Source: Trifolium pratense
Lineage: Eukaryota; Streptophyta; Magnoliopsida; Fabales; Fabaceae
Direction of reading: 5' to 3'
Assembly: GCF_020283565.1 (NCBI RefSeq)
Contig: NC_060060.1
Span: forward strand, 35,402,001 to 35,466,000
Length of the DNA: 64,000 nt
Part shown: piece by piece, positions 1-64,000 of the stretch
How positions within the stretch are numbered: position 1 is the stretch's first letter
Layout: each line of letters starts with the position of its first letter
Notes under the pieces: model-generated
Databases searched by the model: none
What the model was told of the DNA's origin: nothing
The model's input: only the letters and a program-made list of their open reading frames with translations
Made by a program: the position numbers and the translations under genes

Positions 1-331
1 CGAACCAGATTCAACTGGTGGTGAAAAGCCGAAAAAAAAAAAAACCTCCCAACCTTCGGAATCAAATTTGGTGCTGTCAAATTAGCACACAGTAACACGC
101 TGTTTTCATTTTAAACCGTCCGATTTGATTTTAATGGCTGAGATCGATTTGATTAGAAAAGCCCAGTTTTTAATCTAAGCCGCCCGATATGAATTTAATG
201 GACGAGATTAAAACTGCGTTAAACCGCGTGCTTTTTGGACTGTAGCAAATCCGGGTCCAAAAATATTGAGAGACTCTACGTCCATATATATATATAAAAT
301 AGTTTAAATTTAATTTTATTAAATACTCCAA

Positions 332-464
332 TTTTTTTTTTGTCTAGTAGCCTAGTGGTTAGAAAATTCACCTTAAATGTGAATAAGTGGAGTGGAGTGT
401 CCAGGTTCGAACCCCTACATAATATATATGATGTTACTACCAACTGAGCTAAGCTCACGGGGAC
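332..464 (-). mobile_element. tRNA-derived SINE with 13-bp target-site duplication
   Basis: On the minus strand it reads from a tRNA-like head (A box TAGCTCAGTTGG near 441-453, B box GGTTCGAACC near 404-414) to an A-rich tail, seen as the T run at 332-341 on the plus strand. It is flanked by a perfect 13-bp direct repeat, TTAAATACTCCAA, at 319-331 and 465-477, the mark of LINE-mediated insertion. Related copies sit near 5485, 13012, 28733 and 56985. Confidence 0.75.
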
Positions 465-1966
465 TTAAATACTCCAAAGTTAATAGATCCATATATAGTG
501 TTTAATATAGAAAAATTAATAAACTATTTGTGAATCTATCACAATATGTCCACCTCAGCAATTGTGCCGATACATATTTAAATAAATGTGTACCGAAGTT
601 TAAGCTATTTTATAATTGTTCATCAGACAAAAATACATTTAATATTTTATATAACTTTTTTTTTAATTGTAAGAAAAAAAATATAACTTTTTTTAATTAC
701 TTCTTTATAATTTATAGAAGTATTTACTTAATAATAATCTATAAGAATAAAACACATGTGAAATAAAAATTAATTACTACTTCATTTGTATCACTTTCTA
801 CCTCAATCAATTGATTCTTGAGTTTTTATCTCTTAAAAATTGAAGAAGATAGTAGAAATGAATCAATCCTATAACACTAACAGGTAATTCTAACTAATTA
901 TAATTTCAACATTATGTTCTATTGATAAAAGTTGCAACGTTATATTTCAATAGAAATAATTTTATTGATTTTATCGTATTGAACAATGTTATTACAAGTC
1001 CAACAACCGCTGCACACTCCAACAACCACCACACATTTGATATTTTTAACATATCTTTTACTAATGAAAAGAAGCTTGAGTAGTTCCTAGACAAACATCG
1101 TGATGATGTGACACTCTAAAAAAAAATTCAATCTCAACTAAAACTTGCAATTATCTCTTTTTATCTCTATTTAATTAGTTAACAATTGTTCATTTTAAAA
1201 TAGAAGAAAAATTGTCAAATTTGGGTGTCTCAATCTTCTATTAAGCAATAAAAGTCGCACCACAGTTTTATTGTAAATCTTCTTAACTATCTTCTCTAAG
1301 GTTGTTAAAATCTCGTTTTAAAACGCAAACTCTGCCGATTCTATGTTTTTATGTATGAATTGCAGGTTAAACCAAAGTTAAACTAGTTTTGAGTGAAATC
1401 ACAAGTCAAAACGAGTTTACATGATTTCACTTGGTGTAAAATCGATAAAATCATCTAAACTCACATATTTTCACCTATAGTAAAATCATTTAAATTCGCA
1501 TGTTTTTACGTACTCGAATGATTCAAAATCTCAAAAGACTTTATTTTTTTAATAATAGTACATGTTAATAATTAGAGGAGTAACAGTTTTTAACACGTAC
1601 TTTTAATAATAATATACTTCATTTATTTCTTTCTTATAAGGTTCAATGAATAATCATCAATGTATATGGTTTATATTATAAATCAATACATCAATTATTC
1701 TAAAAGTGAATTTTCTCTTATAGTAGGGAATGAAGGGAATAAGTTAGAAAAATAAAAATTTTTAGTACTCGTGTGTTTCCAACAACATGTCTTATTTTTA
1801 TGCATGTGTGCCAAAATAAAAAATTGTGTGATTTTAAGATTTTTTTTTTACTTATTTGTGTGATTTTTTCTTTTATTTTTTCAATAACTAATGAAAATTG
1901 ATTTTACAGTAACTAATGAAAATTGATTTTACGTCTTTCCATAGTGCTGTAAATTAAGGTTAATGT

Positions 1967-2320
1967 TACTGTAGTGGTCCACCGTTGACAAGTGATATAT
2001 CGAATATGAATTTTACAAAATTTAATATTGGATTTAAAGTTTATATCGTATAGATCATCCATAAATTTTTTTAAATTTTTTTGAAAATTATTTGATGTGT
2101 TATTAAAACTCATCATCAAAGATTTACGTTATTTAATAAACCGTTAATCTTGATGTGTCTCAATAACATATCAAATAGTTTTCAATTTTTCTATAGATGA
2201 TCTATATGATCTAAACTTTCAATCCAATGGTAGATTTTGTAAAATTCGTATTCGTTATAATGTTATTTGTGACTGGTCCACCGTGGACCACTTGATGAAG
2301 TGGTCCATATTAGAATTTAC
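1967..2320. mobile_element. Foldback MITE with about 140-bp inverted arms
   Basis: The left arm (about 1973-2115) and the reverse complement of the right arm (about 2150-2310) share AGTGGTCCAC, AATTTTACAAAAT and ATAGATCATC in the same order. The whole would fold into one long hairpin centred near 2130. No coding capacity. The ends and any target-site duplication are not sharply defined by eye, so the superfamily (Mutator-like is possible) is left open. Confidence 0.6.
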
Positions 2321-2721
2321 CGTCAATTAATTGTATTTTGATTTTCTTAATAAATATGAAGTGATGTTTAATAAATTGAAGTAGAGGACTCAAATGATTA
2401 ATTAGCTCGTTCTAAGATGAATTGTTCGAAAGAATTTGAGTTTGATTTCTAGGAAATAAATTTTACCAAATTTTACTTAACCGTCGAATATAACTTCCTG
2501 TTAAACTCTAAATTATTGGAGTTTTCATTCAGTTGGCATATAATTTTGAATAGAACATGATAATAATAGAGTTTTCATTCTCTTAACCTTAACTCATAAC
2601 TCAGTTAATAAATATCGTATTTTACATGTAGAAGTCGAATTTCAAATCCGCAATTGAGAGGTCATTTGTCACAACTTTTTTTAGAGAAAAATCACAGTTT
2701 TTATAAAAATAATCACTTTTA

Positions 2722-2945
2722 AACCCACTTGGGGTTGGTCGAGTGGTGTTGGCTTGGGCCCTTGGAGTATGCTCCTCTCAAGGTCTCAGGTTCGATTCCC
2801 ACTGGTGCCAATTTCGGTGGGCCAAGTCCATACAGAGCAAAAAAACTCTGGCTTTAAATGGGGCCCCCGCAAGTGGGCGGTGGGATTGGTCCCCTTGGAT
2901 TAGTCGGTCCTAAGGCCGGATACCAAGTTTTCAAAAAAAAAAAAT
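2722..2945 (+). mobile_element. tRNA-derived SINE (plus strand)
   Basis: It has a well-formed RNA polymerase III promoter: A box TGGTCGAGTGG at 2736-2746 and a consensus B box GGTTCGATTCC at 2789-2799. A GC-rich unrelated body (about 2800-2930) and an A run at 2933-2943 follow. Its GC content stands out from the AT-rich surroundings. No clear target-site duplication was found by eye. It belongs to a different SINE family from the copy at 332-464. Confidence 0.7.
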
Positions 2946-3149
2946 TGAAAAAAAGTACAAAAGAATAGATAAAAAACATGTGACAGAAACGTAATTATAT
3001 TTTGATAAAATAATATAATATTACAAAATTTTATGCAATCTAAATATAATAAGTTATTTAATAAATAATAGATACATAAATGTAATAGCGGTTTCGTAAA
3101 AATAAAATTATCGGGGTTAAAATTTACAATACAATCACTTTATATTTCT

Positions 3150-3154
<5 letters not shown>

Positions 3155-3207
<53 letters not shown>
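3155..3207. repeat. (AT)n microsatellite
   Basis: About 26 uninterrupted AT dinucleotides. Confidence 0.95.
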
Positions 3208-3210
<3 letters not shown>

Positions 3211-4066
3211 ATCATTCTTACATGACATTCATGATTTAAAGAGTCATATTTAATACATGGAGAAAAAAATGAAAGAAAATTATTCTTTACAAGATATATT
3301 GATGGGTATACCGTTGTTGGTGCTATTTGTTGAGAAAATCATGACCTTTCGACATGTATATTTTCAACCAAAATCAACAATATTTAATATTGAAATGCAT
3401 GACTATAGTCATAATTAATTCATGAAAATGAGAGAAAATTAATTGAATGTGAATTATCTAATATTTAAAATAAATTTTTTAATTGAAAATAAATAATAAA
3501 ATTAATTTTTTTACATTTTCTTTAATTAATATTCACCACACTTAAATTTTTAAACTAAAAATAAAATTAGTAATATTATTAAATTACTACCATCATCATA
3601 TAATTTTTTTTAAGCCCCAATTTTATATGGGCACATTCACAAGTCCGGCCCTGGATTAAGTAGTTTTGTCTTTACAATTACATTTTAAATTAAATGATAA
3701 CTTTGTAACTATTGTACATTGAATATTGAAAAAGTAAAAGCTATTTTAAAACAAAAAGAATTAATACAGTAGTAATAATAGTATTATATATTATATTAGT
3801 CAGTAATAGGAGTAACTATTATATATAAAAATGAAAAATAATAGTGGTAGCTTTTATGTGTGACGATTCTTTTGTATTTTGCAACAAGTAATGAAGTTGG
3901 TTTTAGTTTTAATATGTCCAATGTCCAATATATGTATGTTGTGACCTAAGCTTTGGTTGAAAATATTGAATAGGACCAGGTCAATTATTATTGGTCAGTC
4001 TTGTATGTCCTTATTTTTATCTGACTTTTCCCCTTCATTTTTGTTACTCCAAAATATCATCATTAT

Positions 4067-4074
4067 TATAAATA
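4067..4074 (+). promoter_or_regulatory. Probable TATA box of the At4g22030-like gene
   Basis: TATAAATA lies 99 bases upstream of the start codon at 4173, with a CA/A-rich untranslated leader between them. The position and match are typical of a plant core promoter; no transcript evidence is available. Confidence 0.5.
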
Positions 4075-4172
4075 CAGCCACCTATCCTCTATATATTTCA
4101 TAATTTCATAACAAAATATACACACCAAAAAAAAAAAAATACCATTCAAATTAATATATCTTCTCATTTTTC

Positions 4173-5465
4173 ATGGCTTTGGCCTCCACAACATTACTTT
4201 GTTCTTCTTTTCCTTTAAGAAGATCAGTAAATTCTGCAATCCATGTTCCAAAAACCAATAATTTCGCAGTATCTAAAATTCCAACTAGAAAACATGTTGA
4301 AGGATTAACAACATTTACTGACTCAGTCCCATTATTACATGACCAAAAAAATGTTACCAACAACATTAATAGTACCAATAATTTACAACATGATTTGTCC
4401 AATTCAACTATCTCTAACAACTCCACCATCACCATGCAACTTTATGCAATCTTAGAATCTGTATCTGACAGAATCGAAATGCACAAAAACGTCAGCGAGC
4501 AACGTCAGAATTGGAACAACCTGTTACTAAACAACATCAACATGATCACACTCACTGCTACAACATTAACAGGTGTCGCAGCCGCGAGTGGTGCTATTGG
4601 AGCACCTCTTTTGGCTCTTAAAATATCATCAACACTTTTATTTTCTGCAGCAACAAGTATGCTTCTTATCATGAACAAGATTCAACCTTCACAACTCGCG
4701 GAGGAACAACGATGTGCTACAAGATTGTTCAAACACCTTCGGTCTCAGATCGAAAACAGAATTACTCTTGGAAATCAAACAGAACAAGATGTAAAAAATT
4801 TAATAGAGAAAGTTTTGGCACTTGATAAAGCTTATCCACTTCCTTTATTAGGTGTTATGCTTGAAAAATTTCCTGCAAAATATGAACCTTCTGTTTGGTG
4901 GCCTAAAAAAAGAAAAGAAGGAAATGCAACAGAAAGAAAGATGAAGAATAGGAAAAATAATACTAATGGATGGAGTGAAGAATTAGAAAATGAATTAAGA
5001 GAAGTTATTGAAGTTGTAAAAAACAAAGACATTGAAGATTATGATAGACTTGGAAGCATAGCATTGAAAATTAACAAGAAATTGGCTATAGCAGGTCCAT
5101 TACTAACTGGTATTGCAGCTATAGGTTCTGCATTTGTAGGAAATGGTTCTGCGGCAGCTATAGTTGCGCTTATGGCGGGTTCATTAGGTGCTATAGTGAA
5201 TGCTTTTGAACATGGTGGACAAGTTGGTATGGTGTTTGAAATGTATAGAAACTGTGGTGGATTTTTTAAGCTGTTGGAAGAAACTGTTGAAGCTACATTG
5301 GAAGAGAAAAATTTGGAAAAAAGAGAAAATGGTGAGATATTTGAAATGAAAATGGCTTTGATGTTGGGAAGAAGTGTTTCTGAGATGAGAGAACTTGCTT
5401 CAAAATCAGAAGCTTGTAGGATGGAAGGAATTGATGTTGATGAATTTGCTAACAAAATGTTCTAA
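4173..5465 (+). CDS. Single-exon protein of the 'probable F-box protein At4g22030' family
   Basis: An intact 430-residue intronless frame. I recognise the family from the segment at about residues 217-243, where a lysine-alanine-tyrosine-proline run leads to FPAKYEPSVWWP. It has two long apolar Ala/Gly-rich stretches, residues about 122-168 and 303-345, separated by a charged Lys-rich linker (about 244-265). The N-terminal 45 residues are Ser/Thr-rich with few acids and could be a plastid transit peptide (inference). No F-box is visible at the N-terminus, so the family name is probably inherited from the longer Arabidopsis member and says little about function. The biochemical role is unknown. 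The apolar stretches may be amphipathic or membrane-interacting helices. The ATG at 4173 is the first in frame and lies downstream of a good TATA box. Confidence 0.85.
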   Translation: MALASTTLLCSSFPLRRSVNSAIHVPKTNNFAVSKIPTRKHVEGLTTFTDSVPLLHDQKNVTNNINSTNNLQHDLSNSTISNNSTITMQLYAILESVSDRIEMHKNVSEQRQNWNNLLLNNINMITLTATTLTGVAAASGAIGAPLLALKISSTLLFSAATSMLLIMNKIQPSQLAEEQRCATRLFKHLRSQIENRITLGNQTEQDVKNLIEKVLALDKAYPLPLLGVMLEKFPAKYEPSVWWPKKRKEGNATERKMKNRKNNTNGWSEELENELREVIEVVKNKDIEDYDRLGSIALKINKKLAIAGPLLTGIAAIGSAFVGNGSAAAIVALMAGSLGAIVNAFEHGGQVGMVFEMYRNCGGFFKLLEETVEATLEEKNLEKRENGEIFEMKMALMLGRSVSEMRELASKSEACRMEGIDVDEFANKMF

Positions 5466-7903
5466 TTACGTATGACACAAGGAAACTGATATAGCTAAAC
5501 GGTGAATACGTGGAGTACCCGAGGTTCAAATCCGGTGGACATATATAGTGTCATGTCTCTGTCAATTGAGCTAAGCTTATGGGCATGTCATCGAAGTGTT
5601 TTAGTTACACATAACATTAATTCATTAAATTCGTTATTTTTTAATTATAAAGTAAAAACATGTTATTTTATTCTTTATGTACAAATATTTATTTGATATA
5701 CAGAAAGAAAATATTAATTTTAGATTGATGAGTGTATGTATATACATATATTTGAGAATGGAATGCCCAATATTTGGTCTCTACTCTCTTAGGATGTTTA
5801 AGAATTTATTTCTTTAGCAGTCTTGTAAATTTGTTTAAAATTCATATATTTGACGTCTCAAGATACATTAGAAGACTAAAATGCAATCTCGATTAATTAA
5901 TCTATAATTCTAAATTTTGACCAAAAATTATAATCTCAACAGTTAAAAATTGATAATAATATCACCAAAAAAAAATTGATAATAAAAAATATGCGAACTT
6001 GCGGAGTACAAGAAAAATGTGTAGGGATTAAAAACGAAAAATGTACTCTTATTATTAAGATGTCAACAATACACTCTAACACACAATACCACATTTTAAG
6101 CAGATTCGGTGATCGATCACCAAATTTTGACGTGGTTTACTAGGATTTGGACTCTACAAAAAAAATTATCATGCTTCGTAATTTTTATTTTTATTTACAA
6201 CGAAGTAGAGGATCAAACACGGGACCTTATGTATACTATACTACTCAAACTCCTCACTACTAGATTAAACCTAATGATTTCATGTCATTCATTAATCACT
6301 TCTCTTCTCTCTTCCTAAGTTTTTTTTTCTCTTTGTAATTTTTTTTTTTAGTGAAAATTCTCTTTGTAATTTAAATTTACCAACCATTGAATTTACTAGC
6401 TATTTGTCCAAAAATATTAAATCTTGGCACAATTTTGTGCTAACAAGAACAAGATGATAGCAAGAAGGCTCTTTATAGTATATGAGGCAGCGCAGCCTCC
6501 TGAATATGTGGTGAAAACTGAAAACTAATGGATGAATGAATAATTTGTGGTCGTGATTGAGAAAGGACTCTTAGTGTCAGAGATTAATTCAAAACCGTGT
6601 TTTTTCATTCTTTTATCAATATTAAGTATTGAGTCGATCATTGTCGAATCACTTATTGAATGATATCTATGGCTACAAATATTAGATTTGACCAAGCAGA
6701 TTCAACAAATCATACAAAAAACTTACACACTAGAGAAAGAAAAACTAAGAATAATAAAACGTCTAAGGTTAATGAGAATTTTGTTCAAGTATTTGATTTG
6801 GTTTTTTCAAAGGAAGAACTATATTTCTATTCTTTGATTAATTATTCAAACACACTAAGATATAGCTGACAGTATCTGGCCAGTTTTTTCAATGAATAGA
6901 CTTGTTAAGATATAGCTTAGCCTATAAGCCATTGTTGAATAGCAATGTGAAAAAGAAATGAGATGGTTTGTTTAGTTTAAGAAAATACAACAATTTTGAA
7001 ACATGAAAATAGAGTTAAGATTAAATGTATTAGAATTTTGAATTGAACCCTACAAATCTATGTTCAGATCATCTCACATCGGACATGAGACTCTTAACAA
7101 AATGAACAAATAGAAAATGTTTTTCTAAATCCGGTCAAGCAACAAATGAATTATAACATTTTTATTTTCAACATTATTATATTGCTTTGATTTAGTCTCT
7201 TATAATTAGCTACTAATTTGGTCCCAAACTACTCTTGACAATATCATCAATTTTGAAACTGGTCCACCAATCTTTATTTGTATCTATCTTTTTCAGAAGT
7301 AAAATTCTCAATTTCTTTTGAGAAATAAAGAGAATTTCAACTCGACAATCAGAGAGCTTGTGACAACTAGCTATCATGTATTAGTCTCATTGAACTAATT
7401 AAGCTAGGCATAGATTTGGACTTTGAAAAAATATATACTATATGGAAGAAACTGCTGAAAATTAATGCAGTCCAAAGGCCATAAATTCACAACTGTGGGA
7501 TTGTCATAGAATACTTTGAATCACGGTTGGGGAGTTTTGTGAACATTATAATAGTAAAGTATTAAACCATGATTGTTTCAACACAAACAGTTTCATACAT
7601 AACATGCAGTTGATAATTTTTCTTTTTAAATGAACTAATACATGTGACACATTGCAATCGTGTTTCGAGAATGTAAAACGTATTCTTCTACTTACTATAT
7701 AGCACAGTACCCACTGGTAAAATATCGGAAAATTTCATGATAACATCAAGTTCAAGCAATACATGTTTAAAATGAAATTGAGTTATTAATCAAGTTGAAA
7801 CCTTGTACCTGATGTGAGAAACATAATAATGACATTGACATTTATGTAATGTAACACTCGGATTGGGGGAAAATTAGTCGACAAAGAGGAAATGCAGAAG
7901 GGA
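5466..7903. other. Intergenic region
   Basis: It holds the 3' flank of the preceding gene, a degraded SINE copy at about 5485-5588 and AT-rich unique-looking sequence. The open frames (for example near 6109 and 6660) are short, with no domain or codon bias. The last few hundred bases are the 3' flank of the T-protein gene. Confidence 0.6.
5485..5588 (-). mobile_element. Degraded SINE copy
   Basis: On the minus strand it has an A box-like TAGCTCAATTG followed by a B box-like GGATTTGAACC, in the same order as the intact copy at 332-464. The tail and target-site duplication are not clear. Confidence 0.45.
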
Positions 7904-10225
7904 TTATGAAGGCTTATAGTATTTTGTGGGTACAAACGGCATTTTAGTCACAACTCCTTCATTGGCTTTTCCTCGAATAATGATCTTTACTTTGGTACCT
8001 GCCTTGTGCAATCCAGATTTGACATATCCCATAGCTATGTTCTTCTTGAGACAAGGACTGAATCCACCACTAGTGACTTCACCAATGTTGTTGCCACTTT
8101 CATCTTGAATCTCACTGTGGCTTCTAGGAGGTGGACCGGAAGAAATGAAACCGACACGCCTTATTGAAGGACCATCTGCTAGCTGTTTCAGGATAACATC
8201 AGCTCCTAGAAAACCACCTTCTGCTCTCCTCCTCTTCCCTATAGCCCATGTCAGTCCTGCTTCAATAGGTGTAATGTGCTGTTCCAAGTCATTTCCATAT
8301 AAGCACAGTCCAGCTTCAAGGCGTAGACTATCTCTAGCACCAAGTCCTGTCAATCTTATTTTACCTTCAGATTTTTCAAGTAGTGCCTTAGCAAGCTCTA
8401 CTCCATGCTCTGAAGGAACTGAGATCTCAAATCCATCTTCACCAGTGTACCTGAAAGTCTCATTAAAGAGTGTGTTATTAGTATGCATTGTACCACACTA
8501 CAACCAATTGGGATAAGACATGATGTGTCCCTGTGATGAGTTGATAACACAAACATACAAAGTAAAAATTTAAGCTGAGTTTTTGGAGAATTGGATTGAG
8601 ACTTTCTTTGAGATGAAAAAGAAAATGCATCAATCAGTTTCCTTAGTTTACCATCCAATCTATAGCTTAAATCCAAATACATATCCAATTCTATACAATC
8701 TAATCTAAAGTGATTTAGATTTATATATATAAAATCAGTTTTTTTGGTTACTTTGTGTTTTAAATCATTACAGTCCAACTTAAAACAAATTATATATGCG
8801 TGCTTAATAAGTTCAGTTTGATTTGGACCAAATCAGGCTTAAAGAATGTAACAGAAAAAGCCAATCCAACAAAAAAAGTTTCAGGTTTTTTGTTTTTTAT
8901 TTGTCAGGTCACATTTTGTGATTTGCATCGAGTTGGATCAATTCACGAATACCTCAAATTAAAATTATTTAATCTATAAATGAAAATTACAGTGAAAGGA
9001 AAGACAATATAGTCAAACTACACACACAAAAAAAGAGAGGCATACCCTGTACGGGTGAGAAAGCACTCCGAGCCATTGATGTCCAACACACGGAACTCCC
9101 CAAAGTATAGCTTGCTCAAATCATCTTTTGTCAGATGTTGAAGAACAGGAGCAGCAAGAGGACCCTGCATCCAGATACAAGAAGGAAATTTTATTTATAG
9201 TGAGGTACAGGTCGTTAATTTTAAAAGTCACTCAATTATGTTCAAGATCCGTTACGCTACAGTGCTATATAGCGCCACTGTTTAATAACACTTGGTACTA
9301 AATAGTGTATCGCAGAACAACAACAATTTGTTCACATTTCACTACGCTATAGCCACTATTTGACAACACTTACTACACCAAAAGATTCACAGGGCACACT
9401 AGATAGTGTACCGGATCAACTCCTAATGATCATTGTTTTAGTATCTAGACTCTAGAGCACATTACAGCCATCTTGAGTGAAACAAATGGAGGAAAGTTTA
9501 CAAGAAAAAAGATTGAAACATTTGAAAGCATATTTTTACTATGCTCTAGATCTTAACAACTAAGATGGAGAGAAAGCTCGGAAGCAGCAACAGATAATCA
9601 AACAAAAAACATGTTAAAAGTGTGCTTTGCTTGCATGATGCTAATGTACAATAGAGTGATAAATGACCTGAAGAGCAATTAGAGATCTCTCGTCGTGAAT
9701 GTGCCACGAGACATCACCACCTTTAGCCTTGAATGCCTTCATATGCTCCTCAATATGAGCCAAATCTTTATCTCTACAACCAGCATTCACAACCAAATAA
9801 ATGTGATCATCTGTCACCTTAGTAATAACAGAATCATCGATAGCCCCTCCCTTTTCATTTGTGAAAACAGTCAATGACCCCGTTCCAGGAGCAAGAGCAG
9901 CAACATCAGCAATAACCAACTTCTCAAGGAATGCAACAGCATCTTTACCCTTGAGACTTAGTCCACACATATGTGAAACATCGAAAAGACTACCATTCTG
10001 TCTACAGTTTAAGGTTGAGTCCATGATTGAATCCTTGTATTGAATAGGCATGCTCCAACCAGCAAATGGAACCATCTTACCACCATGAGCAACATGAAAG
10101 TCATAAAGAACAGTCTTTTTCAGCTCAGATTCTGTGGCGAAACATCGGCGAGCAACAGCCTTCTTATCTCCTTTGGCAAGACGGCGTGTGATTGATTGAC
10201 CAAGTTGCCACAAGCCCCCTCTCAT
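7904..10225 (-). CDS. GDCST: Aminomethyltransferase, T-protein of the glycine cleavage system, mitochondrial
   Basis: Exons, minus strand order: 10225-9668, 9164-9046, 8450-7904. They join to 1224 bases, 407 residues, matching the pea T-protein in length and very closely in sequence. The T-protein transfers the aminomethyl carbon of glycine from H-protein to tetrahydrofolate and releases ammonia, the central step of photorespiratory glycine oxidation in leaf mitochondria. Residues 1-30 (Met-Arg-Gly-Gly start, many Arg, no acids, FATES boundary) are a mitochondrial presequence. The GCV_T folate-binding domain follows, with the conserved FDVSHM region, and the C-terminal barrel domain contains [12 protein letters not shown]. 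The start at 10225 is chosen over the in-frame codon at 10237 because the pea protein begins [10 protein letters not shown] probable 5'-UTR intron spans 10251-10729. The 504-base first coding intron holds AT-rich, partly repetitive sequence. Confidence 0.95.
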
Positions 10226-10250
10226 TTTGTTAAGCAAAATATCTCACACA

Positions 10251-10729
10251 CTGTAGTAGTATAACAAAATCATATTAGTAAGTATAATTTATGACATAAG
10301 ACATTAACGTTAAAATCCCAACAACACAAAATTGGACCAAAATTGAAACAAATGATGACATTTGAATCAGTGACTAAATTTCTAAAACACGAGTGATTCC
10401 AGTTTTTCCTTTGAATCGATAACATTTTGCATACTAAAAAATTGAATGTAACGCGAAAAACAACAATAAAAAATGAATGTAACAATTGATACGAGGTTGG
10501 TGAACACCAACCACAAACAACACGTGACGAAAATAAAAAAGAAAAGTTTATGATATGTGTGTAGATCTAAAATATATTTAATTTTGTAGATCATGAAGAA
10601 CCAACTATAGAGATCAAGATTATATTATACGTACATAATATAATAGTGTAACAATAAGATGAAAATATAAAGAGCGAAAGCATGCGGTAAAAATAAAATG
10701 AGAGTAAGAAAAAAGAAGAAAGCACTAAC
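10251..10729 (-). other. Probable 5'-UTR intron of the T-protein gene
   Basis: On the minus strand a CT|GTTAGT donor at 10730/10729 and a CTACAG acceptor at 10251 bracket AT-rich sequence 25 bases upstream of the start codon. This would put the first exon at about 10730-10880. It is inferred from splice signals only. Confidence 0.5.
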
Positions 10730-12138
10730 AGAGATTGGATTGGTGAGTTTGGGAAATCAAATGAGTGTCTGCAGGAACAATGGAGAAGAGAAGCCTCTGT
10801 TTATGTTTTTGTATAATAATTTTTGTTTGAATTGAAATGAAATGAAATGAAATACACAAGTGAAGTGAAGAGAAGAGAGAGACTCGTTGGTTTTTGGACA
10901 TAAATAAATACGATAATAATATATATTTATTAATTTCTATATTTATTTACATAAAAAAAATAAAGAGGGGAGTTGGTGGGTGTGAGTGAGTGAGATGATG
11001 ATGAGATTGAGAAACTTTGATTGACCTCATCTTTTGGGTGAGTGTCCCAAATGAAGAGAACCGATAATACCACATCCTTAGTGAGTGGTAGCAACATTAC
11101 CATTACCCTTTCCCTTCCCCCATTACCTTTTCTTTGTTTTATCCATCCATCCATCCATGCTTTCTTTGTTTGTTACACTCTATTATGTGAATGAATGCAC
11201 TTGACTATCCAATCCAACGGTTCATCTTCTTTTTTTTCCCTTGTCCTAGGTTGATTACTTTAATAATATATGGGTAGGGTGGGACCCACGAGATGGAAGC
11301 GTTGCACTCGCTACCTCACCGCTTATAGGGGGTGTTCACGTGTTTGAAAGATTCGTTTAATCTGATGATTCAAATTAACTCAACTCGATTTTATCAACAT
11401 TTGTTCTACTCGAATTGATTTGATTTGGATAACATGATTTATTTATTGGCTTTGAATTTGTAAACCTGCACAACCGACTTGTTCTAAAGAATTTTTTGAC
11501 CTAACTTGACAAAATTTGATAGAAATGAATAATGATTTTGGTCGAAATATATTCAACCCGACCCATAAAACACCCCTACCCACCAGACCAGTGTAGTAAT
11601 CAATTGATAATATGGCGAAACTTGGGTGTTAAGATTTTATGATTTCATGTTGATTATCGAATGTCATGTCACCATTTCTCCTTTTTATGTCATTACTCAT
11701 CATAAGTTTTTTTTTTATAATTCTCATTATAAGGTGTTAAAGTTTAGTTTTATAATTTCAATATATGAAGTTTAAATTCCCTAAAAAATACTTGAAAAAT
11801 AACTGTTTGTATCACTTTAATTAATAGTAATTTATCTTTTTTAATACAAAAATGGGCCTAATTTTTACCTTTTATAGATGCCAAAAATAATATTAGCGTC
11901 AATCTAAGCATAAGTGAAATATTTTATTTGTTTTCTAAAAAAAAAATTATTAAAATACTTAATTAATGTTTTCTTTTGAATTTTCACAGGGTTTGTGAGG
12001 TACTAAAGTTGGGAGGGGGGGGTAGGGAGTAAGGTTTTTCAATCATTAACATATGAAAATGGGCCTGTAAGTGTAAATACTTGTTAGGCCTTTTTGTCTT
12101 TCCTTTCTTTAGATATCAATCTCTTGGATGGTGATTTG

Positions 12139-12262
12139 TAGGGGTGAGAATAGTCAGATCGGTTTACATGATTTTATAGCGTAGTCTATGTAGGCTCAGG
12201 TCAGGTGAGAAATTTAAGGTTTTCATAAAATCTATTTAGTTAAAAAGGTCAGACTATAGAAG
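12139..12262 (+). mobile_element. Truncated hAT-type non-autonomous element (left end)
   Basis: It begins with GTAGGGGTGAGAATAG and continues with GGCTCAGGTCAGGTGAG and CTATTTAGTTAAA, matching in order the left end of the full element at 21305-21920. The right end is missing. Confidence 0.45.
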
Positions 12263-12312
12263 AAAAAAAAAACATTTTTGGGTTGCTAGGATTCTTCCCT
12301 CTATTGCACCTG

Positions 12313-12485
12313 GACCGCCAAATTTTATCTCAACAGTTCCCCACACTCCACGTCGCACCAAACGAAGGCAGTTACAACATATTTGTCTATTTAAGTCTGA
12401 CCGTCAGATTTTATCTCAACAGTTGCCCACACTCCACGTCGCACCAAACGAAGACAGTTACAACATATTTGTCTATTTAAGTTTG
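12313..12485. repeat. 86-bp tandem duplication, two copies
   Basis: Two adjacent units share ATTTTATCTCAACAGTT, CCACACTCCACGTCGCACC and ACAACATATTTGTCTATTT; the phrase at 12322 recurs at 12408. Only a few substitutions separate the copies, so the duplication is recent. Confidence 0.85.
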
Positions 12486-13011
12486 ACTTAGGATCACGCC
12501 AAGGTACGATCTATTCATAGTCACATTTTCTCCACCTATATAACATAGTGATTTCAACGTTGGAGTGCTAACCTCTTTTGTAGGTAACTTCGTCGTCGTC
12601 GAACACTAGTCTCCGTCGCGCTTTTGAACCTCTTTCCACTGTTCCATAATCTTCTAGCGGTGTACACCATCGTCGGAGTCTTCTTGTTCTGACCCGTTTA
12701 AAGTAGCGTGGCACCGTCCATGAGATTCGAACTCACAACCACGTGGTATTGTCCGAACTATTGTCCGCTTTGAGTCGTATGTGAGCCCTCGTGTTGTAAA
12801 TGTATCTCTTTTTTTTAATACAAAAGGATCGAAACCTAGAGAAAATAACCTACACCAAAATAATAATAAAAAATAGACTAATCTTAGCAAGAACTAGCTC
12901 TTCAAACATCAAAGAGGATATTGTATATGGTTCAAGGTACGATCATTGGCTGATGTGTGTAGAAAAATTTATTGGGAGAAATTAATTATTTAAATGAATC
13001 TCAATTACATC

Positions 13012-13090
13012 AAAAGATTAATCTTCGAACCCCGGGCACTTCATTGATGAATTTTCTAGTCATTAGACTACTTGACAAAAAAAATTACAC
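13012..13090 (+). mobile_element. 5'-truncated SINE copy
   Basis: It carries a B box-like TTCGAACCCC, then GAATTTTCTAGTCATTAGAC and an A run, matching the 3' half of the SINE at 332-464 in the opposite orientation. Confidence 0.4.
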
Positions 13091-13633
13091 AATCTCAAAA
13101 ACTCACACATACTCTAAAGTCTCGAGTTCAAAATCAGATAAAAAGTATTTAACCTAACAATATATTGTCAGTTAAACTAAAACTTATCGGACGCCATACT
13201 CTTTAAATCTTAATCATGGGAGAAGAGAAGATAGAAATAAAATGATGATTTGCTTAGGTACAGTGCACGTAACGTCAACATAAATATTGTCAATAGAAGC
13301 AAGAGATGAAAACGATCCTTGGCGGCCACAAACCATTCATACAATTCGTGGTTCTGTTTATTCCCCGTTTCATTCATTCTTCTCTATAATTTTTTTTGGC
13401 CACCCAACTTTTCATTTTGCTTCATTTTTTCCCTATTTCAGCTAAGCCTATGCTTACCCTACAACAGGTATTTTCTTCCTTATGTTATAATAATTAACTT
13501 ATCTGTTTTCCATCATAAATATTTCTCTTAATTAACTAACTATAAGTCTATAACTAACATCTTTCTATTCATTTATGTGTTATTTATCGGTAATTTTGAA
13601 GGGAGCAATAGCATATTATATCATGGTTCAAAC

Positions 13634-15698
13634 ATGTTAACAATTTATGCTCCAAGAGCTATTCTCAACTGCCAATTATACCAACAAGATTCAGCTTACG
13701 TGCTGCCACAAACATACTATTCATACAAGATCAATAATGTTAATTTAGTAAATTATCCTGCTTTTCCTAAACTACCTTGTGGAAGAAGTCCTTGTAGCAA
13801 CATTTTTCATAGTTCATCCTTCTCTTGGAAATATGAAAAGCAACACAAGAGCCTTCATAATATATTCCATCATAAATGTCTGGTAATTAATTAACCATGC
13901 TATGCTAGATAAATTCTTCATCTATACTTTGGTCTAGTTGATTTATTATTAATCTTTTCTTTTTGTGATTGATATGCTTTTGGCAATATATATTGCAGCA
14001 GTGTGGTTTACATGATTCAATTTCATCTAATGATGAGTACCGTTCTTCACGCAACATAGCCATCACCTTGTTCAAGCGATACAGGAATTTCACTGATCGT
14101 GGCGGAGGTGACAATCTAAAAGTATTTCCACTGCCTCTATTACCATAACTGATAAAAATGCAATGCAACTATCAAATTATCTCAATGCTTTCTTTCTTTC
14201 TTTTAATTTTTCTACGCGAGTCAGTAAACTAATGCGAGTCAGTAAACTAATGCAGATGACCGACATTTTAGATTAAAGTTGTGTCTGGTATCTGACGCAG
14301 ATGTATGTGGTCACACTGAATCACTTCTATTTTTTAAAATTATTAATGATGTTTACATGTTTGTGTGTTTGTTCTCTATGCATTAAGTTGCAGTTGTATA
14401 TTATGTTTGTTGTTCGTGTCAGTGTCAACCAACGTAGGTCCGATTTACTGAACCGTGTAAAATCTGTGTACATTCTTCTTATGTGTTCTATAATTTCTAT
14501 TTATTGTTGTTTCTATCTGCACAAGTTAACAGAACAAACTGATTTAACTAACTAGTTATCCATTTTCTGTATAAGTCAACATGCTCACTTCACGTGCTTC
14601 CTTTACACCCTTCGTTGGTTGGTTCTTTCTCTTCATTCCAATAAGAAACAATTTATGTTTTTTATATTCTTATTTTCATTTTCAGGAGTTCATCACTGCC
14701 GGGGTGAATGCATATGAACTTGGGTGCACTGATGAAGGATTAAGGAAAGAGCTTACCGACATTAAGGATTCTGGCATTGAAATTGAAGCAATGCAAAGCT
14801 ATGGTGGGAGCACAAGCTTGAAATCTAAAATCATCTCCGGGGAGGTCAGTTCTACTCTATGTAACACGACACTTAAGTCAATTAAGTTTCAATGTCGTCC
14901 AGTGTCCATGTATGTGTTAGTGGTTCATAGATTCTACTTATATTCTATTCAACTGCTTTGTTGCCGCAATTGGTTTTCTAAAGTCGTGAATTCAGCTAGA
15001 TCAGAGTTGTCTTATTTGGCATGTTTTTGTGTGATGCAGATTGATGAATGCATTCTGTGGTTAAGTATTATATTTATCACTCTCTTGTGTACACCTCCAC
15101 CAACTATTGTTAGATGGTCATCAACACCTCCTGTGTCAGATGAAGTGAGGCTTCAGTGGAAAGGATTTTGTGCTCTCATAGCAAATGCATATTTCATGAA
15201 GGGAATGGCTTGGTGAGATTCCATGTTTGAATTTCTCCTTTAGTAACTTATTGTTTACATGCCTCTACTTTGTTAGTTAAAAATAGACAATTGTTATTCC
15301 ACATTTCATGATCCTTGCTTTAGAAGAGTAAATTTGTGTCCTAATTGTTGCTAAACAGAACATAACCTACTAATTGTTGCTACTTGCTAGTACATTTTTT
15401 AGTGTCATTAACTCCTTTAGTAGGTGAATTGATCTTTACCTGGTTACTGTGTGTTTAATGAAGGCTTCCAGTAAAGACTCTTCAACTAGAGCAAACAGCA
15501 GTGATGGGTGAAGCCGAGAAACCGTCAGTTGTTGCTAGCCGAATGCAATTAATATTTAGCACACTTGAGGTCAGTAATTTACATTCTGTAGTCATTGGAA
15601 AATTTAATGGCATAACAAGGACTACTATATGTCTAAACATTTACAAGATATAAAATTTGCTGTTGCAGATAGTGAGTCCGCAGTGGCCAAAAGTATAG
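13634..15698 (+). CDS. Conserved plant protein of unknown function, possibly plastid
   Basis: Exons: 13634-13882, 13999-14121, 14686-14844, 15040-15212, 15464-15569, 15669-15698, joining in frame to 840 bases, 279 residues. I recognise the C-terminal two thirds (a Gly-Val-Asn-Ala-Tyr-Glu-Leu-Gly-Cys segment, PPPTIVRWSSTPPVSDE, ending SPQWPKV) as a plant-specific conserved family, perhaps the one named DUF7876; that name is uncertain. The N-terminal 80 residues are rich in Ser, Tyr and Asn with few acids, compatible with a plastid transit peptide. One apolar stretch in exon 4 (LWLSIIFITLLC) could be a buried or membrane helix. The start is the first in-frame ATG that gives a plausible leader; a CAACAG|GTATTT donor near 13467 and an acceptor near 13611 suggest a 5'-UTR intron. 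No function is claimed. Confidence 0.75.
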
Positions 15699-16366
15699 AG
15701 AATGAGAGCAGAACAGGTTTACATTTTCCCAAAATTCCATGTTGACAGCTGTGTTTCACATTTGCTGACGAGGGCAACAATGTACCAGATATGGGATTAT
15801 TATAAAGCAAAGCAAAAAAAGACTAAATAGTCATGTAGTATTTTTTAGTACAAGTACAAAAGAAAGAAACCATGTACCTTTTGTGTGTTAATGTCTTAGT
15901 TAAATTTCGCACATTTATTAAGCATTACACATAATGCCTTATGTACACAGTAAAAATAATTATCAATTAATTAGAGAAAGCAAATAATTATCAGTTGATC
16001 CAAGCAACAAAGAATCGTTTCATTTGATCTTCAAAATTCATTTACGCTAACATTTTCTTTCACATTAAACGATCCACTTTAACAATTTTTTCTCAAACTG
16101 ATAATGCCTAAAAACGCAACATGACACATCAAATTCAAAAAACTCTTAATGCACCGGCTCCAGTGTATATAAGAATATATATTATACATTTAACATAGCC
16201 ATCCTTACCTATACCTGTGAAGCAAGCATACAGAGGAAGCTCCATCCTCACTGGAGAAGGAAAAACACTTTAAGTCTAGCTAGAATTGTCAAAGAGAACA
16301 AATTTTTGAAAATTAATGTGGTCAAAATTGAATGCCAATAGCCATGGTCTTAATTTACAAATTATA
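15699..16366. other. Convergent 3' flanks
   Basis: AT-rich sequence between the stop codons of the unknown-function gene (+) and UTP6 (-), holding both 3' UTRs. No further feature seen. Confidence 0.6.
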
Positions 16367-19300
16367 TCATAAATCTGGAGAAGCAATAAATTCACTAGCA
16401 TCTTTAAGTGTTTTCCTGGCGCGCCAATAGATAGCAGTAGCTTTTTGTGTTGTTCCCATCTGCATGATAAAAATCCCAAAAAAGTATATGCATTATGTGA
16501 TTTGATCGATAAACTATCCCTTACACAAAGGTACAAAAGAAATCCAGTAAATAATTGAAAACTAAATATAAGACCAATTAAATACATGTATTTCGATACC
16601 TTGGACTCCATGTGATAGTAATCTTGCCACAAGCCAACATTTTGGTCATAAGTAGCTAGTGCAGATTCGTATAATTTCCTGGCATTTGCGAGACTATTCT
16701 TATCTCCTACTGATGCAAGGTTTGCTTCCAGCTCAATGCACTTTCTATATAATACAATGCCGGGATGTGGTAAAGCTAGATATCTGCAATGAGAAATAGT
16801 TGAGGAATTATTGTGGATGCAGGATAGAAAATCTCCCATACAGCATTAGCAAATAGCTCATCGAGCTGATTCCACTGAACATACCTTTTATAGATATCTC
16901 TGGCCTTGTGAATTCCATCTTTTTCAAGTATAAAACTTACAATGGCAGACGAAAGTGAAAATCCACTTTCACTACCACCATCTCTGGCCAAAGAAAGAAC
17001 AGAAATCTCCACCAGTTTGTCAAAGTACTGTCTTTGACTTGCGTAGAATTTAAGGGCCTATGAGACAGTCAGAAAGATACAGATTTAAAAACTTTGAACT
17101 TTTGACACTACACAAAACAATTCAGGTAAAGGAAAAATCAATTCAAGATACAGTGAATAAATGCAAAATGCATGCATATTTAACAACACAACGTTAGAGG
17201 TAAACAGAAATATTTTCAACAATAATAACATGCATCATCTCCAAATATTATACAAGTGAAAGCAGAAAGAAATTTACTACATGAAAAGTAAATCACACTA
17301 CAGCTTCAAAAGAACATTTGTATTTTCATAAATAATTATGTTAAAATAACTAACATTTAATCTTCATCTGGGAAAGCATACAGACACTGTGTGGGAAAAA
17401 GTAAGCCATCTAGCTCAAAAATCCAATGGTCAAAGAATAAAGGACAACCTGGTGCTTTAAAGCTCCCACCATGGCTTATCCAGGTAAGGGTCAAACCCAT
17501 TAGACATATAATGTAAACCGTCTCATCTTGCATTTGCAAGAGATTGATTCCGCAATTCAAACCAGTGTTTAATTTTTTGAATATTTGTTTATTCCTTTTG
17601 ATTGGAGCCATTTTATACAAGACATAAGACACTTTAAAGAACAAGAGATAAGTGGTGTCAACATACCTCTAGCCACAAGTTCTCTGATTTTGAAACATGA
17701 ACTTTGGTCAAAATTTGTCTAAGGAGTTCAAAAAGGGATAACAAATCAGTATCACTGGGCAAAGAACTTTGTGTGATGCGTCTAATTTCGATACTAATCC
17801 TTAATTCCCATAACTGCACTGAATCTGCAAGTTTTCCACTGCAAAGCTTTGCTACCAGTTTCCTCGCCTCATCCAATTGTCTCAACTGCAAATGTAAGGA
17901 CACGTGCTTGCAAGCAAGATCTTCAGTAATGATTCCCATGCTCTCAGCCCTTTCATATATTGACAGGAGTTGTGATATATATGGCCCCGCTATATTGATT
18001 TCTTCATCTTTAGAAGCTACAATACCCATTAGAAAATTTGCATACAAACTAAACATAGTTCCTGAAGGCACACTTTTCAAAGCCTCCTCATAAACCTACA
18101 ATGAATCAGAGCCCAAGGTTTCGTTAGATCAATATAGGCACAGAAGAAAAAAAAGAGGCATTGAAAAATGCAGTAGCACCCTCTATCTAACCAACCTTAT
18201 ACTTAACATGGGAAAAATGGGATTACCATACTAAACTACTCCAACATAACATGATGAATTTTCCTTCCTAGTTTCATGTTATAAAGCATTCATGAATCTC
18301 AGCCACCATAGAAACATAACCAAAAGATAACGAGCCCAGTGGGTTCAGTAGTTTATACATATTCATACCTGAATTGCCTTTTGCACCTGAAGAATTCTAT
18401 TTTCTTCGCTAATCTCGTGAACAGTTTCGAGATTACATTCTTGTCTGGCGAGCCAATCCCAGAACTCTGGTTCAGTTGAAAAATCCCTCTTCATGTCGTT
18501 CAGTAACTCCTCGCACATATCTTCACAATGTGATAAGTTTGTTCCCTTCAATATTTCAAAAAATTTCTTTCTAAGACTGAGACTCGAAGGGACGGCTTCA
18601 ATCGCTCCACCATAGACAGTTCGAAAAATGTTCATACCATGCTCAGCAAATAATTCTTGGTTCTTCTTTGATTCATCTGGATCAACGTTTGCTTCATCGT
18701 TTTCCTCTTTCTCATCAAGGGTCATAAATAACTCTTTGTTTTCTTCTCTCCATTGTTTTTCCTCAGCAGTTCTAGGATCACGAGTCAGAGTTCCCTCATC
18801 CTCACCCAAGGCAACCTTCCTAGCCTTTAACTTGTTAAGTAATGTGAGTTCCATCCGAAGATACTCCACCCAAAGATCTTCTGATTTTGGGCAAACTCTA
18901 AGACCTGCCTGCATTAAAGCACGAGCAGCCACAACATTCAAGTTACGATCAAATTCCCAAGCTGCAGCATAAATCCAAACACCCGGAACCTTCGGGTGTA
19001 ACCTAACAAGTCTTGCAAGTGCCTGCAGAATTCAAAGACAAAACGTTCAACAAATCCAATAAGTTAATGATCAAAATCCTAATAACAGTATCAGTGCAAG
19101 GCAGAAATGTATGATAGTGAATAATCTCTACATGCTACAAAAAAAAATTCTTTTTTTTATTAACCCTTTTCTGACAAAACTTGATTAACTAAAGTATTAA
19201 GTTATTATTCACACCTCATGCAAATAAATAAGTTTTCATGTATTACTGTAAGCTTTTTAAGGTAGTTTATGATAAAACAACTTATAAAGATACAATTTTT

Positions 19301-20207
19301 CTTATAAAGATACAATTTTTGTCAATGAAAACTTATGAGTTATCACAAAAGTTTATTTATTTACTTAAGCTATTTTCATAAGCTCAAAAATAAGCCAAAT
19401 CCAACCAGACCCTTATTTGAGCTTCTCTACTGGTTGTGAGATTTTTGGAAGAGCTTTTCAGCTTATTTTGCATATGCGGATAGCTTATGAAAACAGCTTA
19501 TAATTACATTTTTTGTTATAAAATTAGTTTATACAAAGTCCTTATAAGATAATTAAAATGGTTATCTAGACAATGCTAAGCACATTGATTAACTACAGTT
19601 TATCTACAAAAAAAACTGTCTTTTTTATTAGCTATTCCTTCATTGAGTGTTCTGTTTCCTTACATTGATATTCTACAGGTAAATCAATTTCAATTCCAGA
19701 AACTATACATGTTTTCTTCAAAATTCACATTCTCTATTTACCTAGGGTTTCTAAGTGCCTTATTTTTCACAGTAATAATAAAGAATAAATAAATCAGATT
19801 ACCTTCTTCATTCTGCCATTTTTTCTAACCCTACAAAATTCAAGGTAACGAAACCAGAGATCAATATCACCCTTGTAACGCTTCAAAGCGAGTTCATAGA
19901 TATCCATAATCCTAACCAATCCTGCCAAATCAGATTTCGATTTCTTCACATTCTTATTCCCTTGTTTCTTCAATTCACGCGCCACCGATTTCTTTCGGAG
20001 TCTACGGAGAGCATCGAGCTGAGTCTCGTACTCTATGTAAGCTATGAAGTCTTGCTTCAATGGACACGGTCTCTTCAACCTGTATTCGTACTTTCGTCTC
20101 TGTTTCACGATCTCGGCGATCTCCCGCCGGTTGAATAGACCGCGTTGCTCGAGATCTTCGAGCTCATCGACCATGCGCTCCAACTTGTATTGCACTATGT
20201 CAGCCAT
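16367..20207 (-). CDS. UTP6: U3 snoRNA-associated protein 6 homolog (SSU processome)
   Basis: Exons, minus strand order: 20207-19803, 19022-18369, 18095-17667, 17057-16885, 16783-16600, 16459-16367; joined 1938 bases, 645 residues. UTP6 is a nucleolar component of the UTP-B module of the small-subunit processome that directs early cleavages of pre-rRNA for 18S rRNA. Seen in the sequence: the N-terminal UTP6 signature (MADIVQYKLERMVDELEDLE, ending FNRREIAEIVKQR), a basic linker, then HAT (half-a-TPR) repeats such as IYELALKRYKGDIDLWFRYL and the ARALMQAGLRVCPKSEDLWV block. An acidic Glu/Asp/Lys segment lies near residues 200-225. The final exon is short (30 residues) and carries IYWRARKTLKDA. 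All exon joins keep frame. The promoter carries site II and telo-box motifs (see separate entry), as expected for ribosome-biogenesis genes. Confidence 0.93.
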
Positions 20208-20410
20208 GTTTGGCGGTTAGGGTTAGGATTACGACCACCGTAGACGGAGGCAGCGCCGAACGATATCTTTGAAACTCGCTGAACTATTAACTGTAACTTG
20301 AGGTTTTAGTTTTGCGGTTGTGGTTTTAAGGGTTGAAGAAGGGTCTTAAATAGTTGGGCCTCTGATATTTTAAGCCCATACTTTAGCCTAGTTTATCAAG
20401 TTGGGCCTCC
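20208..20410 (-). promoter_or_regulatory. UTP6 promoter with telo-box and site II motifs
   Basis: Upstream of the start codon lie a telo-box-like AACCCTAACC (minus strand, about 20217-20228) and three site II-type motifs: GGCCCA at 20355-20360, TGGGCT at 20373-20378 and GGCCCA at 20402-20407. In plants this combination is typical of ribosomal protein and nucleolar genes and is bound by TCP factors and telo-box binding proteins. The motifs are seen; their use here is inferred. Confidence 0.55.
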
Positions 20411-22611
20411 TTGTAAGATATTGGAAAACACAATATATTGGACCTGAATATTTTCTAAGAGTGTTTCTTTATGCGCCTGCTGGCTTTCTCGCGTGCCCCT
20501 AAATTTTATTTTTTTTAAATATCCTCCTCGCAATATAATCAGTGAGTGTTGAAGTGGTGAAAATATGAAAGAAAAAAAAGACAATTTACTACTTAAGTAG
20601 TTAACTGAGTTCACACTTTAACTAACAAACCTTAGTCATGGTTCAATTGTGATTAGTGTTTAACCTTAGCCACATTTCAAAGTGACCATTTTTTATAGGT
20701 AAATGTTAGTTGTCAATATATTGTTAGGGGTTGGGGAGTAATGTTAGTAGTTAGGAATTGAACTCTAAACCTTCTTATGAAACTCCTTCGACATCTCAAC
20801 TTTTTACCACTCGGCTATATTTTCAGATACTCAAAGTGGCTAATGTTCTTTTTATCGAAAATATATTATTTTGAATACTTGAGTTTTATGAAAATTTGAA
20901 ATTTGATATGGATAATTCAAAATGATATGGATAATTCAAAAAACAAACCAAATATAGAAAAACTTAACATAAAAGTAGAGACACAATGTTACATAGGGGA
21001 GAGGATCCCGTGATGCATGAGCATGAGACGAGTTAACCCATTTTCTTAGTTTAATCAAAGTTTCAGATTCGTATTCGAGCTTGAATATGCAATGAAGTTA
21101 AAACTCTTACATAGAGTTTGTCGCACATTTGAATCTTATATAGCTTGATAAATTAATCTCTACATTTTTACTTGGAAGATATTCGATTTTAAAAAACAGT
21201 GATATTATTTACAATGAGTAGTGTGTCATTTACATATAAGGTTAATATTTATTCTTGATGAATTGAAAATGCCTTAGTACAAGTACAGCTTTCTTCGTTA
21301 TTGATAGAGGTGGGAATAGGCCATGCCAGCCTATCGGACCTTAAGGCCTAGCCTACAGAGGCTCAGGCCAGGTCAGCCTATTTCTTTAAATAGAGTAGGC
21401 TAAGACGTTTTTATAAGTCTATTTAGTTAAATAAGCCAAACTACATGCCATTAAAAAAGCCTTCTAGCCTATTAGGCCGACCTATTTAAATTAATATGAA
21501 TAATTTTTTTACTACTATTATTATTTATTATTATTTATATATTAAAATTTGTACTTTAATTAAATTATAAACTTATTAACTTTTTCATTAGTTTAAGTTT
21601 ATTAATCGACATTAGTTTTTCACATATATAAATGTATTATTATAAACTAGAATTGAAATATGATGACATATATAGTCAAAGTCTACAACATATCATGTTA
21701 AATATCAAAAGGATATTGATTTATTGGCTCATCATTATTCATTTAAATATGTTCATGTGGAATAAGCTTTTAAACAGGCTAACAGATCACATTAGGTTTT
21801 CAATAGACCATATTCAGGCCCAAAAGATAAGCCTATGATAGGCCACAAGCCTTCAAATTTTTGACAGGTCAAACTCAGACTTGACAAAGCCTAGCTCGGT
21901 CTAGCCTATTCCCACCTCTATTTATTGAATGGCGGCAATGGCTTACCATTTTATCCAAATGAAGATTTGTTGTATTCCCAAAGTACACTGACCAGATCAC
22001 GGGCACCTCATAAATGGAGTACTGTCCTAGATGGTGTCACGGATGATATTATAATTGATACTTGAGCCTACTCCTTTTCTTCCAAATTTCAAAACAACAT
22101 TAAGATAATAATATCATAAATGAATTGAAAAGTGAACAATGTCATTGATGCATTTGATAACACATTCAATCATAGAGACGAATTTGATTAGCATTTTGTA
22201 ATTCCAACTCTATCATTTTAGACTACTGAATGTAGGGAACTAAATTGGTACAACCATACAACTTCTTGGAGCAAATTGCATATTTACTCATCAACCACCA
22301 ATGTAAATTTTTTATTATAAAGAGTACAAAATAAACTAACCTTATTACTAATACTTGAAAAAAAATTATGACATTCATACTTAATACTAGTACATATGTA
22401 GATACTTCATCATTCATCTGTTTTGAAAAAATGAGACTAACAGTGGAAGCTCAAGGTGAGCTAGATTTGAATAACAAATTTCCCGCTTGCGTTGCGTATA
22501 CTCGCTCAATATAGAATAAGTCCTCATCAATCATCATATCATATTCAATTCATATAGATATGAACATTATGCCACCCTCTCGTGACATTATGTTATACTA
22601 TCCTAATTAAA
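20411..22611. other. Intergenic region with a hAT element
   Basis: AT-rich. It contains possible SINE debris near 20735-20825, the hAT-type element at 21305-21920 and the 3' flank of the SKU5-similar gene. No gene seen. Confidence 0.6.
21305..21920. mobile_element. Non-autonomous hAT-type element, 616 bp
   Basis: The terminal inverted repeats are TAGAGGTGGGAATAGGC at both ends (right end seen as its reverse complement ending CCCACCTCTA). Flanks are GTTATTGA at 21297-21304 and TTTATTGA at 21921-21928, an 8-bp target-site duplication matching at 7 of 8 positions, the size hAT transposases make. The interior is repetitive 'aggcc' and 'tatttaaat' sequence with no transposase. Confidence 0.75.
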
Positions 22612-25600
22612 CTAGAATGGCCTTGTGACACGACCACTTGCTCGGCCACAAAGAAGAGCATTCTTCGGGACTGGATATTCATCTCTCAATGATTTTGAAG
22701 GTGTATATACCCTAAGATAGAATTGTTGTCCTAAGTACTGTCTTTCCCAATTCTCAGACCTTATATTCCACATTCCAACATTGTCAAGTGCAACGTATAT
22801 TGCGGTCCATGACTTTGGATAAACCTGCATGCGTTCGATTGTCAATTTAGAATACAAAAATAATTTACTAATTAACACCATTAATTAAATTAGTGGCTAC
22901 TAGCTACAACATGTTTGCCCCCTCAGAAATAATGAATGATACCTGAGTAGTAGTTCTAGCAACAGTGTCCCGCAGATTGTAGCGTCCTCTACTATCAGGT
23001 GTCCATTGCCCACTACCGAACCTATAAATAATCATTACATAATTAGAAACATTTAACTTAAATCTTAATTACTTATAGAATCATGAATTCGATGAATAGC
23101 AATATATGGAGTACTATGTATTATTATAAGCTTACCCTACAACGAAGAAGGCATAGCCGTCAATGTGCCACGACTGCACAGAAGCCTCCCAATTTTGGAA
23201 CACAATCTCCACATATTCATGGAAATTAGCACCCATTACAGCAGTTTGGAGATATGCATTGCCTCCGGTAGGTGAGGTAGGAATTCCTCCAACATAGAAA
23301 ACTCCGGGAATGTTGAAATAGTCAGCAAGTTTCAACGGGGTGTCTGGCTCAAGATAGGATACACTGTTGACAGCATACCTCTGCTTGCCATTGATATAAG
23401 GAGCAGAGTTTGCAAGCATGATGGTTCGAGTTGGCTTGATCAATCCATAGTGGTAAGATCCTTGAGGGTTTGGTCTTGGACCACTTGCTGTTAGGTTCCA
23501 CCTGGTTTCAGGAGCATTAACACATCAATTATTACCTAATTAAAAAGTACTTAAAAGTAATTACTATCTATTTACTTAGAACATTTATGAGAAACAGATC
23601 TTTCTTTAATTGTTTGAAATTTGATCCAACATTATAAATACACTAGGCCTCGACAAATAAAGAAATGGGGAAATATACGTGAAACAAAAGAGTACCGGAT
23701 AGTTCTGGCTTGAAAGACAGATGAGGTAATATCAAGAGTAGGTCCCGGAGGAGCAGGACCAGATACCCCGATGCGTGAATAGCTGTAATGAAGAATGGAA
23801 GTTGTTGTGAGTACCCTTCTGGTGAATCGCGTAGAGACAACTACATAGTAATCCTTGACAGGCTGGTTAGCTGTGACCAGCACAGAATAGGTCTGTCCTA
23901 AATGGATGTCAAGTGAAGAATAGGTGTTTTGGAGGGTATGTGATCCTTCTACTTCCACAAGTTTCAATGTGTGCCCTTGGATTCTGAAGTTGATGGATGT
24001 TGATAGCCCGACATTTGATATCCTGAATCTATATGTCTTACCTGCAGATTCAACATTTAAACAATAATGTAAATGTAACGAAAGGCATGCATTGCATAAT
24101 CTGAAGTCTAGTCAAGGATTGTTCCAATTAGAGTTCGGACTTGTATAAGGAAGTTCAAGCTCAGAAATGCTTTAAAATCAAAATGGACTATCACAAATTA
24201 TTTTGCTACCAACCTTGATCGACAGTGAATGTGTTTCCGTTCCAACCACGGCCATTGATAAGAAGACCGTCGGGGAAGGGGAGATTGTGACCATTCTCGA
24301 GGACTCGTCTCAGTCTCTAAAACATCAAAGGGGAAGTAATAAAGTATTGAGATTGGATTTAAGAGAGGATAAATAGAAACAATAAGAAATTGAAATGAAT
24401 GCAAAGGGCTTACACGGTGGCCTAGCTTGGACCAATCACCAGCAAGTAAGGTAAAGTCTCCTGCAGGAGGAGGAAAAGGGACAGGAATACCAGGGCGGCT
24501 CCAAATTCTGATGCTACCAAATGCACCGGCAGCTTTATGCATTCCAAGTGATGGAAAGTAGAAATAGCTACCAATCTGGTCTTTAACCTGAAGAGTGTAT
24601 GTGAAGTTCTTCCTGGGCGGGATCGGACAGTTTGTCCCAGCAACTCCATCCTGCCATGAATTCCTCCTGTGCTGTATGCCATTCCTGCAGAATATATGTT
24701 GACACCGTAAAATTAAAACCAGCTGTAAATTATTAAAACTCTCGTTAAACAATACATCAATCCATGTTATGCAAATCAAAAGAGTACTAACTTTCACTTT
24801 CACCAGCTCATATAGAATTTATGGGGTGTATAGTATACTCAACCACACCAATAAATTGTACTGCAGTTGCAATTAAGACACATACATGTATTAGCTGGCC
24901 TTACTAAGTTGCCGGCTACACAAAAATAGTACCGCATAATAATGGATCTATACAATCAATGAATTGCAAATTCATCAAGTAGAGAATACTAGTATTGTTT
25001 ATGAGCACAACCTATCATAGCAGAAATATAATTTCAGTGTTAATCAATGTAAGACTAAGAATGGACCATAAATCTTTATTAAAAAAAAAAAAAGGAGTCT
25101 AACTTCTAATTAAAGTAAAAAGCAATTGAACAAAAGAGTCCAAAAAGACAACATAGGAAAGCAAGTTTGCATAGTTCCATTTATTGTAAGATTTCCCCTT
25201 TTAATTATAGTAGTTTGTTTAATTATTACCACACTAACTAAACTAACCATCCAATGAACTAAATAAAAAATGTCAATTTATATAAGCTCTTATAAACACC
25301 TTTATATATATCCCAAATAAGAAAAAAAGATTGCACCTTTAAAAGAAAGAATGAAGTCATCATGTGATCTAAAAAATACAAATCTACCACAAAAGTAATA
25401 ATAAAAAATAAGTTTTTCTGGGTAGTAAAATCTAAAAAGAAAGAAACTTTTTTAATGGGTTGTTTAGTAAATCTGACATTATTTGAAACAAACACAGTGT
25501 TCCATGAAATGATATGAATGGTAGAATGTAATATTAGTATAGTAAGTACCAAGAAATAAGGAATGGTTCAGTGAGGTAGTTATAGACACTGATAATCAAG

Positions 25601-25927
25601 TTTTCATTGGTAACAGCATCAATTTGAGGACCTGGAAACTGTCCATTAATCAAGATCCCCTGCAAGAAACCAAGATTCAAGAAAGAACTTAAAACAATGA
25701 CAGTTATTATTACATTAGTACATAGAAAGAATGGTAACAGTTATTATATATATAGTATATACCTGTTGTTTAACACCAAGAGGATAAATGTCACCATAGG
25801 TAACTTTCCAAGTGAAGAACCTATAAGGGTCTTCACATTTGACAGATGTAAAAAAGACTAATATTGTTGTGACAAGAACAAGAATGAAAGAAGAAGAAAA
25901 AGAAGAAACATTGAAATATGATTTCAT
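22612..25927 (-). CDS. SKU5-similar (SKS) multicopper-oxidase-like secreted protein
   Basis: Exons, minus strand order: 25927-25763, 25659-25550, 24684-24414, 24316-24214, 24041-23696, 23501-23136, 23021-22943, 22824-22612; 1653 bases, 550 residues, the usual SKS length. Residues 1-31 form a signal peptide (apolar core, cleavage near SVKC-EDPY). Three cupredoxin-type domains follow, with family landmarks GILINGQFPGP, NGIQHRRNSWQDG, GSYFYFPSLGMHKAAG and DGLLINGRG. The copper ligand motifs of true ascorbate oxidases are lost: HWHG is replaced by SWNG, YHGHLG by YFPSLG, and the C-terminal HLHG by WHIDG. Oxidase activity is therefore unlikely. There is no hydrophobic C-terminal tail (it ends CGRASGRVTRPF), so it is probably an apoplastic soluble member (SKS11-18 / pollen 'ascorbate oxidase homolog' group), not GPI-anchored like SKU5. 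Roles in cell-wall expansion or pollen tubes are inferred from the family. Confidence 0.92.
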
Positions 25928-27947
25928 TTTTTTGGTTATACTAAACTCAAGTGCTGTGTTCTGTTTTTTGTGAGTTTTGTAGTAGTCTTAGATTTGTAGA
26001 TAGATCTATTCTATGATGTGTGTTTGTTGGATTGAGAAGAGAAACCACAAAACAATACAAACAAACAGTCTACAGAACAAACAACTAAACAATGTCTCAC
26101 TTTTCTAAGTCTCTCCTTCGTCCTTTTTATGTTATTTTCTTTTATATTTTTTTTTTTTTTGGGGTACATTCTTTTATATTTAATTTAAAAAGTATTAGAT
26201 TCCATCTTAATATTTTTTGCGTTAGTGGAACGCTGAAACTGCGACAAGTGAATGCGGGGTTATAAATTTGTCACAAATCACAATGCAGTACGGAAGTTAC
26301 ATTAGGACACATAAATTAATTATTCATGGATTTAATTTCTCTAACAGTTTAAATACTCATTTCGGTCAAATTATAAAAAACATATTCTTTTTTTTTTTAA
26401 GCAATTGATGTAGAGATGATATTTTATATGTGGGAATTATAGTTGGAATTTAGGATACATTAAAATTATAGCCAATATTCTACTTGATAAAAAAAAAGCA
26501 TAAATAAATAAATAAAATAATTTTAAATGTTCTCTTAGAGCACACCGTTAAAGTATTTGAATATAAAAAATTCATTCTCTACCCATAACAAGGTTGGTAT
26601 AATTATAAATATGTGTGTATAAGGATGGCCAAAGTAGATTTGTGCTCGTTAAAATTGAGTGGTTTTCTCGATTTGTGATTTTGAGGTTGGAGAAACTCTT
26701 GGTTTACTTTGTGCTTTAAATCGGGCTAACAAACTGCAATTGGAAAATGTGAATTTTGAGCTTGATTGTAAGAAATAAGAATATTGTTACAAATTTATGT
26801 GTTAAGCTTATCGAGAGACAAATCAATAAAATTGTTCATGTTATAACAAAAATGACAATATCTATAACTAGTTTTCATATTATTTGTATTACTATAAGAT
26901 TATTGATAATGGAATATCTAAGTCTATATTTTCGTAAAAAAAAATGGAAAATCAATATCTAAGACTATTGATGAATGATTTTTGTTTAACTTATGAATAA
27001 AAACAGATTACAGATTACTACACAAATACACGTGAATTTCTCATGAAAAGGGCAGTGAGTATTTTTGTTTGAAAGCGAAAAAAACAATGAAAGATGTAAT
27101 GAGTTGTATACCAATGCCCCAATAATGGACCGTCATGATCACATGCTTTGGAGTGGTCCCCACCAACCTCACTAGCAATAGTATAATGGATCAAAGTTTT
27201 TTTTTTTTTTTGACAGTAGTATAATGGGACAAAGTTATTTGCTCAACTCACAAATTGTGTTTGTGTCTCATTATTTAAATACTCGATTGAATTTAGTTTA
27301 GTAGTGTTAAATATGCTCGGATCTCATCCCCAAAAGCTAGCTCAAAGGGTGAAGTTGCCCTCACATATTTATACACTTCACATCCCGGGAACCTAAGCAA
27401 TGTGGGACTTCAAACAATCTCCAACAACACAACAACATATTCAACACCCACCCTCACGTCTAGCGTGGTCCTGGGTCAAATGCCCACATTGCAGTCCTTA
27501 ACCCGGCTCTGATGCCATGTTAAATATGCTCGGATCTCATTCTCAAAAGCTAGCTCAAAGGATGAGGTTGCCCTCACATATTTATACACTTAACCGCCCG
27601 AAAACCTAAACAATGTGAGACTTCAAACAAACTCCAACAACACAACAACATATTCAACATGCAGTAGCTTGTTAGTTTAACACTGCAATATTGAAGTTGA
27701 TGAATGACTTCACAGTTCACATGCATCTGACATTTTAATTTAACAACAATTATATAAAATCACTTCTCCATAATATTTAATATGTTTTCTTTTATTTATT
27801 TTTTCAAAAAACTTATGGAGTCATTGACTTCATGAGAAAATAATACATATGAAACTGATATATAATATCATGTTGGTGCAGTGACTTTGATGTACCATTG
27901 CTGCGTTGTGTATTCATGTAGCATACCGTTAGATTAATAAACAACTT
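25928..27947. other. Intergenic region with promoter and a TRIM
   Basis: Holds the SKU5-similar leader and promoter (about 25928-26200), long AT-rich sequence with no gene, and the TRIM at 27305-27659. Confidence 0.6.
27305..27659 (-). mobile_element. TRIM retrotransposon (terminal-repeat retrotransposon in miniature)
   Basis: Two direct repeats, 27305-27446 and 27519-27659 (142 and 141 bp), start TGTTAAATATGC and end ATATTCAACA, so each is bounded TG...CA on either strand. The 72-bp interior has, on the minus strand, a primer-binding site TGGCATCAGAGC next to one repeat (complementary to initiator tRNA-Met, one mismatch from TGGTATCAGAGC) and a purine tract GTGAGGGTGGG next to the other. 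Transcription is therefore minus-strand. No coding sequence. A clear target-site duplication was not found. Confidence 0.8.
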
Positions 27948-27952
27948 GCGGG

Positions 27953-27995
<43 letters not shown>

Positions 27996-28020
27996 GCGTG
28001 TTCGATCCACGCTCACCGCA
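27948..28020 (+). tRNA. tRNA-Phe (anticodon GAA)
   Basis: A 73-base intronless nuclear-type tRNA. The acceptor stem GCGGGGA pairs with the 3' half ending CACCGC plus discriminator A. The D arm is TAGCTCAGTTGGGAGAGC, the anticodon loop CTGAAGA (GAA) sits between CAGA and TCTG, and the T arm is GTGTTCGATCCACG. The internal A and B boxes match consensus. A T-rich run follows at about 28025-28031 as a pol III terminator. It has no CCA, as expected for a nuclear gene. Confidence 0.97.
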
Positions 28021-29765
28021 ATTGTATTTTTATTTTCGCCTATATTTTTGTTCGCTTTTGTTTTCACCCATATTCTTCTTAAGACACCATTTTTATGCTG
28101 TTTAATACACGCTTAGCCAGATGGATTTGTGTGATTATAAGTAAATTAACAGATCAATAGTTTAGAGTTTAGACTTTAGACTCTTACTAAATCTGTGACA
28201 TCAATACATCATGGTTGAATAATCAAAGTTTTTTTGACAGATAGATGGGTTGTTTCATTTCATAATAATAATAATAATTACAAATACAATCATATTTCAA
28301 CATGGAAGGACAGGTACTATGTACGAAACATCGCTCTTCTATTATTCTGGTAGATAGATTGAATGCATAAGACAGGACACAAGTAAAAAAAGCACAAGCA
28401 GATACCGTCGGTGAGCACAAGTTGTTTAAGAGTTTTTTACAAAAAAAATAAAAAAAATCATTGATTAATTAGATGCATATTTTTTTTTTAATCAAACTAG
28501 TATAAATTATTTTATTTTTTCAATTATAAAAATTATAAACACCATTAACTTCTTTATCCAAAAAACGATACATTCACCGTCCTAAAATGAAGGACATATT
28601 TGATCACTTCACGATTTTTAATGCATAATTTTGATCATTAATATAATTAGTTATATATTATTAAAATTATAAAAATTGTATATTTTGGAAATATTTATAG
28701 AGACAATCAAATATTTTATATTGATATGCAAGGGTCGGAGTTCGAACCACGAACATCTCACTTATCTATCTTAAAGGTGAAATTTTTAGTAGGCAACAGG
28801 GCGGGGGAGGGGGATTTTACCCTCCTCAAACTCATAAAGTTCATGTTTCCCCAAACTCATCTCAATTCCAAGCGGGGATACAAATTATAACTTCAAACTC
28901 ATACCCAACCCAACGGGGATCGGGTATTCCCGTTACGCCTCTTTTCACATGAAATTTTGATTATATTTTAGAATAATTAATGTATAGAATAATTAACATT
29001 TGAGTAACGGTTGATCCCTCCCCATATATAAATGTTTGATTGTTACTAAATCATAAATTTGACTTTTTTTCTTCTAATTAATTTTTTTTTTTTTACTACA
29101 AATTTTAATATTATTGTTAGCATTTATTATTGTTAGCTTTAAATTTAAAACTCATGGCATTTTTCCCTATTTCAATTTTTTTTTACTGTCCCTATTTCAA
29201 TTTATTAATCCTTACTAAATTATGAATTTTAACTTGTCAAGTGTGTCTCGTAATTCTTTTTTTCCAGAAAATGAATGAGAATGAGAGGCGAAATTATATT
29301 GAGGAAATAACTAAAATGGTTTACGATAGGACTGGTATACTTTTATTGTTCAATAGAGGATGGTATACCGAGACACAAGTGTTTTGAAATGACACCTTTT
29401 TTTTTTTTTTTAATGGAGGGTACCAAACAATTTATTATAGTTGGAATTGAGTATTACAAGTATTGCGATAAACTTCAAGCTGCACAACAATACAAACTTG
29501 CAGGAAAAACCATTCATTCCAATTTCAAATCAATAGATCGAAGGCCTACAAAATAAAAGCATACGGTTTACTATATAGTACATTCAAAAAATATGGATTT
29601 AGATCCTCTTTTATTTGTTCTCATATTGATCATGTTTTGGTAATTTAATTTTAGTCGTTCATTCACGTTTTTTCTCTCTCTCTCTCTCTCTCTCATCTTA
29701 ATTGTTTTTTGTGACTTACGACAAGTGAATTAAGAAAAGAAGAGGCATGAGGGAGTATTATTTTT
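28021..29765. other. Intergenic region
   Basis: AT-rich; a SINE fragment at 28733-28795, a GC-richer patch at 28796-28940 that looks like repeat DNA, a short CT microsatellite at about 29674-29695, and the left flank of the large MULE. No gene seen. Confidence 0.6.
28733..28795 (+). mobile_element. SINE fragment
   Basis: TTCGAACCAC followed by CTCACTTAT and AAAGGTGAAATTTTTAGTAG matches the 3' half of the SINE at 332-464 in order. Confidence 0.35.
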
Positions 29766-29838
29766 GAAGTTTTCTCTCCCGACCCCCCTCATTTCTTTTA
29801 TACCCCCTGAATTTCCGTTTTTACCCTTGGGGGGTACT

Positions 29839-30000
29839 GCGGTTTATAAAAACCGAAGTCTTTTGACATCTTGAAACATTTCGGTAATTGCGAACCGAAC
29901 GTGGTGTTGACATCGTTCGGTATCCACGAACCGAATGTAGGGTTACTTCGGTGGATATTAACCGAAGGAATGGTTGATTCGGTTGATATTAACCGAAGTT
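29839..30000. repeat. Left subterminal block of TTCGGT/ACCGAA inverted motifs
   Basis: Five closely spaced imperfect palindromes of the form CGGTT-(6 to 10 bases)-AACCGAA, for example GCGGTTTATAAAAACCGAAG and TTCGGTTGATATTAACCGAA. They may be transposase binding sites by analogy with subterminal motifs of other DNA transposons (inference). Confidence 0.8.
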
Positions 30001-30535
30001 ATCTTACATATGAACAATTTCAGTAAGTTCGTTTTATTTTGAAAAACAAACCACAAAACTCCTCTCTTCCTTTCTTCTACACATTTGCGGCCAACTTCAA
30101 CATCCAACTTCAAATCACATTTCATCAAGTAAGTTTGTTTTCTTTATTTGTCATTCTATGCATTCCTCATCACCATGACATTTGAAATTCATTTTTTGTT
30201 CTTCCCTATAAAAATTCCAAAATTTCAATATCTGATTATTGAGTTAAATTGTTGATTATGTTGTTTGAATCGTTGATTATTGGTTAGTTGTTAGATTGGT
30301 TACATACTAGCATGAATGAATGTTGCTAATTGAGTTAAATGTGAATATGAAGCTAATTGAGTTATAGTGTACTCTAAGTGTTTGTCAAAATGTACGAGTG
30401 AATATGAATGCATGTTTCCATTTGAATTATGTTTCCATTGTTGCAAGAATCATGTGTTCGATTGAATTATAAGTATGAATTTATCATAGATTAATTGTTT
30501 GTATTGACTGTGAATTTATTTATCTATGTATAGAT

Positions 30536-32686
30536 ATGGAAGAAAATCTACCTAGGGGTAGGCATGGAAAGGCAATCAATGCACATGCTTCCGCTCGTAG
30601 AGAGCTTGCTGCAAATCATCCGTCCAAACGAGGTCGTCGCAAAGGACCAACTCCGGGGCAAGGTACACATGATGCCGAGGCGGGTGGGTCGCATACACGT
30701 GGACGGACACGTCTAGGACAATCATTGGTGGTGCAAGATGAATTTGATGCCGACCAATTTTTAAATGCGTGTTTTGATTATGATGATCTTGGATCACCAC
30801 AAGTCTCACCACAAGTCTCACCGCAACACTCACCGCAAGATGAACCGCAAGACCCACCGCAACAACCACCTCGACAACAACGGCGCAAACCAGTACGCCG
30901 AAAACCACCAAAGTGTTCACGTAATGATGATGAAGTAGGTTTTGGAGGAGGACCGACGGATTTGTCCTTGTTAACGGAGTACGATAAGCATATGGCTATT
31001 CCGATATGGTATGCAGACCCAAATGACAAAGAGGTAAACCAATTTAAAATACGACGATTATTTTATTAAAAATGTTGTGATTACGTTAGCTCGATAATGT
31101 TTTGTGTTATTTGAATTTTTCAGATTTTAGCGGTAAATTTATGTTGCATCGCCAGCGGAAAAAAAGTTATTAATATACAAAAACCGTCCCGCCGCACGGA
31201 CAGATGGTTTTGGGATGTGGTTGAAGCATCGGGTTTGGAGCCGCTTACCCGGACTAATTTTAGCGTGCTTGACTACGGGCTCCTCTGGGCATTTGTTGAA
31301 AGATGGCATACGGAGACGAGTTCATTCCACATTCCATTGGGTGAGCTGGCCATCACATTGGACGATGTCCAGTGTCTGTTGCATATTCCGATCGAGGGAA
31401 AGTTTCTGAACCATGGCAAAATGTCAAGGGATGAAGCGGCTGACATGGTTAATTCATTTCTAGGAGTTGATCGGAATGTTGTTATGGGTCATTTTGCCAA
31501 AATGAACGGGCTCCATCTGAAGCATTCTGACGTGGAGGATATCTATAGTGTTAACCACGGATTAGCTGATAAAGCTGTTGCTGAAGGTAAGTCGGCGCAT
31601 GAGATTAAGCTGTATAGGGACAGGTCCATACGGGCTTTCTTGCTATTTTTGGTCTGTTGTACCATATTTAGCAACAAAAGCAGTTACTACGTGGACGTAG
31701 TATACCTGCAGTATTTTCAGGATTTGTCGGCTGTCCGTGAATGGAATTGGGGTGCTGCTGCTCTGGTTCATTTGCAACATTATCTGGATGATGCGTGTTT
31801 GGTGACAGTGAATCAGATGGCTGGGTACATGTCTTTGCTTCAGGTAACACAAGCGTGCGCTTACGAAAATTATTCAACATGTATGATATGTAATGTCCGT
31901 CAATATAATGAAACTTGTTTGTCATGCTTTCAGGGCTGGATAATTTCTCATTTTCCGGGACTTAGCGTGTGGGCGCAGGATCCTATCTATTCTGAGGTCA
32001 TGCCTCGAAATGCAAAGTTTGTTCCTGGAGCTGGACATAGGGAACCAAGTAGCTATAGAAACAGTTTGGATAATATTCAGACGTACGACTGCGTATTCAG
32101 TCCATATGATGATCACCGACACGTCCGCCCTTTGATAAATTCATGCTGGTTTTCTGGATGGTTGAGATGTGGTAATTTGAAAGCAAAGCATTTGCCTGAA
32201 CGCGTGCTTAGACAATTTAAACATGTCCAAGGCATTCCTAGAAAACCGGATTTGTCTGCGACTCCGGGGATGAGCCTATGTGAGATTGATCGTGTTTTTA
32301 TGGAGGAGTTGGATTTGAGGATGATTGCTGAAGAGATGAGGGGTCAGGCTGTGGTTAGCGCATGGGACCATGAACCTGGATACATGACATGGTTTTACAA
32401 AGTGTCGCATCCAGTTATGCGACCCGTACAAGCTCCGGCGTCACCACCAAGGCCACCTAACTTAGAGGTGTTGATAGAGGCCGCGGAAGCAAGGAATGAC
32501 CCTAACATGCTTCAGGTATGCCGTGGTGTTAGGGATGAGGTGGAGAGGTCACTTCGCGAAGGTGAGGCGGTGGAAGGAACTCCTGTTCATGGTACTTTGC
32601 GGAGGATTTTGAATTTGCTTAACCCTGTTTTGACGTGTCGGCGACTTAAGCGGGGTAGAGGGAGACGGTACAACACTCGAGAGTAG
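30536..32686 (+). CDS. Plant mobile domain (MAIN-like) protein A, transposon cargo
   Basis: Exons: 30536-31033, 31124-31843, 31934-32686; 1971 bases, 656 residues. A 5'-UTR intron probably spans 30129-30533. The N-terminal 130 residues are low-complexity and basic, with a Ser-Pro-Gln repeat at about residues 87-115. The plant mobile domain follows, recognised from WFWDVVEASGLEPL, the LLWAFVERWHTET segment, FHIPLGELAITLDDVQCLL and WNWGAAALVHLQ. This is the domain of Arabidopsis MAIN/MAIL proteins and of 'serine/threonine phosphatase 7 long form homolog' entries. Host MAIN proteins act in the nucleus in gene silencing and meristem maintenance; what a transposon copy does is unknown. The 90-base second intron lacks stops, so the frame runs through it; splicing is supported by strong CAG|GTAACA and TTTCAG|GGC sites and by the homologous intron in gene B. 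It ends in a basic tail. Confidence 0.8.
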
Positions 32687-33825
32687 GCTTAGCTAATATT
32701 GTAACTCAGTTGTTGTTTAATGTAATTTTATTATTTGAATTTGTCGAATTTGGATGTAGTCTGATTCAAACAATTTGGTGTATTTGACTACGTTTAATTA
32801 CCCGTTACCTTTTTTAAATTTCCGTTAGCGTGATGTGTCTAATACTCAGCTATGTTATGATAGTTTATGATGTTACATAAACGTGCAAGACCCAAAAAAC
32901 AAAAAAAAAAATTATGCAATTCATTTCGGTATCCAGTTACCGATATCTGGGTAGATTTCGGTATATGGTAACCGAATATACATTTCGGTAGCTTTATGCC
33001 GACACGACCTAATTCCAGTGAACCAAAGAAAATTTCGGTATCCAGGTACCGATATATGGGTAACTTTCGGTACCTGATAACCGAATATACATTCGGTAAA
33101 TTTCTGCCGAATAGATCATATTCCAGTGAACGAAACAAAATTTCGGTATCCACGTACCGATATCTGGGTAAATTTCGGTACCTGGTAACCGAAATATCTT
33201 TCGGTATATTTCTGCCGAATACGTCCTGTCCAGTGAACCAATGAAAATTCCGGGGACTATTTACCGAAATCTGGGTGAGATTCGGTACACAACTGCCGAA
33301 AACGCTGTAGTTCGGTTCGCATTTACCGAAATTAACTAATATATTAAGAAAAACTTTAAACGTTCACCATTTGCGCGAAAACGGTTTGCAACAGAGGCTA
33401 GGGCGATTTTGGAGGTTTCAATCGCAAATTTAAGGTTTCACCGGTAGAACGACAATTTCTCTCTTCTAAACATTCAATTTCTCCCTGATAATCACCAAGC
33501 TCATATCTACAAGTAAGTTTTCAAACTCAACTCTCTCATTTTCTTGCTTTTTTTTTTTTTTTTTTTTGATTTGTTAATGCTCGTGATTATTGTTTTGATT
33601 CCACTAAATTTGGGGTTGTATTTTAATTTAGGGTATATGATTGGACTTGTATAGGGTAATTTATTTTAGGGCATATGAATTGGATTTGTATTCTTGTTTA
33701 TGTGCACCAAGTGTTTGACAAAATGCTTGTATGAGTATTGATTTATGTATAAAAATTGTTTGAATGAGTAACCGATGAATATTGATTTCGTAGATACTTA
33801 TGGTGACTGTTTTCTTGTAGGAATC
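32687..33825. other. Spacer between the two plant mobile domain genes
   Basis: Holds the 3' flank of gene A, the 108-bp tandem repeat array (32924-33335), and the leader of gene B, with a likely 5'-UTR intron at 33513-33820 (CTACAA|GTAAGT donor, CTTGTAG acceptor) matching that of gene A. No further gene. Confidence 0.7.
32924..33335. repeat. 108-bp tandem repeat built of TTCGGTA/TACCGAA palindromes
   Basis: TTTCGGTATCCA occurs at 32924, 33033 and 33141, and CCAGTGAAC at about 33015, 33123 and 33230, giving a period of 108-109 bp with three full units and a diverged fourth. Each unit contains GTACCGATATCTGGGTA, TTTCGGTACCTGGTAACCGA and TTTCTGCCGAATA. Related single units in the same orientation lie at 36320-36535, and inverted ones at 38130-38362. 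Confidence 0.88.
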
Positions 33826-36042
33826 ATGACGGACGACAAAGTTGGCCGAACAAGACGTGGCGGTGCAAGCAAAGCACATAGCTCTGCACGTAGACAGGCT
33901 GCGGTCAATGTAGATAAAATTCCAAGTCGAGCTAAAGGGAAAGCAGTTTCAACCACGATGGATGAGCCTCGACCGGAGGATGCAGAATCGCAAGAGGAGA
34001 ATGAAGACGTGGAAGAAAATATTTCTGAAGAAGGGGAAGAGGAAGGGGAGGAAGGGGAGGAAGGAGTGGATGAGGAAGCGGAGGAAGCGGACGAGGAAGC
34101 GGATGAAGAGGGGGATGATGATGGGGAAGAAGAAATTGATGAGGAAGCGGAAGAGGAAATGGAGGAGGAAGAGGAGGCTGAACAACCACCACCAGAACCT
34201 AAAAAACCACGGAAAAAGGTTACGCGAGTAACACAAGGAAGGAACCCACCACGAGTAAAACCACCACCAGTTACATGTTATGATGGTGGTCCGTCTGACT
34301 TGTCTTTGTTGCCGGGATTTGGAAAACATGTTGCTGTCCCGTTGTGGAAAGGAGAGGTAAGTTACGATTCAGATAACACTATTTATTTTCGATGTCGATT
34401 GTTATGAAGTGTAATGAAGTGTAATGTTTTGCAGCTCCAATCCCGGTATTTGAGGGTAATGAACAACGGGAAAAAAATCAACAATTTCAAGATATGTCCG
34501 AAAGAGTACTTGTGGTTTTGGAATGTCGTTAATGCGTCCGGACTCGAAACTCTGCGGCGGACAAATTACAATCACACCGATTGGGGTCTGTTGACGGCAT
34601 TTGCAGAGCGATGGCATCCTGAGACCGGAACTTTCCATCTTCCTATTGGTGAGATGACTATAACCTTGGACGACGTGTCGTCATTGCTTCATATTCCGAT
34701 TACCGGAAAAATGCTCGACCACAACGGAACGTCATGTACAAAGGAAGATGGTGAAGAGATGTGCGTAGAGTATCTGAACTTCCCTATTAGTAAGTGCAAG
34801 AAAGAGTTTCAAAAAATGAAAGGAGCACATATAGGGTTTAAGGCGTTGAAGGATTTGTATCTCGATAATTTGAAGGATGCCTTGAAAGCTGAAAGGTTAA
34901 AGAAGCCTGCTGAAGATGTGGAATTCCTCAGGGAATGCACCATTAGATGCTATTTGCTCTACTTGATCGGTGCAACCATTTTCACCAACAAAAGTATGCA
35001 GTACGTGGACGTCATTTTTCTTACCTACTTGCGAGACCTCAGTTTAGTTAACACGTGGAATTGGGGTGCTTCTGGGCTGGCATATCTGTACAACTACTTG
35101 GATGCTGCAAGCCGCCCGAGATGTGGAAATCATGGTGGTTATAACTGTCTATTTCAGGTATACATACAAACTCAAAATGCATTTTGCCTTTTAACTGAAT
35201 GTCGGTTGTTATAATTAAATATTTTGCTTACCCATATCATGTGTTTTCAATAGGCCTGGATTATGGCGCATTTCAAGACTTTTGGTGGACGTTTTGTTGA
35301 TGAGAGATACACCCACGACAATCCCTATGCGGCAAGATTTTTGCCTTTAAAAGGACCAAAATTTCCAGGGCAGCATAGGTCCGCATTGGATACAATGCGC
35401 ATGGATGAAGTGGTGTTTTGCCCATATGAGGAGCACCGGCAAACCAGACCCTTTCAAGATATCAGTTGGTACACTGGTTGGATTATGTGTGGAAGTGCTA
35501 TTATCAATCCACACTTGCCAGAGCGTGTCCTCCGACAATTCGGACATGTCCAGTCTATCCCTAGGCACCCTGATGTATCTGCAAAGGCTGGTATGAATCG
35601 GTTTACGATTGCTGATGCATTTGCTTCCTACCTGACTGCCAACTATGTGACAGAGGAGATGCGAGGACCAAAAGTTGTGCGTGCATTTGATACCGTACCC
35701 GGATACATTCCATGGTTATACCGTGTTTCTCATCCGAAGATATTGCCACCGGTTGAAGCGGATCCACCAACACATGCTAACCTTGAGGAGGACAACGTGA
35801 GCGGTGAATGCGACGTGTCTGAAGTGACTAAGAAGGTTCGAGCGGATTTGAGGAAAGCGCTCGATGGTCAACTCAATTTGGCCGATGCTTTGGTGGTTAT
35901 TGAAAAAGCCTACACTGATTTGGACCCTGTAGATGCATATTTGGTGCGACGGAAGAGGAGAAGAGACTCGGGTGAAGGAACAAAGAAGAGGAAGAAGAAG
36001 AAGAAGACAACAACGGAAGATGCCGGAACAAGCAGCTTGTAG
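33826..36042 (+). CDS. Plant mobile domain (MAIN-like) protein B, transposon cargo
   Basis: Exons: 33826-34356, 34435-35157, 35254-36042; 2043 bases, 680 residues. It is a tandem paralogue of gene A with the same exon number, phases and splice contexts (the second intron again falls just before a small-residue-Trp-Ile). Residues about 50-118 are an almost unbroken Glu/Asp run, then a Pro/Lys/Arg linker. The plant mobile domain shows the WFWNVVNASGLETL, LLTAFAERWHPETG and WNWGASGLAYL segments. The C-terminus is Lys/Arg-rich (RRKRRRDSG and KKRKKKKK), which looks like a nuclear localisation signal. The start at 33826 follows the acceptor of a probable 5'-UTR intron and aligns with gene A. Identity to gene A is clear but moderate, so the duplication is not recent. 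Function on the element is unknown. Confidence 0.8.
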
Positions 36043-36652
36043 TTTTTTATTTTTTGTTTTCGCTATGTTTTTTTTTTTTTTTTTTAACCTACCGTGTACG
36101 ATGGAACAATTTGTCCGTATAATTTCGTTTTGCTTGTGATGTATGAACATGGATTTATATTGAATGCGGTTTCCATTTTAATTTGTTTTTTAATTGGATT
36201 TGGATTGGAATGTATGAATTTCATTTGAAATACGATTATATCCGAACAGGTGATTTCGCGTGGATATGATCCCACGGATGATACACAGTTTAAAGTCATT
36301 TGTTGGGAAAAGATATATTTCGGTAAAACTCTGCCGAAACATACTAAAACAGTGAGCCAGGAAAAAGTTCGGGAGGATATTACCGAAATCTGGGTAATAT
36401 TCGGGTTTCAGTTACCGAAATAACGCGTTCGGTAAAGTTGTGCCGAAATTACCTATTTCCAGTGAGCGAGTCAAAATTCCGGTACATAAATACCGAAATC
36501 TGGGAACAATTTGGTAATATTTTACCGAAATAGTATTAATTATAACTTCAAGAAAATGAAACACACTTAGGCAAACTAAAAATCACAACAAAGATGAAAA
36601 GGAAAACACACTTAGGCAAATTAAAAAACAAAACGATAACAACACGGTCGCA
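36043..36652. other. Spacer with TTCGG-type motifs (36305-36535)
   Basis: The 3' flank of gene B includes a long T run at 36068-36085. From 36320 to 36535 there are two diverged units of the 108-bp repeat (GGTAAA-CTCTGCCGAAA, CAGTGAGC, TACCGAAATCTGGG), in the same orientation as the array at 32924. Confidence 0.75.
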
Positions 36653-37045
36653 TCACTTAGTTTGCCTATTTGGGTCTTCCGGCCCAACAAGACAAGCAAG
36701 GATGGCTTCAACTGATCTTGTCAGTGTCGCATCTAGCTCGATAGGTCCCGTGGAGGAGTACTGCTCGAAGATTGAAAACATAGTTTCAACATCATCGTTG
36801 TTTTCAACAGCCATACGAGTGAAAGCAACGCGTCCGTCAGAACCAATTGATGGCTTTCGATACAGGAGATTTGATACCGTTCTATTGTCGTTCGGGTTGT
36901 TGACGGTGCGATTCAGTTGGTACAGCTGCTGTTTCAGACCTTCGAACGTTTCACCGTCATTGATTCGAAACAAATGCGGTTTTCCATCGCCGAAGTAAAC
37001 TGCCGCAAGAGTAGATCTCATTCGTTGTGTGAGTGAGACATCCAT
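36653..37045 (-). CDS. Small PB1/ubiquitin-like-fold protein 1, transposon cargo
   Basis: Intact frame of 130 residues from the ATG at 37045; an upstream in-frame ATG at 37120 would give 155. I do not recognise it by name. The N-terminal half (AVYFGDGKPHLFRI, then GETFEGLKQQLYQLN) has the beta-strand, beta-strand, helix layout and spacing of PB1 or ubiquitin-like domains, and a later acidic motif NNDDVETMFSIFE resembles the acidic loop of PB1 domains. It is related to the neighbouring frame at 37370-37741, which has NDDDVNDMF at the same place. In some plant MULEs a PB1-like domain sits at the transposase N-terminus; here it may be encoded separately (inference). Confidence 0.55.
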   Translation of the reverse strand: MDVSLTQRMRSTLAAVYFGDGKPHLFRINDGETFEGLKQQLYQLNRTVNNPNDNRTVSNLLYRKPSIGSDGRVAFTRMAVENNDDVETMFSIFEQYSSTGPIELDATLTRSVEAILACLVGPEDPNRQTK

Positions 37046-37369
37046 TTTCCCGTTATTTTTTTTCTGTCGAGTGTTGAATTCAACAAAACACGTGAATTTA
37101 AAGATGGGTTTGGTGCACATTATGGCGGTAGGTGAGCGTTAATGAGGTGGATTGGTAGTTAGCGGAGTTAGGTGGGCTTAAATGCGGTAGGTGGGTGTTG
37201 ATTCGTTTGGCGAGCGTTTAGAAAATTTAGATGGAGCATAAAAAACGTGCAACATAAAAGCATTCATTAATTAAAAGGTCACATCAACATAACTGAAAAA
37301 TAAGCGATAACGTAAACGAAAATGCAACGACAACATAACTGGGAATTCAACAACATGAGTAACCAAATT

Positions 37370-37741
37370 TCAGTTTGTAACTAATAAGGTAGCATACAAA
37401 CGTGGATACTTCGGATCAACTTCTACCCCATTGAACATGTCGTTCACATCGTCATCATTTTTCAACTCCTTCCACTCGTATTTTCGGGGTTGCTCATCAT
37501 ATCCACCGACATTATCACTGGCCAGATCGATTGTCGATTCGTAATACGCAATTTTTTCTATTTTGATTTGTCTGCCGTATTTGAAGCGATACATGACTTC
37601 GATCTGGCGTTTAAGAGCTTGAATAGTCGTCAAGTTGTTCGACAGGTCAACGCAGAACAACTCGTCGTTACCTCGAAACTTAACTGAAAATGCATGAGAT
37701 GTCGCCCTATTGTTATTAACAGACCGATTTGAAGCACTCAT
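37370..37741 (-). CDS. Small PB1/ubiquitin-like-fold protein 2, transposon cargo
   Basis: Intact frame of 123 residues from the ATG at 37741; an in-frame ATG at 37783 gives 137. The start FSVKFRGNDELFCVDL, followed by a helix (IQALKRQIEVMYRFKYG) and the acidic NDDDVNDMFNGVE, parallels protein 1 and fits a beta-grasp (PB1/ubiquitin-like) fold. It lies between protein 1 and the transposase-OTU gene, on the same strand. No function is claimed; possible roles are oligomerisation of the transposition complex or interaction with the OTU domain. Confidence 0.5.
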   Translation of the reverse strand: MSASNRSVNNNRATSHAFSVKFRGNDELFCVDLSNNLTTIQALKRQIEVMYRFKYGRQIKIEKIAYYESTIDLASDNVGGYDEQPRKYEWKELKNDDDVNDMFNGVEVDPKYPRLYATLLVTN

Positions 37742-37783
37742 TTTGCGAAATTGTTCAAACGTGTTTTTCACAACTATACACAT

Positions 37784-38672
37784 ACGGCAGTTTTATACTA
37801 CATTCAATCTAATTACGGCCACATAATTTCGTCGGTGTATTTTAACCACAACTAAATGTCGGTGTAATCTTGACCACAAAAAAAAAATAAAAATTGTCGG
37901 TCCAATCTCGACCACAAAAAGTGTCGGTGTAATCTCAAATATAAATTATATGACGGGTTCGTATCGATTAAGTTATTTATATGATTTTTAACAAGTTTTT
38001 AGGCATATGCTTACATCTTTTCTACCCCCCAGTTTTCTTTTATACCCCCAGTAAACAGTTGTAAATTTAAACACATTTCGGTTCGCATTCCCCGAAGTTT
38101 ACGAGTTCGGTTAATATTCACCGAAGTTGACTATCATACCCCCTTATTTCGGTACCAATCTACCGAAAATTTCAGTGGTTCACTGGAATTTGTATGATTC
38201 GGCAGATGTTTACCGAAATTTGAGTTCGGTAACTATTTGCCGAAAGAACAGCATACTTCGGTACCAATCTACCGAAAATTTCGGTTGTTCACTGGAAATA
38301 GGCTGGTTCGGCAGATATTTACCGAAATCTGGGTAAATTCCGGTACCTAGTTACCGAAATATATTTTCATGACAACCAATGATATTGTAACTCACGACCT
38401 TCCATGGAATGACATCCACGCGAAATCCATTGTTAACGCTGTTCATCCAGACACATTCATATTGGAAAAATTATTCATACAATTACACAACATCAAAATT
38501 ACTTCAACCAATATCATTATATTGACACAAACAATTACACAACACCAAATCACTTCAATATATTTCATTACAAAATGGATGTCATTACATCTCGATTCAT
38601 ATCATTACAAAATGGATGTTCTTTACATCAAAATATATAACAACGTAAAATACATTAAAATAGGCCAAATGA
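37784..38672. other. Internal spacer with TIR-like sequence and inverted motif block
   Basis: At about 38014-38050 a sequence TTTTCTACCCCCCAG then TTTTATACCCCC resembles the outer end of the element in the left-end orientation. From 38076 to 38362 a block of TTCGGTA/TACCGAAA palindromes follows, with TTCACTGGAA, the reverse complement of the CAGTGAA word in the 32924 array; the repeat is thus inverted here. The rest is AT-rich with direct 'attacaaaatgga' words near 38570-38620. Confidence 0.7.
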
Positions 38673-41600
38673 TCAGTCAATCACCAATGGAGTTTCTCTA
38701 CTGCCTGCACCAACTATTTTGACGGGGACAACGTTCTCGGTGCTCATCATCTCCTCGAACCTATGTTGCGCAGCTATGAATGAATCTTCCCAACCCAAAC
38801 TTTGTTTAGCACAATATTGCTTCCACGACTTGTTTGATTTGGGTATCGGACACCCAACTTTAAGCTTTACCAAAACATAGTGATCCGGTAACGCGCCAAG
38901 GCAAATAACCCTTGAAGACGGGTTTGGTGACGGAATGGAACGCAATGGGAAAAAAGTTTCACAAGGCCCGTTTTGAAGTATGGAGAGCTGAACAACTACT
39001 CTATCCAATATGGTGGCCACGATATGTCCCATATCCGGCAACGTGAACCATTTATCCATCGGTGCAACACTATTCCTAATACTAGTACGTTGTCTCGTCC
39101 TCGGGGGTGGGAGTAGTGCATCACAGATATATTGGTAACGCTCCTCGCAACCAAATATAGCAACATACATATCCTTATTCAATCGCAACTCCCTGCTCAT
39201 GTTGCACCGTATCAGTTCAAAATCATCTTCGTTGCCTCTCTGAGCCAATGCAACGGCACGGTAACCACAATAGCCGTCGCCGTCCACGTTGGTGATATCT
39301 TCAATGAAGGGATGCATGAATTTTGGCATGTGGTTAATTCCAAAAATTTGAGATGATGAGGTTAGTGGCAATGGGTTGGACACAGTGAGCGGAGCTTCAG
39401 ACACCGTAGGCATAGGGTTTGATGCGGTAGGTTGTGATGATGATGGCCTTGAGTGGGACGGAATTGACGGAGACGGCTTTGACGATTGCGACGCTTGTGT
39501 CTCCGTGAAATATTCTTCAACATGCTCCCATCGAGACTTATCTCTGCTGGTGGATCTTGTTCCACGGACCACCTTTTTCTTTTTAGCCCCTTTTGATTTT
39601 ACATTTGTGGTCGGAGGCTCCACATCGGTGGTTGTAGGATACGCAATCTTGCGGAGTTGATCTCGGATCTCATTTTTCATGCTTACATCAGCTGTCCTCA
39701 ATCGTTCCTAAAACAAACAAAAAAAAAATGCCATTAAAAATTAAAAACCAACGCATAATGATCGTAAAATCGTAAAATAAGTGTATTATGCCTTTAATAA
39801 ACACGCACCTGAATTGCTTGCCACTCTGCCGTGCACGCATAATCGTCCTCGACGTCGCCACCAACTTCTTCATCTTGGAAACAAATTATCTTCCAATGTT
39901 TGTAAACCTCATCGAGTCTAATAGGCCTATTGTGGTGCAGTTTCTTGGCAATCAAACACGCACATGGCAGCCCGTAGTTAGTCCTCATCAGACAACCACA
40001 CTTCATGCTATCCATACCAGTAAACTCGACTCTTTTTGATTCAGTGTGGATGTATCTCATTGCACGTCTAGAGACTTTAAACATCAAAGTCGAGTAAAGT
40101 GTTTTCTTCCGGTATGTGTGTCCATACACAGACATGTTCTGGCCAAATTCAGTTTGCACTTGGGTGAATTGATTGCCTAACATTCTGTGAATCGATTCCC
40201 AACCCTTCACCAAATCACCGAGACCGTCGGTCAAGTAACTTTTCAAAACACCGTGTGCGCTTTCGGCTCTATTTGTCGTATGGTTGCCCATGTGCATATA
40301 CTTGTCCACCCATGCACTCACGAGCTTCTCTTTGTCGGTGTCCAAAATTGTCTCTTCAACGTACCGAACAAATTTTGGCCACCTCTCACATAACTTCCTA
40401 AAAGCCATAACATTTTCAGTATACTCAGCCTCAGTAGACGAATCTAACACATCCTCGAACGCCAAACAGACTCTTTCCCTCATGTCCGCCGCCTTGACCT
40501 TTTCCCCATCCCTCACCTTGACCAGCTCGGCTGCCTTGGTCCTCACATTCTTCTTAACATGGAACCGACAAACCAACGCCGCCGCTTCTGGAAACACAGC
40601 CGGAATAGCATTCATCAAAGCTAAATCTCGATCCGTCAAGATAACCTTCGGCAAATTTGTCTCACGCCTTAACAAACAACGTAGTTGTTGCAGAGCCCAT
40701 ATAAAGTTGTCTTCCTTTTCGTTACTGAGCCAGGCAAAAGCAACGTTGAATGTCTTCTCGGTCGAAGTGAATCCGACTATCTCAAACAGCGGCATTTTGT
40801 ACTTGCTGGTTTTGTATGTGGAGTCCATCATCAGCACAGTATGAAAAGAGTTCAATAAAGTTATGGACCTCGGATGTGCAAAAAATATATCTTGAAGATG
40901 TTCTACTCCATTTTCAACAACCGTCCGATACTTGTAGTAGTACTTGTTATCATCAAGCTTCTTGCATAAGTGTTGCATCTCAGTCATGGACGCCCTCATT
41001 TTAACTCTGTACCTATGACGAGCGTTGTACACTTGCTTTGCAGAGGTCTTGTTTTCCGGATCTCTCTCCTTTAATGTGGACAATATGTTTTTTGGAGCCA
41101 CCGCATTCCTTGTCATCTCGTCCATAAAATCCTTCTCTTGTGGTTTCAAACGCCCCGCCACGAGATGCCCTTCAAGCCCTTTGTCCAACTCGTGGTTATG
41201 CATACCGTTGACAACAGTCAAACGCCATAGTTTTGTTGCCTTGTTGTAATACCCACGGAGTCGGAAAGGACATTCGCATTTTCTTGTTCCGGAGGTATCG
41301 GATTTCAACTTCTTCTTGGCTGGAACATACTTCCCACTACGTTCACACTCTAACACCAATTGAGCCTTTCTCTTCTCGCCCGAATCAGATCGCCTAACTA
41401 TAATTGCGAACCTTAAACTTTGCGACACGCTTCGAGCCCATTTGATCAACTCATCTCTGTCGTTCTCTTCCCTATCAGTCGCAAAATGAGACGATGTGTC
41501 AATTTCTATCGGCTGCGGCACATTAGGAGGACTTCTTGGTTGACCAGCTGGAACAATGCCCGTTGCAAAAAGGCCAAGCACAACAGGTCGCCTAACTTCG

Positions 41601-41990
41601 ACAACTTCGTTAATTTCGCCTTCCGTAACTACAGCATACGCAAATGAAAAAACAATCAATCAACCACACATAATATTTACAATCCTATTACAACACTAAT
41701 TAAACACATAGGACACTATGAAGTCAATATGAAGCCAAAATAAAGCCAAGTCAATATGAAGTACAGTTTATAAGTCAATATAAAGTCAAGTCAAGCCAAG
41801 CCTAAGCCTAACGCAGAGGATCAACATTTCGGTTCGTATAAACCGAAGGTCACATAACTTGACTTCGGTTTATATTCCCCGAAGGATTACTGTCAGAAAC
41901 CTTGCGAGAACAGAACCTATGATAGCAAGAAAAAACGAATTTAAATCGGTGGTTACCTGAGTTTTGTGCTTTGGTGCGTGTTGAATCCAT
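38673..41990 (-). CDS. MULE transposase fused to an OTU cysteine protease domain
   Basis: Exons, minus strand order: 41990-41957, 41628-39809, 39707-38673; 2889 bases, 962 residues. Order of domains: short leader; a zinc-binding WRKY/FAR1-like N-terminal domain (KCECPFRLRGY to MHNHEL, about residues 128-158); the MULE transposase core with catalytic acids visible as Asp in MMDSTYK (about 280), Asp in ILTDRD (about 344) and Glu in NRAESAHG (about 467), plus the CRFH pair of the core; a SWIM zinc finger (CGC...C.C...H, about 555-576); a Pro/Ser-rich linker; and a C-terminal OTU domain with the nucleophile Cys in DGYCGYRA (about 765) and a candidate His in PDHYV (about 894). OTU enzymes cleave ubiquitin chains. 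All three exons join in frame with good splice sites and no stops, so the gene looks functional. The joined model replaces what look like separate transposase and OTU frames. Confidence 0.88.
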
Positions 41991-42205
41991 TAGATGATGC
42001 TTCAATCTCGATTTCAAGCCTCAAATGCGTCAAAAATTGATCTTCTTTCCGTAAGCTTTTCAAATTCTCGTTTTGTGAATAATAAGAACTGACAGCAGAG
42101 TTTTTATATATAGAAACACTTCGGTTAACATTAACCGAAGTAATGTAGCGAGTGGGTTATATAAACCGAAGTCCATGGCCTGCGGTTCGTAAAAACCGAA
42201 GTATC
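41827..42205. repeat. Right subterminal TTCGGT/ACCGAA motif clusters
   Basis: Two clusters, 41827-41885 and 42119-42203, flank the transposase first exon. Palindromes such as TTCGGTTAACATTAACCGAA and GCGGTTCGTAAAAACCGAAG mirror those in the left subterminal block at 29839-30000. Confidence 0.8.
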
Positions 42206-42292
42206 TTGGCAAAATTTTTTTATACCGCAAGGGGCAAAATGGGATTTTCGGGGGGTATAAAAGAAATGGGGGGGGTCGGGAGAGAAAACTTC

Positions 42293-43480
42293 ATTATTTT
42301 TTCTCATTGACTAGATTGAATCTAAAACAAACAGTGAAGGACTAAATTGGACTAAATTGTTTTGCTTTAATCATTTAAAAATAATGGCATGATTAATTAA
42401 TATAGTAGTATATGTTGTCAACATTAGAACATTAAGCTCAAATCTCAACCATTCTCCCAGAATTGTTGTTTTAGATTCAAACCTAAACTTCACCCTCAGT
42501 CAATAATGTTAACCTTGGAGAGCATAATGCACTCTATGAGAGGTACTCACCAACTATTTCTTTTTGTCTACTTTTATTTGAATAGTGAACTAGACCACTT
42601 TCTTTGACCACGACCGGGAATGGATACTCGTATGTATGATTTACACGTGAAAGAATAAAGTGTAATCTCTCACCACATAAATTCACTTCATTTAATTTCT
42701 TATATGTTCATCTCTCTTGATAAATGGTGAGAGATTACACTTTATTCTCTCAAGTGTAAATCACATTTGAGAGGATTCATTCCCGCCATTTTATCTTGAT
42801 ACAATTAAGTAAGCATTACTTAAGAACTTCCAGCAAAACTATAATAGACAGTGTACACGTTCAGACCTCAAGGCAAATACACATCCCATGCAAGTCTCAA
42901 AATCATTGAACATATATGAATGCTAAAATCAATTACAAAGAGAGGAAAATCAAAGAAGAAAACATTAACGACACACAACCGACCATAGATCCTTCCTTGT
43001 TAGCTAAACTTTTGGTACCGCTTTATTATTTGGACAGATTCAGGTGGAATAATGCTTGGAAAACACATCTGTCATTTCGGGTGATGAATTATGGGATATA
43101 TCAGCACTGGACTTTCGTTTACCGACTGTTAACACTGGTTTCTTCGCCTTTAAATTGCTGATAACAATTTTCATGTTATAATATTCAGATAACAACACCT
43201 AAACATACAAAAATAAGATTCCAACTCCTTTACAGGAGACAAGGGTTGAAGATATTAAGTGAACAGCATGTATAGACAAAGCTAATGCAATACTTTGAAA
43301 ATGGAATGAAAAGACAAATATTAATAGGCACGATGATACATAACCGTTTTTGCCAAAAGTGGATCATGCCCCCCAAAAGTGGTCTATACAAAACTGCATG
43401 CAGTGCATGCCTTAGACACAGCAATGGCACACTGAGAATAAAGGATCACTATTCACCAATAAGATTTTCCAGAAGGGAAA
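42293..43480. other. Intergenic region with foldback MITE
   Basis: The right flank of the MULE, a foldback element at about 42605-42795, and the presumed 3' UTR of TDP2 (about 43200-43480). No gene seen. Confidence 0.6.
42605..42795. mobile_element. Foldback MITE
   Basis: The left arm GGGAATGGATAC...GATTTACACGTG...AATAAAGTGTAATCTCTC (to 42675) and the reverse complement of the right arm from about 42726 match in order, leaving a 50-bp loop. No coding capacity. Confidence 0.6.
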
Positions 43481-44265
43481 TTACTTACTAGAAATTGTTA
43501 AAAGGAGACCATAATGATCACTGGGCAAAACAGGGAGTACCAGTTGTTTGATCTCAGTTCTTACTTTCTTCTCTTTGATGTATGACACCCCAGATATTTC
43601 ATCCATCCCAATCATGTCAATACTGCTTATCTTAAGATCATGTAAATGGCAAACAAAACGATCTAATCGGCATTGGAGCTTACGATTGCCTGACAACATC
43701 TGGTTTGACTTGGTATCATATGTCCAACCAGTTTCTTTTGGTCTTAGCTCAGACCAAGCATCAACCCACCCGTCTAGTAAAGGATATTGACCATCCTTTT
43801 TGTCATCCCAGTTCATGTCACCTCCAAAAACAACATTAGGGTACCTCTTGAGAAGATTCAGAGCCTCATTAGCTTGTTCCACTCGTTCCTTGCTGAACAT
43901 TTGATCCCATGTCGGAGGGCCCGGACAAGGACTCTCAAGATGGCTAGTAGCTACAACCAACGATTTGCCGCTCACATCCTCCAATTCAGCAATGCAAAGT
44001 TCTCTTCCCATTATAGAGTTGCTAAATGCTTTAGTGGAGAAAGATTTCACAGGTAGTTTGCTTAACTGAAATTGATTTGACAGATATTTCAGTACATAAA
44101 AATAAAAAACTTCAAGCTAAACAGGATGAACTAACCACACAGAATAAACTGCCACAGTGATCATAAATATTTTAACATTTTGCATACAATTATTTTAGCA
44201 CGGAACAAGTTTTGTAGTATTCCTGTGAACAAAGTGCATTTTAGCAGACAATATAACACATGTAT

Positions 44266-44313
<48 letters not shown>

Positions 44314-45547
44314 GGCAACAAAGATTAAGTACCACAAGCAGAAACTACGAAAAATCATCACATTATTATCAAAACAAATGCGTCATTGTGGTCAAATGCA
44401 CAACAGGATTACAAAGGGAGAATGGATATGAAATTTACCTGCATACAAAAGTAGGGTCTTGAATGAGCTTTCTCAGAAGAAACTGAACAATGGTATACAT
44501 CCCACCAGGCTGATCGCTTAAAAATGTCATATATATCAGGAGTAACCTCCTGGGGTACAACACAAGTAAACAAAATCAAACTAAGCAAGCAACACAAACA
44601 TAAAATGCTAACAAATACACAAAAGGAATGGTTATTTTAAACTACGACGCACGAACACAGACGCAAACACCAACACTGATAAAATTTTGGAAAAATGACA
44701 TAACTCAATGTAATGACATGTATCGGTATCAGTGTCAGACACTAGGACATGCCTTCGATCGAAGCTACAGTGATTGTATATATATAAGTAGTGATAATGA
44801 AACCTGAAAACAGATAAAATCAGGGGAATGCAACAGAACAAGATCACCAATAGCTTTCATTCTCTTATGCAACTCCAAGTCTTCACGGAACCAAACATTG
44901 TAACTTAAAATCTTCAAAGAACCAATTTTTTTTCCAGAATCAACTTTCTCTGCAACATATTATTTCATAAGTCATTAAGATAAAATACACACAAAAGAAA
45001 TTTAATAAAAATAAAAAACAATAAAATACACACCGGTTGTGAGATCAATGGGGTTATTGGAGTCTTTAGCATCTGATGGTTGAGAAGAATCATGTTCAGG
45101 GGAATCGACGGCTTTCCTCTTGCAAGGACGAAGAGGGTAGAAAACGGGGGGTTTACCGACGTCGCCGTCGTCGATATGATGTATATCGGTTAAAGTGGAA
45201 GTGGAAAGAACGGAGGATCGTGTACCGCAGAGGTGGCAAGTGGAGGTTTTGTAAGAGTTAAAGAGAGTGCAAGATTTGCATGTCCATTTTGGGGAAGACG
45301 AAGGAGAAGAAGAAGAAGTAGAAGCGAAAGAAGGTGAAGGTGGAGGTGAGGATTTGCAGATTTCGCATTCGGAAATTTGAGATGGAGGATTGATGAAAGT
45401 GCATTTCTTGCATGGCCAAGAAGACATTGGAAGTGATGATCGTGATGGAATTTGGGAATGGAAGTGTGAGGAGTGTGATTTGAAATTGGAATTTCTAATT
45501 CTAGGGTTTAAGAGTAGACAAAGGGGGAAGTGTTGTAAGGAACTCAT
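43481..45547 (-). CDS. TDP2: TDP2-type tyrosyl-DNA phosphodiesterase with RanBP2 zinc fingers
   Basis: Exons, minus strand order: 45547 (or 45427)-45034, 44949-44804, 44549-44439, 44065-43481. From 45427 the protein is 411 residues; from 45547 it is 451. TDP2 removes topoisomerase II peptides from 5' DNA ends; the fold is the endonuclease/exonuclease/phosphatase family. Two RanBP2-type zinc fingers are visible near the N-terminus (WPCKKCTF...CEIC and WTCKSCTLFN...CHLC). Catalytic motifs are all present: SYNVWF (Asn), QEVTPDIY (Glu, metal), SHLESP, GGDMNWDD (Asp, Asn) and SDHYGLLL (His). The upstream ATG adds a 40-residue Ser/Arg/His-rich segment without acids, LLLNPRIRNSNF, which resembles an organelle presequence. 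The last exon ends at TAA inside a potential GTAAGT donor, so an extra 3' exon cannot be fully excluded. Confidence 0.9.
44270..44308. repeat. (AT)n microsatellite in TDP2 intron 3
   Basis: About 19 AT dinucleotides within the intron between 44439 and 44065. Confidence 0.9.
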
Positions 45548-47964
45548 TTCAAAATACAAACCCCTCCTTTTAATACGCAACAAACATGCATATTCATTCA
45601 AATCCAACGGAATAGATGGCTGAGATTAAATAATGTGGCTAAGATCTTTTTACTTCTATATCAAAAGGGCATTGATCAATCTCTTAAATGAATTTTAGTT
45701 ATCGAAATAGTTTCTGTAATTGCCTGTGGAGGATATACCAAGAAAGGCATAGGTCACACAATTCTTAAGCATATGGTTAAAGATTTAATTCAAAGTAAAA
45801 AAAATTGCAACATTACTATACTTGTTTCAATAAAGCTCTTAACACTATAATTTGAAGACAACAAAAAGTTAATGGTATTCTAGCCGCCATCTAGGATCAA
45901 TGGTTGCCCTAATTGGTGGTAACAATTTAGTAATCGGGCAAATGTGTCAAGTTTATCTTCTTTGTGTTAAGAAGTCTAATATCGGATGTAAGTTGAACAA
46001 GGGTTTATAGGATTTGTAGGGTTGAGTTAGACTCAATTCTCAGTTATAAGACTTTTGTTTGTTCCTAATCCTTTTATATCGTCCAATTTTTAGGGTTTGA
46101 GTCCCTCCTCTTTGTCAGGCTCAAACCTAATTTTGGATGTATAGTTTGCACCTAATATTCTTTTTTGATTGCCAATGATTAAATGATGTACAGAAGATTG
46201 GCATGTGGCTGGCTTCATATAGGAGAAGCTTCTCTACCTTTCGGGTCTTCTTCTAGCCGACTGGGCACTGAAGAAAGACAGAGGACCGTGATGGAGGACA
46301 GTCTTAGTCCCTTAATTCATATCTTAGGAGGGTGTATTGGATTGAGATTTCATGGGATTTTAAAAGACTTTTTTATGACAAAAAAATCTTGAGGTATTCA
46401 ATCAAGACTTTTACAAAAGTTAAATAAATCTTGTGGTATTCAATTAAGACAAACATGATTTTTTTTTCAGGGCAATAAAATCCGTTGGTATTCAATTGAG
46501 ATTTGGTACTACTTTTAAAATGTCTACTGGTATTCAAAAGTCTACCGATTTTGATGGATTCTTCTATGGAATGGATTTTGAGAGACTTTTTAGTTGAAAA
46601 TACACTTGATAGACTTTTTCAACAATCTCACCAAAAGCCTTGAGACTTTTTTGAAATCTCCAAGACTTTTTATTTTCATCATCACTGCATCAAATTTTTT
46701 TTTCTTTATTTTTTCATAGTTCATCATCACTGCACTCCTTCTTCTTTTCTTTGTTCACTTGTTCAAGAATCTCACCAAAAGACTTGAGACTTTTTCAAAC
46801 TCTCCAAGATTTTTTACTTTCATCATCATTATATCAGTTCTTCTTCTTCTTCTTCTTCTTCTATCAAATATGTTTTTTTGCAAAAAAATATTTTAACAAA
46901 TTCTACATCTTTTTTACAAACTTTTGATTCAATACAACTTTTTACTGCAAATTTTTTTTCGTTACCTTCATCTGCTTCTTTTCCCATCAATGGTGATAAT
47001 GGTTTTTATTTGTGATTAGAAACATATACGTGAAAAAAATGTAAGGCTTTTTTTTGTTTAAAAATTTGGATTCCCAAAAAAATATAATTTCTTTTATTAA
47101 AATTTATTGATTCTTTTAAAATTTGCCTAATATACAAAAGTTTCTTAATATATAAAGTATTTTGAAATCTTGATTGTAAAAAGTTTTTTGAAAAAAATCT
47201 CTCAAAATCCATTCAAATCATGTGTTAAAAATCTTGATTGTAAAAAACTCTCTGTAAAAAAGTCTTTAAAATCTCACAAAATCAATATAGTCCAACAAAA
47301 TCTCATAAAATCATCAAGATTTTTTTTGCCAAAATTGTCTCATGAAATCCCAATCCAATACACCCCCCTTATTGTCTCCAAAGAGTCCGGCTAACGCAGA
47401 CATGGTCAACCTGTACCCTGATGGTACTAGTCGGTCGTCTCAACATCTTCTAGTCAAGGCCTTTGGTGCCTTGCATATTGTATCGAACGCGGTCCTGAGT
47501 GTCGAGCCTAAATAGTGAAGGCACTCTAACAGGCCGAGCGCACCTTCCAATTATATACAGCACATATCACCATTGTTAGACTAAAAATTGGGCAGCAATT
47601 ATGGAGAGATCGTTACCTATTAGTATATCTTCCCTATCTTTTGTAATTAACATAATAAAAAGTACATTTCCAAGAGGACAGTGTCATACATACATTACTT
47701 ATGATGATGGTCACATTGTAATACATACAGTAAACAAATTAATTAACAAATGTAATTTCAACAAATACATACGTTAATTACAAGATCCCTGTGAAAATTT
47801 ATTCACACTACTTTATTATTATTAAAAAGGGAAGCATCTATAATATTAATAAGCACTAAGTCTAAGATTAGACCTACAGATCATCATTCATTTTCTCTTG
47901 CAATCTTAGTTACCTCAACTCTAACACAAAATTCCATAATGGAAAAAATTGAATTATCTGCACT
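45548..47964. other. Intergenic region, TE-rich
   Basis: TDP2 promoter side, then a GC-richer repeat remnant at about 46180-46323 and 47372-47560 interrupted by a Harbinger-type element, then the 3' flank of the glucanase. No gene seen. Confidence 0.6.
46327..47368. mobile_element. PIF/Harbinger-type non-autonomous element, 1042 bp
   Basis: The ends are GGAGGGTGTATTGGATTG on the left and, reversed, GGGGGGTGTATTGGATTG on the right, followed by GATTTCATG on both. Flanking TTA occurs at 46324-46326 and 47369-47371, the 3-bp TTA/TAA duplication typical of Harbinger/Tourist elements. The interior is full of 'aagacttttt' and 'aaatctc' words on both strands and has no transposase frame. Confidence 0.7.
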
Positions 47965-50900
47965 TCATAAAAGGACTAACAACAAAGGGGAGAGACATGT
48001 CAAGAAAATGTGCAAAATGTTGTTAATTGTAATTATTTTGATGATTCTGAACCTTAACTTCTCCCCTGCATTGCTTGTATGAGTAGAGTTCACCACTTCC
48101 TTTGTCTTGTTGCTTACGTTCTTGCTGCAATATCACATCAAATGAGGACTCGCACTTAGGTAATGCAGGTTTTGTTAAATAAAATTCAAGTATTCAAATT
48201 TTAAGCATAAAATAAAACAAGAGGGTCACTAGGCAGATCATTGTTTCTTACCTTCCAGGAAATTCACAGCTCCCGTGACCTGCAAATGCATTCCCCACAA
48301 AAACGAAATTATTATTATTATATATTATATCAATCACAAGTGTTATTTATACCTGCAATAGAGTAATAGACACAACAAGGAAAAAAACATACAAAATTGT
48401 GGAGCCCATTTTACACTTATGCAACAATCTATTAAGTATTTGGGGGTGAATATGCATACAAGACAACTGTACTAAGCAGTAAACAGCCCCGTAAAAAAGT
48501 TGCAAGGCAAGAAAATTATGGACTTGAATTGAGCACAGGGTAGGTGAATGCACACAGTCAAGTACATCTGGACTGTTTGATGAACCGTCGGAATTTCAAT
48601 GCATATTTTGAACGGACTGTCCAAGTGTGACTGAATGTGTACAATCATGGCGGGGTTTTGACTGCACACAATCCAGATACAAAGTTACTAGTAAATACTA
48701 CCAATTGTTAATTGGTACAGTGGTGATTGACGCTAAACTTGGTAGGGAGGAGCACGGTTCGATCCCCACAACTGCGATCGGGAGGGGGCTGGAACCACTT
48801 GATGTCATAATTGACCCCAAACCAGCCAAAAAAAAAGTTACTAGTAAATACATAGTATGATGGTAATCTAGAAACACGGTCCAGAATCTTTGCTGCTGTC
48901 AGGAGAAACAAACGGGGTGCTCTATGACAAGCTAACATCCAACTCATGGAGAGTGGATGCCAGTGCTAATACCAACCCCCTCTTTTCATTTCAATTTTCA
49001 CATAAAATAAGAGTAGAGCCAAAACCAAAAGTGTCTTTGCAGTGTGTGGGTGCCACTCACAAACAAATGCATTTCATGAATCATTACATTACATTAACTT
49101 GCCATAGTTCTACTTTTAAATTATTTCCCCTTTTCAAATCATCAGTAAAGTTTGTTACAGTTACAGTAGTCACAACTCAGAGGCCTTTTATTAATCTTAA
49201 AAGAGTTAATTTTTTATAACCATAATAATGTAATATAAGCCAAAACAACAAGAATTTGAAGCACATAATAATAGCCACATCAAAATAGAGTTAAAAAAAG
49301 CAAAAACAAATGGCAAAAATGTTTACTTTTTAATAGGTCAATGTTAATAATTAGTTGTTATATCAGCATTTTCTCTTTCACTACGGTCCGGACCTTTGTC
49401 CTTTAACTCCTCTAACTTCTTCGACTTTTAACACGAATCAGTTGAGCTACCCATTCAGGCCTGCCCTTTTAGGAATAAAGTCAAATTTGATGCCACATTG
49501 AAATCCCAAATTTCACAAATGTATTAATTAGCAACAACACATTCCAATTAAGCATTAAGCTTCCACCTTTTGACAATATGAAATCAAAAACTGTAAATTA
49601 CTAAATTTTAGTAAGACACTTACTGGGATCTGTGGTAGTGATCATAGCAACTCCTTTGAAATCACAACTTCCAGGAGCCTTCCCTTCTTTCTGGTAATAG
49701 CTATCAAAAGCATAAGAAGCATGATTCTTAACATTATTAGGCCTATAGCAGCTCTCTCCTGGCTGAATCTCCGAACAATTCGCCCTCCCCGGTCCACAAG
49801 CCCAATCCAACGCTGCCTGCAATGTCTTCGAATCAAAACCATCCATCGCAATGCAATACGTCTGATTTGTCGTATCATTCGCCAAAAAAGTCCCAATCCC
49901 AGACACATGAAGCAAATAAACCGCCGACGTATTCCCATAAAAAAGCCCCCAATTAGCCTCCGAAACCGGTGGAGACCTCAAATCCTCATTGAAAAGCTCA
50001 TAAATAAAAACACTAGAAGTAGCTTCAGGATGCAAAGGTGTTCCACTATGATCAAAAACATGCTTAATCAAATTTGAATTATAAGTATCAGCATTATCTT
50101 TAGTAGCATAAGGCTCTTTGGAATCACCTTTACTAGGCCAACCAGTTTCAGTAACAAGAACAACAACATCAGTAACATTAAGATTCTTCATCGAAAAATA
50201 AGCAGCATCAATCATAGCATCAAGAACATTAGTATAATGAAGCAAAGTATTAGGATCCACCATTTCTTTATTAGGAGTAACAGGTTTAAAAAGTGCATTA
50301 TCTAAAGGAACAACACCTTTGTTCTGCATGAAAACATAATAAGGATAAAGATTCATCATCAAAGGAGATTGAGTTTTAGAAAGAAACTGAAGAATAGGTA
50401 AAATTACAGAAACAAGGGTTTGGTTAAAAAAAGCTTGAGAAGGTGGAAAAGGGTCAAGAATAATAGAAGCAGCATGAGGAGTTGAAACTTTAATTTGATT
50501 ATGAAGATTTGAAGAAACAAGAGCATTGTAAAGAGATTGCATAGCAGGAAGAAGAAGAGGTGCAGAAGAAGGAACAGTGGTAAGAACCTCGTCACCGACG
50601 GAGATTCCGGTGATTAATGTTTGTGGGTAATAAGCAACGATGTTTCGTTGGATCCATGAAGCTGCAGTTGTGTTAGAAGAACCAATTGCAAGGAGTTGAT
50701 TGTTGGGGACACTAATGATGACACGAATTTTAGTATCCGACAAAGATTTAAGGATGTCTGGATTTGCATCGTAGATACGAATGTGTGTTATTTTTTGTAA
50801 CTGAAGAAATGAAACTAAGTCTGAGGTAGATGGCATGTTTTGAATGTCTGTTCCAATGTTGACACCAACGAATGGACCTCTTTCTTGTTCTTCATTTTGT

Positions 50901-51096
50901 TGTTGTTTAATTTGGAAATTTGAATTTGAAGTTTCACCTGCAAAAAAGAAAAGATGGTGTTAGAAGAAAAAGTTGAGTAATTGAATTGGTTGTTTGGTTA
51001 ATTATTATTATTATTACCTGGGGTGGAAATGGAGAGGAAGGAAAATGAGAGGATGGAAAGGAGAAAGATGAGGTTGTTAGAGTTAGAGATAGCCAT
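47965..51096 (-). CDS. GPI-anchored glucan endo-1,3-beta-glucosidase (GH17 plus X8/CBM43)
   Basis: Exons, minus strand order: 51096-51018, 50937-49624, 48279-48252 (28 bases), 48124-47965; 1581 bases, 526 residues. The enzyme hydrolyses callose (beta-1,3-glucan) in the wall or at plasmodesmata. Seen: a signal peptide (residues 1-26, apolar core), the GH17 domain (GVNIGTDIQNMP start), nucleophile Glu in VTETGWPS (about 290) and proposed acid Glu in VGDEV (about 143). The X8 domain (YCIAMDGFD to DPSHGSCEFPG) has its six cysteines, the last supplied by the 28-base exon. The C-terminus has a Ser/Asn-rich spacer (about NSTHTSNAGEK) and an apolar tail ending LSPLLLVLL, a GPI signal. The long exon alone would read through to a false end (CLTKI); splicing at CCCA|GTAAGT restores the DPSHG motif. 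Intron 2 (1344 bp) contains a SINE. Confidence 0.92.
48682..48851 (+). mobile_element. SINE inside glucanase intron 2, with 17-bp target-site duplication
   Basis: A perfect repeat AAGTTACTAGTAAATAC at 48682-48698 and 48835-48851 flanks about 136 bp that contains a B box GGTTCGATCCC (about 48756) and ends in an A run. It lies antisense to the host gene. Confidence 0.85.
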
Positions 51097-54000
51097 TGAA
51101 GTTGAAAAGGAGTGTTGTGTTAAGTTCTTCAATGTCCTCTGCTGGTTCTGCTACTTCAGCTACAGAACCTTGCATTATTTCTCATCAAAAATATAATTTA
51201 TTTGATTTTCTTCATTCAAAATTGTTTTTTCTACCAATACCAAACAAGAGAATAAGAAGAAGATCTAGAGAAAGTTGGAAGAGATGATGATGAACTGGCA
51301 AGTGAGGAGTGGGAGCGGAGGGATTGGACTTGCTTTCACTTCCCACTGTTCTCTCTGCTTTTTCTTGTGATGAGGTGAGTCTTCAAGATTCGTCGCTCGT
51401 GCTTTCTCTAAAGTGCCCTTTAACTCAAACAAAGTCCACAATAAAGACAAATTATTAAATTATTAAATTATTAAAGTTTTGCAACAAAAAAAGGTATAAG
51501 TTAGTATAAAACTAGGCCAAAAGAGACTTTCATTTTTTTTATTTTTAAATTCTTAAATAAATAAAATAGATCTCTTAAAAACACTTTGGGGACTTGACAC
51601 AAAGAAGAAGAGTAATGTTTTTTTTTTATATATACATATTGGAAGTTTTCACTACCATTAGCAATAACTAATATCAGTCGAAAAATTCGTGAGGTAGATA
51701 AAATGGATTTCTTCTCAATTTTTCGTGTGGATACAAGACGAATTCTCTCCTTCCAACTGAATTCTTTTTATACACGGGAGTCATCGTATCTACTACCACT
51801 TGCTTAAAGGACTCAATATCCTTACAACTTTGATCGATTCATTGTTACTAATGGTAAAAATGAGTTACATTGATGAGTGTCACAAAAATATTAGTCAAAC
51901 ATATTAAAAAGAAAATCAAAGACAAAATTATTGTTAAAGAAATAACATTTTACATTTTTAAAATATTAAATGTACAAATTTTAAAATAAAATTTTCTTAT
52001 TAATATGTTTAACAAGTTCTCGGAAGTACTTGTTAGCAATTTTCCTAAATAAATTTAACTTCCTAAAACAAGGATGTATCCTCTCACGTGGAGTATTAAC
52101 GGGAGGAGGCCTAGTTGCTATATCCACCATCCATTTTATTTATAAAAAATTGAAAGTGAAACTAGTAATGCTCTGTTTTGTAAAATTAAGCTATAAGTTA
52201 GCTGATAGCTAAAAGTTAGCTTATAGCTGATAGCTGAAAAACTAGCTGATAGTGTTTGGTAAAATTAGTTATTTAAATGATTGGTAAATATAAAAAGACA
52301 TAAAATGATATTTATATGTAGTGGTAGTTTTTGTTTTAGTGGGTAGTTTTTTATTTTATAAAAAATAATAAAATTAAATTAAAGGTTAAAAATGAAAAAA
52401 ACTGTAAAAAGCTATAAGCTATAAGCTCAAACGCTACTTGAAATAACATCTTAAAAAAAACTATAAGCTCATAAGAAAAACTTTTTACCAAACACTTTTA
52501 TTTTTTTCAAACAAACTTATAAGCTTACCAAACACACCCTAAATAAAATCAAGGGACCAAATTTTACCGCAGGAAAAATTGACGGGAGACAATCTCCTCT
52601 CCAAAATTAGTATCTGTCAACCTGTGAGCAAGCGAGAGATACCTTTATTTTTTATTTTTTAAAAAGTAGTTAAATTATAATATGAGTTATTTATGACTTT
52701 CTTTTTTGTCTCTATTTCTAATTTAGTATTAATTTTCTTTTGTTCGTTTTGATTTTGCAAACAAGTCACGGGCAAGAAATTGGAAAGTGGCTTGGTTTTC
52801 TTTGTCAGAATTTAGCGTGTGTTTGGTTTAGTGGTGGCTAGAATTGAGTTTGGTAAATTTTTTTTTGATAAAATTGATTTTGATTAAAAGTGAGTTGAGT
52901 AGAATTAATTTATGTTTAGATATATCAATATAAAAGTGATTCTCAATATTTGATGTTGTTTAGATGATATGAATCAAAATTACTTTTGAATGTGTAAATT
53001 ACCAAAAAGACCTTTTAACATATATAAAATCAAACTTCCTTCACAAAATATATAAAATCGTACTATAAGTAATAATGTAATAGTATTATATAAAAATCAC
53101 AATATTCCATTCCATGTGTTAAAAGGTGAAAATTTTGAAGGACAACTTCAGCCCAATATTAAAAAACAAAAATCCAATAGTAAAAAAAAAAAACTCAACC
53201 CAAAAATAATAGAAGAATTGTCTAGAACCAGCCTTTTAATTTTAATTAATAAAAATAAAAACAAAAGACTATTTTAACAAAAGATTCTAGACCTTCACCA
53301 ACTATTCTGACTTCCTCTTGTTCTGTTTTTGCGCTGGCTGCAACAACATTAAAGCTTTCACCAACTATTCTTTCTTCCCCTTGTTTGCCAAAATTTATAA
53401 TATTTCATTTGTGTTCTTGTTGAATTTTATGTGAAAATTGGGCGTTTTCTTCCCTCTTTCTCTTCCATTTTTTTTCTTCTGAAAAATCTGCAAAAATAGG
53501 AGAAAGGCGTTGCTGATAAAAAAATTGGAAGTTTGAATGATGTGCAGTGAAGAAGAAGATATGAGTAAGGGTAAGTAGGTAAATATAGATGCCACCGAAA
53601 ATTAAAAGTATGAACGTGATTTTATTTTGACGTGGAAGCTCCAATTTGTGGCTTCGACGGGACTTGCATTTGGAAGAAGAATCACGTTTCAGAGATTTAA
53701 TTTCATAGCTATCCAAACATAAAAAAAATTGCTTCAAATCGCGTTTGAACCTCAAAACGTGCATTTAGCTGTTTCAAACTTGGAACCAAACAGGTACTTA
53801 GTCATTGAATACAAAAATAGAGAAATTATCCAAGACGTGTCTGCATGGTTGGGATAAACTGTAACTTTAAAGCACTATCAGTTGAAGACAATGGTTTACC
53901 TTCAATTTATATAATTATAATTGATTAATAAAAAACTGCCTAAAAACATTTACAACACAAAAGCTAAATTTTTTCCTAAAAAATCTATTTTGTAAAGGAA

Positions 54001-54489
54001 CAGAAGTTTCATATTTACTAAAAAATGATAATGAAATTTATGCCGAATTCAAATAAATTTAATCTGGATGTAAGGTAAAAAACCATGCAAATATACTAAT
54101 ATTAACAACTAATAACAAGTGGGTTTGTTAGCCATTTGAACATGTGAGGAATCTGTTACCAATTAAACAAATATTCATATCATAGAATATGTACTATCAC
54201 AAGCATTGAATCAAACTCTGGACCCCAAGATAGTACTCTTATATTTGAAATAACAATCATTATGTTCCCTCAGATTGCCAACTGATAATGCACACTAAAT
54301 ACTCTCTTTTCACTTTAAAACATGAAATCAGTTGCTCACCTACAAACTAACTACCAATATACTACTCCACACTATGGTGTTACAAACTATTCAAGAGATG
54401 CCACATGTTATTTTGCCAAAAACTAAAGAATTTCTAGGAGAGTATTCAGTTGGATTGCAACCCAAACAATAAGAATTTCTAGATAACTC
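51097..54489. other. Intergenic region with MITE-like repeats
   Basis: The glucanase promoter side (51097-51600), then repeat-rich DNA: a block at 52170-52545 rich in AGCTATAAG/CTTATAGCT and GTGTTTGGTAAA, and another between about 52813 and 53790 bounded by GTGTGTTTGGTTT and its approximate reverse AACCAAACAGGT, both like hAT MITEs. No gene seen. Confidence 0.55.
52170..52545. repeat. MITE-like repeat with TATAAGCT/AGCTTATA words
   Basis: Inverted copies of AGCTTATAAG-type words at both sides and GTGTTTGGTAA at both ends (reversed on the right). Similar words occur in UTP6 intron 1 at about 19170-19560. Boundaries are approximate. Confidence 0.4.
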
Positions 54490-56660
54490 TCATCTTAATG
54501 CATTTACAAATGCCATCAATGAATCAACATCTCTCTTTTCGGAGGGATACTTTATTGGCTGTGATGAATGTTCTGGGAAAAATAATATTGTGGGGAAGCT
54601 TCCCAATTTCAGTTCATGCTTTGCAAATTCTTTTTGATCTCCATCAGCTCTAAACTTTCCAACCTTCACCCCTGACCCTGCTAACTTCTCTGCCAAATCA
54701 ACATAAGATTCCTCCATATCCTATTGAAATTCGGAATACAAATCTCATTAGAAACAAAATCTTTTTCAAGGCAAAGAAACCATATCAAAATAAGTGAGCT
54801 AATATCAACAGTAAGCTAAAAAAAGTTCATGAAAAACTAGTTTACCTGGCAGTAGGGACACCATGGTGCATATAGCACAACAAGCCATGGTTTTCTTCGG
54901 TTTTCCAATCTTATCAAATTCTCAATTCCAGTCCTACTCAAGCTAACCACATTCTGAGTATTGAAAATGTCTGCGACAGTGGCAGTACCATTTGCATGAA
55001 CAACACCATTTCCATTAAGATGAGCATCATCTTCCTGCTTTATATTTCCTTTGTGAAGACCACACTCCTTAGCTTTGGCATCCTCCCACCACCACCTACC
55101 TTCTCTTTCATGTTGTCCGGGTAAAACAGCCCTCGTGCACGGTTCACATCCAATTGAAATATATCCCTGTGAGTGCAAAGAATTTACAGGCACATTCATG
55201 GTCCTAAGGAAGTTCCATATATCATTTCCTTTCATATTTGCAACAGGGTTCCATTTTATCAAGCTCCCGGTTCCACCGTCAATCCCCTCAAAAGCAGGAT
55301 CAACCTGAACAACAGGTATTTCAGACCTAGTACCAGGGGACTGATCTTTTCTCTGCCCAGTTATCCATGCTCTGAGACCCTTAAGTGCCCTTCTTAAAGG
55401 TCTCACCTTCCTCACTCTGCAACACTCCTGATGTCCATCCTCATAGAACGAAAACAACCCCTTACTTCTAACCAATGCCTGAACCTCAACAGCATCAGGG
55501 AACATGTACTCAATGCGGATTCCATAATGCTTCTCAACAGCCTCGAAATATCGATAAGTTTCAGGATTCAATCTCCCAGTGTCAAGACTGAATACCCTAA
55601 AAGGCCGACCCGTCAAACGTGCATACTCAATCAAAGCAACATCTTCAGCACCACTACAAACACAAATCAACATCACACTCAATTAATAATGTAGTTATCA
55701 TGCTACAAAGTTCAAGCTTCAACATTTAGAAACACAATAATGAACACATGGTATCATATATTTTTAGGACAAACCACCATTTTGGTCCCTGAAAGTTTAA
55801 CTCGTTGTCACATTGGTCCTTGAATGTATCAAAATTGCAAATACCTACTCAATATCTCATTTGATAGTAATTTTATGGACTAAGTTGACCAACAAATAAT
55901 ATATTTAAGGACTAAATTCAAGGACCAAAATGACTAAAAAAAAGACATTTGTGAATCTGTTTGCAATTTTGTTACAATCAGGGACTAATGTGACACATTT
56001 GAGGATCAAAATAGTGGTTTGCCCTATATTTTTACAATTCAACTCAATAAAATATTAAAGTTCAAATCAATTTAACATGGATTAGATAATTGATAGAATG
56101 AAGGTGTGTGCAATTTTTTTTACCTGAAGGCAATAGCAATGTCATTGCCAAATTTAGCAAGGGCTCTATCCATTATTTCAAGAGGAGTAGCATTCTCAAG
56201 TTGTGATGCTAATTGTTCAAAATCAACCTCTTCGGTCTTAATAGCCTCTGCAAAATTGAACACATTCATCATAAAAAAACTTGCTTCAATTTCACTTTCA
56301 TGAATCATCAATGAACAAGGGATGATGCATGTAGAATAGAAATGACATACCGGAAGCAATGATAGGAAGAGAGGAATCTGCTGCATTGATCGGTTTTACG
56401 AATCTCCTCCGTGGTTGAGATAATTTAACACCTACTACTCCATCATAAGGTCTATCCAAAACCCTAATTGAACCAATTTGTGGAACTGAAAACACACAAA
56501 GAAATGAAAATTTGAATTGATGATATTAATTAATAAGGGATTATTAACATGATTAAATAAATAAAAAGAAGAGATTATTATTATTATGATTACGTTTGGG
56601 TTGGGATGATTGAAAGGTGGAAGTTGAAATGGAGATTGAAGAAGAGACTGAAAGGGCCAT
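54490..56660 (-). CDS. APR: 5'-adenylylsulfate (APS) reductase, plastid
   Basis: Exons, minus strand order: 56660-56594, 56485-56351, 56247-56124, 55653-54846, 54720-54490; 1365 bases, 454 residues, the normal APR length. APR reduces APS to sulfite using glutathione, the control step of sulfate assimilation, in plastids. Residues 1 to about 50 are a Ser/Thr/Arg-rich transit peptide. The reductase domain follows, with [12 protein letters not shown] (nucleotide loop), [13 protein letters not shown], the iron-sulfur cysteines in [12 protein letters not shown] and in SIGCEPCTR...ECGLHKGN, and a C-terminal thioredoxin-like domain with active site APWCPYCQ that serves as glutaredoxin. Exon 4 carries nearly all of the reductase domain. 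Intron 3 holds a Mutator MITE. Transcription is expected to respond to sulfur status (family knowledge), but no element was identified. Confidence 0.96.
55757..56034. mobile_element. Mutator-type MITE in APR intron 3
   Basis: The element 55767-56024 (258 bp) has ends GGACAAACCACCATTTTGG and, reversed, GGGCAAACCACTATTTTGA. A perfect TATATTTTTA direct repeat flanks it at 55757-55766 and 56025-56034; 9-10 bp fits a Mutator-type duplication. No coding sequence. Confidence 0.8.
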
Positions 56661-58360
56661 GAAGAATAATAATGTAATAATGAAAGTTGTGAGTAGTAAT
56701 TTTGGAAAATGAAAAAGTGTGATGATGTGAGAAATTTTGAAGAAGGAAGGGTTTGCTTATAAAGGTTTGTGTGATGGCTGTTGAGGGAGGGAAGATTATT
56801 GAACCTGGACGGAGTTTTGGCACGCTCGCGTGCTTCATGTCATGCCTTCCGTCAGATTCCATTCTTCCAAGCCCCAATTTCCCGGATTCTTCTCCTTCTT
56901 TTTTCATTAAAATATAACTTTTTTTTTTTCTTTTTCCGGATAGCCCGATAAAGGTAACTATAAATTCTACCTTAAGATGGATAAATGAGTTGTGTAACGT
57001 TTGAACCGTGATACTTGCAAATAAAATGCAATATCCTTTACTAATTGAGCTAGCTAAACTTATGAGACCATTAAAACAATATTTTATTAAAGCAATTTTA
57101 TCTTTAAGAGTCTATTTGGTTGAGTGGAAATACTCTTACGATAACCAAAATTCTTACGACTTGGACCAATTCATTATTAATATTTTTGTAGCTATCGATT
57201 AAATTGTACTTATATAAGACGCAATAATTTATTTTATTGAAAAACGTTAACCTGTATTATAAAGGAATATATTAAGAATACAAATGGAGGAATATTTTTT
57301 TTTTAATTTGTGCATTATACTTTTGTAATATTAGTTTCATATAAAATTTGAGTAAATCACCAATTTTTATATGCGTATTACATTTTGACTCTTACTTTGT
57401 GTATAGACAAAAAAAAGAGTCTACAAAATTGAATGACATTAACCAATTTGATTTTCCTTTAATTTGTTGCATTGTATGACACGACAAATTAACTACATAT
57501 GTGACGTAGTAGACAAAGCCTAGAAAATTATGTATTTTTTATTTTAACAAGTATTTGACTTATTGCTTAAAAAAAATATTATTTGACTTATATTTTCACT
57601 GATGAATTTCTTCTTTTCTTCTTTTTATAAGCAAAATAAAATTATATCATTTCATTCATTACATTAGAAAAGATATAATTAAGATGAGATCAAATCAAAT
57701 ATGTGGTCACTTGCATATACAATTTAATTTCACACAATTGCTAACTTTGTGAATAGTTTTTTCTTCTCATAAAATTTATCTTAAAGTTTGGAAAAGGTTC
57801 TAACAAAGATCTACAATGTTGTCATTCAATCTGGTTGTAGGAACTATCAACAATATCATATACTACGTACAACTTACAATGTAACTCAATATACACTCTT
57901 GATATATATACTTCAAACTCACGGTCACCAAGCCATATAATGGCGCTTCTCTTACCGTTACTTCCGCATCCAATGGCCGGATGTACACAATCAAAACATC
58001 GAATCATTGGTTTGATAAATTGCAACATCGATGTTACCACCACCACGAACCGGTTCCTATGTGTTATTCCTTACATTGCCATTGCATAAGCACTAATGAA
58101 AAGGTTGGAAGATCTGGCCAAAGAATGTGATAACCTCCGGCCCCATGGTTCGGTCCTTTTCCCAGTAAAACACACGATGTGTTCGAATTCTAATTGCTTT
58201 TATGTGAGAAAGGGGGACCACACCCTCTAAGCCCATGTATATTAGTTTCTTAAATAATATCTGAATCGGATCCTGTGGAGAGCTTGATTAAATCTGATCC
58301 ATAGAAAAATCCAGAGAAATAAAAGATAAAAAATTTTGAATCGTAAAAATAAGTTTTAAG
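56661..58360. other. Intergenic region
   Basis: APR promoter side, a degraded SINE on the minus strand (about 56985-57067), AT-rich DNA, a short open stretch near 57822-58046 (minus) that may be transposase debris, and repeat-like sequence at 58100-58260. No intact gene seen. Confidence 0.55.
56985..57067 (-). mobile_element. Degraded SINE copy
   Basis: On the minus strand TAGCTCAATTAG (A box) precedes GGTTCAAAC (B box) at the same spacing type as the copy at 332-464. Confidence 0.4.
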
Positions 58361-60374
58361 TGTTAGGGTTGATTGCAATGTAAGTCCCACATTGCTAATG
58401 AAGGAAAAAAGGTCAAGGAAATTATATTTAAGAAGTCTTACATTGCTTAGAAAAGTGAAGAGTGGAGGAGCTCAATGCTATATAAAGAGATCTCAAGTTC
58501 CTTGTTTCAACGCACCAGTCAGTAGCACTTTAAGCTTATATCTGACTTTTTTGTTTTTCTCTTGTACTCTTGTATTAGAGGGTTGAGAGATGTAGTTAGT
58601 ATTTGCTTTGGAGAGTGTGGGTGTATTGGGGGTCAAGGGAAGATTGAGGGTAGTCTATGTGTTGTAACAATTTTCACATAGTGTTTATTCTCTGGTTGTC
58701 AGTTTTGACAACGGCCGTGGTTTTTTCTCCGGTTTTGGAGTTTCCACGTTATATTCTTGTGTTGTTGATTGCGTTCTTTTATTTTCTCTATGTCGGTTTT
58801 TTCCCAACAACTGGTATCAGAGCTCTTGGTTTGATTCAGGAGGAGGGAGTTCCGTTGTGAAGTTTAGGCTAGAGAAAATTGATGTTTGGCTTGTAGAAAA
58901 TCAAGTCAAGGATGTGTTGATGCAATCAGGGTTACACAAGGTCAGCTTGGAGAGGCGGTGGTAATAATACTCGACATCAGTCTGGAGAGGCGGTGCTAAG
59001 AATACTCGGGTTACGTCTGAAACAACAACTTATTATGAGGATGCGGAGGTGCTAGTGGAAGTTGAGAATCGGTGGAGTGTTGAGTCATATGGACTTTGGA
59101 AGCTCCTATCACACGTGTTTGAAGAAGAAATATTTTTGAATCCCTAGAGCTAGCTGAAGGTGGAGTTGTTCATCTTGGTGACGGAAAGCTTGTAAGGTTC
59201 AAGGTATGAGTGAGTTTCTTTTAACACAATGCGGGGTATTTTCTTGAACTTTGATGCATAGATAGTAGGTAGATACTTGTTAGATAGTTCTACTATTATT
59301 GGTTATGCATCTGTTACTAGTGGTGATTCTCATGTTTTGGTTAAGTTGTGGATCTTCGGGTGGGTACTTGTTAGTGACATGAGTTTAGTTGGACTAGTGA
59401 AACAAGGTTTACTAGGTGATGTAACTAAACCGAAATTGTTGGAGCCTAACAATGGCCTGAGGTGGTTTCACAGATGTTTGAAGTTGTTCAAGTGACACAT
59501 GGGCATAGGTTGACATGGATGCAAGGTGTGTGATGATAGTGTGCGGGCATTGGTTGACATTGATGCAAGGTACGCAGTTATCTCGATGGCTGATGAACTT
59601 CCAGAGAAAGCCAACATGGAAGTTGCACTATAAATTTTCAGCAAGGTTTCGAGATGAAATTCTTGGGATGACTTGGTTCCAAGTGAATAAAATTCTTGGG
59701 ATGGTTTAGTTCCAAGTGAATAAAATTCTTGGGATGGTTTAGTTCCAAGTGGTGTGTACTTTTTATGGTGGAGTATGATAATTTAATTTGTCGGTATAGA
59801 CAATGAGAATTATGATTGTCGGTGAAGACAATGATTGTCGGTATAGACAATGGAAGCAGAAGATAATGATTGTCGGTGTAGACAATGAAGATTGAAGACC
59901 ATTACAATCAAGGTGGAGATTGTTAGGGTTGATTGCAATGTAAGTCCCACATTGCTAATGAAGGAAAAAAGGTCAAGGAAATTATATTTGAGAAGTCTCA
60001 CATTGCTTAGAAAAGTGAAGAGTGAAGGAGCTCAATGCTATATAAAGAGATCTCAAGTTCCTTGTTTCAACGCACCAGTCAGTAGCACTTTAAGCTTATA
60101 TCTGACTTTTTTGTTTTTCTCTTGTACTCTTGTATTAGAGGGTTGAGAGATGTAGTTAGGTATTTGCTTTGGAGAGTGTGGGTGTATTGGGGGCCAAGGG
60201 AAGGTTGAGGGTAGTCTATGTGTTGTAACAATTTTCACATGGTGTTTATTCTCTGGTTGTCGGTTTTGACAACGGCCGTGATTTTTTCTCCGGTTTTGGA
60301 GTTTCCATGTTATATTCTTGTGTTGTTGATTGCGTTCTTTTATTTTCTCTATGCCGGTTTTTCCCAACATTAAG
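58356..60374 (+). mobile_element. Small non-coding LTR retrotransposon, 2.0 kb
   Basis: LTRs at 58361-58809 and 59921-60369 (449 bp each) start TGTTAGGGTTG and end TTCCCAACA; about a dozen differences separate them by eye. A 5-bp target-site duplication TTAAG lies at 58356-58360 and 60370-60374. The primer-binding site TGGTATCAGAGC (initiator tRNA-Met) is at 58812-58823, and a purine tract AAGGTGGAGAT precedes the 3' LTR. Each LTR has a TATATAA box near CTATATAAAGAG. The 1.1-kb interior encodes no gag or pol, so it must be moved by another element's proteins. The interior ends with short tandem repeats. Confidence 0.9.
59636..59890. repeat. Short tandem repeats in the LTR element interior
   Basis: ATTCTTGGGATG(G/A) with TTCCAAGTGAATAAA repeats about three times (59660-59755), then GATTGTCGGTGTAGACAATG-type palindromic units repeat about four times (59790-59890). 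Confidence 0.8.
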
Positions 60375-60851
60375 GACGTGTATTGTATGTACCAAAAAAA
60401 AAAAGGACGTGTATTGTTGTCGCACATGAGAAAACATAACGATTCCCAGGAGAGCGAATATCCATTTTCCCTGTTACCAGATGAATCTTTACCGAATTGC
60501 ATCTATATACATTTTGACCGACGTATGCAATGCAACGTTTCACACGTTGCTTTTGGTTTTTCTTTTTTTACTTTATATTGTTGCTATCTTTTACTATGGT
60601 CCATTCATAAATAGTACTATAAGAGACTCATCCTTTCGTACTCCAAGTAGAATTCACAGACATACATTCTCTAGTCTACTAACTCACTCACTCGCAGTGG
60701 TTAGTTAGTTAACACTTTCTCTTACAGTTGTCTTTGATGATTAATTTGCATGTTTTTGAGCTTAGATAATTAACATGATTATGGTTTTGTTATAGCAATG
60801 TGTTTTCTTTCTTGCTTTGTTTAATTTGAATGACCTTCCATTGTGTTGCAG
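60375..60851. other. Glyoxalase I promoter and leader
   Basis: AT-rich upstream region ending in TTGTGTTGCAG just before the ATG, so a 5'-UTR intron with a donor near 60703 (GTTAGTTAGT) is likely. No other gene. Confidence 0.5.
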
Positions 60852-62847
60852 ATGGCTGAGTCTGATTGGCCAAAGAAAGATAACCGTCGATTCCTTCATG
60901 TCGTATATCGTGTTGGTGACCTTGAACGAGCCATCAAGTAATTAATTAATTAAGCTGTTTTTGTTGTTCTTCATTTTGTGTTTAATTTAATTAGATGATG
61001 AATATTAATTGCATTCTTAAAATGCCCTCATGCATGTTATATATATGGTTGTATCAGGTTTTATACTGAGAGTCTTGGGTTTAAGCTTTTGAGGCAAAGA
61101 GATGTTCCAGCAGAGAAATACTCCAATGCTTTTGTTGGATTTGGCCATGAAACATCCTATTTTGCTATTGAATTGACCTATAGTAAGTTACTCTAATACT
61201 CTCAAGAAGTCATGTATCAACAACATTCAAAATTTTGTTGTTAAATATTTAGTTTTGTTTACATGATTATGCAGAGTTAAGTACACTTTGTTTTGATATT
61301 ATTATTACTATTTTTTCTTACCACATTGATCTTATTGTTAGATTATGGAGTGACTTCATATGATATTGGAGATGGCTTTGGACATTTTGGAATTGCAACT
61401 AAAGATGTAAGACAATAGTATTCTTATATATAACTTGATAAAAGCTTAATTAAACATGTTTTCTAACTTGTGATTTGTGAAGAGACTAATAACATTGTAA
61501 GTTGTAACATTGATTCAATTTTTATTTTAGGTTTACAAATCGGTTGAGGAAATTCGGGCCAAAGGTGGAAACATCACTAGGGAGCCTGGTCCAGTTGAGG
61601 GCGGAACAACTGTTATCGCCTTTGTGAAGGATCCTGATGGCTACACTTTTGCACTCATCCAAAGATCTGTAATTCATGACCCGTTTATTCAAATATCGCT
61701 TCGTATTGGTGATTTAGAACGTGGCATAAAGTTTTATGAAAAGGTAACAATCCAAGACATTCTAGGAAGTTGTACTTGTATCTGTTTCTGGTTGCAGAAC
61801 TGCATAAGTATTATTAACTTTATTTCACAAAATTTGCCATTAATCAGTTATTGTCCTTTTGTGCTAGTTGATAGCTTTTGCTTATTGTGATGTACAGAAT
61901 AGAATGATTTGTGTTATGATTTAAATATGCATTAAACCAAATGCGGTTAATAAAACGAGGATTTGTTCTTATGTGATCATATTTGCACAGGCTTTGGGCT
62001 TCAAGGTGCTGAGGAAGGTTGATAATCCTGAAAAGAAGGTGAAGTTTTCTCTAACATAAGTTACATAATTATAGTATATAGTATACCACACATAAACTGT
62101 CTAAAATTAACATAGAAACACAAATATATGTTGTATTACAGTACACTATTGCTATACTTGGGTATGGAGAGGAGGACGAGACAACTGCGTTGGAGTTGAC
62201 ATACAATTATGGTGTCAAGGAATACTCCAAGGGAACTGGTTATGCACAGGTTAGTTGATAATTAGTTAAATTATATGACTTTGTTGAAGAGCAAACTAGC
62301 TTTCTGCAAATCTATGTACCCCTTAAATTTGTTTCATCTATCTATAACAGATTGCAATTGGTACCGATGATGTATACAAGAGCGCTGAAGTAATCGACCT
62401 AGTCGCACAAGAGGTTGGAGGGAAGATCACTACAAAACCAGGGCCAGTTTCTGGCATTGGCACGAAAGTTGTTGGCTTTTTAGACCCAGATGGATGGAAA
62501 ACTGTAAGTTAATTTTCCCCTTTAGTTATATTGAGGAGTAGGACTGTAGGAGTATGCTGCAATTTATATGTATTTAATTGTGAAAGCATCTGCTGAAATA
62601 TTAGCTTATAAGCTGTATGACTACAATTTATAGATATTGTTGTAGTAGATACACGCTGTTTTCAATCACGACCGTTGGTTTGAGATCAGACGGTTCGGAT
62701 TACACGGTTAACCGATCTTAGCCGTTGATCTAAATATAGTGTATCATGGTATGTTTGCAATTTAAAGAGTGTGGCATGATTCATCTTCCTTGTGCTACTT
62801 TGTAGGTGTTGGTTGACAATGAAGATTTCCTGAAGGAACTGGAGTGA
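60852..62847 (+). CDS. GLYI: Lactoylglutathione lyase (glyoxalase I), two-domain cytosolic type
   Basis: Exons: 60852-60937, 61058-61182, 61342-61406, 61531-61743, 61991-62038, 62142-62249, 62351-62503, 62806-62847; 840 bases, 279 residues. It isomerises the hemithioacetal of methylglyoxal and glutathione to S-lactoylglutathione, the first step of methylglyoxal detoxification. Two tandem glyoxalase/VOC domains are visible: domain 1 from [18 protein letters not shown] to [15 protein letters not shown], domain 2 from [18 protein letters not shown] to [13 protein letters not shown]. Metal-ligand candidates in domain 1 are His in FLHVVY, Glu in FAIELTY and His in GFGHFGIA. In domain 2 the matching positions are partly changed (QISLRI, GYAQIAIG), as in plant two-domain enzymes where only one composite site is active. 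There is no transit peptide, so it is probably cytosolic. Every intron keeps frame. Confidence 0.95.
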
Positions 62848-64000
62848 AGAGTGATCTAACAAGAAATAAAGTAGCAGTCCTAGGTAGTGGCACTAGGGTA
62901 GTGGTTATGTATGAATAAATAGTACTTTAGCTATATTGATCAGTGATCATATTACGTTTATCAGTGTGTTTAGTTTCATATGGTTCTGTAATCTATTTTA
63001 ATGCACACTTAATATCCCTTTTGTATGCTATCTACTACTATTAATCTTCTGATTTATGATTTGTCACGTACTGAGTTTCTTTTGGTAATGGAATCACACA
63101 GACCAATTGTTAAGAAACTTAAAAACAAAATTTTATGTTAAAAAACAATTTTTTTATATATTTTAGTTGAGTGCATATTTTACATATTCTTCATTTTTTT
63201 TTGTTGAAGTAAGAAAGAGCATAATAACATCAAAGGATTTAGAAGGAATCCCAACTAGGTTGGCATCCCCCGTAGACCCTCATCCTGCGCCGGATGGACA
63301 CTTGGACTGACTACTCACACTTAATAATTTTAAGTGTGATTGGTTGTACCACTTAAACAAGAAACTTATTAGCCAACCCATGCAAAAATATGCTGGTTCA
63401 ATTTTATTTTTAAAAGTTGATTCACTTTTTGACCCAAATAAGTGATTTTAGATAGCAGTCATCATTTTGTTCTTGGCCTTCTTAGCTACAATTAAATATT
63501 ATTAGTTATTAATATGTATTTGGACCAGAAAATGTGTAGTAGTTGATACTTGGTAGGTGATTACATTTTTGCATTCTCCTACATAACTTACCTTCCATAC
63601 GAAAGCAGTTGAAGAGAGTCAAAAGCAACCAATTAATCATAAAGCTTCGTCGTAGTAATTTCATTCTCCATAGTTTTAAGTTTTAACGCAAATGTTTTTC
63701 CAAAATTGGATTCAATCGTTTTAGAATAAAGTTAAATTTATTATTTCCAGTAATTCTTAATATAAAAAAAAAATTTACATTCTTCAAAAAAATATAGAAT
63801 AAAGTTAAATTCCAGTAATTCTTAATATAATAAAAAAATTTACATTCTTCAAAAAAATATAGAATAAAGTTAAATTTATTATTTCCAGTAATTCTTAATA
63901 TAGTAAAAAAATTTACATTTTAGATTCTAAGATATTGATGTATTTAATCTATAATCGACTAGATACATCAATCTTTTAATAGATATAAAAATTATTTTTT
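62848..64000. other. 3' flank of glyoxalase I and right edge
   Basis: 3' UTR (about 62848-63060), AT-rich DNA, a GC-richer repeat-like patch at 63235-63330, and a three-unit tandem repeat at the end. No gene seen. Confidence 0.6.
63721..63921. repeat. Three-copy tandem repeat, 65-73 bp units
   Basis: AGAATAAAGTTAAATT starts at 63723, 63796 and 63861; each is followed by CCAGTAATTCTTAATATA and AAATTTACATTCTTC. The middle unit lacks a 'tattatt' stretch. Confidence 0.85.

Follow-up and report, generated by a model that had tools for sequence, protein, structure and literature searches.

Why does a transposon in the genome of red clover (Trifolium pratense) carry five genes, and do these genes serve the element? 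The element, hereafter referred to as W, lies in a window of 64 kb, which is the whole stretch of DNA that was analysed. Its body comprises 12,527 bp (29766-42292). W is a Mutator-like element (MULE): it has the transposase domain PF10551, duplications of about 9 bp and inverted ends that are found on dispersed copies. Target duplications of MULEs have about 9 bp, and W has ATTATTTTT on both sides. The inverted ends, of about 61 bp, match each other within the element over 62 nt at 88.7% (E 8.6e-17), an alignment that takes in one base of the duplication; another alignment gives an inverted match of 69 nt at 86%. In the gene models, all five genes have GT-AG introns and unbroken frames. An earlier note on this DNA had described the perfect 9-bp flanking repeat, the matching terminal inverted repeats and the five open genes, and all three descriptions hold. 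Among the papers listed by full-text searches of the literature, none described the same five-gene combination.

Table 1 Features of element W in the window.
Feature	Position	Strand	Description
Target-site duplication, left	29757..29765	.	ATTATTTTT; exact match to 42293-42301
Left terminal inverted repeat	29766..29826	+	end comparison; at least 40 left ends genome-wide
Left subterminal motif cluster	29837..30014	.	mostly TTCGGTT class
PMD1, MAIN-like plant mobile domain	30536..32686	+	exons 30536-31033, 31124-31843, 31934-32686; 656 aa; PF10536
108-bp tandem array	32923..33338	.	mostly TTCGGTA/TTCGGC; between PMD1 and PMD2
PMD2, plant mobile domain	33826..36042	+	exons 33826-34356, 34435-35157, 35254-36042; 680 aa; PF10536
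Second motif array, 2 units	36310..36532	.	between PMD2 and A
Small protein A	36653..37120	-	like N-terminal part of MuDR-type transposase ORFs
Small protein B	37370..37783	-	PB1-like (beta-grasp) predicted fold
Inner relic like left terminal repeat	38019..38055	+	spacer between B and transposase-OTU; 88% over 26 nt
Third motif array, 2 units, inverted	38141..38363	.	between B and transposase-OTU
Transposase-OTU gene	38673..41990	-	exons 41990-41957, 41628-39809, 39707-38673; 962 aa
Right subterminal motif cluster	42103..42211	.	TTCGGTT class
Right terminal inverted repeat	42232..42292	-	end comparison; 40 right ends genome-wide
Target-site duplication, right	42293..42301	.	ATTATTTTT

The W family moves as one 12.5-kb unit, as the earlier note had proposed. 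Genome-wide, the family has at least 40 left ends; 31 of those listed were paired with a right end. The 9-bp duplications are exact, and different at each locus, in 17 of the 20 copies checked; among the other three, one has a duplication shifted by a base and two have none. A second copy with the same ends, named beforehand as the thing to look for, was thus found many times, with different flanks. Because of these many ends and locus-specific duplications, the family is a real single mobile unit that was recently active. Ten copies besides W were fetched, of which seven are near-full-length; judged from the exons, all genes are open in four of these seven (five of eight when W is counted). 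Each flank of W was found once in the assembly, adjoining the element. The joined flanks, searched in this one assembly for an empty site, gave no match across the joint; of seven further matches, six span 30-46 bases within a single low-complexity segment of the left flank, and the seventh, of 73% over query positions 7-137, ends short of the joint.

The transposase-OTU gene encodes a MULE transposase (PF10551, E 2.5e-28) fused to an OTU protease domain, and its relatives have an AFT/FAR1-type zinc finger. The OTU part, which had no Pfam match, can be described as having the predicted fold of an OTU deubiquitinase with its catalytic Cys and His. A profile of 22 sequences matches OTUD5 in the PDB (E 0.001), the predicted fold agrees with OTU domains, and both catalytic residues are at least 90% conserved. 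A full transposase with DDE acids and a SWIM finger had been claimed. The domain is present, and D408 and E531 (acids picked by eye) fall in columns conserved to at least 90%, but the first D does not; for the SWIM finger, a CxC...CxC pattern is visible by eye, but the Pfam scan gave no match to the SWIM model at E 1. In the nine ORFs scanned, only PMD, MULE and ZSWIM1-3_RNaseH-like models were above the Pfam cut-offs, with PF10536 found in both PMD1 and PMD2.

In the sections of PMC5418596 used here, PMD genes are described from plant hosts, and Arabidopsis requires two PMD proteins, MAIN and MAIL1, for silencing. A name such as MAIN-LIKE 1 is an annotator's label. A fifth PMD group is located at C3:10.30 Mb. 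Around one pair of a PMD and an A-like gene (L037), there was no transposase match within 10 kb and no clear element was discerned. Small protein A has 155 residues from the first ATG and 130 from an inner one; B has 137 and 123, respectively. The claim that W encodes two beta-grasp-like small proteins stands, with modest confidence, for B, on the basis of its predicted fold. A protein search with B gave five matches, four of which are named Trifolium. Standalone A-like and B-like genes are found near one MuDR-type transposase ORF, with no PMD or OTU entry nearby. Because of these genes, and because A resembles the N-terminus of such ORFs, A and B appear to be accessory proteins of MULEs in general. 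That they are paralogues of each other is poorly supported (27% identity in a forced alignment).

The spacers between the genes carry a repeated motif. TTCGGT/ACCGAA occurs 50 times in the 4,862 nt of non-coding sequence of W, once in its 7,665 nt of coding sequence, and 12 times in 51,455 nt of flank; tandem arrays were detected by TRF. When motif and PMD type were compared across four families, with one copy each, the base that follows the TTCGG core varied by family. W itself has one TTCGG class at its ends and another around PMD2, a split whose significance is overstated by the Fisher p of 3e-6, the tandem copies being non-independent.

Among transposons that might bring their own means of countering plant gene silencing, W is a good candidate. 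The explanation towards which we lean is that W belongs to an autonomous, recently active MULE family in which all five genes serve the element, the extra genes being a kit for self-protection. The transposase would bind the ends of W, then cut and join. The PMD proteins, which have their domain in common with the host silencing factors MAIN and MAIL1, would be brought to the family-specific TTCGG arrays in the spacers, and there they would maintain expression of the element in the face of silencing. The PB1-like proteins could serve as partners in assembly, and the transposase-linked OTU domain may deubiquitinate either the transposase complex or target chromatin. We infer the anti-silencing and ubiquitin roles from sequence; selection on the genes, the family-specific arrays and the OTU fold fit them.

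The extra genes could instead aid transposition itself, with the PMD and PB1-like proteins as subunits of the complex or targeting factors, and the TTCGG motifs as transposase sites and promoters. We regard this as possible, if doubtful. The motif clusters in both subterminal regions, and since it lies near the ends, where the transposase must bind, it may serve solely as a site for the transposase; the resemblance of A to MuDR-type ORFs and the standalone genes near such an ORF also favour this alternative. However, 46 of the 60 spacer motifs in W are internal, and mostly of another class than the copies at the ends. Furthermore, the 5,985-bp derivative c3 retains B and transposase-OTU but lacks PMD2 and A entirely and most of PMD1, and its target duplication is still intact. 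PMD2, A and most of PMD1 therefore appear dispensable in cis, which speaks against the self-protection explanation as well, with the deletion either predating or postdating the insertion of c3.

Three divergent sister families, X2, X3 and X4, occur in the same genome as three- or four-gene versions. A further point against the self-protection explanation is that the accessory kit is not universal, since 38 of the 103 OTU entries tallied have no PMD entry within 9 kb and 37 have no B entry (some are partial). Element genes look as if they pass between families as modules, and W is likely a mosaic of such modules. Synonymous divergence between W and X4 is 0.454 for PMD1 versus 0.686 for the transposase, and between W and X2 it is 0.515 for PMD2 versus 0.728, which suggests that PMD1-A-B and PMD2 are younger imports than the transposase. 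PMD1 is also somewhat lower than the transposase elsewhere (0.641 versus 0.754 in W-X3, 0.622 versus 0.716 in X3-X4), X3-X4 has a low value for B too (0.453), and the estimates for A and B have wide intervals. Because PMD1 and B are low in other pairs, the weight for a mosaic lies mainly on the W-X4 contrast of PMD1 and the W-X2 contrast of PMD2. The motif arrays apparently moved together with the PMD2 module. The spacers of W that flank PMD2 had no match in X4 at E 1e-4, so the insertion points of this import cannot be placed. A bolder reading, tentative and rather unlikely, is that the PMD type of each MULE family reads its own TTCGG-x motif as a second, independently evolved anti-silencing system; W would then be a two-reader hybrid through the import of PMD2 with its arrays, where the OTU domain would edit ubiquitin.

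Host genes captured by chance and carried passively, in the manner of a Pack-MULE, are a highly improbable explanation. MULEs often carry gene fragments (PMC13317346, in the part used here) and PMD genes do exist in hosts, but W has whole genes with introns, and the same gene kinds recur in the three sister families, which have their own ends and their own 9-bp duplications. Where measurable, dN/dS between families is 0.15-0.29: 0.29 for PMD1, 0.17 for A, 0.28 for B and 0.16 for transposase-OTU between W and X4, and 0.29 for PMD2 between W and X2, with B ranging from 0.15 to 0.28 between families. By these ratios, all five genes are under purifying selection between families. Within the family, pooled pN/pS is 0.27 (p 5e-9); silent variants are in significant excess in PMD2, B and the transposase but, taken one by one, not in PMD1, A or OTU, a point against the self-protection explanation. 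Since sister families carry the same kinds of genes under purifying selection, these look like long-standing element genes, not like the fresh host captures that the idea of a host-derived cargo implied. A Pack-MULE proper, without its own transposase and with gene fragments, was rejected because W has a full transposase and whole genes. Just as improbable are nested or adjacent elements that mimic one unit by accident, as the inner relic (which matches the left end of W, and also ends of X4) and the inverted arrays might indicate: in 18 of the 31 pairs of ends the spacing is 12.0-13.1 kb, and the inner part is collinear with W in all seven near-full-length copies fetched. The element therefore moves as a whole, even if separate pieces gave rise to it in the past.

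Ulp1 is a protease of the SUMO-protease type. The KIU and Kaonashi VANDALs, in the portion of PMC13317346 considered, are like W in that a MULE keeps a protease domain of a ubiquitin-like-protein pathway, but their Ulp1 is in a VANC-type gene, whereas W has a transposase fused to an OTU domain, which has a deubiquitinase fold. Anti-silencing through motif arrays has a precedent in other MULEs, as described in excerpts of PMC5735166 and PMC10398659. VANDAL21/Hi with VANC, from Arabidopsis, is like W a MULE-type element with a transposase and accessory genes, and in both systems the motif varies between related families (excerpts of PMC5735166, PMC10398659 and PMC13317346). However, VANDALs are described there as non-TIR MULEs with VANC genes (PMC13317346), whereas W combines inverted ends and an OTU-transposase fusion with PMD genes and small PB1-like genes; an anti-silencing function has been demonstrated for VANC and is proposed for W. 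The MULE-borne PMD-C genes, in the sections of PMC5418596 used, also lie inside MULEs, and for them the counteracting of silencing is a suggestion only. They are transposase fusions in grasses and Amborella, whereas the elements studied here, in a legume, have one or two separate PMD genes, which lie on the strand opposite to that of the transposase and are accompanied by OTU and small genes. MUGB genes tie PB1 to MULE transposases, as W may do, but in MUGB the PB1 domain forms a 5' exon within a domesticated transposase gene, while W is a live element with standalone PB1-like genes (PMC3435246 and PMC8616336, in part). MULEs with multiple TIRs share an extra terminal repeat with W (PMC3310237, in part), although theirs are tandem and that of W is a short relic deep inside.

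Red clover offers a test system for MULE-borne PMDs, with many nearly identical and often intact elements, sister families that differ in PMD and motif type, and natural deletion derivatives. If the pairing of motif and PMD is true, the plant mobile domain would gain a DNA-targeted role, and sequence-specific anti-silencing would have evolved at least twice. That transposon families appear to hand on whole accessory genes to one another is of interest in itself.

The window element W, a MULE copy, is bounded by a 9-bp repeat and inverted ends at the positions that the earlier note had given, and its five genes, which that note had read as open, all have gene models in which the frames are intact and the introns GT-AG. 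The two MAIN-like genes, PMD1 and PMD2, are 42% identical and have a common three-exon plan. Pfam matches were found to MULE in the transposase and to PMD (plant mobile domain) in both MAIN-like genes. The SWIM finger attributed to the transposase was a by-eye reading and has no match to a SWIM model in Pfam; among 22 aligned transposase-OTU relatives, the zinc-finger models AFT and FAR1 matched in 15 and 11, respectively. The closest protein to the transposase-OTU, with 99% identity, is also from Trifolium pratense. Legume proteins of this kind (P0001, P0002, P0017, P0082 and others) often carry the name 'PKS-NRPS hybrid synthetase cheA-like' or 'FAR1-RELATED SEQUENCE', with 'protein phosphatase 2C' or 'aquaporin' used for some; such names look wrong, or derived from fused gene models. 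The neighbourhood of W (window 4155-55682) contains ordinary genes, with a Pfam match in 9 of the 10 ORFs tested outside the element (glycine cleavage T protein, multicopper oxidase, GH17 glucanase, PAPS reductase, RanBP-type zinc finger and others).

Features of W and of one member of each of three sister families (X2, X3 and X4)
Feature	Position in window	Strand	Length	Flanking duplication	Structure or gene content	Motif class
W element proper	29766-42292		12,527 bp
Transposase-OTU		minus	962 aa		gene model
PMD1		plus	656 aa		three exons
PMD2		plus	680 aa		three exons
Small A		minus			gene model
Small B (PB1-like)		minus			gene model
X2			8,230 bp	TCAAGAAAA	PMD2-type, B, transposase-OTU	TTCGGTA + TTCGGC
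X3			7,981 bp	GGTACAAAT	PMD1-type, B, transposase-OTU	TTCGGA
X4			8,888 bp	ATTAAAAGT	PMD1-type, A, B, transposase-OTU	TTCGGTT

The whole 413.6-Mb assembly was searched for copies with a 335-bp left-end query and a separate right-end query. The former gave at least 41 matches, representing at least 40 separate left ends, at least 30 of them with at least 95% identity along 314 or more of the query's 335 bases, and the latter gave at least 40 matches. Among the matches listed, 31 of 40 left ends can be paired with a right end of like orientation no more than 20 kb away, the spans being 12.0-13.1 kb in 18 pairs, shorter in 12 and 14.8 kb in one. Ten copies (c2-c11), ranking next after the window copy by left-end match, were fetched whole; they and the window copy all have exact 9-bp repeats (11/11), every repeat different. 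Nine further copies, picked among the paired ends and inspected at the ends only, comprise six with exact 9-bp repeats, one with a repeat shifted by one base and two without. The mobile unit proposed in the earlier note is thereby borne out, as the same ends recur with different flanks and exact duplications accompany 17 of 20 copies in this non-random sample. Because c2 carries just 36 mismatches against the window copy across 12.5 kb, the movement of the family, judged from sequence identity, is recent; whole-element identities, for copies aligned in one piece, are 99.5% (c2), 98.5% (c4) and 98.2% (c10). One composite of the family, 14.6 kb long and arranged head to head (G000:C1:12981214-12995807; the ends alone were read, in loci L056 and L057), has a right end at both sides, no left end among the matches listed, and an exact 9-bp flanking duplication, TTATTTGCG; its two right ends seem to have moved as one unit.

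Seven of the ten fetched copies are near full length, with coding identities to the window copy of 98.7-100%. Read from exons rather than splice sites, all five genes are open in c2, c7, c9 and c10; PMD1 is broken in c4, PMD2 in c6 and the transposase in c11. The remaining copies, c3, c5 and c8, are internal-deletion derivatives that keep both ends and exact duplications. Copy c3 (locus L011; 5,985 bp), almost identical to the window copy, has open B and transposase-OTU genes and retains part of PMD1, the greater portion of that gene being deleted along with the whole of PMD2 and A. At its deletion joint, about 3 bases are common to both sides, as expected of faulty gap repair.

The third PMD2 exon, used as a genome query (147 matches), led to the sister families, and one member was fetched from each of three further groups. 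The core common to all four families is PMD, B and transposase-OTU, with PMD on the opposite strand. PMD, A and B matches within 9 kb of each OTU match were tallied, with the weakest matches left out (OTU 103/119, A 66/120, B 76/118, PMD 147/147 used) and some OTU matches being pieces of one gene. Near 34 window-like OTU matches (at least 92%), PMD was present in 29, B in 31, A in 27 and all three in 26; the corresponding counts were 19, 21, 18 and 16 for 27 X4-like matches, and 17, 14, 1 and 1 for 42 more distant ones. Elsewhere, at L036 1-3500 and G000:C1:24740745, a MuDR-type transposase ORF has an A-like N-terminus. Because this ORF is adjoined by an A-like ORF that stands alone and by a B-like match, the A and B gene kinds are, by sequence likeness, common to two MULE branches; the genome searches gave no PMD or OTU match near it. 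On the reverse strand of locus L037, a PMD (584-2598) adjoins an A-like ORF (3168-3644) on one strand, with few motifs and no transposase match within 10 kb; this pair is either a decayed element or one taken over by the host.

Synonymous-difference proportions between W and X4 are 0.454 (0.41-0.51) for PMD1, 0.486 (0.38-0.59) for A and 0.412 (0.29-0.54) for B, and 0.686 (0.62-0.74) for the transposase and 0.659 (0.59-0.74) for OTU. Between W and X2, PMD2 differs by 0.515 (0.47-0.57), compared with 0.731 for B, 0.728 for the transposase and 0.801 for OTU. The simplest reading is that W is a mosaic, its PMD1-A-B block common with an X4-like element and its PMD2 with an X2-like one, the exchange probably being later than the split of the transposase lineages. 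Controls on synonymous divergence weaken the mosaic reading without removing it. Between the two blocks, the B-OTU spacer contains a relic resembling a terminal repeat.

The spacers carry a motif, TTCGGT/ACCGAA, with 50 occurrences across the 4,862 nt of non-coding W sequence, a single one across the 7,665 nt of coding sequence and 12 across the 51,455 nt of flanking DNA. Hexamer enrichment without a preset motif gave, in all four families, most enriched hexamers that contain or overlap a TTCGG core, the next base differing. The outer spacers and first transposase intron of W have 13 motifs of X4 class versus 2 of X2 class, and the inner spacers 34 of X2 class versus 7 of X4 class. Because the inner spacers are mostly of X2 class and the outer mostly of X4 class, it seems that PMD2 came into W as a module together with a motif class of its own.

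The W-X4 dN/dS values are 0.29 (PMD1), 0.17 (A), 0.28 (B) and 0.16 (transposase-OTU); those of W-X2 are 0.29 (PMD2) and 0.15 (B), and those of W-X3 are 0.25 (PMD1) and 0.17 (B), synonymous sites of the transposase-OTU being saturated against X2 and X3. Within the family, seven copies compared with the window copy have 40 replacement and 42 silent variants (pooled pN/pS 0.27, p 5e-9). Gene by gene, PMD2, B and the transposase each gave p < 0.01, and PMD1 (0.08), OTU (0.22) and A (0.56) were not significant. The genes of W seem to have been kept since they are useful to the element.

MULE transposition is the work of a DDE transposase acting at the element ends, and W, given its duplications, would move in this way. 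It follows from the selection acting on the extra genes that these would serve the element. That they are transposition factors is a tentative alternative, which we consider somewhat doubtful. No MULE with PMD, OTU and PB1-like genes together was found among the best-ranked full-text matches, subscription papers and Repbase being outside this scope; possibly the family is already described under another name. The likeness to VANDAL/VANC is anatomical, a VANC homologue having been sought by Pfam alone. The plant mobile domain is one that W has in common with MAIN/MAIL1 (PMC5418596, PMC8616336). In view of this common domain, of the arrays of motifs and of VANC as a precedent, we lean towards a role in which the extra genes may act by countering silencing.
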